This document shows positions 1-64,000 of a DNA stretch of 64,000 nucleotides, one piece after another (position 1 is the first letter of the stretch; the number at the start of each line of letters is the position of its first letter). This DNA comes from Erythrobacteraceae bacterium CFH 75059 (lineage in GTDB: Bacteria; Pseudomonadota; Alphaproteobacteria; Sphingomonadales; Sphingomonadaceae): contig SJSR01000002.1 in assembly GCA_004331795.1 (NCBI GenBank), positions 682,001 through 746,000 of the forward strand, written 5' to 3'. Made by a program: the position numbers and the translations under genes. The notes under the pieces are model-generated. The model saw nothing but the letters and a program-made list of their open reading frames with translations. It had not been told where the DNA came from and ran no database searches.

Positions 1-980
1 GGCGTCTTCGCTCCGGTGGTGCCGATCGGGCTCGTTTCCGTCATGCCCCAAGCATGGGCAACGTTGACACCCTGCCGCATCAGCCGCTCGATCATGAACC
101 GCGGCGCGGCGGAACCGCCGATGATCGCGTGACGTAAATCCGGCAGCGTGGCGCCGGTTGCATCCATGTGCTGGAACATGCCGAGCCACACGGTCGGTAC
201 GCCGGCGGAGTGCGTGACCCTTTCCTCCCGCATCAGGTCGCACAGCACCTTGGGCTCATTGACGGCCGAGAACACGAACTTGATCCCCGCCGCCGCACCG
301 GCCCAGGGTAGGCCCCAGCTCGCCGCGTGGAACATCGGCACCACCGGAAGCATCACCGACTGCGGGTCGGCGTCGAAGATCGCCGGCTGAAGCGCGACAA
401 GAGCATGGATGACCGTCGAGCGGTGCTCGTACAGAACGCCTTTGGGGTGTCCGGTCGTGCCGCTGGTGTAGCACAGCATGCACGGGTCGCGCTCGTCGAC
501 CGGCACCCATGCGCCTTCCTCCTCGTCCGCAATCCATTGGTCGAACTCGCCGTCGTCGAGGCAGATGTAGCGCTCGATGCTGGTCCAGCGCGGCTTCATC
601 TTTTCCACCAGAGGCGCGAAGGCGGCATCGTACAGGAGGATACGATCCTCCGCGTGGTTGGCGATGTATTCGAGCTGATCCTCGAACAGCCGCGGATTGA
701 TGGTGTGGAGGATGGCGCCAACCCCCGTGACCCCATACCAGCACACAAGGTGGTTGGCGTGGTTCATGGCCAGCGTGGCGACGCGGTCTCCCCTTGCAAC
801 TCCCGCACGCTTCAAGGCCCGCACCATCTTGCGCGCATCGGTCCTGGTGGATTGCCAGTCCGTGCGGGTGATCCGCCCGTCGGCCCAGCGGGTGACGATC
901 TCCCGGTTGCCGTGCTCGCGTGCCGCATGGTCGATCAGGTGGGTAACGGAAAAGGTCCAGTCCTGCATGCCGCCAAGCAT
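1..980 (-). CDS. Acyl-CoA ligase (AMP-forming), C-terminus cut by window edge
   Basis: Adenylate-forming enzyme that activates a fatty or methylthio-type acid to its CoA thioester. About 326 N-terminal residues are present; the rest lies beyond base 1. The AMP-binding motif YTSGTTGHPKG is intact, and the later HAWGMTETSP stretch matches the second adenylation motif. The N-terminus MLGGMQDWTFSVTHLIDHAA resembles the family around 3-methylmercaptopropionyl-CoA ligase (DmdB) and medium/long-chain ligases. The ATG at 980 was chosen because GAGGAGAG lies 4 bases upstream; an in-frame ATG at 968 is the alternative. It is 68 bases downstream of dnaE on the same strand and may be its last operon partner. 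The substrate cannot be told from sequence. Confidence 0.9.
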   Translation of the reverse strand, partial: MLGGMQDWTFSVTHLIDHAAREHGNREIVTRWADGRITRTDWQSTRTDARKMVRALKRAGVARGDRVATLAMNHANHLVCWYGVTGVGAILHTINPRLFEDQLEYIANHAEDRILLYDAAFAPLVEKMKPRWTSIERYICLDDGEFDQWIADEEEGAWVPVDERDPCMLCYTSGTTGHPKGVLYEHRSTVIHALVALQPAIFDADPQSVMLPVVPMFHAASWGLPWAGAAAGIKFVFSAVNEPKVLCDLMREERVTHSAGVPTVWLGMFQHMDATGATLPDLRHAIIGGSAAPRFMIERLMRQGVNVAHAWGMTETSPIGTTGAKT

Positions 981-1048
981 TCAACTCTCCTCATGTTTTC
1001 CGTCGCAGTCTGGCGCGCCGATCGGGACCGGGCAAGCCTCAGCGTTCT

Positions 1049-4000
1049 TCAAGCGACTAGACGCAGCTTCGCACCGCCGCGGCGCGGGGCAAGCCGCACG
1101 TCTTTCACATCCTGCAACCCGCGCACCTGGTCGAGGACATCGCTGTCGAGCGCGAAGCCGGAGCCGAGCCGCACGGTGACGCACCGCCCCGAGGCGGTCT
1201 GCAACTCGGCAAGCACCTCACCCTGCCCCGCACTCTCCTGCCGGAGAATGGCGGCAAGGCCGTGCAGGGCCGCCTCGGACGCGACCGACAGGGTGAGACG
1301 CATGGGGGTGCGGCCGGAAACCTCGGCCAGCGGGCGCGCGCCCCTGATGGTGCAGCGGGGCGGCTCGTCCGGTCCGGCGCTGTCCAGTTCCACGGTCAGC
1401 AGGAGACAGGTCCCGTCAGCGCTCCACTGCGTGAGCGGATCGACAAGCGTCTCTTCGAAACACGCTGCGCTGAACTGGCCGCTGGCATCCGAAAGGTCGC
1501 AGCGGACGAACTCGGCCCCGCGCTTGGTGCGACCGCGCCGCACTCCCTCGATCATCGCTGCCATCAGCACCGTGCCCGACTGGCCGCCGCTCAGGACCGC
1601 CGCGCTCGACTGCGCACCCTGCGCACGGGCGACGTCGCGGAATGCGTCCACGGGATGGCCCGAGAAGAAGAAGCCGAAGGTCTCCCGTTCGCGGTTCATC
1701 CGCTCGGTCCGGCTCCAGCCATCGCTGCCCTGCAGGCGCAGCTGCGCGGCCTGATGCGGCTCGGCCGCGAACAGCCCGGCCTGCCCGCTCTCGCGCTCGC
1801 GGAAGGCCGCGTCGGCATAGGAGAGCAGCTGATCGGCGTTGCGCAGCAGCAGCGCCCGGTCACCCTCGATGCTGTCGAAGGCTCCGGCGCAGATCAGCGC
1901 CTCGAGCTGACGCGCGTTCAGACTGCCGCGGGGCAGGCGGCGGAAGAAGTCGGCAAGATCACGGAACGGCCCCGCTGCGGTGCGCTCCGCCACGATGGCG
2001 TCCATCGCCTTCTCGCCGACATTCCTCAGTCCTGCCAGCGCATAACGGACGGCGAACCCTTCCTCGGTGCCTTCCACCGTGAATTCGGCTTCCGAACGGT
2101 TGATGTCCGGTCCGTGGAGCCGGATGCCCAGACGCCGCGCATCGTCGACGAACACGGCGAGCTTCTCGCTCTGGTGCATGTCAAAGCACATGGAGGCGGC
2201 AAAGAACTCCTCGGGATAATGCGCCTTCAGCCAGGCCGTCTGATAGGCAAGCAGCGCATAGGCGGCGGCATGGCTCTTGTTGAAGCCGTAGCCGGCGAAC
2301 TTGTCGATGAGGTCGAACAGGCGGTTGGCCTCGGCCATCTCGATGCCGGAAACCGCGCGGCACCCGTCGACGAAGCGCTGTCGCTGCGCATCCATCTCCG
2401 CCTGGATCTTCTTGCCCATCGCGCGTCGCAGCAGGTCCGCGTCACCCAGTGAGTACCCGGCGAGCAACTGGGCGGCCTGCATCACCTGTTCCTGGTACAC
2501 GAAGATGCCGTAGGTCTCGGACAGGATCGCCTCCAGCTTGGGATGCGGATACTCGATCGGCACCTCGCCGGCCTTGCGCCGGCCGAACAGGGGGATGTTG
2601 TCCATCGGACCGGGACGATAGAGCGACACGAGCGCGATGATGTCCTCGAACTTGGTCGGTTTCACCGCGGTCAGGGTCCGCCGCATGCCTTCCGATTCAA
2701 GCTGGAAGACGCCCACCGTGTTGCCGCTCTTGAGCAGGTCGAACACCGCCGGATCGTCGAGCGGCAGCCCGTCGAGGCTGACGTCGATCCCCCGTCGTTG
2801 CAGCAGATCCTGCGCCTTGCGCAGCACGGACAGCGTCTTCAGCCCGAGGAAGTCGAACTTCACGAGCCCGCTGCTCTCGACATGCTTCATGTCGAACTGG
2901 GTCACCGGCATGTCCGAACGCGGATCGCGGTAGAGCGGGACGAGGCGAGCCAGCGGTCGGTCGCCGATCACCACGCCCGCCGCGTGAGTGGATGCGTTTC
3001 GCGGGAAGCCTTCGAGCTGAAGCGCGAGATCCACCAGCCGCCTGACATCGTTGTCATTGTCATAGGCGCGGCGGAAGTCGGCCACGCCATTCAGCGTCCG
3101 CTTCAGTGTCCACGGGTCGGTGGGATGGTTGGGCACCAGCTTGCACAGCCGGTCCACCTGTCCGTAGCTCATCTGCAGGATCCGGCCGCAGTCGCGCAGC
3201 ACCGCGCGCGCCTTGAGCTTGCCAAAGGTGATGATCTGCGCCACGTGGTCGTGGCCGTAGCGCTCCTGCACGTAACGGATCACCTCGCCGCGCCGGGTTT
3301 CGCAGAAGTCGATGTCGAAGTCGGGCATCGACACGCGTTCGGGGTTGAGAAACCTCTCGAACAGCAGGCCGAGGCGGATCGGGTCGAGGTCCGTGATCGT
3401 CAGCGCCCAGGCAACCAGACTGCCCGCGCCCGAGCCGCGTCCGGGTCCAACGGGGATGGACTGGTCCTTGGCCCACTTGATGAAGTCGGCCACGATGAGG
3501 AAGTAGCCGGCGAACCCCATCCGCACGATCACGTCGATCTCGAAGTCGAGCCTGTCGTGATACGTCTGCCGCTCCTGCGCGTCGCTGATCCCGGCGTCGG
3601 CGAGCCGCCGCTCCAGCCCGGCGCGGGCATCCCGGGCGAGCATCTGCGCTTCGCCCTGCTGATCGCCGGCAAGGCTTGGCAGAATGGGAGCGCGGCTGGG
3701 CGGGACGAAGGCGCAACGCTGGGCCACGACGAGCGTGTTGCCGAGCGCCTCGGGAATGTCGGCAAACAAATCCTGCATCATCGGCGCCGACTTGAGCCAC
3801 GCCTCGCGGTTGGACTGCCGCCGGTCCTCGACGTCGAGATGGGTCGAGGCGGCGATGCAGAGCATGGCATCGTGCGCGCCGTGAAGATGCGGCTCGGCGA
3901 AGCTGGCCGGGTTGGTCGCCACCAGCGGGAGCGCGTGACGGTCCGCCAATGTCAGCAGCATGTCCTCCGCCGCCGCATCGACAGGATCGTTCATGCGGCA

Positions 4001-4522
4001 CAGCTCGACATACAGGCGCCCCGGGAACAGGGCGGCAAGCTCGAGCAGAACGCGCTCCGCCTCCGCATCCTGACCTTCGGCGAGGAGGCGGCTGACAGCT
4101 CCCTCGTGCGCGCCGGTCAGCGCGATCAACCCCGCGCTGCGCCCTTCCAGATCCGCGTGGGTGACATGCGGCTCATGCTCGAGCGGCCGCTCGAGATGGG
4201 CCCGGCTCACGAGTTCGCTGAGGTTCAGATACCCCTGCTCATCCTGCACCAGCAGGGGCAGGTAGTCGATCACCGGGCCGCTGCGTGCTGCATCGCCCCG
4301 CCGCGCCACGCCCAGCAACGCACCCACGAGCGGCTGCACACCCTCGGCCATGCAGGCCTTGGCGAACGGGATGGCGGCGTACAGGCCGTTGCGGTCGCAC
4401 ACAGCGGCCGCCGGGAACCCCCTTTCGCGCGCCGTGCGGGCGATCTGCTTTGGCTCGATGGCACTTTCGAGCATCGAGTAGGACGACTGGATCCGCAGGG
4501 GAACGAACGGCGCGTAAGGCAT
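1049..4522 (-). CDS. dnaE: DNA polymerase III alpha subunit (replicative DnaE1)
   Basis: Catalytic subunit of the replicative polymerase, 1157 aa, normal for DnaE1. The family-C palm signature PDFDIDF is at about residue 400, preceded by the GPGRGSGAGSLVAWAL block near 360. The thumb and fingers (VYQEQVMQ, LLRRAMGKK) and the tandem HhH/OB region follow. The N-terminal PHP domain is degenerate: the usual HSxYS is QSSYS and the TDHG motif is CDRNG, so it is unlikely to bind metals or proofread. That is normal for DnaE1 enzymes that rely on a separate DnaQ epsilon subunit. It sits at the distal end of a lolC/E-lolD-small ORF operon, an order I recall from other alphaproteobacteria. Confidence 0.98.
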   Translation of the reverse strand: MPYAPFVPLRIQSSYSMLESAIEPKQIARTARERGFPAAAVCDRNGLYAAIPFAKACMAEGVQPLVGALLGVARRGDAARSGPVIDYLPLLVQDEQGYLNLSELVSRAHLERPLEHEPHVTHADLEGRSAGLIALTGAHEGAVSRLLAEGQDAEAERVLLELAALFPGRLYVELCRMNDPVDAAAEDMLLTLADRHALPLVATNPASFAEPHLHGAHDAMLCIAASTHLDVEDRRQSNREAWLKSAPMMQDLFADIPEALGNTLVVAQRCAFVPPSRAPILPSLAGDQQGEAQMLARDARAGLERRLADAGISDAQERQTYHDRLDFEIDVIVRMGFAGYFLIVADFIKWAKDQSIPVGPGRGSGAGSLVAWALTITDLDPIRLGLLFERFLNPERVSMPDFDIDFCETRRGEVIRYVQERYGHDHVAQIITFGKLKARAVLRDCGRILQMSYGQVDRLCKLVPNHPTDPWTLKRTLNGVADFRRAYDNDNDVRRLVDLALQLEGFPRNASTHAAGVVIGDRPLARLVPLYRDPRSDMPVTQFDMKHVESSGLVKFDFLGLKTLSVLRKAQDLLQRRGIDVSLDGLPLDDPAVFDLLKSGNTVGVFQLESEGMRRTLTAVKPTKFEDIIALVSLYRPGPMDNIPLFGRRKAGEVPIEYPHPKLEAILSETYGIFVYQEQVMQAAQLLAGYSLGDADLLRRAMGKKIQAEMDAQRQRFVDGCRAVSGIEMAEANRLFDLIDKFAGYGFNKSHAAAYALLAYQTAWLKAHYPEEFFAASMCFDMHQSEKLAVFVDDARRLGIRLHGPDINRSEAEFTVEGTEEGFAVRYALAGLRNVGEKAMDAIVAERTAAGPFRDLADFFRRLPRGSLNARQLEALICAGAFDSIEGDRALLLRNADQLLSYADAAFRERESGQAGLFAAEPHQAAQLRLQGSDGWSRTERMNRERETFGFFFSGHPVDAFRDVARAQGAQSSAAVLSGGQSGTVLMAAMIEGVRRGRTKRGAEFVRCDLSDASGQFSAACFEETLVDPLTQWSADGTCLLLTVELDSAGPDEPPRCTIRGARPLAEVSGRTPMRLTLSVASEAALHGLAAILRQESAGQGEVLAELQTASGRCVTVRLGSGFALDSDVLDQVRGLQDVKDVRLAPRRGGAKLRLVA

Positions 4523-4638
4523 CGAGACGTTATGCGCGCCGCGGCCTCACCTGCCAAGAACCGTCGCCACGCAGCGCCTGCGGCCGGCTGGACAGCGGCC
4601 GTCGACCGCCGTCGCGTCTGCCCGACCCGACGCCCCAG

Positions 4639-4917
4639 CTACAGCCGGGAGGGGAAGTCCGGCCGACGCGAGACCGCCGCGATCTGCTCCGCATCGAACC
4701 GCTGATCCCCGGATTTCAGGATCGCGTAGCGTTTCTGCTCCTCCGGCGGGAGCACCATGACCTGCGCGACGAGTTCGGCAAACGTGCCGCGACGCACCGC
4801 CGTCAGGTCAGTGAGAAGGCCTTTCGACCCTTCCGCAAGATGCAGCGACGCACGGTCATCCCATTCGATCTGGTCGGCATGCAACGCGTCGTGGCTCGGG
4901 GGCTTGGTGTCTGGCAT
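4639..4917 (-). CDS. Small conserved-looking protein of unknown function
   Basis: A 92-residue acidic soluble protein with no signal peptide or membrane segment and no domain I recognise. The ATG at 4917 (MPDTKPPSHDAL) has GGAGA 4-5 bases upstream and is preferred over the longer form beginning at 4938. The middle is mostly helical in character (TDLTAVRRGTFAELVAQVM, then LPPEEQKRYAIL). It lies 38 bases after lolD and 116 bases before dnaE on the same strand, so it is probably co-transcribed with lolD. Good codon use, its own ribosome binding site and operon position support it as real. Function unknown. Confidence 0.7.
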   Translation of the reverse strand: MPDTKPPSHDALHADQIEWDDRASLHLAEGSKGLLTDLTAVRRGTFAELVAQVMVLPPEEQKRYAILKSGDQRFDAEQIAAVSRRPDFPSRL

Positions 4918-4955
4918 GAGAGTCTCCGGTTGTCCCAACGCGCTGTGTGCGCAGT

Positions 4956-5648
4956 TTATCCCTGCTCGAGCAGCCCGTTGTGCAGTCGCACGACCCTGTC
5001 CATGCGCAGGGCCAGTCGCTCGTTGTGCGTGGCGACCAGAGCGGCGCTCCCCTCGCCGCGCACCAGTTGCAGGAACTGGGCAAGCACGCGGTCGGCGGTG
5101 GCCTCATCGAGATTGCCGGTCGGCTCGTCGGCCAGCACCAGCGCCGGCCGGTTTGCAAGGCCGCGCGCGACCGCCACCCGCTGCTGCTCCCCACCCGACA
5201 GCTGGCTCGGCCGGTGACCAAGCCGCTGCTCCAGCCCGAGCGACGTCAGCAGCTCGCGGCCCCGGACCTCGGCCTCGCTGCGGGACCGGCCGGCGATCAG
5301 CTGCGGCAGGATGACGTTTTCCAGCGCCGTGAAATCCGGAAGAAGGTGATGGAACTGGTACACGAAGCCGAGATGATCGCGACGCAGCTGCGTACGGGCA
5401 TCACCGCTCATGGCCGAGGCATCGCTGCCGGCAATGATGATCTGGCCGCCAAAACCGCCCTCGAGCAGACCGACCGCCTGCAGCAAGGTCGACTTGCCCG
5501 ACCCGGACGGTCCGAGCAGGGCGACAATCTCCCCGGCCGGAATCGCAAGGTCGACGCCGCGGAGCACATCGAGGCGCTGCCCGCCCTGCTCGAAGCTCCG
5601 CGTCAGCGCCCTGAGTTCGACGACGGCTTCGCCGCGCGCCCTATTCAT
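4956..5648 (-). CDS. lolD: Lipoprotein-releasing ABC transporter ATPase LolD
   Basis: ATPase of the LolCDE complex, which extracts outer-membrane lipoproteins from the inner membrane for LolA. About 230 aa. Walker [11 protein letters not shown]-loop region [15 protein letters not shown], signature LSGGEQQR, Walker [14 protein letters not shown] and the switch His in ATHNE are all present. The [13 protein letters not shown] block is typical of LolD/MacB-type ATPases. The open frame runs on to 5723, but the ATG at 5648 ([12 protein letters not shown]) overlaps the last 8 bases of the permease gene, the usual translational coupling, and is the better start. Confidence 0.95.
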
Positions 5649-6882
5649 AGCGCAGCACCTGCACCGGGTCCGTCGAGGCCGCCTTGAAGGAGGGATAAAG
5701 CGTCGCAAGGAAGCTGAGCCCAAGAGCCAGCAGGACGATCAGCGCAATTTCCACGGGGTCCGTGCGCGACGGCAGGGTGGACAGGAAGCGCACCTGCGGA
5801 TCCCAGAGGTTCTGCCCCGTCACCGCGCCGATGACGGAGACGATCGACTGGCGGAAGTACAGGACGACGAAGCCCAGGACGAGCCCCGCGACCGTCCCGA
5901 TGGCCCCCACGGTGAAGCCGGTCGTGACGAAGATCTTGAGCAGGCTCCGGCGGGAGGCGCCCATGGTGCGCATGATGGCGATGTCCCGCGTCTTCGCCCG
6001 GACAAGCATCACGAGGCTCGAAAGGATGTTGAAGGCGGCCACCAGGACCATGAACGACAGGGCAAATCCCATGGCCACCCGTTCGACCTGGAGAGCCTCG
6101 AACAGGCTGGAATTGATGGTCTGCCAGTCCGACACGATGGCGCGGCCTGCCAGCTCGTTCTGCAAGGGCGCCAGAATGCGGTCGACCTGGTCGGGATTGT
6201 CGACCGACAACTCGATCATCGTCACCGCATCGCCGATCAGGAGCAGCGTCTGCGCATCGGAGAGCGGCATGACCACGTAACGCTGGTCATAGTCGTAGAT
6301 GCCCACCTCGAAGATGGCGGTGATCTGGTAGCCGATCTGCCGCGGCACGGTGCCGAACGGCGACGAGCGTCCCTGCGGATTGATGATGGTGATCGTGTCT
6401 CCCACCCTGGCGCCGAGATTCTGCGCCAGCCGCGAGCCGATCGCGACGTTGCCCGATCCGGGCTGGACCGTGGCCAGATTGCCGGCAATGACCTGCTCGC
6501 GCAGCCGCGCCAGATCCTCCGCGGTGTTGCCGCGCGCGAAGATCGCCTCGGCGCGCCCGTTGAACGTCGCCAGCAGCGGCTGTTCGATGAGCGGGCTGGC
6601 GCGGGTCACGCCCGGCGTCGCGCGCACTCTGGCGAGGATGTCCTCCCAGTCATCCATGCGGCCGCCGAAGGCCTGCACAATGGCATGGCCGTTCAGCCCC
6701 GTGATCTTCTCGAGCAGTTCGGCGCGGAAGCCGTTCATGACGCTCATGACGATCACCAGCATGGCGACAGACAGCATCACCACGCCCACGCTGATGCCCG
6801 CCACCAGCGCGATGAACGCCTCGTTTCGTCCGGGCAGCAGGTAACGCCGCGCGATGGTGCGTTCAAAGGTGGAGAGGATCAC
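5641..6882 (-). CDS. lolC: Lipoprotein-releasing ABC transporter permease LolC/LolE
   Basis: Membrane subunit of the lipoprotein sorting transporter. The GTG start at 6882 gives 413 aa, the normal length, beginning [18 protein letters not shown], the family N-terminus; the frame stays open to 7038 but that extension is unlike the family. One membrane segment follows immediately ([20 protein letters not shown]). A large periplasmic domain spans about 50-260, and three more helices lie in the C-terminal 150 residues ([20 protein letters not shown], [38 protein letters not shown]), with the FtsX-like [11 protein letters not shown] motif. Only one permease gene is present, as is common where one LolC/E-type protein serves as a homodimer. 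Divergent from purF. Confidence 0.93.
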
Positions 6883-7049
6883 GAAGGAAACGGCCCGATC
6901 AGCATACGGCGGTGCCGCTTCCTTAGGGTGGGGGCACTGCGGACGCAAGCCGGTCGGCCCGGAGCCACTTGTAATCGCGGCCCGTTGACGCCATTGCCGG
7001 TGCAGGAAACGGAACCGCGGCGCGGCGGTGTCCGCCAAGGCGAGCCCGC

Positions 7050-8522
7050 ATGATCTCGACGCACCCCTTCTGCGATCTGTCCGGCGACACGCTGCGCGAG
7101 GAATGCGGCGTGTTCGGCGTCATCGGCACCCCCGATGCGGCGGCCGTGACGGCGCTCGGTCTGCATGCGCTCCAGCATCGCGGGCAGGAAGCCGCAGGCA
7201 TTGTCAGCTTTGACGGCGCGGAATTCTACGCCCACCGGGGGCTTGGCCACGTCGCCGAGAACTTCTCCTCGCGGGAGACGCTTGCCGGCCTGCCCGGCTT
7301 CATGGCCAACGGCCATGTGCGCTACTCGACCACGGGCGGCGCAGGACTGCGCAACGTCCAGCCGCTGTTTGCCGATCTCGCCAGCGGCGGCTTTTCCGTC
7401 GCGCACAACGGCAACATTTCGAACGCGGCCGCGCTGAGAGCGGAACTTGTCGCGCGCGGATCCATCTTCCAGTCGACCTCGGACACCGAAGTCATCATCC
7501 ACCTCGTCGCCACCAGCCGCTACCCCACGCCCGTCGACCGGCTGATCGACGCGCTGCGCATGATCGAGGGGGCGTTCTCGCTCGTGGTGATGACCAAGGA
7601 CCACATGATCGCCTGCCGCGATCCGCTCGGCATCCGCCCCCTCGTCATGGGCCGGCTGGGCGAGGCGACGGTGTTTGCCAGCGAGAGCGTCGCCTTCGAC
7701 GTCGTGGGGGGCAGCTTCGAGCGCGAGGTCGAGCCGGGTGAGCTGATCGTCGTCGACGCGAACGGGGAACGTCAGTCGCTGCGCCCGTTCCAGCGCCAGC
7801 GCCCCCGCCCCTGCATCTTCGAGCATGTCTATTTCAGCCGCCCCGACTCCGTCTTTGCCGGCCGCAGCGTCTACGAAGCACGCCGCGCCATCGGCGCGCA
7901 GCTGGCGCTGGAGGCGCCGGTGGACGCGGATCTCGTCGTGCCGGTGCCCGACAGCGGCGTGCCCGCCGCGATCGGCTATGCACAGTCCTCCGGCATTCCT
8001 TTCGAACTCGGCATCGTCCGCTCGCACTATGTCGGCCGGACCTTCATCCAGCCGTCGGAAAGCGCCCGCCATTCGGGCGTCCGCCGCAAGCACAACGCCA
8101 ACCGCGCCCTTGTCGCGGGCAAGCGGATCGTGCTGATCGATGACAGCATCGTGCGCGGCACCACGAGCCTCAAGATCGTGGAGATGATGCGCGACGCGGG
8201 CGCCACGGAGATCCACTTCCGGGTGGCCAGCCCGCCGACCGCGCACAGCTGCTACTACGGTGTCGACACGCCGGAACGCTCCAAACTGCTGGCGGCGCAG
8301 ATGCAGCTCGAACCGATGCGCGCCTTCATCAAGGCCGACAGTCTCGCCTTTGTCTCGCTCGACGGGCTGTACCGCGCGGTGAGCGGGTTACCCCGGGAGC
8401 CCGGCGCACCGCGCTTCTGCGACGCGTGTTTCAGCGGCGACTACCCCACCACGCTGACCGATCTGGCCCGCCAGACGCAGGGCGACGCCCAGCTGTCGCT
8501 GCCGGTCGGACAGGCGGCCTGA
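7050..8522 (+). CDS. purF: Amidophosphoribosyltransferase
   Basis: First committed step of purine synthesis: glutamine plus PRPP gives 5-phosphoribosylamine. 490 aa. The N-terminal Ntn glutaminase follows a short propeptide: Cys19 in REECGVFGVIG is the expected nucleophile after cleavage. The PRPP site is IVLIDDSIVRGTTS near residue 370. Cysteines in PCIFEHVYF, HSCYYG and CDAC match the [4Fe-4S] ligands of the Bacillus-type enzyme, so this is probably an iron-sulfur PurF. A purine-modifying guaB lies elsewhere in the window (21965-23428). An SDR gene starts 2 bases after the stop, suggesting co-transcription. Confidence 0.97.
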   Translation: MISTHPFCDLSGDTLREECGVFGVIGTPDAAAVTALGLHALQHRGQEAAGIVSFDGAEFYAHRGLGHVAENFSSRETLAGLPGFMANGHVRYSTTGGAGLRNVQPLFADLASGGFSVAHNGNISNAAALRAELVARGSIFQSTSDTEVIIHLVATSRYPTPVDRLIDALRMIEGAFSLVVMTKDHMIACRDPLGIRPLVMGRLGEATVFASESVAFDVVGGSFEREVEPGELIVVDANGERQSLRPFQRQRPRPCIFEHVYFSRPDSVFAGRSVYEARRAIGAQLALEAPVDADLVVPVPDSGVPAAIGYAQSSGIPFELGIVRSHYVGRTFIQPSESARHSGVRRKHNANRALVAGKRIVLIDDSIVRGTTSLKIVEMMRDAGATEIHFRVASPPTAHSCYYGVDTPERSKLLAAQMQLEPMRAFIKADSLAFVSLDGLYRAVSGLPREPGAPRFCDACFSGDYPTTLTDLARQTQGDAQLSLPVGQAA

Positions 8523-8524
8523 GC

Positions 8525-9247
8525 ATGCCGGCGCAGCAGGACCGGACCGGGACGGTCGCGCTCGTGACCGGCGCCAGCCGCGGGATCGGCGCAGCGATCG
8601 CGCAGGCACTCGCCGCGCGCGGAACGCACGTCATCCTGACGGCGCGCGACAGCGCCGCGCTCGAGGCGGTCGAGGACAGCATCCATGAGAGCGGCGGCAC
8701 GGCGACCATCGCGCCCCTCGATTTGGCGCAGGCCGACGCCGTGCCGCGCCTCGCCGCCGCGGTGGCGGAGCGTTGGCGGCGCCTCGACACGCTGGTGATC
8801 AATGCGGCCTATCTGCCTCTGCTCACCGCCGTCGCCGACCTCGACCAGAAGGAATTCACCAAGGCGCTGACCACCAATGTCGTGGCGAGCCAGGCACTGC
8901 TGGCGTCCTTCCATCCCCTGCTCAGGCAGGCGGCCGCCGGGCGGGTCGTCGGCCTGACCAGCAGCGTCGGGAGCGTGCCGCGGGCCTTCTGGGGCGGGTA
9001 TGGGGCAAGCAAGGCGGCGTTCGAAATGCTTCTCGACTGCTATGCGCTCGAGACGGAGAGGCTCAGCGCGATCAAGGTGGCGATCGTCGATCCCGGTGCC
9101 ACCGCCACGGCCATGCGCACGCGCGCCTTTCCCGGTGAAGATCCCGCAACCCTGAAGAGGCCGGAGGTGGTGGGTGCGGCCGTTGCCGATCTGCTTGACG
9201 ACGACTTCGAGAACCGGCTGCGCATCCGCGTCGACGGATCGCGCTGA
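8525..9247 (+). CDS. Short-chain dehydrogenase/reductase
   Basis: NAD(P)-dependent oxidoreductase of the classical SDR fold, 240 aa. It has the nucleotide-binding TGASRGIG near residue 16, INAAYL in place of the NNAG motif, the catalytic Ser in LTSSVGS and the YGASK (YxxxK) active site. The ATG at 8525 is 2 bases past the purF stop; a longer in-frame start at 8426 would lie inside purF and is rejected. The order purF-SDR occurs in related alphaproteobacteria as far as I recall. The substrate is unknown and no purine role is implied by the sequence. Confidence 0.9.
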   Translation: MPAQQDRTGTVALVTGASRGIGAAIAQALAARGTHVILTARDSAALEAVEDSIHESGGTATIAPLDLAQADAVPRLAAAVAERWRRLDTLVINAAYLPLLTAVADLDQKEFTKALTTNVVASQALLASFHPLLRQAAAGRVVGLTSSVGSVPRAFWGGYGASKAAFEMLLDCYALETERLSAIKVAIVDPGATATAMRTRAFPGEDPATLKRPEVVGAAVADLLDDDFENRLRIRVDGSR

Positions 9248-9266
9248 GCCGGGCGTTTACCACTTC

Positions 9267-9274
9267 TTAACCTT
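9267..9274 (+). promoter_or_regulatory. TTAACCTT, possible CtrA-type half-site upstream of the PilZ gene
   Basis: An A/T-rich TTAACCTT in otherwise very GC-rich intergenic DNA, about 150 bases upstream of the PilZ start. It resembles the TTAACC half-site recognised by the alphaproteobacterial regulator CtrA. The same octamer occurs upstream of the receiver/barrel gene (34303-34310). This is a short motif, so the assignment is tentative. Confidence 0.25.
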
Positions 9275-9421
9275 TCCCGCTAATCATTCGCTAGGCAGCT
9301 TCCGTCACAAGAACGAAGCCATCGTGGTCGTGAGTACAGCCGAGGTGGAGCAGCGGCGACCGGGAACCACTCTCTTCCCCTGCATGCGCCTGCTTGTCGC
9401 CACCCTGTTCGGGGAAGTGCC

Positions 9422-9772
9422 ATGTCGTTGTTGAACCAGAGCCGGTATGACATCGCCGCCCAGGAGGACCGCTGCGCCCCGCGCACGCGCCTCACGATCC
9501 CCGCGCAGTTGCGGGCTTCGGGCGGCCGCGCGTTCCAGACCGTCGTGCAGGACCTTTCGATTTCCGGCTTCTCCGCCGCGGCGATCAACCGGATGCACGA
9601 GGGGCAGATCTGCTGGCTCACCCTGCCCGGACTCGAATCGCTCCAGGCACAGGTCGTGTGGTGGGAAAACTGCGTGGCAGGCTGCGCGTTCGCGAAGCTG
9701 CTCAGCCCGATCGTCCACGACAATCTGCTGCAACGCTACAGCGCGGGCACCCCTTACCGCTCAACCCTCTGA
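9422..9772 (+). CDS. PilZ-domain protein (predicted c-di-GMP binding)
   Basis: Small single-domain protein, 116 aa, expected to bind cyclic di-GMP and act on a partner. The two PilZ ligand motifs are both intact: RxxxR as RCAPR at residues 17-21 and DxSxxG as DLSISG at 44-49. There is no signal peptide or membrane segment. The start is preceded by GGGGAAG about 5-11 bases upstream. It stands alone: a 174-base gap precedes it and the next gene converges on it with a 7-base gap. The only c-di-GMP-related enzyme in the window is the GGDEF protein at 39878-42091. Confidence 0.9.
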   Translation: MSLLNQSRYDIAAQEDRCAPRTRLTIPAQLRASGGRAFQTVVQDLSISGFSAAAINRMHEGQICWLTLPGLESLQAQVVWWENCVAGCAFAKLLSPIVHDNLLQRYSAGTPYRSTL

Positions 9773-9779
9773 AAGCCGA

Positions 9780-10967
9780 TCAGCGACGCGGCGCGGCGGC
9801 CAGCTGCGCGGTCAGCCGCTGCCACGCCGCCCGCTCCGGCCCGCCCGACGCCTGCGGCTGATTGCTCACCATGGCGATGACCAGCCCGGCTTCCGGCACG
9901 ATGGTGATGCCCTGCCCGAAGATGCCCTGGGCGCCGAAACCCTCCGGATAGGTCCACCACTGGAGACCATAGCCGAAGCCGGGCCGCTGCTCGAACCGGG
10001 TCGCCGGCGCGGTGCTGCGCGCGATCCAGTCGGCCGAAACCGTCCCGCGGCCACCTTCGAGCACCCATTGGCCGAAGCGGGCATAGTCCGCCAAACGCAG
10101 CGACAGGCAGCATCCGCCGATGTTGCGGCCGGTGAGGTCGGTCATCCAGAACAGCGGTCCGGCGAAGCCGGCGGGCACGACGATCTTCTCCCGCGCGTAA
10201 TCCGCCAGCCGGCGCCCGGTCGCGGCCTCGACGATGTCGCCGAGCAGGTTCGTCTCCAGGGTGTTGTAGCGCCAGCGCCCCTGACCCAGCGGCTCCGCGC
10301 GCCGCAGCGAGCGGGCATAGGTCACGGACTGCGGCTCGCCGGCCTGCGGCTCCACCAGCAGCATGCGGGCGACATCGCTGGCCGGATCGGCATAGTTCTC
10401 GTTCCAGGCCACGCCGGAGGTCATGGCGGCGATCTGGCCGACGGTCACCCCGTCATAGGCCGTTCCGCGCAGCGCCGGAAGGTAACGGGTGGCCGGATCA
10501 TCGAGGCTGGCGATTGCGCCATCCTTGAGCGCGGCACCAAGCAGCGCGGAGGTGAAGCTCTTGGCGACCGAGAAGCTGGTCCACCGGCGCTCTGCCGAGA
10601 AGCCGTTGGCATAGCGCGCATACCGCACGCGGCCATCCTGAAGCACCATCAGGCCGACCGCATGGTTGGCGTCGAACGCCTCATCGAGCGCGCGGCGCAG
10701 ATCGGGCGCGAAGGGACGGCCCGCCGAAAGATGGCGCGGCGTCGGTGCAGGCGCGGCTTCCAGCCCGGCGAAGTAGTCCTCCATCCGGGCAAAGCGGTCG
10801 CGCTGAGTCGCCTGATCCCAGAAAAGGACCTGGAGTTCGGCCGGCGGGCGTTGCTCGCCGGGAACGCTCGCCCGCACAGGCGACGGCGCCGTGGCCACGG
10901 ACGCCGGCGCGCTTGCGCAGGAGGCGAGCAGCAGACCCGACAGGGCGATCGACACCATCCGTTTCAT
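9780..10967 (-). CDS. Lipoprotein serine hydrolase, class C beta-lactamase fold
   Basis: Probable esterase, peptidase or amide hydrolase of the beta-lactamase/NylB-like superfamily. 395 aa from the ATG at 10967, which has AGGAGAG 5 bases upstream. The N-terminus is a lipoprotein signal with lipobox LLASC (Cys17). The nucleophile motif SxxK is SVAK at 133-136, and the second motif is Y234-N-T rather than the YxN of true class C beta-lactamases. The C-terminal triad region reads FGQGITI. It overlaps the end of the cyclopropane synthase gene by 4 bases (ATGA), so the two are translationally coupled. True beta-lactamase activity is not indicated. Confidence 0.88.
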   Translation of the reverse strand: MKRMVSIALSGLLLASCASAPASVATAPSPVRASVPGEQRPPAELQVLFWDQATQRDRFARMEDYFAGLEAAPAPTPRHLSAGRPFAPDLRRALDEAFDANHAVGLMVLQDGRVRYARYANGFSAERRWTSFSVAKSFTSALLGAALKDGAIASLDDPATRYLPALRGTAYDGVTVGQIAAMTSGVAWNENYADPASDVARMLLVEPQAGEPQSVTYARSLRRAEPLGQGRWRYNTLETNLLGDIVEAATGRRLADYAREKIVVPAGFAGPLFWMTDLTGRNIGGCCLSLRLADYARFGQWVLEGGRGTVSADWIARSTAPATRFEQRPGFGYGLQWWTYPEGFGAQGIFGQGITIVPEAGLVIAMVSNQPQASGGPERAAWQRLTAQLAAAPRR

Positions 10968-12226
10968 GCTTCTCTCCTCTTGATCAGCGTCACTTGGCAC
11001 ACGTCAATGCCGCCGCCCCGGAACCCGCCTTCGCAATACATCAGGTAATAGCGCCACAGGTCGCGGAACTGCGCGTCGAACCCTTCGGGCAGCCGACCGG
11101 CAGAACACGCGCTGTCGAACCGCTCCCGCCAGCGACGCAAGGTTTCGGCGTAGTCCGCGCCGAACCGTTCCTCGTCCGTCCACTGCAACCCCCGCGTCTC
11201 GGCCAGCGCGCGGAACTCGCTCTGACGGACAAGGAGGCCGCCGGGAAAGATGTAGGCCTGGATGAAATCCACACCCCGCGCATAGGCGTCGAACAGCTCG
11301 TCGCGCAGGGTGATGAACTGCAACGCCGCGCGCCCGCCGGGCTTGAGCGCGCGGGCGAGGCGGTCGAGGAACACCGGCCAGTATTCCCGCCCGAGCGCCT
11401 CGACCATCTCCACGCTGACGATCGCGTCGTACTGGCCCTCGATGTCGCGATAATCGCGATGGTCGAACGCGATCGACGGCAGCCTGTGCGCGCGGGCATG
11501 GTCGAGTTGCGCGCGCGAAAGGCTGATCGCGGTCACGGCTGCACCCGAGCGGGCGAAGCGGTCCGCGAGCGCGCCCCAGCCGCAGCCGATCTCCAGCAGC
11601 GTTGCCGGCGCGCCGAGACGTTCCGCCAGCCGGGCCACCTTGCGCTCCTGCCCCTCCTCCAGCGACATCGCTGGCGTGAGGCCATAGGCGCTCGAGTAGC
11701 TCATCGTGCGGTCGAGCCAGGCGGCGTAGAAGTCGTTGCCGAGATCGTAATGGGCCGCAATGTTGCGGCCGGCGCCGGCGGGTGTGTTGCGGTTGCGCGC
11801 GTGCACCAGCCTGAGCGCGCGGCGCAGCAGCCCCTTGGGCCGCGCCGTGTCGCCCAACGCCTCGGCATGCTGCATGAACAGGGCGAACAGCGGCACCGGA
11901 TCGGGACTCGACCACTCGCCCGCCGCCCATGCTTCGTACCAGCCCACCGAACCGCTGGCGGCGAGGCGTGTCAGTGCCCGCCAGCTCCGCAAGGAGACGT
12001 GGCATTCGAAACCCGGCCGTCTTCCCCCGAGGGTGCAGCGGGTGCCATCGGGAAGTTCGGCGTGAATGGCCCCGGTGCCGAGCGCCGCATCGATGCGGCT
12101 GAGGAGCCGGTCCCGGCTGCGCGCCAGCAGCCGCGTGGCCGGAGCGGCGAGGAAACCCGGAGCGCGCGAGAAGCGTGCGCCCGCCGCCTGCAGCAGATGT
12201 CCGCGCTCGCCGGTCGCCACGTCCAT
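10964..12226 (-). CDS. cfa: Cyclopropane-fatty-acyl-phospholipid synthase family methyltransferase
   Basis: SAM-dependent enzyme that adds a methylene group across double bonds of membrane phospholipid acyl chains, a known stress and stationary-phase modification. 420 aa. An N-terminal lipid-binding domain (about 1-150) is followed by the family hallmark AHYDLGNDFYAAWLD (158-172), SAM motif I LLEIGCGWGA (210-219), EMVEALG, and a C-terminal YYLMYCEGGF block. It lies 51 bases downstream of the photolyase gene and overlaps the next gene by 4 bases. Photolyase-cfa linkage is frequent in alphaproteobacteria. Some members of this family make other modified lipids, so the exact product is not certain. 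Confidence 0.9.
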   Translation of the reverse strand: MDVATGERGHLLQAAGARFSRAPGFLAAPATRLLARSRDRLLSRIDAALGTGAIHAELPDGTRCTLGGRRPGFECHVSLRSWRALTRLAASGSVGWYEAWAAGEWSSPDPVPLFALFMQHAEALGDTARPKGLLRRALRLVHARNRNTPAGAGRNIAAHYDLGNDFYAAWLDRTMSYSSAYGLTPAMSLEEGQERKVARLAERLGAPATLLEIGCGWGALADRFARSGAAVTAISLSRAQLDHARAHRLPSIAFDHRDYRDIEGQYDAIVSVEMVEALGREYWPVFLDRLARALKPGGRAALQFITLRDELFDAYARGVDFIQAYIFPGGLLVRQSEFRALAETRGLQWTDEERFGADYAETLRRWRERFDSACSAGRLPEGFDAQFRDLWRYYLMYCEGGFRGGGIDVCQVTLIKRREA

Positions 12227-12277
12227 GGCACCGGCCTATGCGTCGGCGCCAGCCGGTAGGCAAGCCGGCTCGGCGGG

Positions 12278-13684
12278 TTACGCGTCCGCCTTCATCCGCC
12301 GGTAGGCGGCCAGCGCCCGCTCCCGCGCCTCGCCGTGCTCCACCCGTCGCGGCGGATAGGTGCGCGGCCGCACCGCGTCACCGGGGTCGTGAATCGCCGC
12401 ATCGTCCAGATCGGCCAGTTCCGGCACCCAGCGGCGGATGTACTGCGCGGCGTCGAACTTCTCCGACTGGGCCAGCGGCGCCATGATCCGCGTGAACTGC
12501 TGCGCGTCGACGCCCGTGCCGGCCACCCACTGCCAATTGTGCGTGTTGTTGGCGTAATCCGCGTCGACCAGCGTGTCCCAGAACCACCGCTCGCCGTGCC
12601 GCCAGTCGATCAGGAGATGCTTCACGAGAAAGCTCGCCGTCAGCATGCGGACCCGGTTGTGCATCCAGCCGATGGTCCACAGCTGGCGCATTCCGGCATC
12701 GACGATCGGGTAGCCCGTCCGCCCCTGCTGCCAGGCGGCAAGGCCTGCCGCGGCCTCGTCATCGGCAGTGGGGTCGCGCCACGGAAAACGGTCGAAATCG
12801 CGGCGGATGTTCGCCTCGCCGTAACGGGGAAACTGCACGATCAGGTTCTGAGTGAAGTCCCGCCACAGCAGCTCGCCGCGGAACTTGTCCCACCCCGCGC
12901 TGCCTTGCTCGGCGAGAGCGTGCCACACCCGGGCCGGACTGATTTCGCCCCAGTGCAGGTGCGGGGAAAGCCGGGAACTGCCGTCGGCAGCGGGCTGGTT
13001 GCGTGCCTCGGCATAGGCGGCGAGCCTTGCCGAGAACCGTTCCAGCGCGCGAACAGCCGCAGCCTCGCCGACCGCGCCGTTCCAGCAGGCGCGAAGCCCG
13101 CCCGCCCAGTCCGGGCGGGTCGGGAGCAGGGTAAGATCGTCGAGATGCTCTCCCCGCGGCGGATCGGCGACGCTTTGCAGGGCCGGCGCCGGCAACGGCT
13201 CGGCCGGCGGGAGAACAGCCAGCGCCGCGCGCGCGAAGGGCGAATAGACCTTGTATAGCCCGCCACCGCCCGTCCTGAGGCAGCCGGGCGGCAGCAGGTA
13301 GTTGCCGTCGTGAAGGTGCAGCGTCACTCCGGCCGGAAGTCCGTCCTTCAGGTCGCCTTCCGCCTTGCGCCACCACGGCTCGTAGTGGCGGATGGCGTGG
13401 ATGCCGCCGGCACCGCTCGCGCGGGAGATGTCGAGCAGCTGCGCCACGCTGTCCCCCTGGCGCAGGACCAGCGGCACGCCGCGTGCCCGCAGATCGTCCG
13501 CCAGCGCCGCAAGCGAATGATGCAGCCACCAGCGGTGCGCCCCGCCCGGCCGGCGGTCGCCCGGCCGCACGTCGTCGAGGACGAACACCGGCAGGACCGG
13601 GCCGCGCGCGGCCGCATGGTGGAAGGCGGCTTGGTCGGCAAGCCGCAGATCGCGCCGCAGCCAGACAATCTGGGGTGCCGTCAT
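12278..13684 (-). CDS. phrB: Deoxyribodipyrimidine photolyase
   Basis: Light-driven, FAD-dependent repair of UV pyrimidine dimers, 468 aa, normal length for class I CPD photolyases. The N-terminal antenna domain begins IVWLRRDLRLADQAAF. The FAD/DNA-binding region shows SRLSPHLHWGEISP, LLWRDFTQNLIVQFP, the DAGMRQLWTIGWMHNRVRM signature, and WFWDTLVDADYANNTHNWQW with the electron-transfer Trps. A GGAAC-N17-TGTT sequence lies 8-35 bases upstream on this strand and resembles an EcfG stress promoter. First gene of a phr-cfa-hydrolase unit. Confidence 0.96.
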   Translation of the reverse strand: MTAPQIVWLRRDLRLADQAAFHHAAARGPVLPVFVLDDVRPGDRRPGGAHRWWLHHSLAALADDLRARGVPLVLRQGDSVAQLLDISRASGAGGIHAIRHYEPWWRKAEGDLKDGLPAGVTLHLHDGNYLLPPGCLRTGGGGLYKVYSPFARAALAVLPPAEPLPAPALQSVADPPRGEHLDDLTLLPTRPDWAGGLRACWNGAVGEAAAVRALERFSARLAAYAEARNQPAADGSSRLSPHLHWGEISPARVWHALAEQGSAGWDKFRGELLWRDFTQNLIVQFPRYGEANIRRDFDRFPWRDPTADDEAAAGLAAWQQGRTGYPIVDAGMRQLWTIGWMHNRVRMLTASFLVKHLLIDWRHGERWFWDTLVDADYANNTHNWQWVAGTGVDAQQFTRIMAPLAQSEKFDAAQYIRRWVPELADLDDAAIHDPGDAVRPRTYPPRRVEHGEARERALAAYRRMKADA

Positions 13685-13689
13685 GGCGC

Positions 13690-14400
13690 ATGGAACACAA
13701 GCGCCCTGCCTCGGGTTCCTTGGCGATGCTCCGCCATACCCTTCCCGACCGCCGCGCGGTTCTTCTGGCCGCGTGCGCCTGCTGGCTCGGCTTTGCCCTG
13801 CTCGTGGCGCTCGTTCTTTCCGGCGGGGCGGAGGCGTTCGACGCCGCCGGGCTGGTGCTCTGGCGAACCGCGGACGGCATGCCGCGCGGACCCGGCTGGC
13901 TGGAAGAGGGCGTGCGCGACCTGACCGGCCTTGGCGGCGTCACCCTGCGCAACGCCGCCGCGCTCGTCGCCGCGGCCGTTCTCCTTCACCTGCGCCGCGG
14001 GCGGGCGGCCGCCTTCGTCGTGCTGACCGTGGGTGGCGGATGGGCCTTCAACACCGGGCTGAAGCTGCTCTTCGGCCGCGACAGGCCGGATCTGGTCACG
14101 CCTTTGATGGAGGCCGGCGGCCCCGGCTTCCCGAGCGGCCACGCCTTCAACGGCACGGTCGTCTGGCTGGCGATCGCGCTCGCCTTCGTTCCGCTGGCCG
14201 CGACCCGCTTGGGGCGGGTGTCGCTGGTCTGGGGTGCCATGCTCCTCACTCCGGCGATTGCGTGGAGCCGGGTGTGGCTCGGCGTGCACTACCCCTCGGA
14301 CGTGCTCGCCGGCTGGCTTGGCGGTGCCGGCTGGACGCTGCTCGCCTGGGCGGTGCTCCTCACGGCAAGGCAGGCGCGCAGCGAACCTCCGGCAGCCTGA
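13690..14400 (+). CDS. PAP2-family membrane phosphatase
   Basis: Integral membrane lipid phosphatase (undecaprenyl-pyrophosphate or phosphatidate type), 236 aa from 13690. All three PAP2 motifs are intact: KLLFGRDRP (KxxxxxxRP), PSGH in GPGFPSGHAF, and SRVWLGVHYPSD (SRxxxxxHxxxD). About five or six hydrophobic helices frame them, the first at AVLLAACACWLGFALLVALV. The start is uncertain: ATG 13690 gives an N-terminal tail of charged residues, while ATG 13726 (MLRHTLPDRR) fits the stress-type promoter better. Neither has a clear ribosome binding site. It is divergent from phrB (starts 5 bases apart) and its 3' end overlaps the converging gene by 41 bases. Confidence 0.9.
   Translation: MEHKRPASGSLAMLRHTLPDRRAVLLAACACWLGFALLVALVLSGGAEAFDAAGLVLWRTADGMPRGPGWLEEGVRDLTGLGGVTLRNAAALVAAAVLLHLRRGRAAAFVVLTVGGGWAFNTGLKLLFGRDRPDLVTPLMEAGGPGFPSGHAFNGTVVWLAIALAFVPLAATRLGRVSLVWGAMLLTPAIAWSRVWLGVHYPSDVLAGWLGGAGWTLLAWAVLLTARQARSEPPAA
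13692..13719. promoter_or_regulatory. Two-faced EcfG-like promoter between phrB and the PAP2 gene
   Basis: The sequence reads GGAAC (13692-13696), 17 bases, then GGTT (13714-13717) on the plus strand, and GGAAC (13719-13715), 17 bases, then TGTT (13697-13694) on the minus strand. The consensus for the alphaproteobacterial general stress sigma factor EcfG is GGAAC-N16/17-CGTT. The match is perfect in both -35 elements and one base off in each -10. The inverted GGAAC...GTTCC arrangement means both strands could fire. The plus-strand start would fall close to 13726, an in-frame ATG of the PAP2 gene. Confidence 0.4.
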
Positions 14401-15256
14401 CCGAGAAACGGTCGCGCGCGCGGGGATCGGTAAAGCGCGCGTCGCGAAGGATCACCGACCCATCCGCCGCCGCGTCGGCGAACGGGGCGCGCGACCAGAA
14501 CAGGAACGCGTCGAGGTCCGCGTTCGGGCGGGCGGCGGCCGCCAGCGCCTCGCTCAGGTCGCACCGGCCGTAAAGGTCGCTGTTCACGCGCCACAGGTTC
14601 TCGTTCTCCCGCGCGATCACCTCCCTCTGCCAGCTTGCCAGCGGAACGGGGCTGGCGAACGCCGCCGGGCGGGTCGAGGCCATGAACCACGAGATCGCGG
14701 CCTGCGCGCCGACATAGAGCGCACCCACGGCGAGCACGGCGCGCGCCACCTGCCGCCAGTTCCCGCTCCGCTTCTCCCGCCTGAGCGACAGCCAGGTGCC
14801 GAAGCCGAGCAGCGCCCACAACCACACATCGATGATGAACAGCGTGTCGCCATAGAACCAGCGGCTGGAGAACGGCTCGAGCAGGCGGATGCCATAGACG
14901 TTCAGCCAGTCGAGCGCCGGGTGGCTCAGCGTGCCGAGCAGGCTGAGCCCGTACAGCCAGCCGAAACGGACCGGGAGCCGTCCCTCCGGCTGCCTGCCCC
15001 GCCGCGCCTGCCAGCAGTCGAAGGCGTAGAGCAAGCCGGCCAGGATCAGCGGCAGCAGCACCCAGGCGACCGGCCCGTGCGTGATCCCCCGGCGGAAGGC
15101 GAGATGCCCCGTCCCCTCCAGCCAGAAGAAGCAGGCCGCATCGAAGTCGGGGATATTCGCCCCGACGACCAGGGCCGGCATGGCAAGCCCCGTGCGGCGT
15201 TTCAGGCCCGCCTGCCCGATCAGGGCGCCGACGAGGGAGTGGGTCAGATTGTCCAC
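14360..15256 (-). CDS. YbcI/DUF457-type membrane-bound metal-dependent hydrolase family protein
   Basis: Inner-membrane protein, 298 aa from the GTG at 15256; the family usually starts with MDNLTHSLVGALxGQAGL and here VDNLTHSLVGALIGQAGL follows this GTG. An upstream GTG at 15307 is possible. Conserved metal-site-like residues are visible: His6 in LTHS, NIPDFDA, THGP and LSHPALDWLN. Four or five helices occur (PVAWVLLPLILAGLLYA, IIDVWLWALLGFGTWL, AVLAVGALYVGAQAAI), then a soluble C-terminal domain of about 90 residues. The enzymatic role of this family is not established. Its C-terminal codons overlap the converging PAP2 gene by 41 bases. Confidence 0.85.
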   Translation of the reverse strand: MDNLTHSLVGALIGQAGLKRRTGLAMPALVVGANIPDFDAACFFWLEGTGHLAFRRGITHGPVAWVLLPLILAGLLYAFDCWQARRGRQPEGRLPVRFGWLYGLSLLGTLSHPALDWLNVYGIRLLEPFSSRWFYGDTLFIIDVWLWALLGFGTWLSLRREKRSGNWRQVARAVLAVGALYVGAQAAISWFMASTRPAAFASPVPLASWQREVIARENENLWRVNSDLYGRCDLSEALAAAARPNADLDAFLFWSRAPFADAAADGSVILRDARFTDPRARDRFSVRLPEVRCAPALP

Positions 15257-15291
15257 GGGGCCGCTCGGTTCGCCGCTGGTGAGGAACACCT

Positions 15292-15312
15292 GGACCGCAT
15301 GTGACACGGTCC
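15292..15312. repeat. Short inverted repeat in the korB/DUF457 gap
   Basis: GGACCG (15292-15297) and CGGTCC (15307-15312) are perfect inverted arms with a 9-base spacer, extendable by one T/A pair. It lies in the 213-base gap 15257-15469 between the DUF457 gene and korB, just upstream of the preferred GTG start. It could be an operator or a weak RNA hairpin. The rest of that gap holds no gene I can support. Confidence 0.35.
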
Positions 15313-15469
15313 AGAGCGATTGATCTCAACCCGCGGACGGAAACGGGTCAGGCGGTGAGACAGTCCAGGTTGGGCGCTGTTCATGAGGTCGGCATAGGGC
15401 AGCCCGCGCGCGTAGGACAACGCATCCCCCTGCCCCGTGGCTCCAGCCCGCGCGGGAGTGACGATCCGC

Positions 15470-16540
15470 CTACAGGTCCGGTCCGCCCTGCCCGGCGACG
15501 CTCGACCCGACGGGGTCCGCCGCGCTGCCCGGCACGGTCCATGTCTGCCCCTTGGCGAGCAGGCGGGCCAGATCCGCGGTCTTGCCTTCGCTGGCCTTCG
15601 TCCGCTCCGCCACGACGGCGCTCTCGAAGGTGGGCCGCGGATCGTCGTAGATCACGCCGAGCGCCATCGGAAACGGCCCGAACGGCATCTCCACCAGCAG
15701 GTGCGCCAGCATCCGGTTGCGGGGGATGTGGACCAGGACGCCCGCCGCCTGCCAGTCGCCGCCGCTCACCTCGACAACGCGCAGCGACAGCGTGTCGGTG
15801 TCCAGCGCCAGCCCGCGCGTGCCGCCGGCAAACAGCATTGGTTCCCCATCGGTCAGCCACAACTGCCGGTCTTCCGCGCCCTTGGGCTGGGCAAAGTCGT
15901 TGAACACGTCCTTGTTGTAGACGACGCAGTTCTGGAAGATTTCCACGAACGCCGCGCCCTGATGCGCGTGGGCCGCCATCAGCACGTCGGGCAGATGCCT
16001 GCTGACGTCGAACCCGCGGGCGACGAAACGCGCCCCCGCCCCCAGCGCGAAGGCGCAGGGATTGGCAGGGTGATCGACCGAGCCGATGGGCGAGGACGGC
16101 GAACGCGTGCCTTCGCGGCTGGTGGGCGAGTACTGCCCCTTGGTGAGACCATAGATCTCGTTGTTGAACAGCAGGATCTGCATGTTCACGTTGCGCCTGA
16201 GGACATGCAGCATGTGGTTGCCGCCGATCGACAGTCCGTCCCCGTCGCCCGTGATGAGCCAGACGTCGAGATCCGGGTTGGCGAGCTTCACCCCCGTCGC
16301 CACCGCCGGCGCGCGGCCGTGAATGGTGTGGAAGCCGTAGCTTTCGATGTAATAGGGAAACCGGCTGGAGCAGCCGATGCCGCTGATGAAGACGGTGTTG
16401 GCCGGGTCGCTGCCGAGCTGCGGCAGGGTGCGCTGCACCGCCTTGAGGATCGCGTAATCCCCGCACCCCGGACACCAGCGGACCTCCTGGTCGGTCTCCC
16501 AGTCCTTGAGCGTCGTTTCGATCCTGGCGGGTGCGTTCAT
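15470..16540 (-). CDS. korB: 2-oxoacid:ferredoxin oxidoreductase beta subunit (KorB)
   Basis: Thiamine-diphosphate subunit of a 2-oxoglutarate (or related 2-oxoacid):ferredoxin oxidoreductase, 356 aa. Cys motifs CPGCGDY near residue 23 and GIGCSS near 54 are iron-sulfur ligands of the family. The TPP/Mg site is GDGDGLSIGGNHMLH followed by LLFNNEIYGLTKGQYSPTS. The C-terminal region is longer than in minimal two-subunit enzymes. The start overlaps the korA stop by 4 bases (ATGA). With korA it would oxidatively decarboxylate a 2-oxoacid to its acyl-CoA and reduce ferredoxin. The ferredoxin-NADP reductase at 43544-44875 is a possible, but not linked, electron partner. Confidence 0.93.
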   Translation of the reverse strand: MNAPARIETTLKDWETDQEVRWCPGCGDYAILKAVQRTLPQLGSDPANTVFISGIGCSSRFPYYIESYGFHTIHGRAPAVATGVKLANPDLDVWLITGDGDGLSIGGNHMLHVLRRNVNMQILLFNNEIYGLTKGQYSPTSREGTRSPSSPIGSVDHPANPCAFALGAGARFVARGFDVSRHLPDVLMAAHAHQGAAFVEIFQNCVVYNKDVFNDFAQPKGAEDRQLWLTDGEPMLFAGGTRGLALDTDTLSLRVVEVSGGDWQAAGVLVHIPRNRMLAHLLVEMPFGPFPMALGVIYDDPRPTFESAVVAERTKASEGKTADLARLLAKGQTWTVPGSAADPVGSSVAGQGGPDL

Positions 16541-18570
16541 GGCCGGTCCTGCGTTGCGGGTGTTCCAGGCTGCGCGGCAGCCGCGTCCTTCAGCGTCCCG
16601 TCGTCATGCCCCTGCGCGAACGAGGGCAGCTGCTGGGGGTTCGGCGGCACCTCGCCCCCTTCGTTGCCGGGAATGCCGTCGAAGAACTTGGCGATGGCCG
16701 CCTCCAGCTCGGCGATCTGGAACGGCTGGCCGCTGGTCTTGGTGAGGCTCTGCGCGTCCACCAGATACCGGTCGCGCAGCACCGTCTTGAACTGGCCGGT
16801 GTTCATTTCCGGAACCAGCACCGCGTCGAAGCCGCGCAGCAGCTCGCCGAGATTGGCGGGGAGCGGCCAGATGTGGCGGACGTGAATGTGGCTGACGTCC
16901 AGCCCCTTCGCGCGGGATCGCCGCACCGCCTGATGGATCGGGCCGTAGGTCGAGCCCCAGCCGACGACGGCGAGCGCACCGCCCGCCGCGCCGAGGCAGA
17001 CCTCCTGATCGGGCACCGCCACCCCGTCCACCTTGGCCTTGCGGGCATCGGTCATCCGCTGGTGGTTGGCGGGCGAATAGTCGATGTTGCCGGTCAGCTC
17101 GTGCTTCTCGATGCCGCCGATGCGGTGCATGAGCCCCGGCGTGCCCGGTTTGATCCACGGCCGCGCGCCCTTGTCGTCGCGCTGGTAGGGGAGCAGCGTT
17201 GCGGCACCTTGCGCGTCCCGGCCGTTCTTCTCCCGCAGATGCCGCGCGGGGAACGGAGTGAACGCCGACGGGTCGGGCACGCGCCACGGCTCGGCGGCGT
17301 TGGCGATGTAGCCGTCGGTCAGCAGCATGACCGGCGTCATGTACTCAACCGCGATGCGGCACGCCTCGATGGCGCAGGCAAAGGCGTCGGACGGACTGCG
17401 GGCGGCGATCACGGGCATGGCGGCATCGCCGTTGCGGCCGTAGACAGCCTGGTAGAGGTCGCTCTGTTCGGTCTTGGTCGGCAGACCCGTCGACGGCCCG
17501 CCGCGCTGGCTGTTGACGATCACCAGCGGCAGTTCCGTCATGATCGCCAGCCCCATCGCCTCGCCCTTGAGGGCGATGCCCGGTCCGCTCGACGAGGTGA
17601 CGCCCAGAGACCCGGCGTAGCTCGCGCCCAGCGCGGCGCAGATGGCGGCGATCTCGTCCTCCGCCTGGAAGGTGGTGACGCCGAATTCCTTCAGCCGGGC
17701 AAGGTGGTGCAGGATCGCGCTGGCCGGCGTGATTGGATAGCCGCCAAAGAACATCGGCAGGCCGGCAAGCTGCGCGCCCGCCACCAGGCCCAGCGACACC
17801 GCCTCTGCCCCGGTCACGGTGCGGTACAGCCCCGGCTCGGCCGGCACCGGCGGCAGATGAAGCTGACGCAGCGGGCCGGACAGTTCGGCCGTTTCGCCAT
17901 AGGCGTGACCGGCATCGAGCGCGGCGATGTTGGCCGCCGCGATGTCGGGCTTGGTGCGGAACTTCTCCCGCAGCCATTCCTGCAGCGGTTCGCGCGGGCG
18001 ATCGAACATCCACAGCGCCAGGCCCAGCGTCCACATGTTCTTGCAGCGCAGCGCGTCCTTGTTGCCAAGGCCGAAGGGCTTCACCGCCTCGACCGTTTGC
18101 GCCGAGATGTCGAACGCCAGCACGTCGAACGCGGCGAGCGACCCGTCCTCGAGCGGGTTGGCGGCGTATTTCGCCTTGTCGAGATTGCGGCGGGTGAACT
18201 CGCCGGTGTCGATGATGACGAGACCGCCGGGCTTCAGTGCCGGAAGGTTCACCTTCAACGCCGCCGGGTTCATCGCCACCAGCACGTCGGGAGCATCCCC
18301 GGCCGTGTTGATCTGGCGGCTGCCGAAATTGATCTGGAACGCGGAGACACCGAACAGCGTGCCCTGCGGCGCGCGGATCTCTGCCGGGAAGTCGGGAAAC
18401 GTGGCCAGGTCGTTCCCGGCCAGCGCGGTCGACAGGGTGAACTGGCCGCCGGTCAGCTGCATGCCGTCGCCGCTGTCGCCGGCGAACCGCACCACGACGG
18501 CATCCGGCACCATGTCGGGCGCGGCGGGTTCGACCTCAGGCTGGTGAGTGGGTGCGGCGTGAGTGGCCAT
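16537..18570 (-). CDS. korA: 2-oxoacid:ferredoxin oxidoreductase alpha subunit with fused gamma domain (KorA)
   Basis: Large subunit of the KorAB enzyme, 677 aa. Residues about 20-210 are the gamma domain (VVRFAGDSGDGMQLTGGQF), and the pyrimidine-binding alpha domain follows (GGYPITPASAILHHLA, FQAEDEIAAICAALGASYAG, TSSSGPGIALKGEAMG). Gamma-alpha fusion is normal for the two-subunit KorAB class. The ATG at 18570 is preferred since AAGGA sits about 6 bases upstream; the ATG at 18576 overlaps that site. An uninterrupted frame continues to 19686 but is antisense to the esterase gene and unlike the family. The C-terminal tail (about 640-677) is Gln/Ala/Pro-rich and probably disordered. Confidence 0.93.
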   Translation of the reverse strand: MATHAAPTHQPEVEPAAPDMVPDAVVVRFAGDSGDGMQLTGGQFTLSTALAGNDLATFPDFPAEIRAPQGTLFGVSAFQINFGSRQINTAGDAPDVLVAMNPAALKVNLPALKPGGLVIIDTGEFTRRNLDKAKYAANPLEDGSLAAFDVLAFDISAQTVEAVKPFGLGNKDALRCKNMWTLGLALWMFDRPREPLQEWLREKFRTKPDIAAANIAALDAGHAYGETAELSGPLRQLHLPPVPAEPGLYRTVTGAEAVSLGLVAGAQLAGLPMFFGGYPITPASAILHHLARLKEFGVTTFQAEDEIAAICAALGASYAGSLGVTSSSGPGIALKGEAMGLAIMTELPLVIVNSQRGGPSTGLPTKTEQSDLYQAVYGRNGDAAMPVIAARSPSDAFACAIEACRIAVEYMTPVMLLTDGYIANAAEPWRVPDPSAFTPFPARHLREKNGRDAQGAATLLPYQRDDKGARPWIKPGTPGLMHRIGGIEKHELTGNIDYSPANHQRMTDARKAKVDGVAVPDQEVCLGAAGGALAVVGWGSTYGPIHQAVRRSRAKGLDVSHIHVRHIWPLPANLGELLRGFDAVLVPEMNTGQFKTVLRDRYLVDAQSLTKTSGQPFQIAELEAAIAKFFDGIPGNEGGEVPPNPQQLPSFAQGHDDGTLKDAAAAQPGTPATQDRP

Positions 18571-18679
18571 GACCATCCTTGTAACCTGTCGCCGGGCGCA
18601 GCGCCACGGCTTCGCAGCGCACCTATGCCCTGCCCCGCGGCTCGGCAATGCCCTTCTTGGTCCGCCTCCGCGCAGGCGA

Positions 18680-18708
18680 TTGTCACCGGCCGGACATGCC
18701 CTTACCAC
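18680..18708 (+). promoter_or_regulatory. Candidate sigma70-type promoter for the esterase gene
   Basis: TTGTCA (18680-18685), a 17-base spacer, then TACCAC (18703-18708). The -35 is 5/6 to consensus and the -10 is weak. It lies 33 bases upstream of the ATG at 18742 in the 171-base divergent gap with korA. Only spacing and the -35 support it. Confidence 0.3.
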
Positions 18709-18741
18709 CTGTGCCGGCGAACCGGGAGGAGAGGGCAGACG

Positions 18742-19695
18742 ATGGCCGACACCGAACACTATGTCCGCGACGACGTGCGCGGGTTTCTGGCGATGCTGGA
18801 GCAGCTTGGCCGCCCCGGCGTGGAGGAGCTGCCGGTCGCCGAAGGGCGGCAGGGGATGGCGGTTCTGGGCCAGATGGCCGAGGCCGATCCCAAGGAGCTG
18901 GCGGTGGTGCGCGACCTGACCTGCCCCGGTCCGGCGGGCGACATTCCGCTGCGGCTCTACGACAGGCGCGACAGCCGCGACGCGGGACCGGTGATCCTGT
19001 TCTTCCATGGCGGCGGGTTCGTCATCGGCGACCTCGACATCTACCACAGCCTGTGCACGGAGATCGCCTGGCAGATGGACCTGCCGCTGGTGTCGGTGGA
19101 TTACCGCCTGGCGCCCGAAGCGCCCTTCCCCGCGGCGCCCGACGACTGCGAGGCGGCCGCGCGGTGGGTCGCGTCGAACCCGGCGCCGCTTGAGCGGCCC
19201 TGCACCGGCCTCATCCCGATGGGCGACAGCGCGGGGGGCAACCTCACCATCGTCACCACCAACCAGCTGTGCGCCCGCCCGGCCGAGGTGCCGGTGCTGT
19301 TCCAGGTGCCGATCTATCCGGTCGCGGACGACGTGACCCGGCACCGCAGCTTCCACGACTTCGCCGAAGGGTTTCTCCTTACCCGCAAGGCGATGGCCTG
19401 GTTCACGGAGCAGTATGCCGGCGACCCTGAGGACGCACGGCACACCCCGATGATCGCCGACTGTGCGAACACGCCGCCCACGGTGCTGTGCACGGCAGGT
19501 CTCGACCCGCTGCGGGATTCGGGCCGCAACTACGCCGCGCATCTGATCCAGCAGGGGACGGACGTCGTGTATCTCGAATTCGCCGGGACCATCCACGGCT
19601 TCGCCACCCTGCGCAAGGCCCTGCCCAGCGCGCAGGACGATCTCGACGCGCTGATCGCGGCGATGAAGCTGATGGCCGGGCGTCACAAGCGATGA
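18742..19695 (+). CDS. Alpha/beta hydrolase, hormone-sensitive-lipase family esterase
   Basis: Cytoplasmic carboxylesterase of the HSL (group IV) family, 317 aa, no signal peptide. The oxyanion-hole motif HGGG lies in LFFHGGGFVIGD, the nucleophile elbow is GDSAGG, the acid is in LDPLRD and the base is in TIHGF near the C-terminus. The ATG at 18742 has GGGAGGAGAGGG 8-20 bases upstream. The stop overlaps the rppH start by 4 bases (CGATGA), so the two are coupled. The substrate is likely a short-chain acyl ester but cannot be fixed from sequence. Confidence 0.92.
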   Translation: MADTEHYVRDDVRGFLAMLEQLGRPGVEELPVAEGRQGMAVLGQMAEADPKELAVVRDLTCPGPAGDIPLRLYDRRDSRDAGPVILFFHGGGFVIGDLDIYHSLCTEIAWQMDLPLVSVDYRLAPEAPFPAAPDDCEAAARWVASNPAPLERPCTGLIPMGDSAGGNLTIVTTNQLCARPAEVPVLFQVPIYPVADDVTRHRSFHDFAEGFLLTRKAMAWFTEQYAGDPEDARHTPMIADCANTPPTVLCTAGLDPLRDSGRNYAAHLIQQGTDVVYLEFAGTIHGFATLRKALPSAQDDLDALIAAMKLMAGRHKR

Positions 19696-20195
19696 CCGGC
19701 ATGGAGACGCTTGGCTACCGCCCCTGTGTCGGGGTCATGCTGGTCAACGCGCACGGTCACGTGTTCGTCGGCCGCCGCATCGACAACAAGGAAGGCGACT
19801 GGTGGCAGATGCCGCAGGGAGGCGTTGACGCGGGCGAGGATCTTCGCCGCGCGGCGCTGCGCGAGCTGGCGGAGGAGACGGGCGTCGCGGCGCGGCTGGT
19901 CGAGATCATCGACCGGGCCGCGGAGCCGCTGCGCTATGACCTGCCGGCCGAGCTGATGGGGCGGCTGTGGGGCGGGCGCTTTCGCGGGCAGGAGCAATGG
20001 TGGTTCCTCGCGCGCTTCGGCGGCAGCGACGCGGACATCGATCTCAACGCTCACGAACCGCCGGAGTTCTGCGACTGGAAGTGGGTCGAGCCGGCGCTGC
20101 TTCCCGAGCTGATCGTGCCGTTCAAGAAGCCGGTCTACACCCGGCTGGTGGACCAGTTCGGAGCGCGGATCGACGCCATGCGGAACGGCGCCTAG
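19692..20195 (+). CDS. rppH: RNA pyrophosphohydrolase (Nudix)
   Basis: Removes pyrophosphate from the 5' end of triphosphorylated RNAs, which starts mRNA decay. 167 aa. The Nudix box is complete: GGVDAGEDLRRAALRELAEE followed by TGV (GX5EX7REUXEEXGU). Family signatures YRPCVGVMLVN at the N-terminus, EGDWWQMPQGGVD, and GQEQWWFLARF are present, with the C-terminal WKWVEP...IVPFKKPVY typical of RppH. Other Nudix enzymes such as diadenosine polyphosphate hydrolases share these, so RppH is the best rather than the only call. Confidence 0.93.
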   Translation: MTGMETLGYRPCVGVMLVNAHGHVFVGRRIDNKEGDWWQMPQGGVDAGEDLRRAALRELAEETGVAARLVEIIDRAAEPLRYDLPAELMGRLWGGRFRGQEQWWFLARFGGSDADIDLNAHEPPEFCDWKWVEPALLPELIVPFKKPVYTRLVDQFGARIDAMRNGA

Positions 20196-20220
20196 CCAGG
20201 CTGCTCCGCACCCGGGCGTC

Positions 20221-20718
20221 TCAGTTGGGCACGATCCCGTTGGCCTTGGTCTCGGCCGCGAGGGCAGGACGCACGGGGCCGCGTTCGATCGCCCCCTGCA
20301 GGCTGCCGACCTGCGGGCAGTCGTTGCCGCACAGCGAGCGCAGGCGTGACAGGTTGCCCCGCGCGCGTTCCACCGCGCCCTGCTCCGCGAACGCCGCACC
20401 CTCCCCCGCGATCGCATCGAGATTGGCCGGATCGCGCGCCAGCGCCTGCCGGTAGAGGCCGACGGCCTTGCCGGTCATGCCCGCCTGACGGGCCGCGGCG
20501 GCCATTTCGACGAACAGGGGCGTGTAGGCCGGATCGATCACCAGCGCCGCTTCGAACGCGTCGATGGCCTCCTGCGTCTGTCCGGCCGCAAGCGCGGCGC
20601 GGCCCGTATCGATGAGCGCGGACGCCGCCGGATGCGGGACCGGCTGCTGCGCCACCAGAACGCTGCCGGTCATGGCCAGAACGAGGGAGAGAGCCGCGGC
20701 GGCAGGGGCAAAACGCAT
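20221..20718 (-). CDS. Exported tetratricopeptide-repeat protein
   Basis: 165 aa from ATG 20718, beginning with a signal peptide (MRFAPAAAALSLVLAMTG, then VLVAQQPV with probable cleavage around AQQ). Two or three TPR units follow (ALIDTGRAALAAGQTQEAID, AFEAALVIDPAYTPLFVEMA, AVGLYRQALARDPANLDAIA). The C-terminal part carries two Cys six residues apart (SLCGNDCP) that could pair in the periplasm. It is the third gene after guaB and the rRNA methyltransferase on the same strand, with a 61-base gap. Probably an envelope scaffold; partners unknown. The open frame to 21003 is antisense-type extension into the neighbouring gene and lacks a start signal. Confidence 0.8.
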   Translation of the reverse strand: MRFAPAAAALSLVLAMTGSVLVAQQPVPHPAASALIDTGRAALAAGQTQEAIDAFEAALVIDPAYTPLFVEMAAAARQAGMTGKAVGLYRQALARDPANLDAIAGEGAAFAEQGAVERARGNLSRLRSLCGNDCPQVGSLQGAIERGPVRPALAAETKANGIVPN

Positions 20719-20779
20719 GATCTGTTCCCAAACGGAAGAGCGGACAACGTGGTTCCGGACCGACATCACTCTCAGGCTA

Positions 20780-21961
20780 TCACGGCTTTTCGAAACCAGC
20801 GATGAAAAATCCGTCGGTGCCGTCGCGCAGAGGCGACAGTCGCACCCCGCGTCCACGGGCGTGGCCAAAGGGCAGCGCAAGAGCGGCCGGGTGCAGCGGA
20901 AGGCGATCGGCGGCTTTCGCCGCCTGATCCGCGCCCTCCTCGTCGAACAGCGAGCAAGTGACGAACACGAGCCGCCCGCCCGGCCGCAGCAACTCGGCGC
21001 CAAGCCCGATCAGCCGCGTCTGCAAGGCCGCCAGCCGCGACAGCTCCGCCGGGGTGAGCCGCCAACGCAGTTCGGGATTGCGGCGCCACGTTCCGGTGCC
21101 CGAGCACGGTGCATCGACCAGCACCAGATCGGCGCGGCCGCGCCAGGGCGCGAGCGCCTCGTCCTCGCGGCCGGGGTCGAGCAGCACCGGCGCGACGCAG
21201 CTCACCCCCGCCCGTTCCGCCCGCGCGCGCAGCTCGCCCAGACGGCGCCGGTCCGTGTCGCTGGCGACAAGCGATCCCGTGTTCTCCATCGCCGCGGCGA
21301 GCGCCAGCGTCTTGCCTCCGGCGCCCGCGCACAGGTCGATCACGGTCATGCCGGGCCGCGCGGCGGCCGCGAGACAGGCAATCTGGCTGCCAAGATCCTG
21401 CACCTCGATCAGCCCGTCGCGGTAGGCGGCCCATTGCGTCACGTTGATCCCGCTCTCCACCCGCAGCGCCTGGGGCAGAGGCAGCAGCTCGACCGGCACC
21501 GGCAGAAGCGGCAGCAGCGCGTCGCGGTCCGACTTCAGCGTGTTCACCCGGAGGTCGAGCGGCGCACGGCCGAGCAGGGCCTCCTGCTCCGCCTCCCCCA
21601 CCCCGGATCGCGCCAGCCGTTCGACCAGCCAGGGCGGCGCAGTTCCACCGGCGGCGACCGGCTCGTCCGGCATCCGCGGGGCAGGCGCGTGCGGAGACCC
21701 GTCGAACAGGGCGAGCAAATCGGGGCGCAGTTGCGCCAAGCGAAGCATCGCGGCCCGCCCGCTTTCCGGCCGTGGACCGCAGGCGCGGATGGCGGCGAAC
21801 ACGAGCTCGCGCACGGCGCGCCGGTCCCCGCCGCCGGCGTAGCGCCGCTCGCGGAAGTAGCCGGCGATCAGCCGGTCGGCCGGGGCGCCGCGCGTCGATG
21901 CGGCGTCGACGATCCGGTCGAGCAGATCGATGGCGGCCTGGACACGCGCCGCGGGCGTCAT
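20780..21961 (-). CDS. RsmB/NOP-family RNA (cytosine-C5) methyltransferase
   Basis: SAM-dependent m5C methyltransferase, probably acting on 16S rRNA, 393 aa. The N-terminal NusB-like helical domain (about 1-140) is followed by the Rossmann methyltransferase: motif I VIDLCAGAGGKTLALAA, motif IV DAPCSGTGTWRRNPE with the product-release Cys, and motif VI FVTCSLFDEEG with the catalytic Cys. The order PCSGTG then TCS is diagnostic for the NOL1/NOP2/Sun family. Start is 3 bases after the guaB stop, so the two are almost certainly co-transcribed. RsmB itself is the likeliest identity; other family members cannot be excluded. Confidence 0.9.
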   Translation of the reverse strand: MTPAARVQAAIDLLDRIVDAASTRGAPADRLIAGYFRERRYAGGGDRRAVRELVFAAIRACGPRPESGRAAMLRLAQLRPDLLALFDGSPHAPAPRMPDEPVAAGGTAPPWLVERLARSGVGEAEQEALLGRAPLDLRVNTLKSDRDALLPLLPVPVELLPLPQALRVESGINVTQWAAYRDGLIEVQDLGSQIACLAAAARPGMTVIDLCAGAGGKTLALAAAMENTGSLVASDTDRRRLGELRARAERAGVSCVAPVLLDPGREDEALAPWRGRADLVLVDAPCSGTGTWRRNPELRWRLTPAELSRLAALQTRLIGLGAELLRPGGRLVFVTCSLFDEEGADQAAKAADRLPLHPAALALPFGHARGRGVRLSPLRDGTDGFFIAGFEKP

Positions 21962-21964
21962 GGT

Positions 21965-24520
<2,556 letters not shown>

Positions 24521-26395
24521 TCAGTACACGCGCTTCTTCGGCTTGATGTAGGCGATGTCGTCGGTCAGCGTGTATTCGTGCACCGGCCGGTAGTCGATGC
24601 GGACATCGCCCTTGCCGGCGCCCTTCGCTCCTCCGCCCCAGCCGTCGAACCACGCCAGGGTGTGCTTCATCCAGTTCGCGTCGTCGCGTTCCGGGTAGTC
24701 CTCGTGGGCGTGGGCGCCGCGGCTTTCCTTGCGGTTCTCGGCCGACGCCATGGTGACGCTGGCCTGCGCCATCATGTTGTCGAGCTCGAGCGTCTCGACG
24801 AGATCGGTGTTCCAGATCAGCGACCGGTCGGACACGTGGATGTCCTGCATCCGCGCGTTCTGTTCCGCCATCCGCGCCAATCCCTCGCTCAGCGTCTCGC
24901 TGTTGCGGAACACCGCGGCGTGCCGCTGCATCACCTTCTGCATGTCGGCGCGAATGCCCGCCGTGGGCGAGCCGCCCTTGGCATGGCGGAAGTGATCGAG
25001 GCGGGTGAGCGCCAGATCCGCGCTGTCCCGGGGCAGCTCGGCATGGGCGGTGCCCGGCTTGATCACCTCGCGCAGACGGAACCCCGTCGCCCGGCCGAAC
25101 ACCACCAGATCGATCAGCGAGTTGGAGCCCAGCCGGTTGGCGCCGTGGACCGACACGCAGGCCGCCTCCCCGACCGCGAACAGGCCCGGCACCACGTGGT
25201 CCGGGTTGCCGTCCTTCAGCGTCACCACCTCGCCGTGATAATTGCAGGGGATGCCGCCCATGTTGTAGTGCACCGTCGGCGTCACCGGCAGCGGCTCACG
25301 GGTCAGGTCGACGCCGGCGAAGATCTTGCCGGATTCGGTGATGCCGGGAAGCCGTTCCGCCAGCACCCGCGGATCGATGTGATCGAGGTGAAGGTGGATG
25401 TGGTCCTTCTCCGGTCCGACGCCCCGACCCTCGCGCATCTCCAGCGCCATGGAGCGGGACACGACGTCGCGGCTCGCCAGATCCTTCGCGGACGGGGCGT
25501 AACGCTCCATGAACCGCTCCCCCTCGGAATTGGTGAGGTAGCCACCTTCGCCCCGCGCCCCCTCGGTGATGAGCACGCCGGCGCCGTAGATGCCGGTGGG
25601 ATGGAACTGCACGAACTCCATGTCCTGCAGCGGCAGCCCCGCGCGCAGCACCATGGCGTTGCCGTCGCCGGTGCAGGTGTGGGCGCTCGTCGCGGTGAAG
25701 TAGCAGCGGCCATACCCGCCTGTCGCCAGCACGACCGCGTGGGCGCGGAAGCGGTGGATGGACCCGTCGTCGAGGCACAGGGCGATGACCCCGCGGCAGG
25801 CCCCGTTCTCCATGATGAGGTCGATGGCGAAGTATTCGATGAAGAAGTCGGCGTCGTATTTGAGGCTCTGCTGATAAAGCGCGTGCAGCATCGCATGGCC
25901 TGTCCGGTCGGCCGCCGCCGCCGTCCGCTGCACCGGCGGGCCTTCGCCCATGTTCTGCATGTGTCCGCCGAACGGGCGCTGGTAGATGGTGCCGTCGGGA
26001 TTGCGGCTGAACGGCACCCCGGCGTGTTCCAGCTCGTACACGGCGTGCGGCGCCTCGCGCACCATGTACTCGATGGCGTCCTGGTCGCCGAGCCAGTCGG
26101 ATCCCTTGACCGTGTCGTACATGTGCCACGACCAGTGGTCGGGAGAGTTGTTGCCGAGCGACGCCGCAATCCCGCCCTGGGCGGCGACGGTGTGGCTGCG
26201 GGTCGGAAAGACCTTGGTGATGCAGGCGGTGCGCAGGCCGCCTTCGGCCGCCCCCATGGTGGCGCGAAGCCCGGAGCCGCCCGCCCCGACGACGACCACG
26301 TCGTAGGTGTGGTCGGTGATCGGATACGCCGCGCCCGGCCCGCCGGCGCTCTTGGGCGCCGTGGTGTCCGGCGTGTTGGGCGCAGGATTGGACAT
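24521..26395 (-). CDS. sdhA: Succinate dehydrogenase flavoprotein subunit
   Basis: Catalytic subunit of complex II, oxidising succinate to fumarate on the inner membrane. 624 aa. FAD dinucleotide fold [20 protein letters not shown], the covalent-FAD His in [14 protein letters not shown], the active-site region [20 protein letters not shown], and the C-terminal [12 protein letters not shown] and KPKKRVY are all typical. The N-terminal 27 residues are a Pro/Ala-rich extension. Its start shares one base with the sdhD stop (TGATG). The iron-sulfur subunit gene sdhB, usually next, is not downstream: a converging peptidase gene begins instead. Confidence 0.97.
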
Positions 26396-26811
26396 CAGGA
26401 AGCTCCTCCAAGCGCGAGCCGCGCGATACAGAACAGTCCGAACGCCGCCCCGGCCACGGCGGCGAGGTTGAGGATGGCCAGCGCCGCGAACTTGTTGCCG
26501 GGCGCATCGACATAGTCTTCGATCATCACCTGCATGCCGAGCCGCGCATGCCAGAACGTGCTGATCACCAGCAGCGCCATCGCCGTCGCCGGCACGGGCG
26601 AGCCGAGCCAGCCGCTCACGGTCGCGTGGCTGAAATCAGGAAGCAGCACGAGGCTGATCAGCAGGAAGCCCACCAGCACGAGATTGCCGATGGAGGTCAG
26701 CCGCTGCTGGATCCAGTGGTGCACGCCCTCGTGCGCCGAGCCCAGGCCGCGCACCTGGCCGATCGCCGTTCCCTTCGAGCCGTAACGCCCGAGCGTCGTT
26801 CGCTTGTCCAT
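26395..26811 (-). CDS. sdhD: Succinate dehydrogenase membrane anchor subunit D
   Basis: Small hydrophobic anchor of complex II, 138 aa, with three helices ([54 protein letters not shown]). The motif [13 protein letters not shown] contains the heme-ligand His and the quinone-site Asp-Tyr of the SdhD family. The N-terminal [21 protein letters not shown]-type segment is the usual cytoplasmic start of alphaproteobacterial SdhD. Lies 8 bases after sdhC and overlaps sdhA by one base. Confidence 0.93.
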
Positions 26812-26819
26812 GCCAAATC

Positions 26820-27200
26820 CTACAGGAGAAGGAGAGCGCCCCAGAACAGCGCGGTCAGCACGATGCCGGCCACCACCACGCCGCGGGCGGAGTTCTTGTT
26901 GCTGCGCAGTTCGTAGTTCGCACCGATGTCCATGAACCAGTGGCGGATGCCGCTCGCCATGTGGTTGAAAAACGCCCAGGTCAGCCCGACGAGCACGACA
27001 TAGCCAAGCGGGCTCGTCATGGCCGCCGAGAAGCTGTCATAGGCGGCCGGCCCGCTGGCCAGCGCGCCCAGCCACCACAGCAGCACGCCCAGCCCCACCA
27101 CCGCCATGCCGTTGCCGGTGATGCGGTGGAGGATGGAGACGAGCATGTGCGGCCCCCACCGCCAGATCGTCAGATGCGGGGAAAGCGGACGTTGAACCAT
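26820..27200 (-). CDS. sdhC: Succinate dehydrogenase cytochrome b556 subunit
   Basis: Heme b and quinone-binding anchor of complex II, 126 aa. It opens with RPLSPHLTIWRWGPHMLVSI then LHRITGNGM, the SdhC signature including the quinone-site Ser and Arg. The heme-ligand His is in FNHMASGIRHWFMD. Three helices are visible. GGAAAGG lies 6-12 bases upstream of the ATG. First gene of sdhCDA, divergent from an SDR gene across a 106-base gap. Confidence 0.95.
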   Translation of the reverse strand: MVQRPLSPHLTIWRWGPHMLVSILHRITGNGMAVVGLGVLLWWLGALASGPAAYDSFSAAMTSPLGYVVLVGLTWAFFNHMASGIRHWFMDIGANYELRSNKNSARGVVVAGIVLTALFWGALLLL

Positions 27201-27270
27201 GCGGTGCCTTTCCAGTGTCGCGGGCGATCTGCCTTACCGCAGATGGCGCCGGAGGCAAGCTGGTCAAGGC

Positions 27271-27299
27271 TCGACAGTGCCATGTGGCGCGGCGATAAG
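27271..27299 (+). promoter_or_regulatory. Candidate promoter giving a leaderless SDR transcript
   Basis: TCGACA (27271-27276), a 17-base spacer, then GATAAG (27294-27299). The expected transcription start is 6-8 bases further on, which coincides with the ATG at 27307. No Shine-Dalgarno sequence precedes that ATG, which would fit a leaderless message. The match to consensus is moderate. Confidence 0.3.
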
Positions 27300-27306
27300 C
27301 GCAGCG

Positions 27307-28017
27307 ATGCAGAAAATCCTCCTGACAGGCGCCAGTCGCGGCATCGGGGCCGCCACCCTCTCCCTGCTGCACGACGCTGGCGCCCGCGTCGTCGGCCAGT
27401 CGACCGCCGGCAACGGGGACACCTGCCTCGCCGCCGACTTCGCGCGGCCCGGAGCGGCCGACGCGCTGTGGCACGCGGCGCTCGACCGGCTTGGCGGTCA
27501 GGTGGATGTGGTCATCGCCAATGCCGGCGTGTTCGAAAGCAATCCGCTGGACCGCGGCGGCGCCGACTGGGCGGCGCAGTGGGAGCGGCAGATGACCATC
27601 AACCTCTCGTCCGCGGCCCAGCTGGCGCGGCTGGCCATCGCCCACTGGCTTGGTCAGGGCGCCGGAGGACGGCTGGTGTTCGTCGCGAGCCGCGCCGGGC
27701 ACCGCGGCGACTCGCCCGACCACTGGCATTACGCGGCGGCCAAGGGCGGGATGCTCGCGCTGCACAAGACCATCGCGCGCGGCTATGCCCGCCACGGCAT
27801 CCTCAGCTTCGCCGTCGCCCCCGGCTTCGTCGACACCGCCATGGCCGGCGACTACCTCGCCAGCCGCGGCGGCGAGGGCATCCTTCAGGACATCCCGCTC
27901 GGCCGGGTAGCGGAGCCGGAGGAGATCGCCCGCATCATCGCGTTCTGCGCGCTCGAAGCACCCGCCTCGATGACCGGCGCGACGCTCGATGCGAACGGGG
28001 CCAGCTATGTCCGCTGA
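27307..28017 (+). CDS. Short-chain dehydrogenase/reductase
   Basis: NAD(P)-dependent oxidoreductase of the SDR fold, 236 aa. TGASRGIGA at the N-terminus, IANAGVF for the NNAG motif, catalytic Ser in FVASRAGHRG and the YxxxK motif in HYAAAKGGM. The C-terminal PLGRVAEPEEIARIIAF then GATLDANGASYVR is the FabG-like ending. An ATG at 27307 begins MQKILLTGASRG; the longer frame from 27199 is unlike the family. Its last 11 bases overlap prmA, so expression of the two is linked. Substrate unknown. Confidence 0.9.
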   Translation: MQKILLTGASRGIGAATLSLLHDAGARVVGQSTAGNGDTCLAADFARPGAADALWHAALDRLGGQVDVVIANAGVFESNPLDRGGADWAAQWERQMTINLSSAAQLARLAIAHWLGQGAGGRLVFVASRAGHRGDSPDHWHYAAAKGGMLALHKTIARGYARHGILSFAVAPGFVDTAMAGDYLASRGGEGILQDIPLGRVAEPEEIARIIAFCALEAPASMTGATLDANGASYVR

Positions 28018-28903
28018 CACCTGGAAGATCACCGCGGTGGCCCTGCGTGGCGACGTCGAAGCCGCCCTCGCCGCGCTGGACGGGGACGGCCGCATGGTGC
28101 TGTCGGGCCGAGAGGTCGCCGAGGACAGCGAGGAGTGGGTGCTCGAAGCGTGGCTCTCCGACGCGCCGGACGAGGACGATCTGGCCCGCTTCGCCGCGCT
28201 GCTGCCCGTCGGACCGGACGCATTCCGGGTGGAACGGCTGACGGAACAGGACTGGATCACCCTGAGCCAGCAGGGAATGGAGCCGGTGGTCGCCGGCCGG
28301 TTCCATGTCCGCACCCCCGATCATCCCACCGCGCAGGACGGCGCGCGCATCGACCTCGTCATTCCCGCCAGCCAGGCGTTCGGCACCGGGCAGCACGAGA
28401 CCACCGCCGGATGCCTCGCCATGCTCGACCGGCTGGAGCGGTGCGGCGAACGTCCGGGCCGGATCGTCGATGTCGGCACCGGCACGGGCGTGCTCGCCTT
28501 TGCTGCCGCGCGGCTGTGGCCCGGCGCCACCATCTTCGCCAGCGACGTCGATCCGGTGTGCGCAGGCGTCGTGCGCGACAATGCGGCACGCAACGGCGTG
28601 GCGCTCGGCACGGGCGCGGGCGAGGTGGCGATCGTCACCGCAGCCGGCCTTGACCATCCCGACCTGCGGCGGGACGGCGCGTTCGACCTCGTGATCGCGA
28701 ACATCCTCGCCGGCCCGCTGATCGAGATAGCCGGGCAGCTGACCAGAGCCTTGGCTCCGGCAGGCCACCTCATCCTTGCGGGTCTCCTCACCCGGCAGCA
28801 GGACGAGGTGCTGCAGCCCTACGCCGACGCCGGGATGACCTTGCGCGAGAGGCTCATGAACGGCGACTGGTCGATCCTTTGGCTGGAACGCACGCGATCC
28901 TGA
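28007..28903 (+). CDS. prmA: Ribosomal protein L11 methyltransferase
   Basis: Trimethylates lysines and the N-terminus of ribosomal protein L11 using SAM. 298 aa from ATG 28007. The N-terminal substrate-recognition domain (about 1-95) is followed by the hinge region ASQAFGTGQHETTAGCLAML, SAM motif I VDVGTGTGVLAFAAA and the PrmA-specific VIANILAGPLIE motif. It overlaps the end of the SDR gene by 11 bases; another in-frame start at 27989 lies deeper in that gene and is less likely. Confidence 0.94.
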   Translation: MSADTWKITAVALRGDVEAALAALDGDGRMVLSGREVAEDSEEWVLEAWLSDAPDEDDLARFAALLPVGPDAFRVERLTEQDWITLSQQGMEPVVAGRFHVRTPDHPTAQDGARIDLVIPASQAFGTGQHETTAGCLAMLDRLERCGERPGRIVDVGTGTGVLAFAAARLWPGATIFASDVDPVCAGVVRDNAARNGVALGTGAGEVAIVTAAGLDHPDLRRDGAFDLVIANILAGPLIEIAGQLTRALAPAGHLILAGLLTRQQDEVLQPYADAGMTLRERLMNGDWSILWLERTRS

Positions 28904-28914
28904 CCCGCCGCGGG

Positions 28915-33359
<4,445 letters not shown>

Positions 33360-33424
33360 CGCTGCCGCTGCCTATCCCATTCACCCGTCGGCGTCACCCG
33401 GTGAAGCGCCGCGCCGGGTGATAT

Positions 33425-34219
33425 TCAGCTCGCCGTGACGCCGGGCGCGTGGTTCTGCACCAGCCGGTGCGCCTTGCGGTACCAGTCCGAACCGGGATAG
33501 TTCGCGCCGAGCACGGCCGCGAACTTCACCGCCTCTTCCGGCAGACCCAGCGCCAGACTGCTTTCCGTCAGTCGGAACAGCGCCTCCGGTGCGTGGCTGG
33601 TCGTCTGATACTGCTCCACCACGTTGCGGAAGCGGATGTTGGCGGCAAGCCAGCGGCCCGAACGCTGGTATCCGCGGCCGATTTCCATCTCCTTTCCGGC
33701 CAGATGGTCGGCGACGAGATCAAGCTTGAGCCGCGCGTCGGCCGCGTATTCGGACGTGGGAAAGCGGCGCACGACTTCGTTGAGCGCCGTGCGGGCGAGT
33801 TCGGTGTTCTTCTGATCCCGCTGCACGTCGCTGATCTGCTCGTAGTAGCTCAGCGCGATGAGGTAATAGGCGTAGGGCGCATCCTTGTTGCCGGGATGGA
33901 TGGTCAGGAAGCGCTGCGCCGACTGGATGGCCTTGGCGTAGTCGGCGGCGGCGTAATAGCTGAACGCGCTCATCAGCTGCGCCCGGCGCGCCCACGGGCT
34001 GTAGGGATGCTGCCGCTCCACCTCGTCGAACAGCCCGGCCGCGAGGACGTAATTGCCGCGATCGAGGCGGTTCTTGGCCTCGGCGTAGAGCGTCTCGACA
34101 TCGCGCGCGACATAGGCGGTGTCGGCAGGACGGTTCTGTCCGCCGCCGCAGGCGGTGACACTCAGGGCGGCCAGCGCCAGGACGCCGGCCTTCGGCAGCG
34201 TGCGAATGATCGGTTGCAT
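33425..34219 (-). CDS. bamD: Outer membrane assembly lipoprotein BamD
   Basis: Essential lipoprotein of the BAM complex that inserts beta-barrel proteins into the outer membrane. 264 aa. A lipoprotein signal ends in the lipobox VTAC (Cys24). Five TPR-like units follow, including ETLYAEAKNRLDRGNYVLAA and LFDEVERQHPYSPWARRAQL, which match the BamD consensus, and LIALSYYEQISDVQRDQKNT. No Shine-Dalgarno sequence precedes the ATG, and a good -35/-10 pair ends 6 bases upstream of it. First gene of bamD-recN-ligA. Confidence 0.96.
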   Translation of the reverse strand: MQPIIRTLPKAGVLALAALSVTACGGGQNRPADTAYVARDVETLYAEAKNRLDRGNYVLAAGLFDEVERQHPYSPWARRAQLMSAFSYYAAADYAKAIQSAQRFLTIHPGNKDAPYAYYLIALSYYEQISDVQRDQKNTELARTALNEVVRRFPTSEYAADARLKLDLVADHLAGKEMEIGRGYQRSGRWLAANIRFRNVVEQYQTTSHAPEALFRLTESSLALGLPEEAVKFAAVLGANYPGSDWYRKAHRLVQNHAPGVTAS

Positions 34220-34225
34220 CCGCGC

Positions 34226-34254
34226 GGTATAGGGGGTTCGTCACTGAACGCCAA
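34226..34254 (-). promoter_or_regulatory. Candidate bamD promoter, near-leaderless
   Basis: On the minus strand TTGGCG (34254-34249), a 17-base spacer and TATACC (34231-34226). The predicted start of transcription falls at or within a base or two of the bamD ATG (34219), so the message would be leaderless or nearly so. The absence of a ribosome binding site is consistent. Confidence 0.4.
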
Positions 34255-34302
34255 GTGAAGCCGCGCGGGAACGCCGCAACCGCGGCCAGCTTTCACCCGT
34301 CC

Positions 34303-34310
34303 TTAACCTT
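34303..34310 (+). promoter_or_regulatory. TTAACCTT upstream of the receiver/barrel gene
   Basis: The same octamer as at 9267-9274, here 43 bases upstream of the GTG start in the 133-base divergent gap with bamD. It resembles a CtrA half-site. Apart from this and the bamD promoter the gap shows only the ribosome binding site GGAGGGGG. Confidence 0.25.
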
Positions 34311-34352
34311 AGGCAAGTAAGGCGCGCTCCGGGGAACTGGAGGGGGCCAAGT

Positions 34353-35693
34353 GTGGATGCACACGTTCTCGTCGTCGAGAGCGACGAACTGCTGCGGGAT
34401 CTGCTGACCGTCAGGCTGCATGTCGCGGGTTTCCGCAGCCATCCGGCCGCGGACGGAGCCGAGGCGCTGCGCTGGCTCGAGACGCATTCGACGGATCTCG
34501 TGCTGCTGGCCAGCATGATGCCGATGATGTCAGGCGCGGAAACGCTCGCCCGCCTGCGGGCCTCACCCAGCCTGTCGCACATCCCGGTCATCATGATGAC
34601 CCCGCCTCTCGCGGGCGAGGATGCGCGCCGGCTGAAGTCGCTCGGCGCAACGGACATCCTGAGGAAACCGGTTTGCGGCGCGCGCCTTGTCCGCGCCATC
34701 TCCGAGGCCGTGCAGGCACGCCGGTCCGCCGCCACGCCGCTCCGCCGGCTCAAGATAACGGTGATGACACCCGCCGTTCTCGCGGCCACGGCAGCAGCCG
34801 GCACGGCGGCGGCGGCCACGATCCCCGCGCCCGCGGCAGCGCCTGCTGCGGTTTCAGCCACCGGGTCGGCGAAGCACACGGCGTCGGCGGCGGAGGCGCG
34901 CGCGCAGACGGACGAGCCGGCGCGATCCCGACCCGCTCCTCCGCCGGTCCCGCCCCAGCCTGAACCCGCATCCGGGGCCGAGCCATGGTCGCCTCGCACC
35001 AGCATCGCGCTCGTTCATGGGCGCAGCTGGGCCGAGGACGTGGCGCATTCGGCGTGGAGCGACACCACTCTCACGCTCGCCTACCGGCCCACCCGCCGGA
35101 GCGGATACAGCCTCGAGGCCGGCCACGCGCGCCGCTTCGGCCTGTCCGACACGCAGCTTCAGGTGAGGGGCGACTGGGCTGTGGGCACGCGCAGTTCGGT
35201 GTTTCTCGCCGGCGTGGCGACGCCGCAGGCCGAATTGCGCGAGCGGGTCGGCCTGCGCGCCGGCTTCGCCCACACGCCGCGGCCGCATCTGGAGATCGGC
35301 GCCAGCACCCGCCTCGGCGAGTTCCGCGACGGCACGAAGCTCGTGGCGACGCCCTACGTCGCGGTCAGCACGACCGGCGAGCGGGTGACGGTGATCGCCG
35401 AAGCCATCAACCTGTGGAACCTGTCGGGTCCGGCCGATCACCGGCTCGGGTTCGGCTTGCGTGTCCGGGCGGCGCCGGACGAGCGGTGGCGGCTGCTTGG
35501 CGGTTATGCGCGCTATCCGGAAGTCGAGGCGGGAACCGCACGCACCGTCCGCTCCCTCTATGCCGGCGCGTCCGTCCGGGTGGCGGAAACCGTCACGCTG
35601 TCGGCAAGTGTCGCCAACGACCGCTACGAAGGACTGTTCACCCGCAACGGCGTCACGCTGGGCATGGTGCATGAGTGGCGAGGACGCAGGTGA
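34353..35693 (+). CDS. Pseudo-receiver domain fused to a predicted YaiO-like outer-membrane beta-barrel
   Basis: 446 aa, GTG start with GGAGGGGG upstream. Residues 3-122 are a CheY-like receiver: VLVVESDE replaces the acidic pocket, T83 and K105 (LRKP) are kept, but the phospho-acceptor position reads LLASMMP, with Ala53 in place of Asp. After basic residues (RRLK, 131-134) comes a hydrophobic stretch at 135-157 that looks like a signal anchor or signal peptide. An Ala/Pro-rich linker runs to about 211. Residues 212-446 show alternating polar/hydrophobic strands (SIALVHGRSW, TLTLAYRP, YSLEAGHARRF, SVFLAGVATP, TLGMVHEW), as in YaiO-type barrels. The barrel family is inferred from pattern and neighbours. 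It overlaps the next gene by 4 bases. How one chain joins a cytoplasmic fold to a barrel is unclear. Confidence 0.75.
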   Translation: MDAHVLVVESDELLRDLLTVRLHVAGFRSHPAADGAEALRWLETHSTDLVLLASMMPMMSGAETLARLRASPSLSHIPVIMMTPPLAGEDARRLKSLGATDILRKPVCGARLVRAISEAVQARRSAATPLRRLKITVMTPAVLAATAAAGTAAAATIPAPAAAPAAVSATGSAKHTASAAEARAQTDEPARSRPAPPPVPPQPEPASGAEPWSPRTSIALVHGRSWAEDVAHSAWSDTTLTLAYRPTRRSGYSLEAGHARRFGLSDTQLQVRGDWAVGTRSSVFLAGVATPQAELRERVGLRAGFAHTPRPHLEIGASTRLGEFRDGTKLVATPYVAVSTTGERVTVIAEAINLWNLSGPADHRLGFGLRVRAAPDERWRLLGGYARYPEVEAGTARTVRSLYAGASVRVAETVTLSASVANDRYEGLFTRNGVTLGMVHEWRGRR

Positions 35694-36541
35694 GCGCATC
35701 CGCGCAAGCCCTGCTGATCATCCTGTTTCAGGGCCTGTGCGTCCTTCTTGGCGGTGCGCTGATCATCGTGACGAGGCGCTGGTTCGTGGCGCAGCGCGCT
35801 GCCCGTGACCGTCTGCGGCAGCGGATCCTGCGCGCCGAGCTCATCCAGGCCGTCATCCGCGACAATGACGGCTTCGTGTGCAGAAGCTGGTCGGCACGCG
35901 ATCGCCGCGCCGCCTTCGCCGTCGCTGCCCAGCTTCTCGCGCTCCTGCCCGACAGGGAACGCGGCCGGCTGGAACGGATCGTCGAGGGCCATGGTGTTCT
36001 GGCGGAAGCGATGCGGCAGCTGCGTCACAGGAGCCCCCACCGGCGCATCGCGGCCGCACGCCGGCTGGCCCCGTTCGGAACGCCCGCGGTGCAGGATGCG
36101 CTCCATGGCTCGCTTCGCCGCGATCCGTCCGTCCGTGTGCGGCTCGAAGCGGCCATCGCCATCTCGGTGCGGGGGACACTGCCGCCCCTGTGGCGGCTTG
36201 TGCGCGATGTTCTCCCGGAAGGACAGCCGCTGACGCCCAACCACCGGCTGCTGTTCCGCAGCCTGGCGCCGCGCTGTCCGGACGCCCTCGTCGCGCTTGC
36301 GACCTGTCAGGACGAGGCGCGGCTGCGCGTCCTTGCGGTGGACGGCCTGCTCCATGGCGCGCCGTCCCGCCTTGACCATGTGGCAGACCTGCTGGGCGAT
36401 GATCCGGATCCTGAGGTCGCACGGCTGGCCCGGATTGCCGCGCAGGAGGCCCGCGCCCCGCGGCCAAGATCTGCGCCTCAGCCCGCGCCCGCGCCCCCGG
36501 TCACGCCGCCGCTGCTCCCACGGCCGCGGCTGGCCGCCTGA
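35690..36541 (+). CDS. Membrane-anchored HEAT-repeat-like protein
   Basis: 283 aa from the GTG at 35690, whose GTGA overlaps the upstream stop; GAGGAC lies about 6 bases before it. A single N-terminal helix (LLIILFQGLCVLLGGALIIV, about 8-27) with following Arg residues anchors it with the bulk in the cytoplasm. The rest is a run of amphipathic helix pairs with HEAT-like phasing (RRIAAARRLAPFGTPAVQDA, PSVRVRLEAAIAISVRG, ARLRVLAVDGLLHGAP, PEVARLARIAAQEA), then a Pro-rich tail. Probably a scaffold for the glycosyltransferase encoded 10 bases downstream. A HEAT-repeat gene beside a PgaC-like transferase and a YaiO-type barrel is an arrangement I recall from other bacteria. Confidence 0.8.
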   Translation: MSASAQALLIILFQGLCVLLGGALIIVTRRWFVAQRAARDRLRQRILRAELIQAVIRDNDGFVCRSWSARDRRAAFAVAAQLLALLPDRERGRLERIVEGHGVLAEAMRQLRHRSPHRRIAAARRLAPFGTPAVQDALHGSLRRDPSVRVRLEAAIAISVRGTLPPLWRLVRDVLPEGQPLTPNHRLLFRSLAPRCPDALVALATCQDEARLRVLAVDGLLHGAPSRLDHVADLLGDDPDPEVARLARIAAQEARAPRPRSAPQPAPAPPVTPPLLPRPRLAA

Positions 36542-36551
36542 GGCGCGGACA

Positions 36552-37964
36552 ATGACAGCCAGCCTCGCACTCACTGTCCTGCTGATCCCGGTCGCCGCGG
36601 TGCTGGCGATCCAGAACCTCGTCTATGTGGCGCAGCTCGTCGCCACCGTGCGCCAGCGGATGACGGAGCCACTCGGCGTCGGCACCCTGCGCGACCTGTG
36701 GGCGCTGCAATCGCGGCAGTCGCCGCCGGTGTCCATCGTCGCCCCCGCCTTCAACGAGGAGCTTTCGATCGTCGACAGCGTGCGCGCGCTGCTGTCGCTG
36801 AACTATCCCGACTTCGAGGTGATCATCGTCAATGACGGCTCCAGGGACAGGACGCTGGAGGTGCTCATCCAGACCTTCGACATGGTGCCGCGCCGCCGCC
36901 CGGTTCAGGCGCTCCTGGCACATCAGCCGATCACGCGCGTCTACCGCTCCGTCAGCCATCCGGCGCTGGTGGTGGTCGACAAGGTGAACGGGCGCAAGGC
37001 GGACGCCGCCAACGCCGGCATCGCCGTGGCCGTCAATCCTCTGGTCTGCATCATCGATGCCGATTCCCTCATCGACGAGGATGCGCTGCTGCGCGCGTCG
37101 CAGCCGTTCCTGTCGGACGGCGGCGCCGTGGTCGCCGTGGGCGGCACGGTCCGCCTCACCAATGGCTGCGGCATCGTCGCGGGGCAGCTCCAGACGGTGA
37201 ACATGCCGCGCGGCTGGATCCCGCGCTTTCAGGTGCTGGAATATCTGCGCGCCTTCATGGTGGCGCGCGTCTCCGCGTCGCGCTGGGGCATGCTGATGCT
37301 GATCTCCGGCGCGTTCGGGCTGTTCCGGAGAGACGCGCTGCTCGCAGCCGGCGGCTTCGATCACGACAGCCGCGGAGAGGATCTCGAACTGTGCGTCCGG
37401 CTGCACCGGATCGGCCGCGAGCGCGGGCAGAGGCCCAAGGTCGTCTTCGTGCCCGATGCGGTGTGCTGGACGGAAGCACCGTTCAACCGCGCCGGACTGC
37501 GCAACCAGCGCACGCGCTGGAGCCAGGGTGGGCTTGAGGTGCTGGCCAAGCATCGGAGCATGCTGTTCAACCCGCGCTACGGACGGATCGGCCTGGTCGG
37601 TCTGCCCCTGGTGCTGCTGGAGACGGCGCTGGTGCCGGCCGCCGAACTGCTGGGCTATCTGCTGGCGCCGCTGCTCTATCTGACGGGAACGGATGAAGGC
37701 GCCTTGCTGGTGGGCATGCTGTTCCTGCACCTGCTGTTCGGCACGAGCGTCAGCCTCGCCGCCGTGGCGCTCGAGGAGTTGCAGATGCGCCAGCACGAGC
37801 GGATCGGCCATGTCGCGGTGCTGATCGCCTGCTGCTTTCTCGAGAACTTCGGCTACCGGCAGCTCAACGCCTGGTACCGTCTGAAGGGCGTGCGGGCATG
37901 GTGGAAGGGCGAAACCGGCTGGCTCGCGGTGGAGCGACAGGGGTTTGCCGCCGCGCGGAGCTGA
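36552..37964 (+). CDS. Processive family 2 glycosyltransferase (PgaC/hyaluronan-synthase-like)
   Basis: Inner-membrane polysaccharide synthase, 470 aa. An N-terminal helix (4-30) precedes the GT-A domain: VSIVAPAFNEE (60-70), NDG at 94-96, DAD at 169-171 as metal-binding DxD, the GED acceptor-site acid at 275-277 in SRGEDLELCVRLHR, and QRTRW at 319-323 (the Q/RxxRW product-binding motif of processive synthases). Three or four C-terminal helices start at about 347. The layout matches poly-N-acetylglucosamine synthase PgaC and E. coli YaiP, but the sugar is unknown. No deacetylase, PgaA-type porin or PgaD subunit is nearby. Last gene of the three-gene unit; lepA converges 28 bases on. Confidence 0.9.
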   Translation: MTASLALTVLLIPVAAVLAIQNLVYVAQLVATVRQRMTEPLGVGTLRDLWALQSRQSPPVSIVAPAFNEELSIVDSVRALLSLNYPDFEVIIVNDGSRDRTLEVLIQTFDMVPRRRPVQALLAHQPITRVYRSVSHPALVVVDKVNGRKADAANAGIAVAVNPLVCIIDADSLIDEDALLRASQPFLSDGGAVVAVGGTVRLTNGCGIVAGQLQTVNMPRGWIPRFQVLEYLRAFMVARVSASRWGMLMLISGAFGLFRRDALLAAGGFDHDSRGEDLELCVRLHRIGRERGQRPKVVFVPDAVCWTEAPFNRAGLRNQRTRWSQGGLEVLAKHRSMLFNPRYGRIGLVGLPLVLLETALVPAAELLGYLLAPLLYLTGTDEGALLVGMLFLHLLFGTSVSLAAVALEELQMRQHERIGHVAVLIACCFLENFGYRQLNAWYRLKGVRAWWKGETGWLAVERQGFAAARS

Positions 37965-37992
37965 AAAGGTCCGAGAGGCACGCCCGCCAAGG

Positions 37993-39810
37993 CTACGGCT
38001 CCCCCATCCTCAGCGCGGCGATGAAGGCCTCCTGCGGGATCGAGACGTTGCCGTATTCGCGCATCCGCGCTTTGCCCTTCTTCTGCTTCTCCAGCAGCTT
38101 CTTCTTGCGGGTAATGTCGCCGCCATAGCATTTGGCGGTCACGTCCTTGCGCAACGCGGCGATGGTTTCGCGGGCGATGACCTTGCCGCCGATCGCGGCC
38201 TGGATCGGGATCTTGAACAGGTGGCGGGGAATGAGGTCCTTCAGCCGCTCGCACATGCCGCGCCCGCGTTCCTCCGCGACCGAGCGGTGGACGATCAGGG
38301 ACAGGGCGTCGACCGGCTCATTGTTGACGAGGATGTTCATCTTGACGAGATCGCCTTCCCTCAGGCCGATCTGCTCGTAGTCGAAGGAGGCGTAGCCGCG
38401 ACTGATCGACTTGAGCCGGTCGTAGAAGTCGAACACCACCTCGTTCAGCGGCAACTCGTAGCTGACCTGCGCCCGCCCGCCGACATAGGTAAGGCCCGTC
38501 TGGATGCCGCGGCGGTCCTGGCACAGCTTGAGGATCGAGCCGAGATATTCGTCGGGCGTGTAGATCGTCGCCTTGATCCACGGCTCCTCGATGGAGAGGA
38601 TGCGGTTGACGTCGGGATAGTCGGCGGGATTGTGCAGATACAGTTCGCGCGCGTCCTCCGTCCGGCTGGCCGCGAGCTGGATGCGGTAGACGACCGATGG
38701 CGCCGTGGTGATGAGGTCGAGATCGTATTCGCGGCTGAGCCGCTCCTGGATGATCTCGAGATGCAGCAGGCCAAGGAAGCCGCAGCGAAAGCCGAAGCCG
38801 AGCGCCGCCGACGACTCCATCTCGTAGGAGAAGGAGGCATCGTTCAGGCGCAGCTTGGCGATGCTCTCGCGCAGCTTCTCGAAATCGGCGGCGTCGACCG
38901 GGAACAGGCCGCAGAAGACGACCGGCTGCACCTCCTTGTAGCCGGGCAGGGCCTGCGCCGCGCCGTTCTTGACGGTGGTGATGGTGTCCCCGACCCGGGC
39001 CTGTTCCACCTCCTTGATCTGGGCGGTGATGAAGCCGATCTCGCCCGGCCCGATTTCCGGCAGGTCGACGCGCTTGGGCGTGAAGGCGCCCACCCTGTCG
39101 ACGAGATGCTCGGTGCCACCCTGCATGAAGCGGATGTTCAGCCCCTTGCGGATCACCCCGTCGATGACGCGCACCAGAATGACGACGCCGAGATACGGGT
39201 CGTACCAGCTGTCGACCAGCATGCCGCGCAGCGGCGCGTCGCGGTCGCCCTTGGGCGGCGGGATGCGGGCGACCACCGCTTCCAGCACCTCCTCGATGCC
39301 GATGCCCGACTTGGCCGAGGTCAGCACCGCGTCCGAGGCGTCGATGCCGATGATGTCCTCGATTTCCGCCTTGACCTTTTCCGGCTCGGCGGCGGGCAGG
39401 TCGATCTTGTTGATGACGGGCACGATTTCGTGGTCGTGCTCGATCGACTGGTAGACATTGGCGAGGGTCTGGGCCTCGACCCCCTGCGCGGCGTCGACCA
39501 CCAGCAGCGCGCCCTCGCAGGCGGCGAGGCTGCGGCTGACCTCGTAGGCGAAGTCCACATGACCGGGCGTGTCCATGAGGTTCAGGGCATAGGTCTTGCC
39601 GTCGCGCGCGGTGTAGTTCAGCCGCACGGTCTGGGCCTTGATGGTGATCCCGCGCTCGCGCTCGATGTCCATGTTGTCGAGCACCTGCTCGCTCATCTCG
39701 CGATCGGTGAGGCCCCCGCACGCCTGGATGAGCCGGTCGGCGAGCGTGGACTTGCCGTGGTCGATGTGGGCGATGATGGAGAAGTTGCGGATCAGCGAAA
39801 GCTCGGTCAT
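37993..39810 (-). CDS. lepA: Elongation factor 4 (LepA)
   Basis: Ribosome-associated GTPase that back-translocates or remodels stalled ribosomes. 605 aa from ATG 39810, beginning [21 protein letters not shown]1 [10 protein letters not shown]3 DTPGHVDF and G4 NKIDLP are intact, and the LepA-specific C-terminal domain ends [20 protein letters not shown]. The frame remains open to 39942 upstream, but the family start is at 39810. It lies 67 bases downstream of the GGDEF/EAL/PilZ gene on the same strand. Confidence 0.97.
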
Positions 39811-39877
39811 GACCCGCCCGGCCTTAGCGGTGCGGCGGGTCAGCGACAATCGGCTTCGGCGTCGGACGGACGGGTGG

Positions 39878-42091
39878 TCAGCTCTGCGCGTCGCCGGCAC
39901 GCGGGGCACGCGCCGACAGGGTGAAGCAGGCGGGCGAGCCACCGCCTTTCTCTCCCCCGGCGATCAGCGACGGGCCGGCGCCGAGCGCGGCGACGGGTGC
40001 TCCGGCCACGGCGAGCGCATAGGGGGAAACCCGGTGACGCGTGCACAGACCGCCGGCACCGTCATCGACCAGCGCGCTCTCGAATTCGAGGCCCTGCGTG
40101 TCTCCGTCGGTCCGCACCACGGTCGCCACGGCCAGTTGACCACCTCCGAAGTCGAGGACGAACTGCGTGCCGACCGGAACATCCTCCAGCCCCTCGATCA
40201 TGGCGCCTGTCCGGGACAGGTTGCGCAGCGTGACCTCGTAGTAATGGTCCTGATGGATGAGGCCCACGCGGCGGAACACCGTGCGGCGCCCGGCCCGCTG
40301 CGCGCCGTCGCGCACCGGTTCGAGCTGCCAGTCGTCCGCGGCAAGCTGCGCGGCGACCTCTTCGGCGGCCAGCGCTTCCGAAAAGACGAAGCCCTGCGCG
40401 TGGGTGATGCCACGACCCCGCAGCGCCTCGAGAAGCGCCATCGAACCGACGCCGGCCGCGACCGTCTCCAGCCGGAGCACCTTGGCAAGCTCCACGATCG
40501 CCTGCACCATTTCAAGGTCGCCGAGCGTGTCGGTGATCGTGCTTTCGAAGAACGACTGCCCCAGCTTGATGGTGCAGAACGGGGCGCGGCGCAGATAGCT
40601 CAGCGAGACATAGCCCGACCCGAACTGGTCGAGCGAGAGCCTGACGCCGCGGCGGAACAGGGCGGAGACGATCCGTTCGACCTCGTCGTGGTCGTTGCGG
40701 TAAAGGTCTTCGCCGACCTCGATCTGCAGCCGCTGCGGATCAAGACCGCTCTCGTCGAGCGCGGCTTCGACGTCGTCGAGAAACTGCCGGTCGGTGAACT
40801 GGACCGGCGAGACCGGCACGACAAGCCGCAGCCCCGCCGGCCACTGCGCGGCGTCGCGACATGCCTGTCGCAGCCCGTCGCGTCCGATGCGGGTGACGAG
40901 GCGGCTTGCCTCCGCAACGGGCATGAAGGTGTCGGCGGAAACCCGGCCTCTCTCAGGATCGTGCCAGACATACTGGAGCTGCAGGGCGCAGACGCGGTTG
41001 TCCGCCAGCGCCACCACCGGCTGATACTCGACCCTGATGTGGCCTGCCTCGATGGCTGCGGCGAGATCCTCTTCCATCTGCCGGCGCAGGCGGTCCTCCG
41101 CCTCGAGATCGACGGCATAGAAGCGGAACTGACCCCGGCCGTTGTGCTTGGCGGCATACAGCGCCAGATCGGCGGCCCGCGTCAGCTCGTCCCGCCCCAC
41201 GCCGTCATAGGGCGCGATGGCAATCCCGACCGAGGTGCCGATGCTGCACCGACCCTCTTCGAGGGCAAAGGGCTGCGAGAGCATGGTGATGATCTTGCGC
41301 GCGAGGTCGCCAAGCTGGCCGCGATCGTCCAGATCGGGCAGCAGCACCTGGAACTCGTCACCCCCCAGACGGCCGATCTCGCCGCGGGAGCCAACGACGC
41401 TCTCGATCCGGCGTGCCACCTCCACCAGCAGCTTGTCGCCGGCCGCATGGCCGAGCGTGTCGTTGACGTGCTTGAAACGGTCGAGGTCGAGCATCATCAG
41501 CGCACAGGCCCGGCGCGAGGCTCCGAAGGCCAGCAGCGTGGCGTCGATGACCTGTTCCATGCGGTAGCGGTTGGCGAGGCCGGTGAGTGCGTCCGACCGC
41601 GCCTGGCGGGCGGCTTCCTGTTCGCCGAGGAACGCGTCGGTCACGTTGATCCCGCTCCCGCGGAAGCCGAGGAACGCGCCCGCCGCGTCGCTGACCGGTC
41701 GCCCGGACAGCCGCAGCACGAGCGTCCGGCCGCCCTCCCCGACCTGAACCGTGAAGCCGGCGAAGGACTTGCGCGCGGCAAGCTTCAGCGCGAGCGACGG
41801 CGCCTCCCCGCCCTGCCCCACGGGCGTCAGCACGGCGGTCAGCGGGCGTCCGATGAGGTCGTCCACCGCCACACCGGCACTCGCGGCGATGCGCGGGCTG
41901 AGATAAGTCACGTGCCCCTGTGCGTCCGTGGCCCAGAACCAGGCGAGTCCCCGCTCCTCGAGATCCTCGATGATCGCCAGCTTGTCCTCGCGCGACAGCG
42001 GAGCGGCGTTCGCGGAAGGGGGCGGAGACGCAGGATCGGACAGGCCGGAGCGACGGCCGCGCATGCGCGTTAGGAACGGCATCTCACCCAT
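39878..42091 (-). CDS. PAS-GGDEF-degenerate EAL-PilZ protein
   Basis: Predicted diguanylate cyclase, 737 aa, no membrane segment. Domains: PAS (about 43-152), GGDEF with intact GGDEF at 243-247 ([12 protein letters not shown]), an EAL-fold domain (about 350-580) and PilZ (about 600-680) with RxxxR as RTVFR (603-607) and NLSRTG (624-629). The EAL domain has lost its catalytic set: EAL is QLQ (371-373), DDFG is DQFG (488-491), the LKID block is IKLG, and the VAEGVE block is VAAGVG. There is no RxxD inhibitory site before GGDEF. It should make c-di-GMP, not degrade it, and sense it through PilZ. The ATG at 42091 (GGA 6 bases upstream) is preferred over 42121. Confidence 0.92.
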
Positions 42092-42213
42092 TATTCCGCA
42101 CCCGCCGACTGCCCGATCCAACCGTTCCGCACGCCGCGCACTCTGGTCGATGCGTGGTTAGCATGAGGTAAAGGCGCGCTTCGCGATCCACCCCTGAGGT
42201 GCAGGTACTCCTC

Positions 42214-42239
42214 GGAACCTCGCCCCCGCAGGCTCCGTT
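42214..42239 (+). promoter_or_regulatory. Consensus EcfG-type stress promoter
   Basis: GGAAC (42214-42218), 17 bases, CGTT (42236-42239): an exact match to the GGAAC-N16/17-CGTT consensus of the alphaproteobacterial general stress sigma factor EcfG. It ends 24 bases before the ATG of the PQQ-type sugar dehydrogenase, leaving room for the AGGAGG ribosome binding site. The surrounding 172-base gap holds nothing else I recognise. Confidence 0.55.
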
Positions 42240-42263
42240 CGGTCTGCAGATCAGGAGGCTTGC

Positions 42264-43442
42264 ATGAAAACTCTTCTCGTAACCGCCGCGGCCGCGCTCC
42301 TCGCGGTGCCGGTGGCAGCGCAAAGCGATTCGCCGCCCAGCCAGCCGCTGCCGGAACGCAGCACGGTCCGGACGGAGGCCGGAACCTTGCAGATGCAGGT
42401 CATCGCACGGGGGCTGGAGCATCCGTGGGCCGTGGCCCTGCTGCCCGACCGGCAGGCGCTGGTGACGGAGCGCAATTCCGGGCGCCTGCTCGTCGTCAAC
42501 ACCGCCGACGGCAGCCGACGCGCCGTCTCTGGCGTGCCGCAGATCTTCCGCTTCAAGGGTGAAACGGGTCGCAGCCAGGCGGGATTGTTCGACGTCAAGC
42601 TGCATCCCGGCTTTGCGCAGAACCGGCTCGTCTATCTCAGCCTGTCGGCGCCCACCGAACGGGGTGCGACGCTCAAGATCGTCCGCGGGCGGCTCGTCGA
42701 CGAGAGGGGCAGCGCCCGGCTGGAGGACGTGACCGACATCTTTTCGCTGCAGGAGGACGATCAGGACTCGAGCGGCCTGCACTTCGGTGGGCGGATGGCG
42801 ATCCATGCGCCCACCAACGCGCTGTTCCTGACCGTGGGCGACCGCCGCAACATCTCGCGCGCGCAGGACGGCGAGGATCAGGCCGGCTCCATCCTGCGCA
42901 TGACGCTGGATGGCGACGTCCACCCCGACAATCCGCACCGCGGCGAAGGCGACATCAACGACTACATCTTCGCCATGGGCAGCCGCAACAGCCAGGCGCT
43001 CACCCTCGACTCGCGGGGACGGCTGTGGTCCGTCGAGCATGGACCTCAGCGCGGCGACCGCGTCGACCTCGTGCGCAGTGGCGCCAACCTTGGCTGGCCG
43101 TTCATCACCGGCGGCAGGGACTATTCCGATGCGCCGATCGGCGTCGGGCTCAGCCACCCCGGCATGACTTCGCCACTGCACGTGTTCGCAGAGACGATCG
43201 CGCCGTCCGGCGCGGCCTTCTACGACGCGGCGGCGCTGCCCGCGTGGCGTGGGAACATGCTCGTCGGCGGGCTCTACAATCAGGCGCTGGTGCGGGTGGT
43301 CGTCGACGGAGAGCGGGTCGCCGCGGTGCACACGGTTCCGGTCGGCCGCCGCATCCGCGACGTGCAGGTCGCCCCGGATGGCAGCATCTGGATGGTGACG
43401 GAACATGCGGACGGGGAACTGGTGCGGCTCTCGGCACGCTGA
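42264..43442 (+). CDS. PQQ-dependent soluble aldose sugar dehydrogenase
   Basis: Periplasmic six-bladed beta-propeller of the soluble glucose/aldose dehydrogenase family, 392 aa. Signal peptide MKTLLVTAAAALLAVPVAAQ with cleavage after AQ. Family signatures are ARGLEHPWAVALLPDRQALV, TERNSGRLLVV, SQAGLFDVKLHPGF, DSSGLHFGGRMAI with the probable catalytic His, FAMGSRNSQALTLDSRG and VEHGPQRGDRVDL. Uses PQQ to oxidise sugars and passes electrons to the respiratory chain; no PQQ synthesis genes are in the window. AGGAGG precedes the ATG and a consensus EcfG-like promoter lies upstream, suggesting stress induction. Confidence 0.92.
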   Translation: MKTLLVTAAAALLAVPVAAQSDSPPSQPLPERSTVRTEAGTLQMQVIARGLEHPWAVALLPDRQALVTERNSGRLLVVNTADGSRRAVSGVPQIFRFKGETGRSQAGLFDVKLHPGFAQNRLVYLSLSAPTERGATLKIVRGRLVDERGSARLEDVTDIFSLQEDDQDSSGLHFGGRMAIHAPTNALFLTVGDRRNISRAQDGEDQAGSILRMTLDGDVHPDNPHRGEGDINDYIFAMGSRNSQALTLDSRGRLWSVEHGPQRGDRVDLVRSGANLGWPFITGGRDYSDAPIGVGLSHPGMTSPLHVFAETIAPSGAAFYDAAALPAWRGNMLVGGLYNQALVRVVVDGERVAAVHTVPVGRRIRDVQVAPDGSIWMVTEHADGELVRLSAR

Positions 43443-43505
43443 ACCGCCTGCCCGCTCCCCGCGGCCGCTTGCCAAGACCCGGACCGGCGTGCACCCTGCG
43501 TCCCG

Positions 43506-43526
43506 GGCGGAACGCCGCGTTCCGCC
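43506..43526. repeat. 21-base perfect palindrome before the ferredoxin reductase gene
   Basis: GGCGGAACG (43506-43514), CCG, CGTTCCGCC (43518-43526): perfect 9-bp arms with a 3-base centre, ending 17 bases before the ATG at 43544. No T-run follows on the plus strand. It could be an operator or an RNA hairpin next to the ribosome binding site AAAGGGGGG. It is the only notable feature of the 101-base gap. Confidence 0.6.
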
Positions 43527-43543
43527 GGAAAAAGGGGGGCGCC

Positions 43544-44875
43544 ATGCACCACCTTGCGATCGTCGGGGCAGGTCCGGCCGGCTTTTACACCGCGGAAGCG
43601 GCGGCGAGGCGCTGGAACGATGCCGTTCAGATCGACATCATCGACGCGCTTCCCGCCCCTTTCGGCCTCATCCGCAGCGGCGTTGCGCCCGATCACCAGT
43701 CGATCAAAGCGGTGGCCCGCCGCTATGCCCAGACCGCCGCGTCACCCCCCGTCCGCTTCGTCGGGAATGTCCGCGTCGGTCTGGACGTGACGCTTGCCGA
43801 ACTGCTGGAGCTTTACGACGCGGTCGTCCTTGCGACCGGCGCGCCGGAGGACCGGCCGCTCGGGCTCCCGGGCGAGGACCTGCCGAACGTGTTCGGCAGT
43901 GCCGCGTTCGTCGGGTGGTACAACGGGCATCCGGCCCACGCCGCCCTGAAGCCCGACCTCTCCGGCCGGCATGCGGTTGTGGTCGGCATGGGCAATGTCG
44001 CCCTCGACGTCGCCCGCGTCCTCGCCAAGACCCCCGAGGAGTTCGCCGGAGCCGACATCGTCGCCCACGCCCTCGACACCCTCTCCGCGAGCGCCATCTC
44101 GCGCATCACCATTCTGGGTCGGCGGGGACCGCACCAGATCGCCATGACGCCCAAGGAGCTGGGCGAACTGCTTCACCTTGCCCGCGCCTCGCCGCACGTC
44201 GATGCCGCCGACCTGCCGCCGGCAGAGGACGACGCCGCGCTGGAGCCGGGTCGGCGCAAGTCGGTCGCCCTGTTGCGGCAGTTCGCGCGGGAGGATGGCC
44301 CGGGCAAGCCGGTCCGCATCGCCTTCGACCTGTTCGCCGCGCCGGTCGCCTTCAGGGGCGACACGCGGGTGCGGCAGGTGGAGGTGGAACGCACCCGGCT
44401 GGAGGGCGACCGGGCCGTGGGCACGGGCGCGCGCTACCGTGTCCCCGCCGATCTCGTCGTCACCTGCACCGGCTATCGCAGCACGGCTCTGGAAGGAGCG
44501 CCTTTCGACCATCAGGCAGGCCGCTTCGTCAACGAGGGCGGACGCGTGGCTCCGGGACTCTATTGCGTGGGCTGGGCGCGGCGCGGCCCGACCGGGACCA
44601 TCGGCACCAACCGGCCCGACGGGGAGGAGGTGGTGGAACGGCTCGAGACCGACGGCTGGCGCGCCGGCGGTGCGCGCCGCGGCCGCGAAGGACTGGACGC
44701 CCTTGTCGACGCGCGGGGTATCGACGCGGTGACCTTCGACGACTGGCTGAGGATTGATGCCGCGGAGGTCGCAGCCGCACGGCCCGGCGCACCGCGCGAG
44801 AAGTTCGTCAGCGTCGCCGCCATGCTGCAGGCGCGCACGCTGCTTAAGGAAAAAACTCCTCGTCCACCGCCTTGA
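43544..44875 (+). CDS. Ferredoxin/adrenodoxin-NADP reductase family FAD enzyme
   Basis: 443 aa flavoprotein of the adrenodoxin reductase/FprA type. FAD-binding IVGAGPAGFYTAEAAAR (about 5-22), the family motif PFGLIRSGVAPDHQSIK, YDAVVLATGAPEDRPLGLPGE, the NADPH fold VVVGMGNVALDVARVL, and the C-terminal YCVGWARRGPTGTIGTNRPD are all present. It shuttles electrons between NADPH and ferredoxin; KorAB in this window also uses ferredoxin. The ATG at 43544 has AAAGGGGGG 4-12 bases upstream. The frame extends to 43025 but only inside the upstream gene. Its 3' end overlaps the converging mrr gene by 32 bases. Confidence 0.92.
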   Translation: MHHLAIVGAGPAGFYTAEAAARRWNDAVQIDIIDALPAPFGLIRSGVAPDHQSIKAVARRYAQTAASPPVRFVGNVRVGLDVTLAELLELYDAVVLATGAPEDRPLGLPGEDLPNVFGSAAFVGWYNGHPAHAALKPDLSGRHAVVVGMGNVALDVARVLAKTPEEFAGADIVAHALDTLSASAISRITILGRRGPHQIAMTPKELGELLHLARASPHVDAADLPPAEDDAALEPGRRKSVALLRQFAREDGPGKPVRIAFDLFAAPVAFRGDTRVRQVEVERTRLEGDRAVGTGARYRVPADLVVTCTGYRSTALEGAPFDHQAGRFVNEGGRVAPGLYCVGWARRGPTGTIGTNRPDGEEVVERLETDGWRAGGARRGREGLDALVDARGIDAVTFDDWLRIDAAEVAAARPGAPREKFVSVAAMLQARTLLKEKTPRPPP

Positions 44876-45764
44876 TCGCGATGCGCTCCTCGACCCGGCA
44901 GCCGACCGAGTGACGAACCATCAGCCGCCCCAGCGTCTCGCCATCGACCAGCACGATGCGCTTGCTCAATCCGTCGGCGGTCTGGCGTGCCTGATGCGAG
45001 AAACGGGCGGTCGTCACGAACAGGCCCTTGCGCGCCTTGCGCTGGTCAAGGGCGCCGAAGAACCCGCGGATCGCCTCCGCACCGACGGCGGTTCCGGGTG
45101 CGTAACGCTTCGCCTGCACATAGACCTGTTCCAGCCCGAGTTCATCCTGATTGATGACGCCATCAACCCCGCCATCGCCGCTGCCGCCCAGAACCTCGCC
45201 CATCTCGTCGGGTGACCCGCCATAGCCCATGGCAATCAGCAGCCTGACGACGGCTTGCTCGAAGAAGGCCGGGGGCGCGGCGACGAGCCGGGCGAGCAGG
45301 TCCGCCGCAAGGGCGCTTTCCAGCTCCTCGCGTGCGCGCAGCATGCGTTCGTTCGGGGGCAACTCCTGCTCGGCTTCGGGGGGTGACGTGGCATCCGCTT
45401 CCCGTTTCGTCGACGATGTGACGAACGCTTCGAAAGCCGCATAGCGCCTGAGAGAGGCGGTGGTGATGCGCCCGGGAGCTTCCCTGAGCGCGGCTTCGCC
45501 CTCGCGCGTGATCGCGAAGACGCCGCGGCTCATGGGCGCGAGCAGTCCCGCCTTGCAGAGGTAGGTCTTGGCCCAGTGCACGCGGTTTGCAAACGTCGTC
45601 TGGCGCCCGGAGGGGAGCCGCTGCGCCTGCTGCTCCTGCGTCAGCGCGAAGCGGAGGGCCAGCCGGTCCACCATGTCACGCACCCGCGTCGTTCCGCCGG
45701 CAGCCTCCTCGAGGAGCGGGAGCATGAGCGTCTGGAAGTCGGGCACCTCGGGCCGCATCGGCAT
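44844..45764 (-). CDS. mrr: Mrr-type restriction endonuclease
   Basis: Predicted type IV (modification-dependent) nuclease, 306 aa. The N-terminal winged-helix Mrr_N domain (VPDFQTLMLPLLEEAAGG, then RVHWAKTYLCKAGLL and ITREGEAAL) is followed by a linker and the PD-(D/E)xK catalytic domain: GGSGDGGVDGVIN supplies the Asp and VYVQAKRY supplies QxK. Both look intact. The ATG at 45764 has GGGGAGG 9 bases upstream. It follows a small secreted-protein gene by 26 bases and dnaN beyond it, all on the same strand. It overlaps the converging reductase gene by 32 bases. It may cut methylated foreign DNA; specificity unknown. Confidence 0.88.
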   Translation of the reverse strand: MPMRPEVPDFQTLMLPLLEEAAGGTTRVRDMVDRLALRFALTQEQQAQRLPSGRQTTFANRVHWAKTYLCKAGLLAPMSRGVFAITREGEAALREAPGRITTASLRRYAAFEAFVTSSTKREADATSPPEAEQELPPNERMLRAREELESALAADLLARLVAAPPAFFEQAVVRLLIAMGYGGSPDEMGEVLGGSGDGGVDGVINQDELGLEQVYVQAKRYAPGTAVGAEAIRGFFGALDQRKARKGLFVTTARFSHQARQTADGLSKRIVLVDGETLGRLMVRHSVGCRVEERIAIKAVDEEFFP

Positions 45765-45790
45765 CGGCGGCAACCTCCCCTTGCGAGCGG

Positions 45791-46153
45791 TTAGCGGGCG
45801 TCGCCCTCCTCGAGAGCGGCAATCTGCCGGCCGAAGGCCTGGATTCGCTGGCCAATCACGCGCGCGGCGGCTTCGCACCGCGGAGCGAGCGCAGCGGCGC
45901 CCGCGATCGTCTGCTGCAGCGCCTCCCGGGTGCCCCAGGCCTCGAGCGTTCCGCCACTCCGCGCTTCGTAGCGCCCCATCCAGTATGTCGCGACAGCCGC
46001 CAGTCCCGACTTCTGCTGTGCATCCTCAACCTGCCCGGAGGCTGCTAAAGCCATCAGCGCGCACCGCATCTCCTCGTCAGGGCTGAGCGCATCCTGCGCC
46101 GATAGCGGCTGGGCAAGGCACAGGAGCGCCGCGGCGACAGGAAACAAGCGCAT
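45791..46153 (-). CDS. Small exported protein of unknown function
   Basis: 120 aa with a clear signal peptide (MRLFPVAAALLCLAQPLSAQ, cleavage after SAQ). The mature part is helical, with two cysteines (MRCALMAL and PRCEAA) that may form a disulfide, and an Ala-rich C-terminus. It starts 3 bases after the dnaN stop and ends 26 bases before mrr, so it sits within a dnaN transcription unit. I do not recognise a domain; the start, signal peptide and spacing make it a believable gene. Confidence 0.75.
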   Translation of the reverse strand: MRLFPVAAALLCLAQPLSAQDALSPDEEMRCALMALAASGQVEDAQQKSGLAAVATYWMGRYEARSGGTLEAWGTREALQQTIAGAAALAPRCEAAARVIGQRIQAFGRQIAALEEGDAR

Positions 46154-46156
46154 GGA

Positions 46157-47293
46157 TCAGACCCTCATCGGCATGAGAACATACAGGGCGGATGCCTGGT
46201 CATTCTTGCGGATCAGTGTCGGCGCTCCGGCATCGGCAAGGTGCACCTCGACCACGTCGGAGTCCATCTGGCTCAGGATGTCCTTGAGATAATTGGCGTT
46301 GAATCCGATCTCTAGCCCGTCCGCCGCATATTCGGCGGCGAGTTCCTCGGCGGCGGTGCCGTTGTCGGGCGATGTGACGGACAAGGTCACTCGGTCATTG
46401 TCGAGTCCCATCTTGACGGCCCGCGTCTTTTCCGTCGCGATCGTCGCCACCCGGTCGACGGCCTGGTAGAACAGGCGCGGATCGAGGCGGAGCAGCTTGT
46501 CGTTCGCGGTCGGAATGACCCGGCTGTAATCGGGAAAGGTTCCGTCGATCAGCTTGGAGGTGAGCACCACCCCGTTCTCGCCGCCCAGGGTGAAGCGCAC
46601 CTTCGACGGGGACAGATCGACCCGCACCTCGGCGTCGAGCGCCTCCTCCAGCAGCTTGCGCAGTTCGGCCACCGTTTTGCGCGGAATGATGACGTCCGGC
46701 ATCCCCTCTGCGCCTTCCGGTCGCGAAAGCGTGAACCGCGCCAGCCGGTGTCCGTCCGTCGCGGCCGCGCGCATCACCGGACCTGACCCGTTCTCCCCGT
46801 CCGACACATGCAGGAAGATGCCGTTCAGGTAATAGCGGGTCTCCTCGGTGGAGATGGCAAAGCGCGTGCGGTCGATCAGCTCGGCCAGCAACCGGCCCGG
46901 CAGGGTGAATGTGGTCGGCAGGTCACCCTCGACAATGGTCGGGAAGTCGTCGCGCGGCAGGGTGGGAAGCTGAAACCGGCTCCGTCCCGCCTTCACCGTC
47001 ATGCGGTTGTCGGCCGCCTCGAGGCTCACCTGGCTCCCGTCGGGCAGCTTGCGCGCGATGTCGAACAGCAGGTGGGCCGAAACGGTGATGGCGCCCGGCG
47101 TGTCGACGCCGGCCGCGGGGATGTGCTCGACAACCTGCAGGTCGAGGTCGGTGGCCATGACCTTCAGCGACCCGCCGGCCTCGGCCTCGATCAGCACGTT
47201 CGACAGGATGGGGATGGTGTTGCGCCGCTCGACGACGGACTGGACGTGGGACAGGCAGCGCAGCAGCGTTGCACGTTCCAGAGTGGCTTTCAT
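46157..47293 (-). CDS. dnaN: DNA polymerase III beta sliding clamp
   Basis: Ring-shaped processivity clamp for DnaE, 378 aa from ATG 47293 (MKATLERATLLRCLSHVQSV). Three repeated clamp domains are visible. VVERRNTIPILSNVLIEA, RAAATDGHRLARF and the C-terminal ASALYVLMPMRV are family signatures; the last ends in the usual MPMR(V/L). TAGGA lies 5 bases upstream. It is not next to dnaA or an origin here, which is common in alphaproteobacteria. The upstream frame to 47383 is not part of the protein. Confidence 0.97.
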   Translation of the reverse strand: MKATLERATLLRCLSHVQSVVERRNTIPILSNVLIEAEAGGSLKVMATDLDLQVVEHIPAAGVDTPGAITVSAHLLFDIARKLPDGSQVSLEAADNRMTVKAGRSRFQLPTLPRDDFPTIVEGDLPTTFTLPGRLLAELIDRTRFAISTEETRYYLNGIFLHVSDGENGSGPVMRAAATDGHRLARFTLSRPEGAEGMPDVIIPRKTVAELRKLLEEALDAEVRVDLSPSKVRFTLGGENGVVLTSKLIDGTFPDYSRVIPTANDKLLRLDPRLFYQAVDRVATIATEKTRAVKMGLDNDRVTLSVTSPDNGTAAEELAAEYAADGLEIGFNANYLKDILSQMDSDVVEVHLADAGAPTLIRKNDQASALYVLMPMRV

Positions 47294-47384
47294 CGTGTTC
47301 CTACCCCTGTAGATCGCTTGCGGGCATGGCCGCGGACTCGCCGCAGGCAACGGCGTGGCCTTGACACCATCCTTAGCCGCCACA

Positions 47385-47411
47385 CCGCCCGCGGCAAGCG
47401 GGCGCGGGCGG
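47385..47411. repeat. Strong hairpin between fabG and dnaN
   Basis: CCGCCCGCG (47385-47393) and CGCGGGCGG (47403-47411) are perfect 9-base inverted arms around a 9-base loop in the 145-base gap. On the minus strand it would follow fabG, so it is either a fabG terminator lacking a T-run or a structure in the dnaN leader. Confidence 0.45.
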
Positions 47412-47438
47412 ACACCGCACGACGCTGGGGAAAACAGT

Positions 47439-48191
47439 TCAGGACAGCATCGCCATGCCGCCGTTCACATGCAGCGTCTGGCCGGTGATGTAGCCCGCCT
47501 CGCGGCTGGCGAGAAAGGCCACGGCCGCGCCGACCTCCTCGCCGGTGCCCATCCGCCCGAGCGGAATGCGCGCGTTGAGCGCCGCCTTCTGCGCCTCGGG
47601 CAATGTGTCGGTCATGGCTGAACGGATGAAGCCGGGCGCGACGCAGTTCGCCGTGATGCCCCTCGTGGCGATCTCCTGGGCCAGCGCCTTGGTCATGCCG
47701 GTCAGCCCCGCCTTGGCGGCCGCGTAGTTCATCTGGCCGGGATTGCCCATCAGCCCCACCACGCTGGTGATGGAAACGATGCGGCCGAACCGCGCCTTCA
47801 TCATCGGCTTGACGGCCGCGCGCATCAGCCGGAACGCGGCTTCCAGGTTGATGCGGATCACCTGATCCCACTCCTCGTCCTTCATCCTGAGCGCGAGGTT
47901 GTCGCGGGTGATGCCGGCGTTGTTGACGAGAATGTCGAGCTGCCCGAGCGTCGCCAGCGCAGCCGGCACGAGTTCCTCGACCTGCACCGGATCCGACAGG
48001 TCGCAGGTGATCTCGACATGCTCGCCGCCGAACGACTCGTGCAGTTCATCCTTGAACGCCCGCAGCTTGGCCGCGTTGCTGCCGGTCAGCGCGAGGCGGG
48101 CGCCCTGCGCGGCGAGCGAACGGGCGATGGCCGATCCGATCCCTCCGCTGGCGCCTGTGACCAGCGCCGTCATGCCGTTCAGTGAAAACAT
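47439..48191 (-). CDS. fabG: 3-oxoacyl-ACP reductase
   Basis: NADPH-dependent reduction of beta-ketoacyl-ACP in fatty acid elongation, 250 aa. TGASGGIGSAIA cofactor site, NNAGITRDNLALRMKDEEW (strongly FabG-like), catalytic Ser in ITSVVGLMGNPGQ, YAAAKAG for YxxxK and the ending VAFLASREAGYITGQTLHVN. It lies 37 bases after fabD on the same strand, the normal fab order, which separates it from the other SDR genes of the window. Confidence 0.95.
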   Translation of the reverse strand: MFSLNGMTALVTGASGGIGSAIARSLAAQGARLALTGSNAAKLRAFKDELHESFGGEHVEITCDLSDPVQVEELVPAALATLGQLDILVNNAGITRDNLALRMKDEEWDQVIRINLEAAFRLMRAAVKPMMKARFGRIVSITSVVGLMGNPGQMNYAAAKAGLTGMTKALAQEIATRGITANCVAPGFIRSAMTDTLPEAQKAALNARIPLGRMGTGEEVGAAVAFLASREAGYITGQTLHVNGGMAMLS

Positions 48192-48228
48192 CGCCGCTCT
48201 CCGTTCCTTCTTTGCCGATCCGGTGCCG

Positions 48229-49167
48229 TCAGCCCAGCGACCGGGCGAAACATTCCAGATCCGCCATCGTGGTCAGGCTGGACACCTGCATGGCCGGTTC
48301 CGTGCGGGAGACCATCGGGCCAAGCACCTTGCTGCCGATCTCGACGACCTGTTCCACCCCGCCGCGCCGCAGCGCGTGGACCGTCTCGCGCCAGCGGACC
48401 CGGCCGGTGACCTGGCGGACAAGGAGGCCGCGCACCGCCTCGGCCGCCGCATTGGCCTGAGCGGTCACATTGGCGTAAACCGGCACGTTCAGGGATCCGG
48501 CCACGATCTCGGCCAGCGCGTCGTCCATCCGCTTCGCGGCCGGCTCCATCAGCGAGCAGTGGAACGGTGCCGACACTGGCAGCTTCACCGCCCGGCGCAC
48601 GCCGTGTTCGCGCGCCTGTTCCAGAACCCGGGCGACAGCGTCGGCGTGGCCGGAGACGACCACCTGCGAGGGGTCGTTGTCGTTGGCGATCTCGCAGACC
48701 TGCCCGTGGGCGGACGCGTCGCACAGCGCCTGAGCCTTCTCCACATCGGCGCCCAGCAGCGCCGCCATGGCGCCGACACCGACCGGCACGGCCGCCTGCA
48801 TCGCTTCGCCGCGCAGCCGCAGGAGACGGGCCGTATCCGCCAGGCTGAACGCGCCGGCCGCATGAAGCGCGGTGTACTCGCCGAGGCTGTGCCCGGCCAT
48901 CGCTCCGCCGTGGTCCGTCAGCCGCACGCCGAAGTCCTGCGCCAGCGCCGCCACCATCGCCGCGGCCGCCGCCATGATCGCCGGTTGGGCGTTGGCGGTC
49001 AGCGTCAGTTCGTCCTCGGGTCCCTCGCGCATGAGCCGGGACAGGTGCTGTCCCAGCGCCTCGTCCACTTCCTCAAAGACGGCGCGCGCCGCCGCGCTGG
49101 CCGCCGCAAGCTCGGCGCCCATGCCGACCTTCTGGCTGCCCTGCCCCGGAAAGATGAACGCCCGCAT
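48229..49167 (-). CDS. fabD: Malonyl-CoA:ACP transacylase
   Basis: Loads malonyl groups onto acyl carrier protein. 312 aa from ATG 49167 (MRAFIFPGQGSQKVGMGAEL). The nucleophile motif GHSLGEYTAL, the substrate Arg in LRLRGEAMQ, and the catalytic His in SAPFHCSLMEPAA are present, with the QVTGRVRW and GSKVLGPMV ending. GGGAG/AGAGG lies within 14 bases upstream. The frame reading back to 49425 is not part of the protein. First gene of fabD-fabG here. Confidence 0.95.
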   Translation of the reverse strand: MRAFIFPGQGSQKVGMGAELAAASAAARAVFEEVDEALGQHLSRLMREGPEDELTLTANAQPAIMAAAAAMVAALAQDFGVRLTDHGGAMAGHSLGEYTALHAAGAFSLADTARLLRLRGEAMQAAVPVGVGAMAALLGADVEKAQALCDASAHGQVCEIANDNDPSQVVVSGHADAVARVLEQAREHGVRRAVKLPVSAPFHCSLMEPAAKRMDDALAEIVAGSLNVPVYANVTAQANAAAEAVRGLLVRQVTGRVRWRETVHALRRGGVEQVVEIGSKVLGPMVSRTEPAMQVSSLTTMADLECFARSLG

Positions 49168-49246
49168 CGCCTCTGCTCCCTGTGCTGGCGACGCCTTATG
49201 CAGCGCGCCGGGCTTCGGCAAGCCGGTGCCGCGGCACGGTCCGGGT

Positions 49247-50059
49247 TCAGCCGCGATGGCCGAACGGCACGATCCGGTTGCCGGGGTCATGCCCGATGTC
49301 GGCAAAGCCGAGATAGGGGATGCCCGACCGCTCGCACCAGAACCGGGCGATGTCCTCCTCGCTGGCGCCGAAGGGGCGGTCATTCTCGGGCACGTCCGAG
49401 ACCCGGCCGAGCCGGATCCCGGCAATGCCGCGCAGGTTCTGCGTCACGTGGAAGAAGAGCCGGTCCACGGCGTAGAGATGCTCCGACACCTCCTCCACCA
49501 GCACCACGTGACCGGTCAGGTCCGGCATCAGCTCCGTGCCGACCAGCATGGCGAGGGTCATGAGGTTGAAGGCGACGCTGGGCTGCGCGCCGAGAGAGCG
49601 TTCCAGCCCGTCCGTGCTGCCGCGCAGGAAGTCGAACACCCGCCGGATTGCCGCCTCGCCGCCGTCGTGGCGGATGTCGGCGGCCATGGGTGCGTGAACC
49701 GGCCTGCCGATGCCGTGCCGGTACAGCCCGGCAAGGAGGTATCCCGCGTCGGAATAGCCCAGAAACGTCTTGGCGCGGCCCACCGCATCGAGGCGCGCCA
49801 GCGCGGCCGCCGCGATCCGGTTCGTGCCATAACCGCCATGGGCGAACCACACGGCGTCGGTCAGCGGATCGTTGGCACAGTCGAGCAACGCCTCGAGCCG
49901 GGTGTCGTCATCGCCGGCGAAATGCCCGTGGCGGGCAAAGCACTGCCGGTGGAACGCGACCTCGATGTCCGGCTCCTGCGCCGCGAGATCGAGCACCCTG
50001 TCGGCCAGCTCCCGCTCCATCCGCTTGCCCGGCGCGCACACGCTGATCCTGATCGTCAT
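49247..50059 (-). CDS. ldcA: LD-carboxypeptidase (peptidase S66)
   Basis: Removes the terminal D-Ala from murein tetrapeptides in the cytoplasm, part of cell wall recycling. 270 aa. FAHGGYGTNRI and the nucleophile elbow FLGYSDAGYLL (Ser in GYSD) match S66, the acid is in VVLVEEVSEHLYAVDR, and the His of the triad is near GFADIGHDP. No signal peptide, as expected. It is divergent from a Mur ligase gene (54-base gap), and the two could act in the same recycling route. Confidence 0.9.
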   Translation of the reverse strand: MTIRISVCAPGKRMERELADRVLDLAAQEPDIEVAFHRQCFARHGHFAGDDDTRLEALLDCANDPLTDAVWFAHGGYGTNRIAAAALARLDAVGRAKTFLGYSDAGYLLAGLYRHGIGRPVHAPMAADIRHDGGEAAIRRVFDFLRGSTDGLERSLGAQPSVAFNLMTLAMLVGTELMPDLTGHVVLVEEVSEHLYAVDRLFFHVTQNLRGIAGIRLGRVSDVPENDRPFGASEEDIARFWCERSGIPYLGFADIGHDPGNRIVPFGHRG

Positions 50060-50113
50060 CGCGCGCGTCTAGCCAGCTTGCCACTGCCGCTTCAACTGAA
50101 TACCTCGCGGCGG

Positions 50114-51538
50114 ATGAGCGATCCCCTTCCCGCTGATGCGATCCGGACACGCCCGTTCTTCTTCTGCGGGATCGGAGGGTCGGGCATGCTGCCTCTGGCG
50201 CAGCTGCTCGTGGCCATGGGCGCTCGGGTTGAGGGGTCGGATCGCGCGCATGACCAGGGCCGCACTCCGGAAAAATTCGCTGCCCTGCGTGCGGGCGGCG
50301 TCACGCTCTGGCCGCAGGACGGCAGCGGCGTGCGCGCGGCGGAACAGATCCTCGTCGCCTCCGCGGCGGTGGAGGAGACGGTTCCCGAAGTCGGGCGCGC
50401 GGCGGCGCTGGGATGCCTGCGCCTGAGCCGCGCGGAGCTGCTCGCCTCCCTGTTCAACGCGAGTGGCCGTGGCGTGGCGGTCGCCGGCACCAGCGGCAAA
50501 TCGACCGTTACCGGCATGATCGGCTGGATCCTGCACACCGCCGGCGAGGCGCCGACGATCGTCAACGGGGCGGTGATGAAGAACTTCGCCTCCGCCCGGA
50601 CGCCGTTCGTCAGCAGCATCGCCGGTGCCGGCGATGCCTTCGTCAGCGAGGTGGACGAGTCCGACGGCTCCATCGCGCTGTTCCGACCGGCCGTCGGCGT
50701 GCTGCTCAATGTCAGTCTCGACCACATGGCGATCGAGGAGCTGCGGGAGCTGTTCAGCGGCTTCCTGGTGGAGAGCAGGACCGCCGTCGTCAACGCCGAC
50801 GATGCGGAGGTTCGCGACCTTCTGCCCTCGGCCAACGAAGTGGTCACCTTCGCACTGGATCATCCCCTCGCCCAGTTCGGGATCGAGTCGGGCAGCGAGA
50901 GGGCGACGGACGAGGGACAGGAGGCGGTTCTGCTCGACCGGGAGGCGGGTAGCAGACACGCCCTGACGCTGCGTCTTGCGGGACGGCACAACCTCGCCAA
51001 TGCCGTTGCCGCGGTGGCTGCGGCCGCTGCCTGCGGGATCGACACCGACGCGGCGGTTGCCGCTCTGGCAGACTTCGCCGGCATTGCGCGCCGCTTCGAC
51101 GTGCTGGGCACGAGTGCGGGCGGCATCACGGTCATCGACGATTTTGCCCACAACCCCGAAAAATGCGCCGCCACCCTGCAGACGCTGAAGGCGCGGCCGG
51201 GCCGGGTGCTCGCCTTTTTCCAGCCGCATGGCTACGGCCCGCTGCGGCAGATGGGCGCCGAACTGGCGACGGTGTTTGCGCGCGCGCTCGACGCCGGAGA
51301 CGTCGTGATCCTGTGCGATCCGGTCTATTTTGGCGGCACGGTCGACCGCAGTGAGGGCAGCGAGCGCATTGCCCGTCTGGTGGAGGAGGCCGGCGGCGAT
51401 GCCGAGTATCTGCCGACCCGCGAGGAATGCGGTGACTGGCTGGTCGCGAACGCCCGCCCCGGCGACCGGATCGTGATCATGGGCGCCCGCGACGACACCC
51501 TGACCCTGTTCGCGCGCGACCTGCTGAACAGGCTCTGA
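50114..51538 (+). CDS. Mur ligase family protein, atypical MurC/Mpl-like
   Basis: ATP-dependent amide ligase of the Mur family, 474 aa. N-terminal UDP-binding-like fold FFFCGIGGSGMLPLAQLL, P-loop GTSGKST (MurC normally has GTHGKTT), central SEVDESDGSIALFRP and LNVSLDHM, and the C-terminal domain with IDDFAHNPEKCAATL and FFQPHGYGPLRQMG. It is clearly MurC-related but with several changed motif residues. A separate murC in the division cluster is expected. Beside ldcA, a murein-peptide ligase (Mpl-like) role is plausible but not proven. A poor ribosome binding site (CGCGG) precedes the ATG; the open frame back to 48872 is antisense to fabD/ldcA. Confidence 0.82.
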   Translation: MSDPLPADAIRTRPFFFCGIGGSGMLPLAQLLVAMGARVEGSDRAHDQGRTPEKFAALRAGGVTLWPQDGSGVRAAEQILVASAAVEETVPEVGRAAALGCLRLSRAELLASLFNASGRGVAVAGTSGKSTVTGMIGWILHTAGEAPTIVNGAVMKNFASARTPFVSSIAGAGDAFVSEVDESDGSIALFRPAVGVLLNVSLDHMAIEELRELFSGFLVESRTAVVNADDAEVRDLLPSANEVVTFALDHPLAQFGIESGSERATDEGQEAVLLDREAGSRHALTLRLAGRHNLANAVAAVAAAAACGIDTDAAVAALADFAGIARRFDVLGTSAGGITVIDDFAHNPEKCAATLQTLKARPGRVLAFFQPHGYGPLRQMGAELATVFARALDAGDVVILCDPVYFGGTVDRSEGSERIARLVEEAGGDAEYLPTREECGDWLVANARPGDRIVIMGARDDTLTLFARDLLNRL

Positions 51539-51548
51539 TCGCGCAGGG

Positions 51549-52505
51549 TCAGTGCGCCGCTTCGGCTCCGCCCGCGTCGGCGTGGCCGAGGCGCAGCACC
51601 TTGTGCACCAGCACGGCGATCGCCGCCCCGACGAGGAGGCCGAAGACCGCCGACACGGCGGCAAAGGTTACCCAGCCGAGAACGCCGCCGCCGACCGTCT
51701 CCACCGCGTGCTCCACCCCGTGCGCGTACTTGTACAGCCCGTCGATGCCCAGCTCGTGCATGCCGTGAAGGATGATCCCTCCACCGACCCAGAGCATTGC
51801 CACCGTGCCGACGATCGACAGGACCGTCAGCACCCGCGGCATGGCCGCCACCAGACCCCGGCCGACGACGCGGGAAAACCCGTCGGCCCGCTGGGCCAGA
51901 TGAAGGCCGGCATCGTCCATCTTCACGATCAGGGCGACCGCCCCGTACACGAGCACGGTGATGCCGATGCCGACCAGCGCAAGGATGATCGCGCGGTTCA
52001 TGACCGTTTCCGCCGCCACCTCGTTGAGGACGATGGCCATGATTTCGGCCGACAGGATCATGTCGGTGCGGATGGCGCCCGCGACGCGTTCCTTCTCGAA
52101 GGTGACCGGGTCGGTGATCGGATCCTCCAGCGTCTTGCCGTGCCGCGCCCCGCCCAGCTTCTCCATCACCTTCTCGGCGCCCTCGTAGCACAGGAAGGCT
52201 CCGCCCAGCATCAGCAGGTAGATGATGGCCTGCGGCAGAAAGGTGCTGAGCAGCAGGGCCGCCGGCAGCAGGATCAGCAGCTTGTTGCGCAGGCTTCCCA
52301 CCGCGATCTTGCCGATGATCGGCAGCTCGCGCGCCGGGCTGAGCCCCGTGACATAGGACGGCGTGACGGCGGCATCGTCGATGACCACGCCCGCCGCCTT
52401 GGTGCTGGCCCGCCCGGCCGCCAGCGCCACATCGTCGACCGACGCGGCCGTGGCGCGGGCGATGACCGCGATATCGTCGAACAGCGCCACGAGACCACTC
52501 GGCAC
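51549..52505 (-). CDS. DUF808 (YedI-type) inner membrane protein
   Basis: 318 aa from the GTG at 52505, where PSGLVALFDDIAVIA begins as in the family; AAGGAT lies about 7 bases upstream. Soluble N-terminal part with DDVALAAGRASTKAAGVVID, DDAAVTPSYV, then about six membrane helices (LLILLPAALLLSTFLPQAII, YLLMLGGAFLCYEGAEKV, AIILALVGIGITVLVYGAVA, PRVLTVLSIVGTVAMLWVGG, VTFAAVSAVFGLLVGAAIAV). ETVMNR and KLGGARHG lie in conserved loops. Function unknown. It converges on the Mur ligase gene with a 10-base gap and is divergent from rpsF. Confidence 0.88.
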   Translation of the reverse strand: MPSGLVALFDDIAVIARATAASVDDVALAAGRASTKAAGVVIDDAAVTPSYVTGLSPARELPIIGKIAVGSLRNKLLILLPAALLLSTFLPQAIIYLLMLGGAFLCYEGAEKVMEKLGGARHGKTLEDPITDPVTFEKERVAGAIRTDMILSAEIMAIVLNEVAAETVMNRAIILALVGIGITVLVYGAVALIVKMDDAGLHLAQRADGFSRVVGRGLVAAMPRVLTVLSIVGTVAMLWVGGGIILHGMHELGIDGLYKYAHGVEHAVETVGGGVLGWVTFAAVSAVFGLLVGAAIAVLVHKVLRLGHADAGGAEAAH

Positions 52506-52570
52506 GGGCAGGATCCTTCTTCTGCTCAGAAGCTGACGGTCCTGCCCCGCCCCTGCCCGAGATGCAAGCC

Positions 52571-52598
52571 TTGCAACCGTGGCACGATCCGCTATGAG
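52571..52598 (+). promoter_or_regulatory. Candidate promoter of the rpsF-rpsR-rplI operon
   Basis: TTGCAA (52571-52576), 16 bases, then TATGAG (52593-52598), 110 bases before the rpsF ATG. The leader between is GC-rich and could fold, but I could not assign a known ribosomal leader motif. It is the only promoter-like element I see in the 203-base divergent gap. Confidence 0.3.
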
Positions 52599-52708
52599 CG
52601 CCGCTCCCGCGCCGGCTGTTCCGGCCGTGCGGACTTGGCGAAGAAAGCCGGAGGGGCGGCCCGGAGCGGGGTGGCCAGCGATCGGCACAGACACAAAGGA
52701 CGCAGCGC

Positions 52709-53080
52709 ATGGCTCATTACGAGCATGTCTTTCTCGCGCGTCAGGACCTGAGTCAGGCTCAGGTCGACGCGCTGGCCCAGCAGGCCACCGAAATCATCGA
52801 GTCGAACGAGGGCAAGGTCATCCGCACTGAAACGTGGGGATTGAAGAACCTCGCCTACCGCATCGACCGCAACCGCAAGGCGCACTATGTCATGCTGGCT
52901 TTCGACGCGCCCGGCGGAGTAGTCGCGGAGCTGGAGCGCCAGACGCGCATCAACGAGGACGTGATCCGCTATCTGACCGTGCGCGTCGACGAGCACGAGA
53001 ACGGACCCAGCGTGATGATGCGCAAGAACGACCGCGAGCGCGACCGCAAGCGCCGCCCCGAACGTGAGGAGCGCGACTGA
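52709..53080 (+). CDS. rpsF: 30S ribosomal protein S6
   Basis: Small-subunit protein that binds S18 on 16S rRNA. 123 aa, ATG with AAAGGA about 9 bases upstream. The N-terminus [40 protein letters not shown] and [18 protein letters not shown] are family signatures. The C-terminal about 20 residues are an Arg/Glu/Asp-rich tail, as in many alphaproteobacterial S6 proteins. Shares one base with rpsR. Confidence 0.97.
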
Positions 53081-53304
53081 TGGCCCGCCCGTTTTTCCGC
53101 CGCCGCAAGTCCTGCCCGTTTTCCGGCAAGAACGCGCCGCGCATTGACTACAAGGACGTCCGCCTGCTCCAGGGCTTCATGTCCGAACGCGGCAAGATCG
53201 TGCCGGCCCGGATCACCTCCGTCTCGGCCAAGAAGCAGCGTGAACTGTCGCAGGCGATCAAGCGCGCCCGCCAGATCGGCCTGCTGCCGTATCTCGTGAA
53301 GTAG
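53080..53304 (+). CDS. rpsR: 30S ribosomal protein S18
   Basis: 74 aa small-subunit protein partnering S6. [30 protein letters not shown], then [20 protein letters not shown] and [10 protein letters not shown] are the family sequence. Its ATG shares the last base of the rpsF stop (TGATG), so translation is coupled. Confidence 0.98.
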
Positions 53305-53317
53305 GAGGAGCGAGGCC

Positions 53318-53926
53318 ATGCAGATCATTCTCCTGGAACGGGTCGAGAAGCTCGGCTCGATCGGCGATGTCGTCACCGTCAAGGACGGCTATGCCCGCAA
53401 TTTCCTCCTTCCGCAGAAGAAGGCGCTGCGCGCCAACGAGGCGAACCGGCGGGTCTTCGAGGCGAACCGCGAACGGCTGGAGCAGGAAAACGCCCAGCGC
53501 CGCAGCGAGGCCGAGGCCCGCGGCAAATCGATCGACGGCGCCGAGATCGTGCTGATCCGCGCCTCGTCGAACACGGGCCAGCTCTACGGTTCGGTCAACG
53601 TGCGCGACATCGTCGCGGCGCTGGGCGAGCAGGGGCACGCCGTCGACAAGCGCCAGGTCATCATGGGCACGCCGATCAAGAGCCTCGGCTTGCACGACGT
53701 GCGGGTCGACCTTCACCCCGAAGTGTCGGTGACGATCAAGGCCAACGTCGCGCGTTCCGACGACGAGGCCGAGCTTCAGCGGCAGGGCATCGACGTCATG
53801 GCCCGGATGTTCGAGGACGAACGGCAGGACCAGACAGGGTTCACCGAAGCGGTCGACCCGACCCTCGAACCCGGCGAGATCCCGCAGGAACTGTTCGAAG
53901 ACCGCAACGCGGACAGCGACGCCTGA
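53318..53926 (+). CDS. rplI: 50S ribosomal protein L9
   Basis: Large-subunit protein, 202 aa. The N-terminal domain [39 protein letters not shown] is the L9 signature, followed by the long connecting helix and the C-terminal domain ([14 protein letters not shown]). It exceeds the about 150 aa of E. coli by an acidic C-terminal extension (from about 150 on), as in related alphaproteobacteria. AGGAGG precedes it, and a strong intrinsic terminator follows 28 bases after the stop. Confidence 0.97.
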
Positions 53927-53954
53927 CCGCCGGTTCGCATTGCCGACCCATGCG

Positions 53955-53984
53955 AAAGGCGCGGCGTCATCGTCGCGCCTTTTT
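53955..53984 (+). terminator. Intrinsic terminator of the rpsF-rpsR-rplI operon
   Basis: AAAGGCGCG (53955-53963), loop of about 10, CGCGCCTTT (53974-53982), then TT: a perfect 9-bp stem running into a T-run of five. Located between rplI and amn, both on the plus strand. Confidence 0.85.
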
Positions 53985-54016
53985 CGTATCGATGCCCTGA
54001 TGAGGAGTCGCTGCGC

Positions 54017-55492
54017 ATGATCGAAACAGCCGGTCGCGGCCCCGATGCCGCCGAGGCCGAAGTCGCCGACGTGCTCGACCGCCTTGCCGCGACGCACGCC
54101 GCGGCGACGAAGTGCCTGCGCGACGACGTGCTCGCGTTTGCACGCACGGGCGCGCTGCCGCCGCCGGAACGGCGGGTGGACGGTTCCTACGCCTATCCCG
54201 AGCTGCGCATCCGCTACGGTGGGGGACGCCAGCCGGCCAGTCAGGGTCTGGCCTTCGGCCGGCTGAACATCCCCGGCATCTACGCCACGACCATCACCCG
54301 GCCGCATCTGTTCGCCGATTACCTGCGCGACCAGTTGCTGCTGATCGCCGGCGGCTACGACGTCGAGTTCGAAGTCGCCCGGTCGCGGCAGGAAATCCCC
54401 TTCCCTTACGTCCTCGACGGCGATGCGGGCAGCGAAATGGCCGGCGTGGCGGCACAGACGATCGCCCGCCACTTCCCTTCTACCGAACTTGCCGACATCG
54501 GCGACGAGCTGGCCGACGGCTTCGACATTGGCGGACCCGACGATCCCCTGCCGCTGTCGCTGTTCGACGGCCTGCGCACCGATTTCAGCCTTGCGCGCCT
54601 GGCGCACTACACCGGCACGCAGCCGGAGCACTTCCAGCGCTTCGTGCTGTTCACCAACTACCACCGCTATGTCGATGAATTCGTGCGCTGGGCCGGTCAG
54701 CAGCTCGGCACCGAAGGCTGCGCCGCGCTGGCGGGGCCTGGCGGCCTTTACCTCACCGAGCGCGAGGAGGATGCTGGGTCCAAGCTGTCCGACGCGGCAT
54801 GGCGCCGGCACCAGATGCCGGCCTATCACCTTCTGGGCGACAACCGCGACGGCATCACCCTCGTCAACATCGGCGTGGGGCCGTCCAACGCCAAGACCAT
54901 CTGCGACCATCTGGCCGTGCTGCGCCCGGAAGCGTGGCTGATGATCGGGCATTGCGGCGGGCTGCGGCCGACGCAGCGGATCGGCGACTACGTGCTCGCC
55001 CACGCCTATCTGCGCGACGATCACGTGCTCGATCCCGTGCTCCCGCCCGAGATCCCCCTGCCCGCGATCGCCGAGGTGCAGCAGGCGCTCGCCGCCGCGG
55101 CGGAGGAGGTGTCGGGCGCTCACGGCCTCAGCCTGAAGCAGCGGATGCGGACGGGCACCGTCGTGACAACGGACGACCGCAACTGGGAATTGCGCTACTC
55201 CGCGTCCGCGCGGCGGTTCTCGCTCAGCCGGGCCGTGGCGATCGACATGGAGAGCGCCACCATCGCCGCGCAGGGCTACCGCTTCCGCGTCCCCTACGGC
55301 ACGCTGCTGTGCGTCAGCGACAAGCCGCTCCACGGCGAGATCAAGCTGCCCGGCCAGGCCAACCGCTTCTACGAGGAAGCGATCCGCGCCCATCTCCAGA
55401 TCGGCATCGCCGCCTGCCGCAGGCTGCGCGACGAGGGCGCCCGGCTGCACAGCCGCAAGCTGCGGGCGTTCAACGAGCCGCCGTTCCGCTGA
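54017..55492 (+). CDS. amn: AMP nucleosidase
   Basis: Hydrolyses AMP to adenine and ribose 5-phosphate, controlling adenylate pools. 491 aa, the length of the long bacterial Amn. An N-terminal regulatory domain (about 1-185) with YPELRIRYGG and SRQEIPFPYVLDGD precedes the nucleosidase domain of the PNP/UDP phosphorylase fold: HLLGDNRDGITLVNIGVGPS, MIGHCGGLRPTQRIGDYVLA, and AVAIDMESATIAAQGYRFRVP, where the MES motif binds ribose. GAGGAG is about 9 bases upstream of the ATG. It stands alone between the L9 terminator and an SDR gene. Confidence 0.96.
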   Translation: MIETAGRGPDAAEAEVADVLDRLAATHAAATKCLRDDVLAFARTGALPPPERRVDGSYAYPELRIRYGGGRQPASQGLAFGRLNIPGIYATTITRPHLFADYLRDQLLLIAGGYDVEFEVARSRQEIPFPYVLDGDAGSEMAGVAAQTIARHFPSTELADIGDELADGFDIGGPDDPLPLSLFDGLRTDFSLARLAHYTGTQPEHFQRFVLFTNYHRYVDEFVRWAGQQLGTEGCAALAGPGGLYLTEREEDAGSKLSDAAWRRHQMPAYHLLGDNRDGITLVNIGVGPSNAKTICDHLAVLRPEAWLMIGHCGGLRPTQRIGDYVLAHAYLRDDHVLDPVLPPEIPLPAIAEVQQALAAAAEEVSGAHGLSLKQRMRTGTVVTTDDRNWELRYSASARRFSLSRAVAIDMESATIAAQGYRFRVPYGTLLCVSDKPLHGEIKLPGQANRFYEEAIRAHLQIGIAACRRLRDEGARLHSRKLRAFNEPPFR

Positions 55493-55656
55493 TGCGGCTC
55501 TCGCGCGGCGGGCGCGTCCATTGCCGAAGCGGGTGCGCTTCGTCCCGGTCGGGGAACGGTTCGACGGCCGTGCGGGACGCCGTGCCGCGGACTTGCCCGC
55601 AGCCTTTCCTTCTGCCGGTTCAGCGCCGCGGCACCACGCCTCTCCTGCGACGTTGG

Positions 55657-55676
55657 ACTCCTGAACACGCAGGAGT
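55657..55676 (+). promoter_or_regulatory. Hairpin covering the ribosome binding site of the SDR gene
   Basis: ACTCCTG (55657-55663), loop AACACG, CAGGAGT (55670-55676), then TTT. The 3' arm contains the Shine-Dalgarno AGGAG (55671-55675), 7 bases before the ATG at 55683. Folding would hide the ribosome binding site. Just upstream GGCAC-N16-CGTT (55630-55654) is one base off the EcfG stress promoter consensus. The rest of the 190-base gap after amn shows nothing else. Confidence 0.5.
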
Positions 55677-55682
55677 TTTGTC

Positions 55683-56705
55683 ATGTCGTACAGGTTGAAG
55701 CCGCTGAACCAGCAGACGGTCGTAATCACAGGGGCATCGTCCGGCATCGGGCTGGCCACCGCCCGGCGCGCCGCGCGGGAGGGCGCCAAGGTCGTGCTCG
55801 TTGCCCGTAACGAGGATGCGCTGCGCGAGGCTGCGGAAGACATCGAAGCCGCAGGCGGTCAGGCGGCCTGGTGCGCCGTCGACATCGCCGACAGCGCCTG
55901 GCCCGAAAAGGTCGGCAAAGTGGCCGACGATCGTTTCGGCGGCTTCGACAGCTGGGTCAATAACGCCGCGGCATCGCTTTACGCCCGGTTGGACGAAGTC
56001 ACCGAGGAGGAGCACCGCCGGGTGTTCGACGTCGGCTATTTCGGCACGGTGGCCGGATCGCTCTATGCGGCCAAGCGGCTGCGCGAGCGCAGCGGCGGCG
56101 CCCTCATCAACACCGGGTCTGTTCTGTCGGAACGCGCCGTGGGCGTGCAGGGCGTGTACAGCGCGATGAAGCATGCGGTGAAAGGGTTCACCGATGCCCT
56201 GCGCGTCGAGCTGCAGGAGGAGGATGCCGGCGTGTCGGTCACGCTGATCAAGCCCAACGGCATCGACACGCCCTATCCCGAGCACGCGCGCAACAAGATG
56301 GACCGGCCGGCCAGCGTTCCGCCGGTGATCTATGACCCTGAACTTGCGGCCAAGGCGATCTGCTTCGCCTGCGAGCATCCCCGCCGCGAACTGCTGGTCG
56401 GGGGTCAGGGGCTGCTGCTGACCAAGGCTGGCAACCTGTTTCCGGGCCTGACGGACCTCATCATGCAGAACTTCATGATGGAGGACGGACAGTCCTCGGA
56501 CACGCCGCCGGAGCCGGGAGCGGAGGACAATCTGTTCGAGCCGCGCAAGGATGGGCGCGTCCGCTCGAACCAGGACAATTTCGTGCGCAAGAGCAGCCTG
56601 GCGCTGGAGGCGCAGATGCATCCGGCGGTGGCAATCGCCACGGGCATGGGCACCATCGCCGCCGCCGGCCTCATCGGCGCGCTGGCACGCAGCCGCCGCG
56701 CCTGA
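55683..56705 (+). CDS. SDR-family oxidoreductase with C-terminal hydrophobic tail
   Basis: 340 aa, about 90 longer than a classical SDR. TGASSGIGLATARRAA cofactor site, NNAAASLYARLDEV in place of NNAG, catalytic Ser in NTGSVLSERA, and YSAMKHAVKGF for YxxxK. After the fold come an acidic linker (about 265-300, with PPEPGAEDNLFEP) and a hydrophobic C-terminal segment, AVAIATGMGTIAAAGLIGAL, that may bind the membrane. The motif set (RRAAREGAKVVLVARNED, KHAVKGFTDALRVELQ) fits a subfamily often found with stress genes. Its ribosome binding site lies in a hairpin. Substrate unknown. Confidence 0.9.
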   Translation: MSYRLKPLNQQTVVITGASSGIGLATARRAAREGAKVVLVARNEDALREAAEDIEAAGGQAAWCAVDIADSAWPEKVGKVADDRFGGFDSWVNNAAASLYARLDEVTEEEHRRVFDVGYFGTVAGSLYAAKRLRERSGGALINTGSVLSERAVGVQGVYSAMKHAVKGFTDALRVELQEEDAGVSVTLIKPNGIDTPYPEHARNKMDRPASVPPVIYDPELAAKAICFACEHPRRELLVGGQGLLLTKAGNLFPGLTDLIMQNFMMEDGQSSDTPPEPGAEDNLFEPRKDGRVRSNQDNFVRKSSLALEAQMHPAVAIATGMGTIAAAGLIGALARSRRA

Positions 56706-56718
56706 GTCCGGGCCAGAC

Positions 56719-56751
56719 AGGGGGCGGTGGCTGGCTCAGCCGCCGCTCCTT
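56719..56751. terminator. Bidirectional hairpin between converging genes
   Basis: A 14-base stem, 56719-56732 with 56738-56751, loop GGCTC, containing three G-T wobble pairs. It fills the 47-base gap between the SDR stop and the YbjN-protein stop. A short CTCCTTG follows on the plus strand, so it probably terminates both transcripts. Confidence 0.65.
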
Positions 56752-56752
56752 G

Positions 56753-57256
56753 TCATTCGCCCGCAAAAACCGCGTCGCCGATCTCTCCGACGGTCCAGGA
56801 AAAGTGATCCAGCGCCTTCAGGAACACCGGAGCCGGGATTCCGTCCAGCGTCACGATGTCGAATTGCACGAACGGGTCGCCCTCGTCGTCGAGGTGGATG
56901 CCGGCGAACCGGTATCGGGAAGACAGGGCGTTGACGGCGCTGGCATCCATGGGCTGCTGGCGGTCGAAGCCGACGGAAAGCTGCACCGACTGGCACCGGG
57001 TGTGGGTCTTGGGGTCGCAGCCGTAGAAGTAGACGCCGCCCTTGTAACCGCCGAACTCGGTCAGGATCATCGGATCGCCCACGTTGTCGGTGCCCAGCTC
57101 CACCGGATAGCCGGCATAGCGCATGGCGCTCGCCATTCCTTCGGGATCGGCCGCACTGACCCGGGCCGGCGAGCTTTGCGCCGCCGCGGGAGACCCGAAG
57201 GCCGCACCCGCAAGGGCCAAAGTCAGGGCCATCGCCTTCAACATGTGCATCTTCAC
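56753..57256 (-). CDS. Exported YbjN-domain protein
   Basis: 167 aa with signal peptide (MLKAMALTLALAGAAFGSPAA, cleavage around AAQ). The mature domain has the YbjN-like pattern: MASAMRYAGYPVELGTDNVG, then VQLSVGFDR, YRFAGIHLDDEGDPFVQFDI and FLKALDHFSWTVGEIGDAVF. YbjN proteins are small alpha/beta folds linked to stress and motility in other bacteria, but the role of exported versions is unknown. The GTG at 57256 with GGAGG 7 bases upstream is preferred; ATG 57250 is possible. Two Cys (YGCDPKT, TRCQSV) may pair. It follows the YncE-like gene by 25 bases. Confidence 0.82.
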   Translation of the reverse strand: MKMHMLKAMALTLALAGAAFGSPAAAQSSPARVSAADPEGMASAMRYAGYPVELGTDNVGDPMILTEFGGYKGGVYFYGCDPKTHTRCQSVQLSVGFDRQQPMDASAVNALSSRYRFAGIHLDDEGDPFVQFDIVTLDGIPAPVFLKALDHFSWTVGEIGDAVFAGE

Positions 57257-57281
57257 TGTCCCCCCTCCTGCCCGATTACGC

Positions 57282-58307
57282 TCATCGCGATCGGGTGTCT
57301 GCAATGATTGCCAGGCCGTCTCCGCCTTCTCCGGCGCTGATGCGGCGCCGAACGGCTCCGGTGGCAAACTCCACTTCCGCCACTGCATCCGCATTCGTCT
57401 CCGCGACGTAAACGAAGCGGCCGTCGGGCGACCACAGGATCGTGACCTGAAACGGTTCGCGCGAGCCGGACACGGTGATCGTGCGCACCGCCCGCGCTCT
57501 CGCCGTGTCGATCACGGTCAGGGTGCCGCTGGCAAGGTCGGACGTCACCGCCACGTCGCCCTGAGGGCGGATAGCGATCCGCAGGGGAAAGGCCCCGGTC
57601 GCCACTTCGTGCCGCACGTCCAGTGTGGCGGGATCAAGCGCGAACGCCCGGTCGGACCTCCGGGCGGACACCCACAGCGTCTGCCCGTCGGGCGCAAGCA
57701 CGATCCCCTCCGGCTCCTCGCCCACGACGGCCGACAGCGGCGCGCGTCCGCCGGCAAGGTCGATCCGCGTCACCGTCCGGCTGCCCAGATCGGTCGTCCA
57801 CGCCGTCCGTGCGTCCGGTGCCACGGCCAGCATGTGGCTGCCGTCCTTGCCGGTCGCGAACTCGGTCAGCGCGGCCGTTCCCAGCGGGTCGGCGATGCGG
57901 AAGACGGAACGACGCCCCTCTGCCGTGACGAACAGGTCTCCGCCCGCATGCCAGACAATGCCGTGCGGACGGGCGCCCGGACCAAGATCGATGCTGCGCA
58001 CGCGGTGGAGATCACCGGTGCGGAAAACATCGACACGCGTGCCGCCGTAGCAGGCCAGCGCCACATGACGTCCGTCCGGTGACGTCGCCAGCTCATGCGG
58101 GTTGGCGCAGGCATCGACGCGCCGCGTCTCCTGCCCGGTGGCAAGGTCGATGCGGGACAGGCTGTTCCCGCGCTTGTTGGCCACGAACAGGACTCCGGAC
58201 GGCACGCCCGCGCCCGCCGGCCCCCCGCCAGAAGTCGCCGCACAGCCGGAGGCGAGCACGAGGCACAGCGACAGCATTCCTGCGCCCATGGTCCTGAGGC
58301 CAAACAT
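57282..58307 (-). CDS. YncE-like beta-propeller lipoprotein
   Basis: 341 aa. Lipoprotein signal with lipobox LASGC (Cys22). The mature protein is a seven-bladed WD/YVTN-type propeller: repeated units such as LFVANKRGNSLSRIDLATGQ, ELATSPDGRHVALACYGG, AVAPDARTAWTTDLGSRTV, VLAPDGQTLWVSARRSD and WSPDGRFVYVAETNADAV. Such proteins are usually periplasmic scaffolds or binders; no catalytic residues are evident. AAGGGGAG lies 5-12 bases upstream. Its neighbours on the same strand suggest co-transcription with the hydrolase gene upstream (33-base gap). Confidence 0.87.
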   Translation of the reverse strand: MFGLRTMGAGMLSLCLVLASGCAATSGGGPAGAGVPSGVLFVANKRGNSLSRIDLATGQETRRVDACANPHELATSPDGRHVALACYGGTRVDVFRTGDLHRVRSIDLGPGARPHGIVWHAGGDLFVTAEGRRSVFRIADPLGTAALTEFATGKDGSHMLAVAPDARTAWTTDLGSRTVTRIDLAGGRAPLSAVVGEEPEGIVLAPDGQTLWVSARRSDRAFALDPATLDVRHEVATGAFPLRIAIRPQGDVAVTSDLASGTLTVIDTARARAVRTITVSGSREPFQVTILWSPDGRFVYVAETNADAVAEVEFATGAVRRRISAGEGGDGLAIIADTRSR

Positions 58308-58340
58308 CCCGCTCCCCTTGGTTGCCCCGCCGCGCAGGCG

Positions 58341-59096
58341 TCAGCCGAAAAACCGTGCCAGCTCCTCGCCCATTTCGGGCCGGGCGACGCTCGACATGTG
58401 TGTGCCGGGTATGAACTGGAGCCGGGCATCGGGCAAGAGCGCGGCCAGACGTTCCGGCGAGCCGTTGTCGCGGTCGTCGTTCCCGCACAGCACCAGCACC
58501 GGCATGGTCAGCGCGGCCGCGAGCTGCGCCGGTTCGGCATCGGCCACGGACTGCAGCAGGAGACGGGCCGCGAGCCGGTCCACCTTCATCGTCTTCATGA
58601 AGCTGACGGCCATGAATGCGGGGTCGCCTTGCCGCACGTTCTCGAAGCGGTCGATCGCATCGAGGAAGAAGGCCGCACGCCGGTCCCACCCGGTGAGCCC
58701 CTCCAGCCCCATGCCGACAAGCGCCAGCCGCCGAGGCAGAAGGCCGTTGATGACACACCGCGCCGCTGTCCGCGCGCCCAGCGAGAAGCCGGCAAGGTCG
58801 AACCTGTCCCAGCCATAGTGCCGCACCATTGCCGCGACATCGCGCGCCAGCACGTCTGGCGGGTAGGCCGCCGCGTCGTGTGGCTTGCCGCTGCGCCCGT
58901 GGGCACGCAGGTCCGGCATGAACACCGCCCGCCCTGCCGCGGCCAGCCTGGCCGCGTGGCCGAACCTGATCCAGTTGGTCTGCGCGTCGGAGAACAGCCC
59001 GTGAAGCAGCAGGAGAGGCTCCCCCTCACCCAGCCGGTGCACAGCCAGTTCAGCACCGTCGAAGGAGCGGACGACGTCGCGCGTCGGCGGCTTCAT
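58341..59096 (-). CDS. Alpha/beta hydrolase
   Basis: 251 aa from ATG 59096, with GGAGG 8-12 bases upstream. HLGEGEPLLLLHG-type start of the fold (RLGEGEPLLLLHGLFSDAQ), MPDLRAHGRSGKP, nucleophile elbow GFSLGA, acid in VLCGNDDRDNG and base in PGTHMSSV. A classical soluble hydrolase of the esterase/haloperoxidase type with no signal peptide. The ATG overlaps the stop of the upstream GFA gene by 4 bases (ATGA). Substrate unknown. Confidence 0.9.
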   Translation of the reverse strand: MKPPTRDVVRSFDGAELAVHRLGEGEPLLLLHGLFSDAQTNWIRFGHAARLAAAGRAVFMPDLRAHGRSGKPHDAAAYPPDVLARDVAAMVRHYGWDRFDLAGFSLGARTAARCVINGLLPRRLALVGMGLEGLTGWDRRAAFFLDAIDRFENVRQGDPAFMAVSFMKTMKVDRLAARLLLQSVADAEPAQLAAALTMPVLVLCGNDDRDNGSPERLAALLPDARLQFIPGTHMSSVARPEMGEELARFFG

Positions 59097-59536
59097 TCCG
59101 GCACCTCCAGCCCCGCCGCCTGCCAGCGGGCGACGCTGCCGGGAATGTCCTGCGTCCGGTGACGAGGCAGTGCAGCGGTGTCGAGCCACGGCTCGAGAAT
59201 ACGCTCGGCTCCTCCATGCGCCACCGGTGTGAACCGCGACGGCTCGTCGAAGCTGCCCAGCATCAGATCCATGTCATCGCCCGCGAGTGCCGCCCAAGCC
59301 AGCGGCGAACCGCAGGTGCGGCAGAACAGGCGCTCGGCAATCGGCGAAGAGCGGTAGCGCGCCGGCTCTCCGCTCCACCGGACGTCCGCGGGATCGACTT
59401 GCACAAGAGCGGCAGCAAATCCGCCACTCGCGCGTTTGCACATGGAACAATGGCAGAGGCCCGCGTCCGGTCCAGCAACGCGGACGGTGTACCGCACCGC
59501 TCCACACTGGCACCCGCCGGTCATCGCCTCTGCCAT
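59093..59536 (-). CDS. GFA-family (glutathione-dependent formaldehyde-activating-like) zinc protein
   Basis: 147 aa. The GFA fold is recognised from its zinc cysteines: GGCQCGAVRYTV, LCHCSMCKRASGG and FCRTCGSPLAW. Members bind zinc and sometimes glutathione adducts, but most have no proven activity. ATG 59536 lies 5 bases after the asd stop, with AAGGGG/AGGG upstream; ATG 59524 is an alternative. Overlaps the hydrolase gene by 4 bases. Probably co-transcribed with asd. Confidence 0.9.
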   Translation of the reverse strand: MAEAMTGGCQCGAVRYTVRVAGPDAGLCHCSMCKRASGGFAAALVQVDPADVRWSGEPARYRSSPIAERLFCRTCGSPLAWAALAGDDMDLMLGSFDEPSRFTPVAHGGAERILEPWLDTAALPRHRTQDIPGSVARWQAAGLEVPE

Positions 59537-59541
59537 CTGCC

Positions 59542-60567
59542 CTACCCCTTCTTGAGATGCCGCCGCCCCAGCAGCTCGGCGATCTGCACGGCGTTGAGCG
59601 CCGCGCCCTTGCGCAGGTTGTCGCTGACGCACCACAGCGAGATGCCGTGCTCCACCGTCGGATCGTCGCGCACGCGGCTGATGTAGGTGGCGCTGTCGCC
59701 GGCGGCCTCGACGGGAGTGACGTATCCCCCGTCCTCCCGCTTGTCGATCAGCATGATGCCCGGCGCCTCGCGCAGGATGTCCTGCGCCTCGCGGGCCGAA
59801 AGCTCGCGCTCGAACTCGATGTTCACCGCCTCCGAATGGCCGACGAACACCGGCACGCGGACGCAGGTCGCCGTCAGCTTGATGCGCGGGTCGAGGATCT
59901 TCTTGGTCTCGACGACCATCTTCCACTCTTCCTTGGTGGAGCCGTCGTCGAGGAAGCTGTCGATGTGCGGAATGAGGTTGAAGGCGATCTGGCGCGTGAA
60001 AGTGCGCGGTTCGACCGGGTCGCCGACGAAGATCGCCCGGCTCTGCTCGAACAGCTCGTCCATGCCCGCCTTGCCCGCGCCGGACACCGACTGGTAGGTG
60101 CTCACCACCACCCGCCTGATGGTGGCGGCATCGTGCAGCGGCTTCAGCGCCACGACGAGCTGCGCGGTCGAGCAGTTCGGATTGGCGATGATGCGGCGCG
60201 CCGTGTAGCCGTCGATCGCCTCGGGGTTCACCTCGGGCACGATCAGCGGCACGTCCGGGTCCATGCGGTAGAGCGAGGAATTGTCGATCACCACGCAGCC
60301 GGCCGCCGCCGCCCGCGGCACATGGTCCCGCGACACGGCGCTGCCGGCGGCGAACAGGGCCATGTCCCACCCGGCGAAATCGAAATGCTCGAGGTTCTGG
60401 CAGCGCAGCATCCGGCCGGTGTCGCCATACTCCACCTCCGACCCGACCGACCGGGAGGAGGCGACGGCCGCGACCTCGTCCGCAGGGAACTCCCGCTCGC
60501 TGAGGATCTGCATCATCTCGCGCCCGACATTTCCCGTCGCGCCGACAACGGCCACCCGATAACCCAT
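59542..60567 (-). CDS. asd: Aspartate-semialdehyde dehydrogenase
   Basis: NADPH-dependent reduction of aspartyl phosphate to the semialdehyde, feeding lysine/diaminopimelate, threonine and methionine synthesis. 341 aa from ATG 60567 (MGYRVAVVGATGNVGREMMQ), which has GGAGA about 7 bases upstream; ATG 60573 is less well spaced. The catalytic Cys is in NPNCSTAQLV, with STYQSVSGAGKAG and the active-site VPVFVGHSEAVNIEFE. This is the bacterial Asd type with a long central loop. Confidence 0.96.
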   Translation of the reverse strand: MGYRVAVVGATGNVGREMMQILSEREFPADEVAAVASSRSVGSEVEYGDTGRMLRCQNLEHFDFAGWDMALFAAGSAVSRDHVPRAAAAGCVVIDNSSLYRMDPDVPLIVPEVNPEAIDGYTARRIIANPNCSTAQLVVALKPLHDAATIRRVVVSTYQSVSGAGKAGMDELFEQSRAIFVGDPVEPRTFTRQIAFNLIPHIDSFLDDGSTKEEWKMVVETKKILDPRIKLTATCVRVPVFVGHSEAVNIEFERELSAREAQDILREAPGIMLIDKREDGGYVTPVEAAGDSATYISRVRDDPTVEHGISLWCVSDNLRKGAALNAVQIAELLGRRHLKKG

Positions 60568-60642
60568 TCGCATTCTCCGCTGATCAAGCCGTTCAGATAG
60601 ACGCCGGCGGCCGCATCGCAACGGCGCGCCGAGGCCCGCCCC

Positions 60643-62889
60643 TCACTCGGGCGGGGTGACGCCGTTCGCTTCGAGGAACCGGAACACCGTGTTGTAGCGG
60701 TGCGGCGAAAGTGTGGGGCCGGCGACCCTGTGGGTCAGGCCGGGATACAGCATCATGTCGAACGGCACGTTGGCGTTCTGCATGACCGCGATGATCTCGG
60801 TCGCGTGTTCGAACACCACGTTGTCGTCGGCCATGCCGTGGATCAGCAGCAGCGGATCCGTCACCGCCGCGGCGCGGGGGATGGCGCTGCCGATGCGATA
60901 GGCGTCGGGATCGGACTGGGGGGTGCCCATGAACCGTTCGGTGTAGTGGGTGTCGTACAGTTCCCACTTCGTCACCGGCGCCCCGGAAATGCCCGCGGCA
61001 TAGAGGCCCGGATCGGCCTGCAGCTGCAACAGCGTCAGATAGCCGCCATAGGACCAGCCATCGATCGCGATCTTGTCGGGATCGACGAAGGGCAGCGTCT
61101 TGAGATACTCGGCCCCGCGCTTCTGGTCGCGCACCTCCACCGTGCCGAGCGCCCGGTAGAGCGGCTGCTCGAACGCCACGCCGCGATTGGCGCTCCCGCG
61201 GTTGTCGAGCGCGAACCAGATGTAGCCCCGCTGCACGATCGCCTGCCGCAGCGGATTGTCCCAGCCGCGGCCGACGACCTGAACACCCGGCCCTCCGTAG
61301 TGATAGAAGAACACCGGGTAGCGCTTGCCCGGCTCCAGCTGCGGCGTGACCATCTCCCAATAGAGCGTCTGCCCGTCCTCGGCCTGGAGAGTGCCGTATT
61401 GCGCCGGGCGATGGCGGGAGAGGTACGGCGCGTAGGGGTGGGCGGCGTTGACCGCGTTCTCCTCAATCCAGGCAAGGCGCTGTCCGGCCGCGTCGGCGAG
61501 GTAGGATTGCGGCGGCTGCGTGTCGTTCGAGCGGGTGATGAACAGCGTCTGGCCGCGCTGGTCCATGCTGGCTGCATGCGCGAAGGCGGGATCGCTCAGC
61601 AGCGTCACCTCGCCCGGCCGCGTGAGATCGACGCTGTAGAGCTGCTGCGCCAGCACGTCGTCGCGCGTTCCGGTGAAGAACACCCGGCCGGCCTGCTGGT
61701 CGACGCCGACGAGCTTGGTGACGACCCACTCGCCGCGCGTCAGCTGCACCCATTCGCTCCCGCGGCGGTGATAGAGATGCCCATACCCGTCGCGCTCGGA
61801 CCACCAGACGAGCGAGCCGTCATCGAGCCAGCGGTAGTCGTCCGACAGGTTGATCCAGTGCCGCGACGCCGCCCGCTCGGTGAACAGCACGCGGCTTGAC
61901 CCCGTGGCCGGGTCGACCGCCAGCACGTCGAGGCGTGTCTGCGCCCGGTCCTGCCGCTGCACGTAAAGCGTCTGGCCATCGGGCGCCCAGTCGACCCGGG
62001 CCAGGTAGATGTCGCTGTTCGGCCCGAGGTCGACCTCGACCCGGTTGCCGCCATCCGGGTCGATCACGAACAGCTGCACCAGCGCGTTCGGGCTGCCCGC
62101 GACGGGATAGCGCTGCTCGAACACGCGGGTGCCGGTTGCTCCGATGGCGGCGCGGGTGACGATGCCGACGCCGCTCTCGTCGAACCGCTGCACCGCGATG
62201 CGGCGGTCGCCCGGTGCCCACCAGTAGCCGGTGAGGCGCTTCATTTCCTCCTGCGCGACGAACTCGGCCTCGCCCCAGCGGACCGTGTCGCTGCTGTCGG
62301 GCGGCGTCACCGGCTGCGGCTCGCTGCCGACCGCGCCGACCCACAGCCGGCCCTCGCGCGCAAAGGAGACGAAGCCGCCCGACGGGCTGAGCTTGGGGTT
62401 CAGCTCGCTTTCGGGGGTGTCAGTGAGGCGCGTGATCTCGCCGCCGAGGCGGGCGAGGAACAGGTCGCCATCGAGGGGCACCAGCAGGCTCTGCCCGTCC
62501 GCATTCCACTGGTAGCTGACAATCCCGCGCAGGTTGCCGATGCGGGCGCGCTCGCGCTGCATCTTCTCGGCTTCCGAAAGCTCGCGGCCGGTGCCAAGCT
62601 TCAGGCTGTCGACGAGCATCGCCCATTCGCCCGTCTCGCGGTCGTAGCCCCAAAGGTCGAACCGCTCGCGGTCATCCTCGCGGTTGCGCAGGAGCGTCAG
62701 ATACCGCCCGTCGGGTGACAGCTGCGCGGCGCGGGGTGCCGGTCCGTCGAGCGAGGGGCTGGCAAACACCCGCTCGAAGGTGAGCGGCGGCGCGGCGTCC
62801 TGCGTCTGGGGGGCGCTCACCGGCTGCGCCCCCGCGGCAAGCGGCGTGGCAAGGGCGATGGCAGCGGCAAGTGCGGTGAAGGTTCGCAT
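60643..62889 (-). CDS. Exported dipeptidyl-peptidase IV family (S9B) peptidase
   Basis: 748 aa serine peptidase. Signal peptide MRTFTALAAAIALATPLAAG. The N-terminal beta-propeller (about 60-480) contains WNADGQSLLVPLDGDLFLAR and EEMKRLTGYWWAPG, the DPP-IV Glu motif with E-E in QEEM; that pair positions the free N-terminus of substrates. The catalytic domain has nucleophile GWSYGG, acid in HGMADDNVV and base in GLTHRV. It likely removes X-Pro or related dipeptides from peptides in the periplasm or outside. The gap of 115 bases upstream holds the rplS terminator. Confidence 0.94.
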   Translation of the reverse strand: MRTFTALAAAIALATPLAAGAQPVSAPQTQDAAPPLTFERVFASPSLDGPAPRAAQLSPDGRYLTLLRNREDDRERFDLWGYDRETGEWAMLVDSLKLGTGRELSEAEKMQRERARIGNLRGIVSYQWNADGQSLLVPLDGDLFLARLGGEITRLTDTPESELNPKLSPSGGFVSFAREGRLWVGAVGSEPQPVTPPDSSDTVRWGEAEFVAQEEMKRLTGYWWAPGDRRIAVQRFDESGVGIVTRAAIGATGTRVFEQRYPVAGSPNALVQLFVIDPDGGNRVEVDLGPNSDIYLARVDWAPDGQTLYVQRQDRAQTRLDVLAVDPATGSSRVLFTERAASRHWINLSDDYRWLDDGSLVWWSERDGYGHLYHRRGSEWVQLTRGEWVVTKLVGVDQQAGRVFFTGTRDDVLAQQLYSVDLTRPGEVTLLSDPAFAHAASMDQRGQTLFITRSNDTQPPQSYLADAAGQRLAWIEENAVNAAHPYAPYLSRHRPAQYGTLQAEDGQTLYWEMVTPQLEPGKRYPVFFYHYGGPGVQVVGRGWDNPLRQAIVQRGYIWFALDNRGSANRGVAFEQPLYRALGTVEVRDQKRGAEYLKTLPFVDPDKIAIDGWSYGGYLTLLQLQADPGLYAAGISGAPVTKWELYDTHYTERFMGTPQSDPDAYRIGSAIPRAAAVTDPLLLIHGMADDNVVFEHATEIIAVMQNANVPFDMMLYPGLTHRVAGPTLSPHRYNTVFRFLEANGVTPPE

Positions 62890-62951
62890 GGCAAGGCGTC
62901 GTCCCGTGACTGTTCGGCCGATCCCTAGCCGCCCTGCTGCGCACGAACAAG

Positions 62952-62982
62952 AAAGGCGCCGCGGTCCGCCCGCGACGCCCTT
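62952..62982 (-). terminator. Terminator of the trmD-rplS transcript
   Basis: On the minus strand a 13-base stem (62982-62970 with 62964-62952, two G-T wobbles, loop of 5) is followed by TCTTGTT. It lies 23 bases downstream of the rplS stop. Confidence 0.75.
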
Positions 62983-63004
62983 CTTCGTTTCGTGCCGTCT
63001 GCGC

Positions 63005-63373
63005 TCAGGCCTTGGGCGCGTTGTCCCGCCGCTCGGCGATGCGGGCGCGCTTGCCGGTGCGGCCGCGCAGGTAATAGAGTTTGGCGCGGCGGACGACACC
63101 CCGGCGCACCACCTCGATGCTGTCGATGATCGGCGAGTAGAGCGGAAACACGCGCTCCACCCCTTCGCCGAAGCTCATCTTGCGGACGGTGAAGTTCGAG
63201 CCCATGCCCCGGTTGGAGCGGGCAATCACCACGCCCTCGAAGTTCTGCACGCGCTCCCGCGTGCCCTCGATCACCTTGACGCCGACGCGCAGCGTGTCGC
63301 CCGCGCGGAAGTCGGGGATGTCCTTGGCCGCTTTGGCGATTTCCTCGGCCTCGATCTGCTGAATCAGGTTCAT
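63005..63373 (-). CDS. rplS: 50S ribosomal protein L19
   Basis: 122 aa large-subunit protein at the 30S-50S interface. [60 protein letters not shown] and the [18 protein letters not shown] block are the family sequence. The ATG overlaps the trmD stop by 4 bases. The usual rpsP-rimM-trmD-rplS order is implied, with the first two beyond the window. Confidence 0.98.
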
Positions 63374-64000
63374 TGGTCCTGGTCCCTTGCCGTGTGCCGC
63401 GCGCCAGAGGCAGGTCGCACCCGAGCGTCACAGTAACGCTCCCAGAGGTCCGGCCTGCGTGACCGTGTGTCGCGTTCGCTCATGGATTGCCTCCATGCGG
63501 CGATCTTCGCATGATCCCCCGATCGCAGCACTTCAGGGATCGTGCGCCCTTCCCACTCCTGAGGTCGGGTGTATTGCGGATATTCGAGCAGGCCGCTTTC
63601 GAAGCTCTCCTCGGTTCCGCTCTCGGGCGCGCCCATTACGCCGGGCAACAGTCGAATGCAAGCGTCGAGAATGGCCAGCGCGGCCGGCTCGCCGCCCGAC
63701 AGGACGATGTCGCCGAGGGACACCTGCTCGATGAAGGGGCGCGCCTCGAACAGGCGTTCGTCGAAGCCTTCGAAGCGCCCGCACAGCAGGACGACACCGG
63801 ACCCGGCGGCGATCTGGCGGATGCGGGTCTGGGTGATGGGTGTTCCCCGCGGCGTCATGGCGAGCACGGGCCGCCCGTCGCGCACGCTGTCAACCGCCCG
63901 GGCAAGGACATCCGCCTTCAGCACCATGCCCGCGCCGCCCCCGGCAGGCGTGTCGTCCACCGTGCGGTGGCGGTCCGTCGCGAAGTCGCGGATCTGCACC
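63370..64000 (-). CDS. trmD: tRNA (guanine-N1)-methyltransferase, N-terminus cut by window edge
   Basis: Methylates G37 of tRNAs to prevent frameshifting. About 210 C-terminal residues are present; the first 30 or so lie beyond base 64000. [50 protein letters not shown] and the knot region [26 protein letters not shown] are diagnostic for the SPOUT-fold TrmD. The end overlaps rplS by 4 bases. Confidence 0.97.

Follow-up and report, generated by a model that had tools for sequence, protein, structure and literature searches.

P0001, a protein of 737 amino acids encoded on the minus strand of the window (the whole stretch of 64,000 nucleotides analysed here, from Erythrobacteraceae bacterium CFH 75059), is on balance probably a dedicated diguanylate cyclase. 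On the basis of its sequence we prefer the reading that a bifunctional PAS-GGDEF-EAL-PilZ enzyme, with its gene upstream of lepA, gave rise to P0001 by duplication, that the EAL domain of P0001 has become a scaffold and that its PilZ domain reads the product. In many enzymes of c-di-GMP metabolism a domain that makes the messenger is combined with one that breaks it down, and which of the two works is often not clear. In the mechanism that we propose, the EAL site would have eroded in one paralog clade after duplication of the bifunctional enzyme, with the GGDEF and PilZ domains kept. The PAS domain, presumed to be the sensor, would respond to an input and the GGDEF domain would synthesise c-di-GMP. 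The body of the EAL domain would be a structural or dimerisation scaffold that does no cutting and probably does not bind c-di-GMP, and the C-terminal PilZ domain would bind the product made nearby and bring the chain itself, or a partner, into another state.

The features of the gene and its neighbour, with their positions in the window, are as follows:

39878-42091, minus strand: gene of the PAS-GGDEF-degenerate EAL-PilZ protein P0001, 737 aa (translation and Pfam)
42091 (start) and 39880-39878 (stop), minus strand: ATG start codon and stop codon of P0001 (translation)
41636-41935, minus strand: PAS domain, residues 53-152 (Pfam PAS_4, E 3.8e-7)
41132-41599, minus strand: GGDEF domain, residues 165-320, catalytic residues intact (Pfam E 2.2e-39; site columns)
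41351-41365, minus strand: GGDEF motif, residues 243-247, without RxxD upstream (motif check)
40376-41071, minus strand: degenerate EAL domain, residues 341-572 (Pfam E 1.4e-49; motif table; AlphaFold2)
40967-40981, minus strand: QLQYV in place of ExLxR, residues 371-375 (alignment, motif table)
40076-40288, minus strand: PilZ domain, residues 602-672, Pfam 604-672 (Pfam; AlphaFold2; fold matches)
40271-40285, minus strand: PilZ RxxxR, R603 and R607 (alignment columns)
40205-40222, minus strand: PilZ NxSxxG, N624, S626 and G629 (alignment columns)
37993-39810, minus strand: gene taken to be lepA (EF-4), 67 bp downstream of the P0001 gene (sequence; synteny; our reading)

The limits of the gene given in the preliminary description proved exact, and the start codon is backed by the opening MGxxPF, found in 8/8 aligned proteins with an eroded EAL site. 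Since the AlphaFold2 model of the whole chain has a pTM of 0.48, the packing of the domains is left unstated. A Pfam search of the window's genome gave seven GGDEF, seven EAL and five PilZ matches, two of the latter sharing one frame of 238 residues. The same genome encodes a GGDEF-EAL protein that reads GGSSF for GGDEF and has an intact EAL site (L096, 2084-3457; G000:C10:345688-346917).

Loss of the EAL active site

The EAL domain was scored at 13 key positions, which we chose from general knowledge and from alignments with MorA and PA0575. P0001 is changed at eight of these (Q371, Q373, V375, P426, Q489, G511, A546 and G549) and lacks, with these changes, the metal and catalytic residue set of an active EAL phosphodiesterase; the other five are kept (E458, E461, D488, K509 and Q566). 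The preliminary description, in which every canonical EAL position was said to be changed, thus went too far in its count, whereas its conclusion that the site is dead stands. The five changes that it listed are all real (EAL to QLQ, Asn to Pro, DD to DQ, the Asp of LKID to Gly, and AEGVE to AAGVG), and the Arg of ExLxR, replaced by V375, is a further loss absent from that list. Scoring was done on residue columns because the spacing pattern for EAL domains given in an excerpt of PMC8546604 matched only 3 of the 79 rows, intact members failing on spacing.

According to an excerpt of PMC10333796, whether an inactive EAL domain binds c-di-GMP is determined by the ExLxR motif. Because its Arg is lost, the EAL domain of P0001 has probably lost c-di-GMP binding as well, as far as the residues indicate. 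By prediction the domain retains its fold: aligned with solved structures of single EAL domains, the EAL region of the model of the whole chain gave TMt values of 0.81-0.92. This fold, the capacity of catalytically inactive EAL domains to bind c-di-GMP (same excerpt of PMC10333796), and the Glu of ExLxR, kept in 17 of the 20 eroded proteins though not in P0001, are what would be expected if the degenerate domain were still a c-di-GMP receptor. The likeness would be to FimX and LapD, with which P0001 shares an EAL domain predicted to be without catalysis. We nevertheless regard a receptor of this type as very unlikely. FimX and LapD bind c-di-GMP through the EAL domain, according to the excerpt of PMC10333796, whereas ExLxR has become QLQYV in P0001, and among the 20 eroded proteins the Arg is kept in one and the Leu is lost in 19. 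Moreover, the GGDEF domain of FimX is described there as degenerate, and that of P0001 is intact.

The best relatives of the GGDEF-EAL part of P0001 among solved structures are PA0861, PA0575 and MorA of Pseudomonas aeruginosa, and PA0575 (5m3c) compares with the model at TMt 0.82. We take PA0861 to be RbdA and PA0575 to be RmcA. In the alignments the EAL motif set is complete in MorA (4rnh) and PA0575, unlike in P0001, and none of the three Pseudomonas proteins has a PilZ domain in the matched stretch.

Zymomonas belongs to the same order as the window's organism. Its species Z. mobilis has a PAS-GGDEF-EAL protein, ZMO1055, in which an EAL substitution lowers the apparent phosphodiesterase activity; the likeness is one of description only, and the excerpt of PMC12900916 describes ZMO1055 without a PilZ domain, unlike P0001. 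Also by description only, P0001 can be likened to SFb52570 of Sinorhizobium fredii, which has no detectable phosphodiesterase activity and whose cyclase activity is abolished by deletion of the degenerate EAL domain (excerpt of PMC8546604); this is a precedent for the mechanism proposed here. In both, a GGDEF domain with a complete cyclase motif is joined to an EAL domain without an intact site, and P0001 has the full motif together with a predicted EAL fold that has lost its essential residues. For SFb52570, unlike P0001, activity was measured, and a PilZ domain is not mentioned in the excerpt.

A clade of eroded proteins

To judge from its sequence relatives, P0001 is not a lone decayed protein; it is a member of a lepA-linked PAS-GGDEF-EAL-PilZ family, found in Erythrobacteraceae and other Sphingomonadales. 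Relatives were collected from named genomes, of whose 18 loci 15 were used (the weak loci L035-L037 being left out), and from 59 genomes neighbouring that of the window. BLAST matches with E >1e-40, matches starting past query residue 170 and duplicate sequences were left out, and 79 relatives were selected and aligned. The first set held nine members with an eroded EAL site, the window's included. An ortholog at E 1e-235 was found in 14 of 397 genomes of the same family, which were taken from a larger group, 14/14 being of the eroded type; this threshold was set above the best scores of EAL-intact proteins and may miss more diverged eroded copies. The eroded set comes to 20 distinct proteins in total.

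When the EAL columns were left out, the first nine eroded proteins grouped as a single clade in a tree of 78 rows (support 100/99), and all 20 did so in a quick tree of 88 rows (SH-aLRT 99). No EAL-intact row falls inside the eroded clade in these trees. Nine of the 20 had been chosen for being eroded and the score that found the rest includes the EAL domain, so that this bias is avoided only in the trees that omit the EAL columns. Since the eroded proteins make up one clade, they count as one event and not as 20. Twelve rows are outside the second tree (distant outgroups, a cut row and L123); L123 was dropped with its partner copy, its eroded copy being identical to that of L021. The protein L044_3619, cut by the end of its locus, was left out of both trees and of the motif counts in the 20 eroded and 59 other proteins, and L067, a match to a loose pattern, is not PilZ-bearing, which takes the PilZ-bearing count by that pattern from 52 to 51. 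In one locus (L071, 1612-9003; G026) three PAS-GGDEF-EAL-PilZ genes stand in a row, followed by lepA. The middle gene, like L044_1345, is sister to the eroded clade; its EAL site is nearly intact, with one change, Glu to Asp.

The eroded proteins are changed at four to ten of the 13 EAL positions (n=20), L121 having the fewest with four. D511 and E546 are retained in none of the 20, R375, L373 and D489 in one, and E549 in three; N426, E458 and K509 persist in nine and Q566 in ten, and retention is highest for E371 (17/20, P0001 not among them), D488 (19/20) and E461 (20/20). By comparison, 56 of the 59 other rows with PilZ motifs have none of the 13 positions changed and three have a single change, which in one of the three is an alignment gap.

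The constraint on the domains was compared in eight genomes that hold both copies, giving 28 comparisons that share genomes and are not independent. Mean identities among the eroded copies are 59 per cent for PAS, 83 for GGDEF, 66 for EAL and 87 for PilZ, against 60, 74, 69 and 79 per cent among the EAL-intact partners. The eroded copies are thus more alike than the partners in GGDEF and PilZ, about equally alike in PAS and slightly less alike in EAL, and in 27 of these 28 non-independent comparisons it is the eroded copies that have the lower value of EAL minus GGDEF identity. In all four domains of the eroded copies dN is below dS (22 comparisons), PAS being the weakest case. For the EAL domain this is so in 22/22, and since dS exceeds 1 in 18 of these 22 the ratios are rough.

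The many EAL catalytic residues lost could also be those of a gene that is decaying and without function. We consider this highly improbable, given full-length open frames in 20/20 eroded proteins, invariant GGDEF and PilZ sites, and dN below dS in the four domains. A single degenerate gene in the window's genome is disfavoured in the same way by the 20-protein clade with its open frames and dN below dS.

The cyclase site and the PilZ domain

P0001 carries the full cyclase motif D-x7-N-x8-D...RxGGDEF, in a pattern test that allowed a last gap of 20-23 residues. The published form, D-x7-N-x8-D-x21-RxGGDEF, is the one used in the excerpt of PMC8546604 to call cyclases active. The GGDEF site had been described as intact, with which the complete spaced motif agrees, and the 17 GGDEF site columns have the residues of P0001 in all 20 eroded proteins.

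A product-inhibition site (RxxD) was looked for ahead of the GGDEF motif of P0001 and none was found, either by pattern or in the 14-residue stretch itself, in agreement with the preliminary description. RxxD occurs in 0/79 PilZ-bearing members of the family (20 eroded and 59 others, EAL-intact ones included); in four of these rows (L025_3630, L032, L049 and L090), with GGDEF variants that the pattern cannot score, the absence was read in the table. A lack of the I-site peculiar to P0001 is thereby ruled out. Since even EAL-intact members have no RxxD, the PilZ domain and the absence of the I-site characterise the family at large and are no response to the loss of the EAL site. The PilZ domain, if it substitutes for the I-site, may therefore do so across the whole family.

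By sequence the PilZ assignment of P0001 is weak: the domain scores 21.3 bits in hmmscan, below the Pfam cut-off of 22.5, and 24.9 bits, above it, in the Pfam genome search. A PilZ match at E 0.01 or better was obtained for 21 of 26 family members tested. The AlphaFold2 model of the PilZ domain alone has six strands and a mean pLDDT of 75.6. In a fold search it was matched best by PilZ domains or by proteins that bear one (PA0012, BcsA, MapZ, VCA0042 and Alg44), with a probability of ~1; the best E is 1.3e-3, none being at 0.001 or below. In a profile search of the sequences of solved structures no PilZ domain was matched.

The receptor motifs are complete, as had been reported: besides the predicted PilZ fold, P0001 has R603 and R607 of RxxxR, and N624, S626 and G629 of (D/N)xSxxG. 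The checked PilZ sites are invariant across the 20 eroded proteins. Both R603 and R607 are Arg in 20/20 of these as against 16 of the 59 other members. Among the 59, Lys occupies position 603 in 17 proteins and Gln in 11. Arg is found at the R602 position in 58 of the 59, so that binding may involve a somewhat different group of residues in these members.

The proposal that c-di-GMP is made and read in one chain fits these residues, and it gains from the clade of 20 proteins in which the EAL site has eroded and the GGDEF and PilZ sites are invariant. What the PilZ domain would do on binding is less clear-cut: feedback on the cyclase is possible, and the domain may equally be one of output. If it controls the cyclase, the product would exert its control through a distinct domain instead of an I-site. 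As an output module, the PilZ domain would bind the local c-di-GMP and switch an interaction with a target, with no feedback on the cyclase. Its presence in EAL-intact members, where it is not tied to the loss of the phosphodiesterase, speaks for this version, as do several PilZ proteins described as acting through partners (excerpt of PMC10333796); the recurrent neighbour, on the other hand, is lepA, which is no obvious target of c-di-GMP. We hold it to be a possible but less probable version, compatible with the dedicated cyclase, which it would narrow.

Parts of this arrangement are already known, namely cyclases with degenerate EAL domains and, in saprophytic Leptospira, proteins that hold PilZ and GGDEF in one chain as P0001 does (excerpt of PMC5932348). 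The Leptospira class is listed in that excerpt by domain content and, unlike P0001, without EAL. In the open-licence literature searched, no description of a fused GGDEF-EAL-PilZ family was found. In the excerpts that hold it, the term 'GGDEF-EAL-PilZ' refers to complexes of FimX with a PilZ protein, FimX-PilZ being likewise the subject in the excerpt of PMC5013675, and 'PilZ-GGDEF' occurs once in PMC12375680. The PilZ effector mPilZ-1753 of Qipengyuania flava was considered as a protein of the same architecture and ruled out, being 123 residues long (excerpt of PMC10267684).

Tandem copies and the surroundings of lepA

Members of the family adjoin lepA on the same strand in 21 of the 32 loci, often as two or three copies in tandem, and the other 11 have no lepA in the stretch covered. 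The names lepA, dnaN and bamD for the neighbouring genes are our reading. Among the eroded genes 19/20 adjoin lepA, the window's included, L131 having none in the stretch covered. An EAL-intact paralog lies beside 16 of the 20; for the window's gene and those of L121, L122 and L132 the stretch covered shows no such neighbour. Elsewhere in the genomes of L121, L122 and L132 there is a further relative at E 1e-110, with identities of 45, 38 and 46-47 per cent, respectively, and in the window's genome no second PilZ-type copy was found at that threshold.

In some EAL-intact copies it is the GGDEF site that has changed. The EAL-intact partner in Qipengyuania mesophila (L025_3630) is changed at 5 of the 17 GGDEF site columns and reads SGDAF; in Q. 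citrea H150 (L032) the only copy at E 1e-110 is changed at three of the 17 and reads GSDEF. These two genes (L025, 3630-5909, and L032, 5869-8163, both on the plus strand), with the EAL site intact and the GGDEF site damaged, are mirror images of P0001. A further copy, beside one of the long type (L049, 1429-3690, plus strand), reads GADEF and is changed at 5/17 columns with an intact EAL site. All other EAL-intact PilZ-bearing rows differ at one GGDEF column at most.

It looks, from these few cases, as if a bifunctional enzyme has been divided with opposite survivors. Tentatively, and with less assurance than for the dedicated cyclase, the lepA-linked tandem may be seen as a natural splitting of a bifunctional c-di-GMP enzyme. 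One copy would be a cyclase that reads its own product, its PilZ domain doing the work of the I-site, and the other would drift in some lineages to a phosphodiesterase only. The window's genome would have kept the cyclase-PilZ half, and Q. citrea H150 the copy with an intact EAL and a damaged GGDEF site. Since tandem paralogs of one genome differ in the half that is kept while the PilZ domain is constant, the roles of EAL scaffold and built-in reader could be compared directly.

The same tandem raises the possibility that P0001 acts mainly in a heteromer, with cyclase activity from one paralog and phosphodiesterase activity from its EAL-intact partner. The 16 of 20 eroded genes beside such a copy, and the loss of GGDEF residues from the Q. 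mesophila partner, agree with this. The four without such a neighbour in the stretch covered, and the window's genome with no second PilZ-type copy at E 1e-110, make it unlikely.

Beyond lepA, in convergent orientation, lie genes for a REC-domain protein, a HEAT-repeat protein and a family 2 glycosyltransferase (GT2) (window 34353-37964, plus strand). In the preliminary description the P0001 gene stood next to a polysaccharide cluster; it is indeed near, but only beyond lepA, and no tblastn match to the REC, HEAT and GT2 genes was found at E 1e-5 in the 32 relative loci (21 with lepA, some of the 32 ending before or soon after it). In a genome of the same genus (L068) lepA is followed by the counterpart of window 33425-34219, the three genes being absent in between, which suggests that window 34353-37964 is possibly an insertion. 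Judging from the tblastn result and the gene order in L068, the adjacency to the polysaccharide cluster is probably not conserved, and a link of P0001 to the polysaccharide genes is disfavoured on the same grounds.

On the other side of the P0001 gene, up to the gene taken to be dnaN, window 42264-45878 holds a GSDH-type sugar dehydrogenase gene, a gene that we presume to be reductase-like and an Mrr-type restriction endonuclease gene. The corresponding interval is a gap of ~1.4 kb in L121 and is occupied by the EAL-intact partner in L068.
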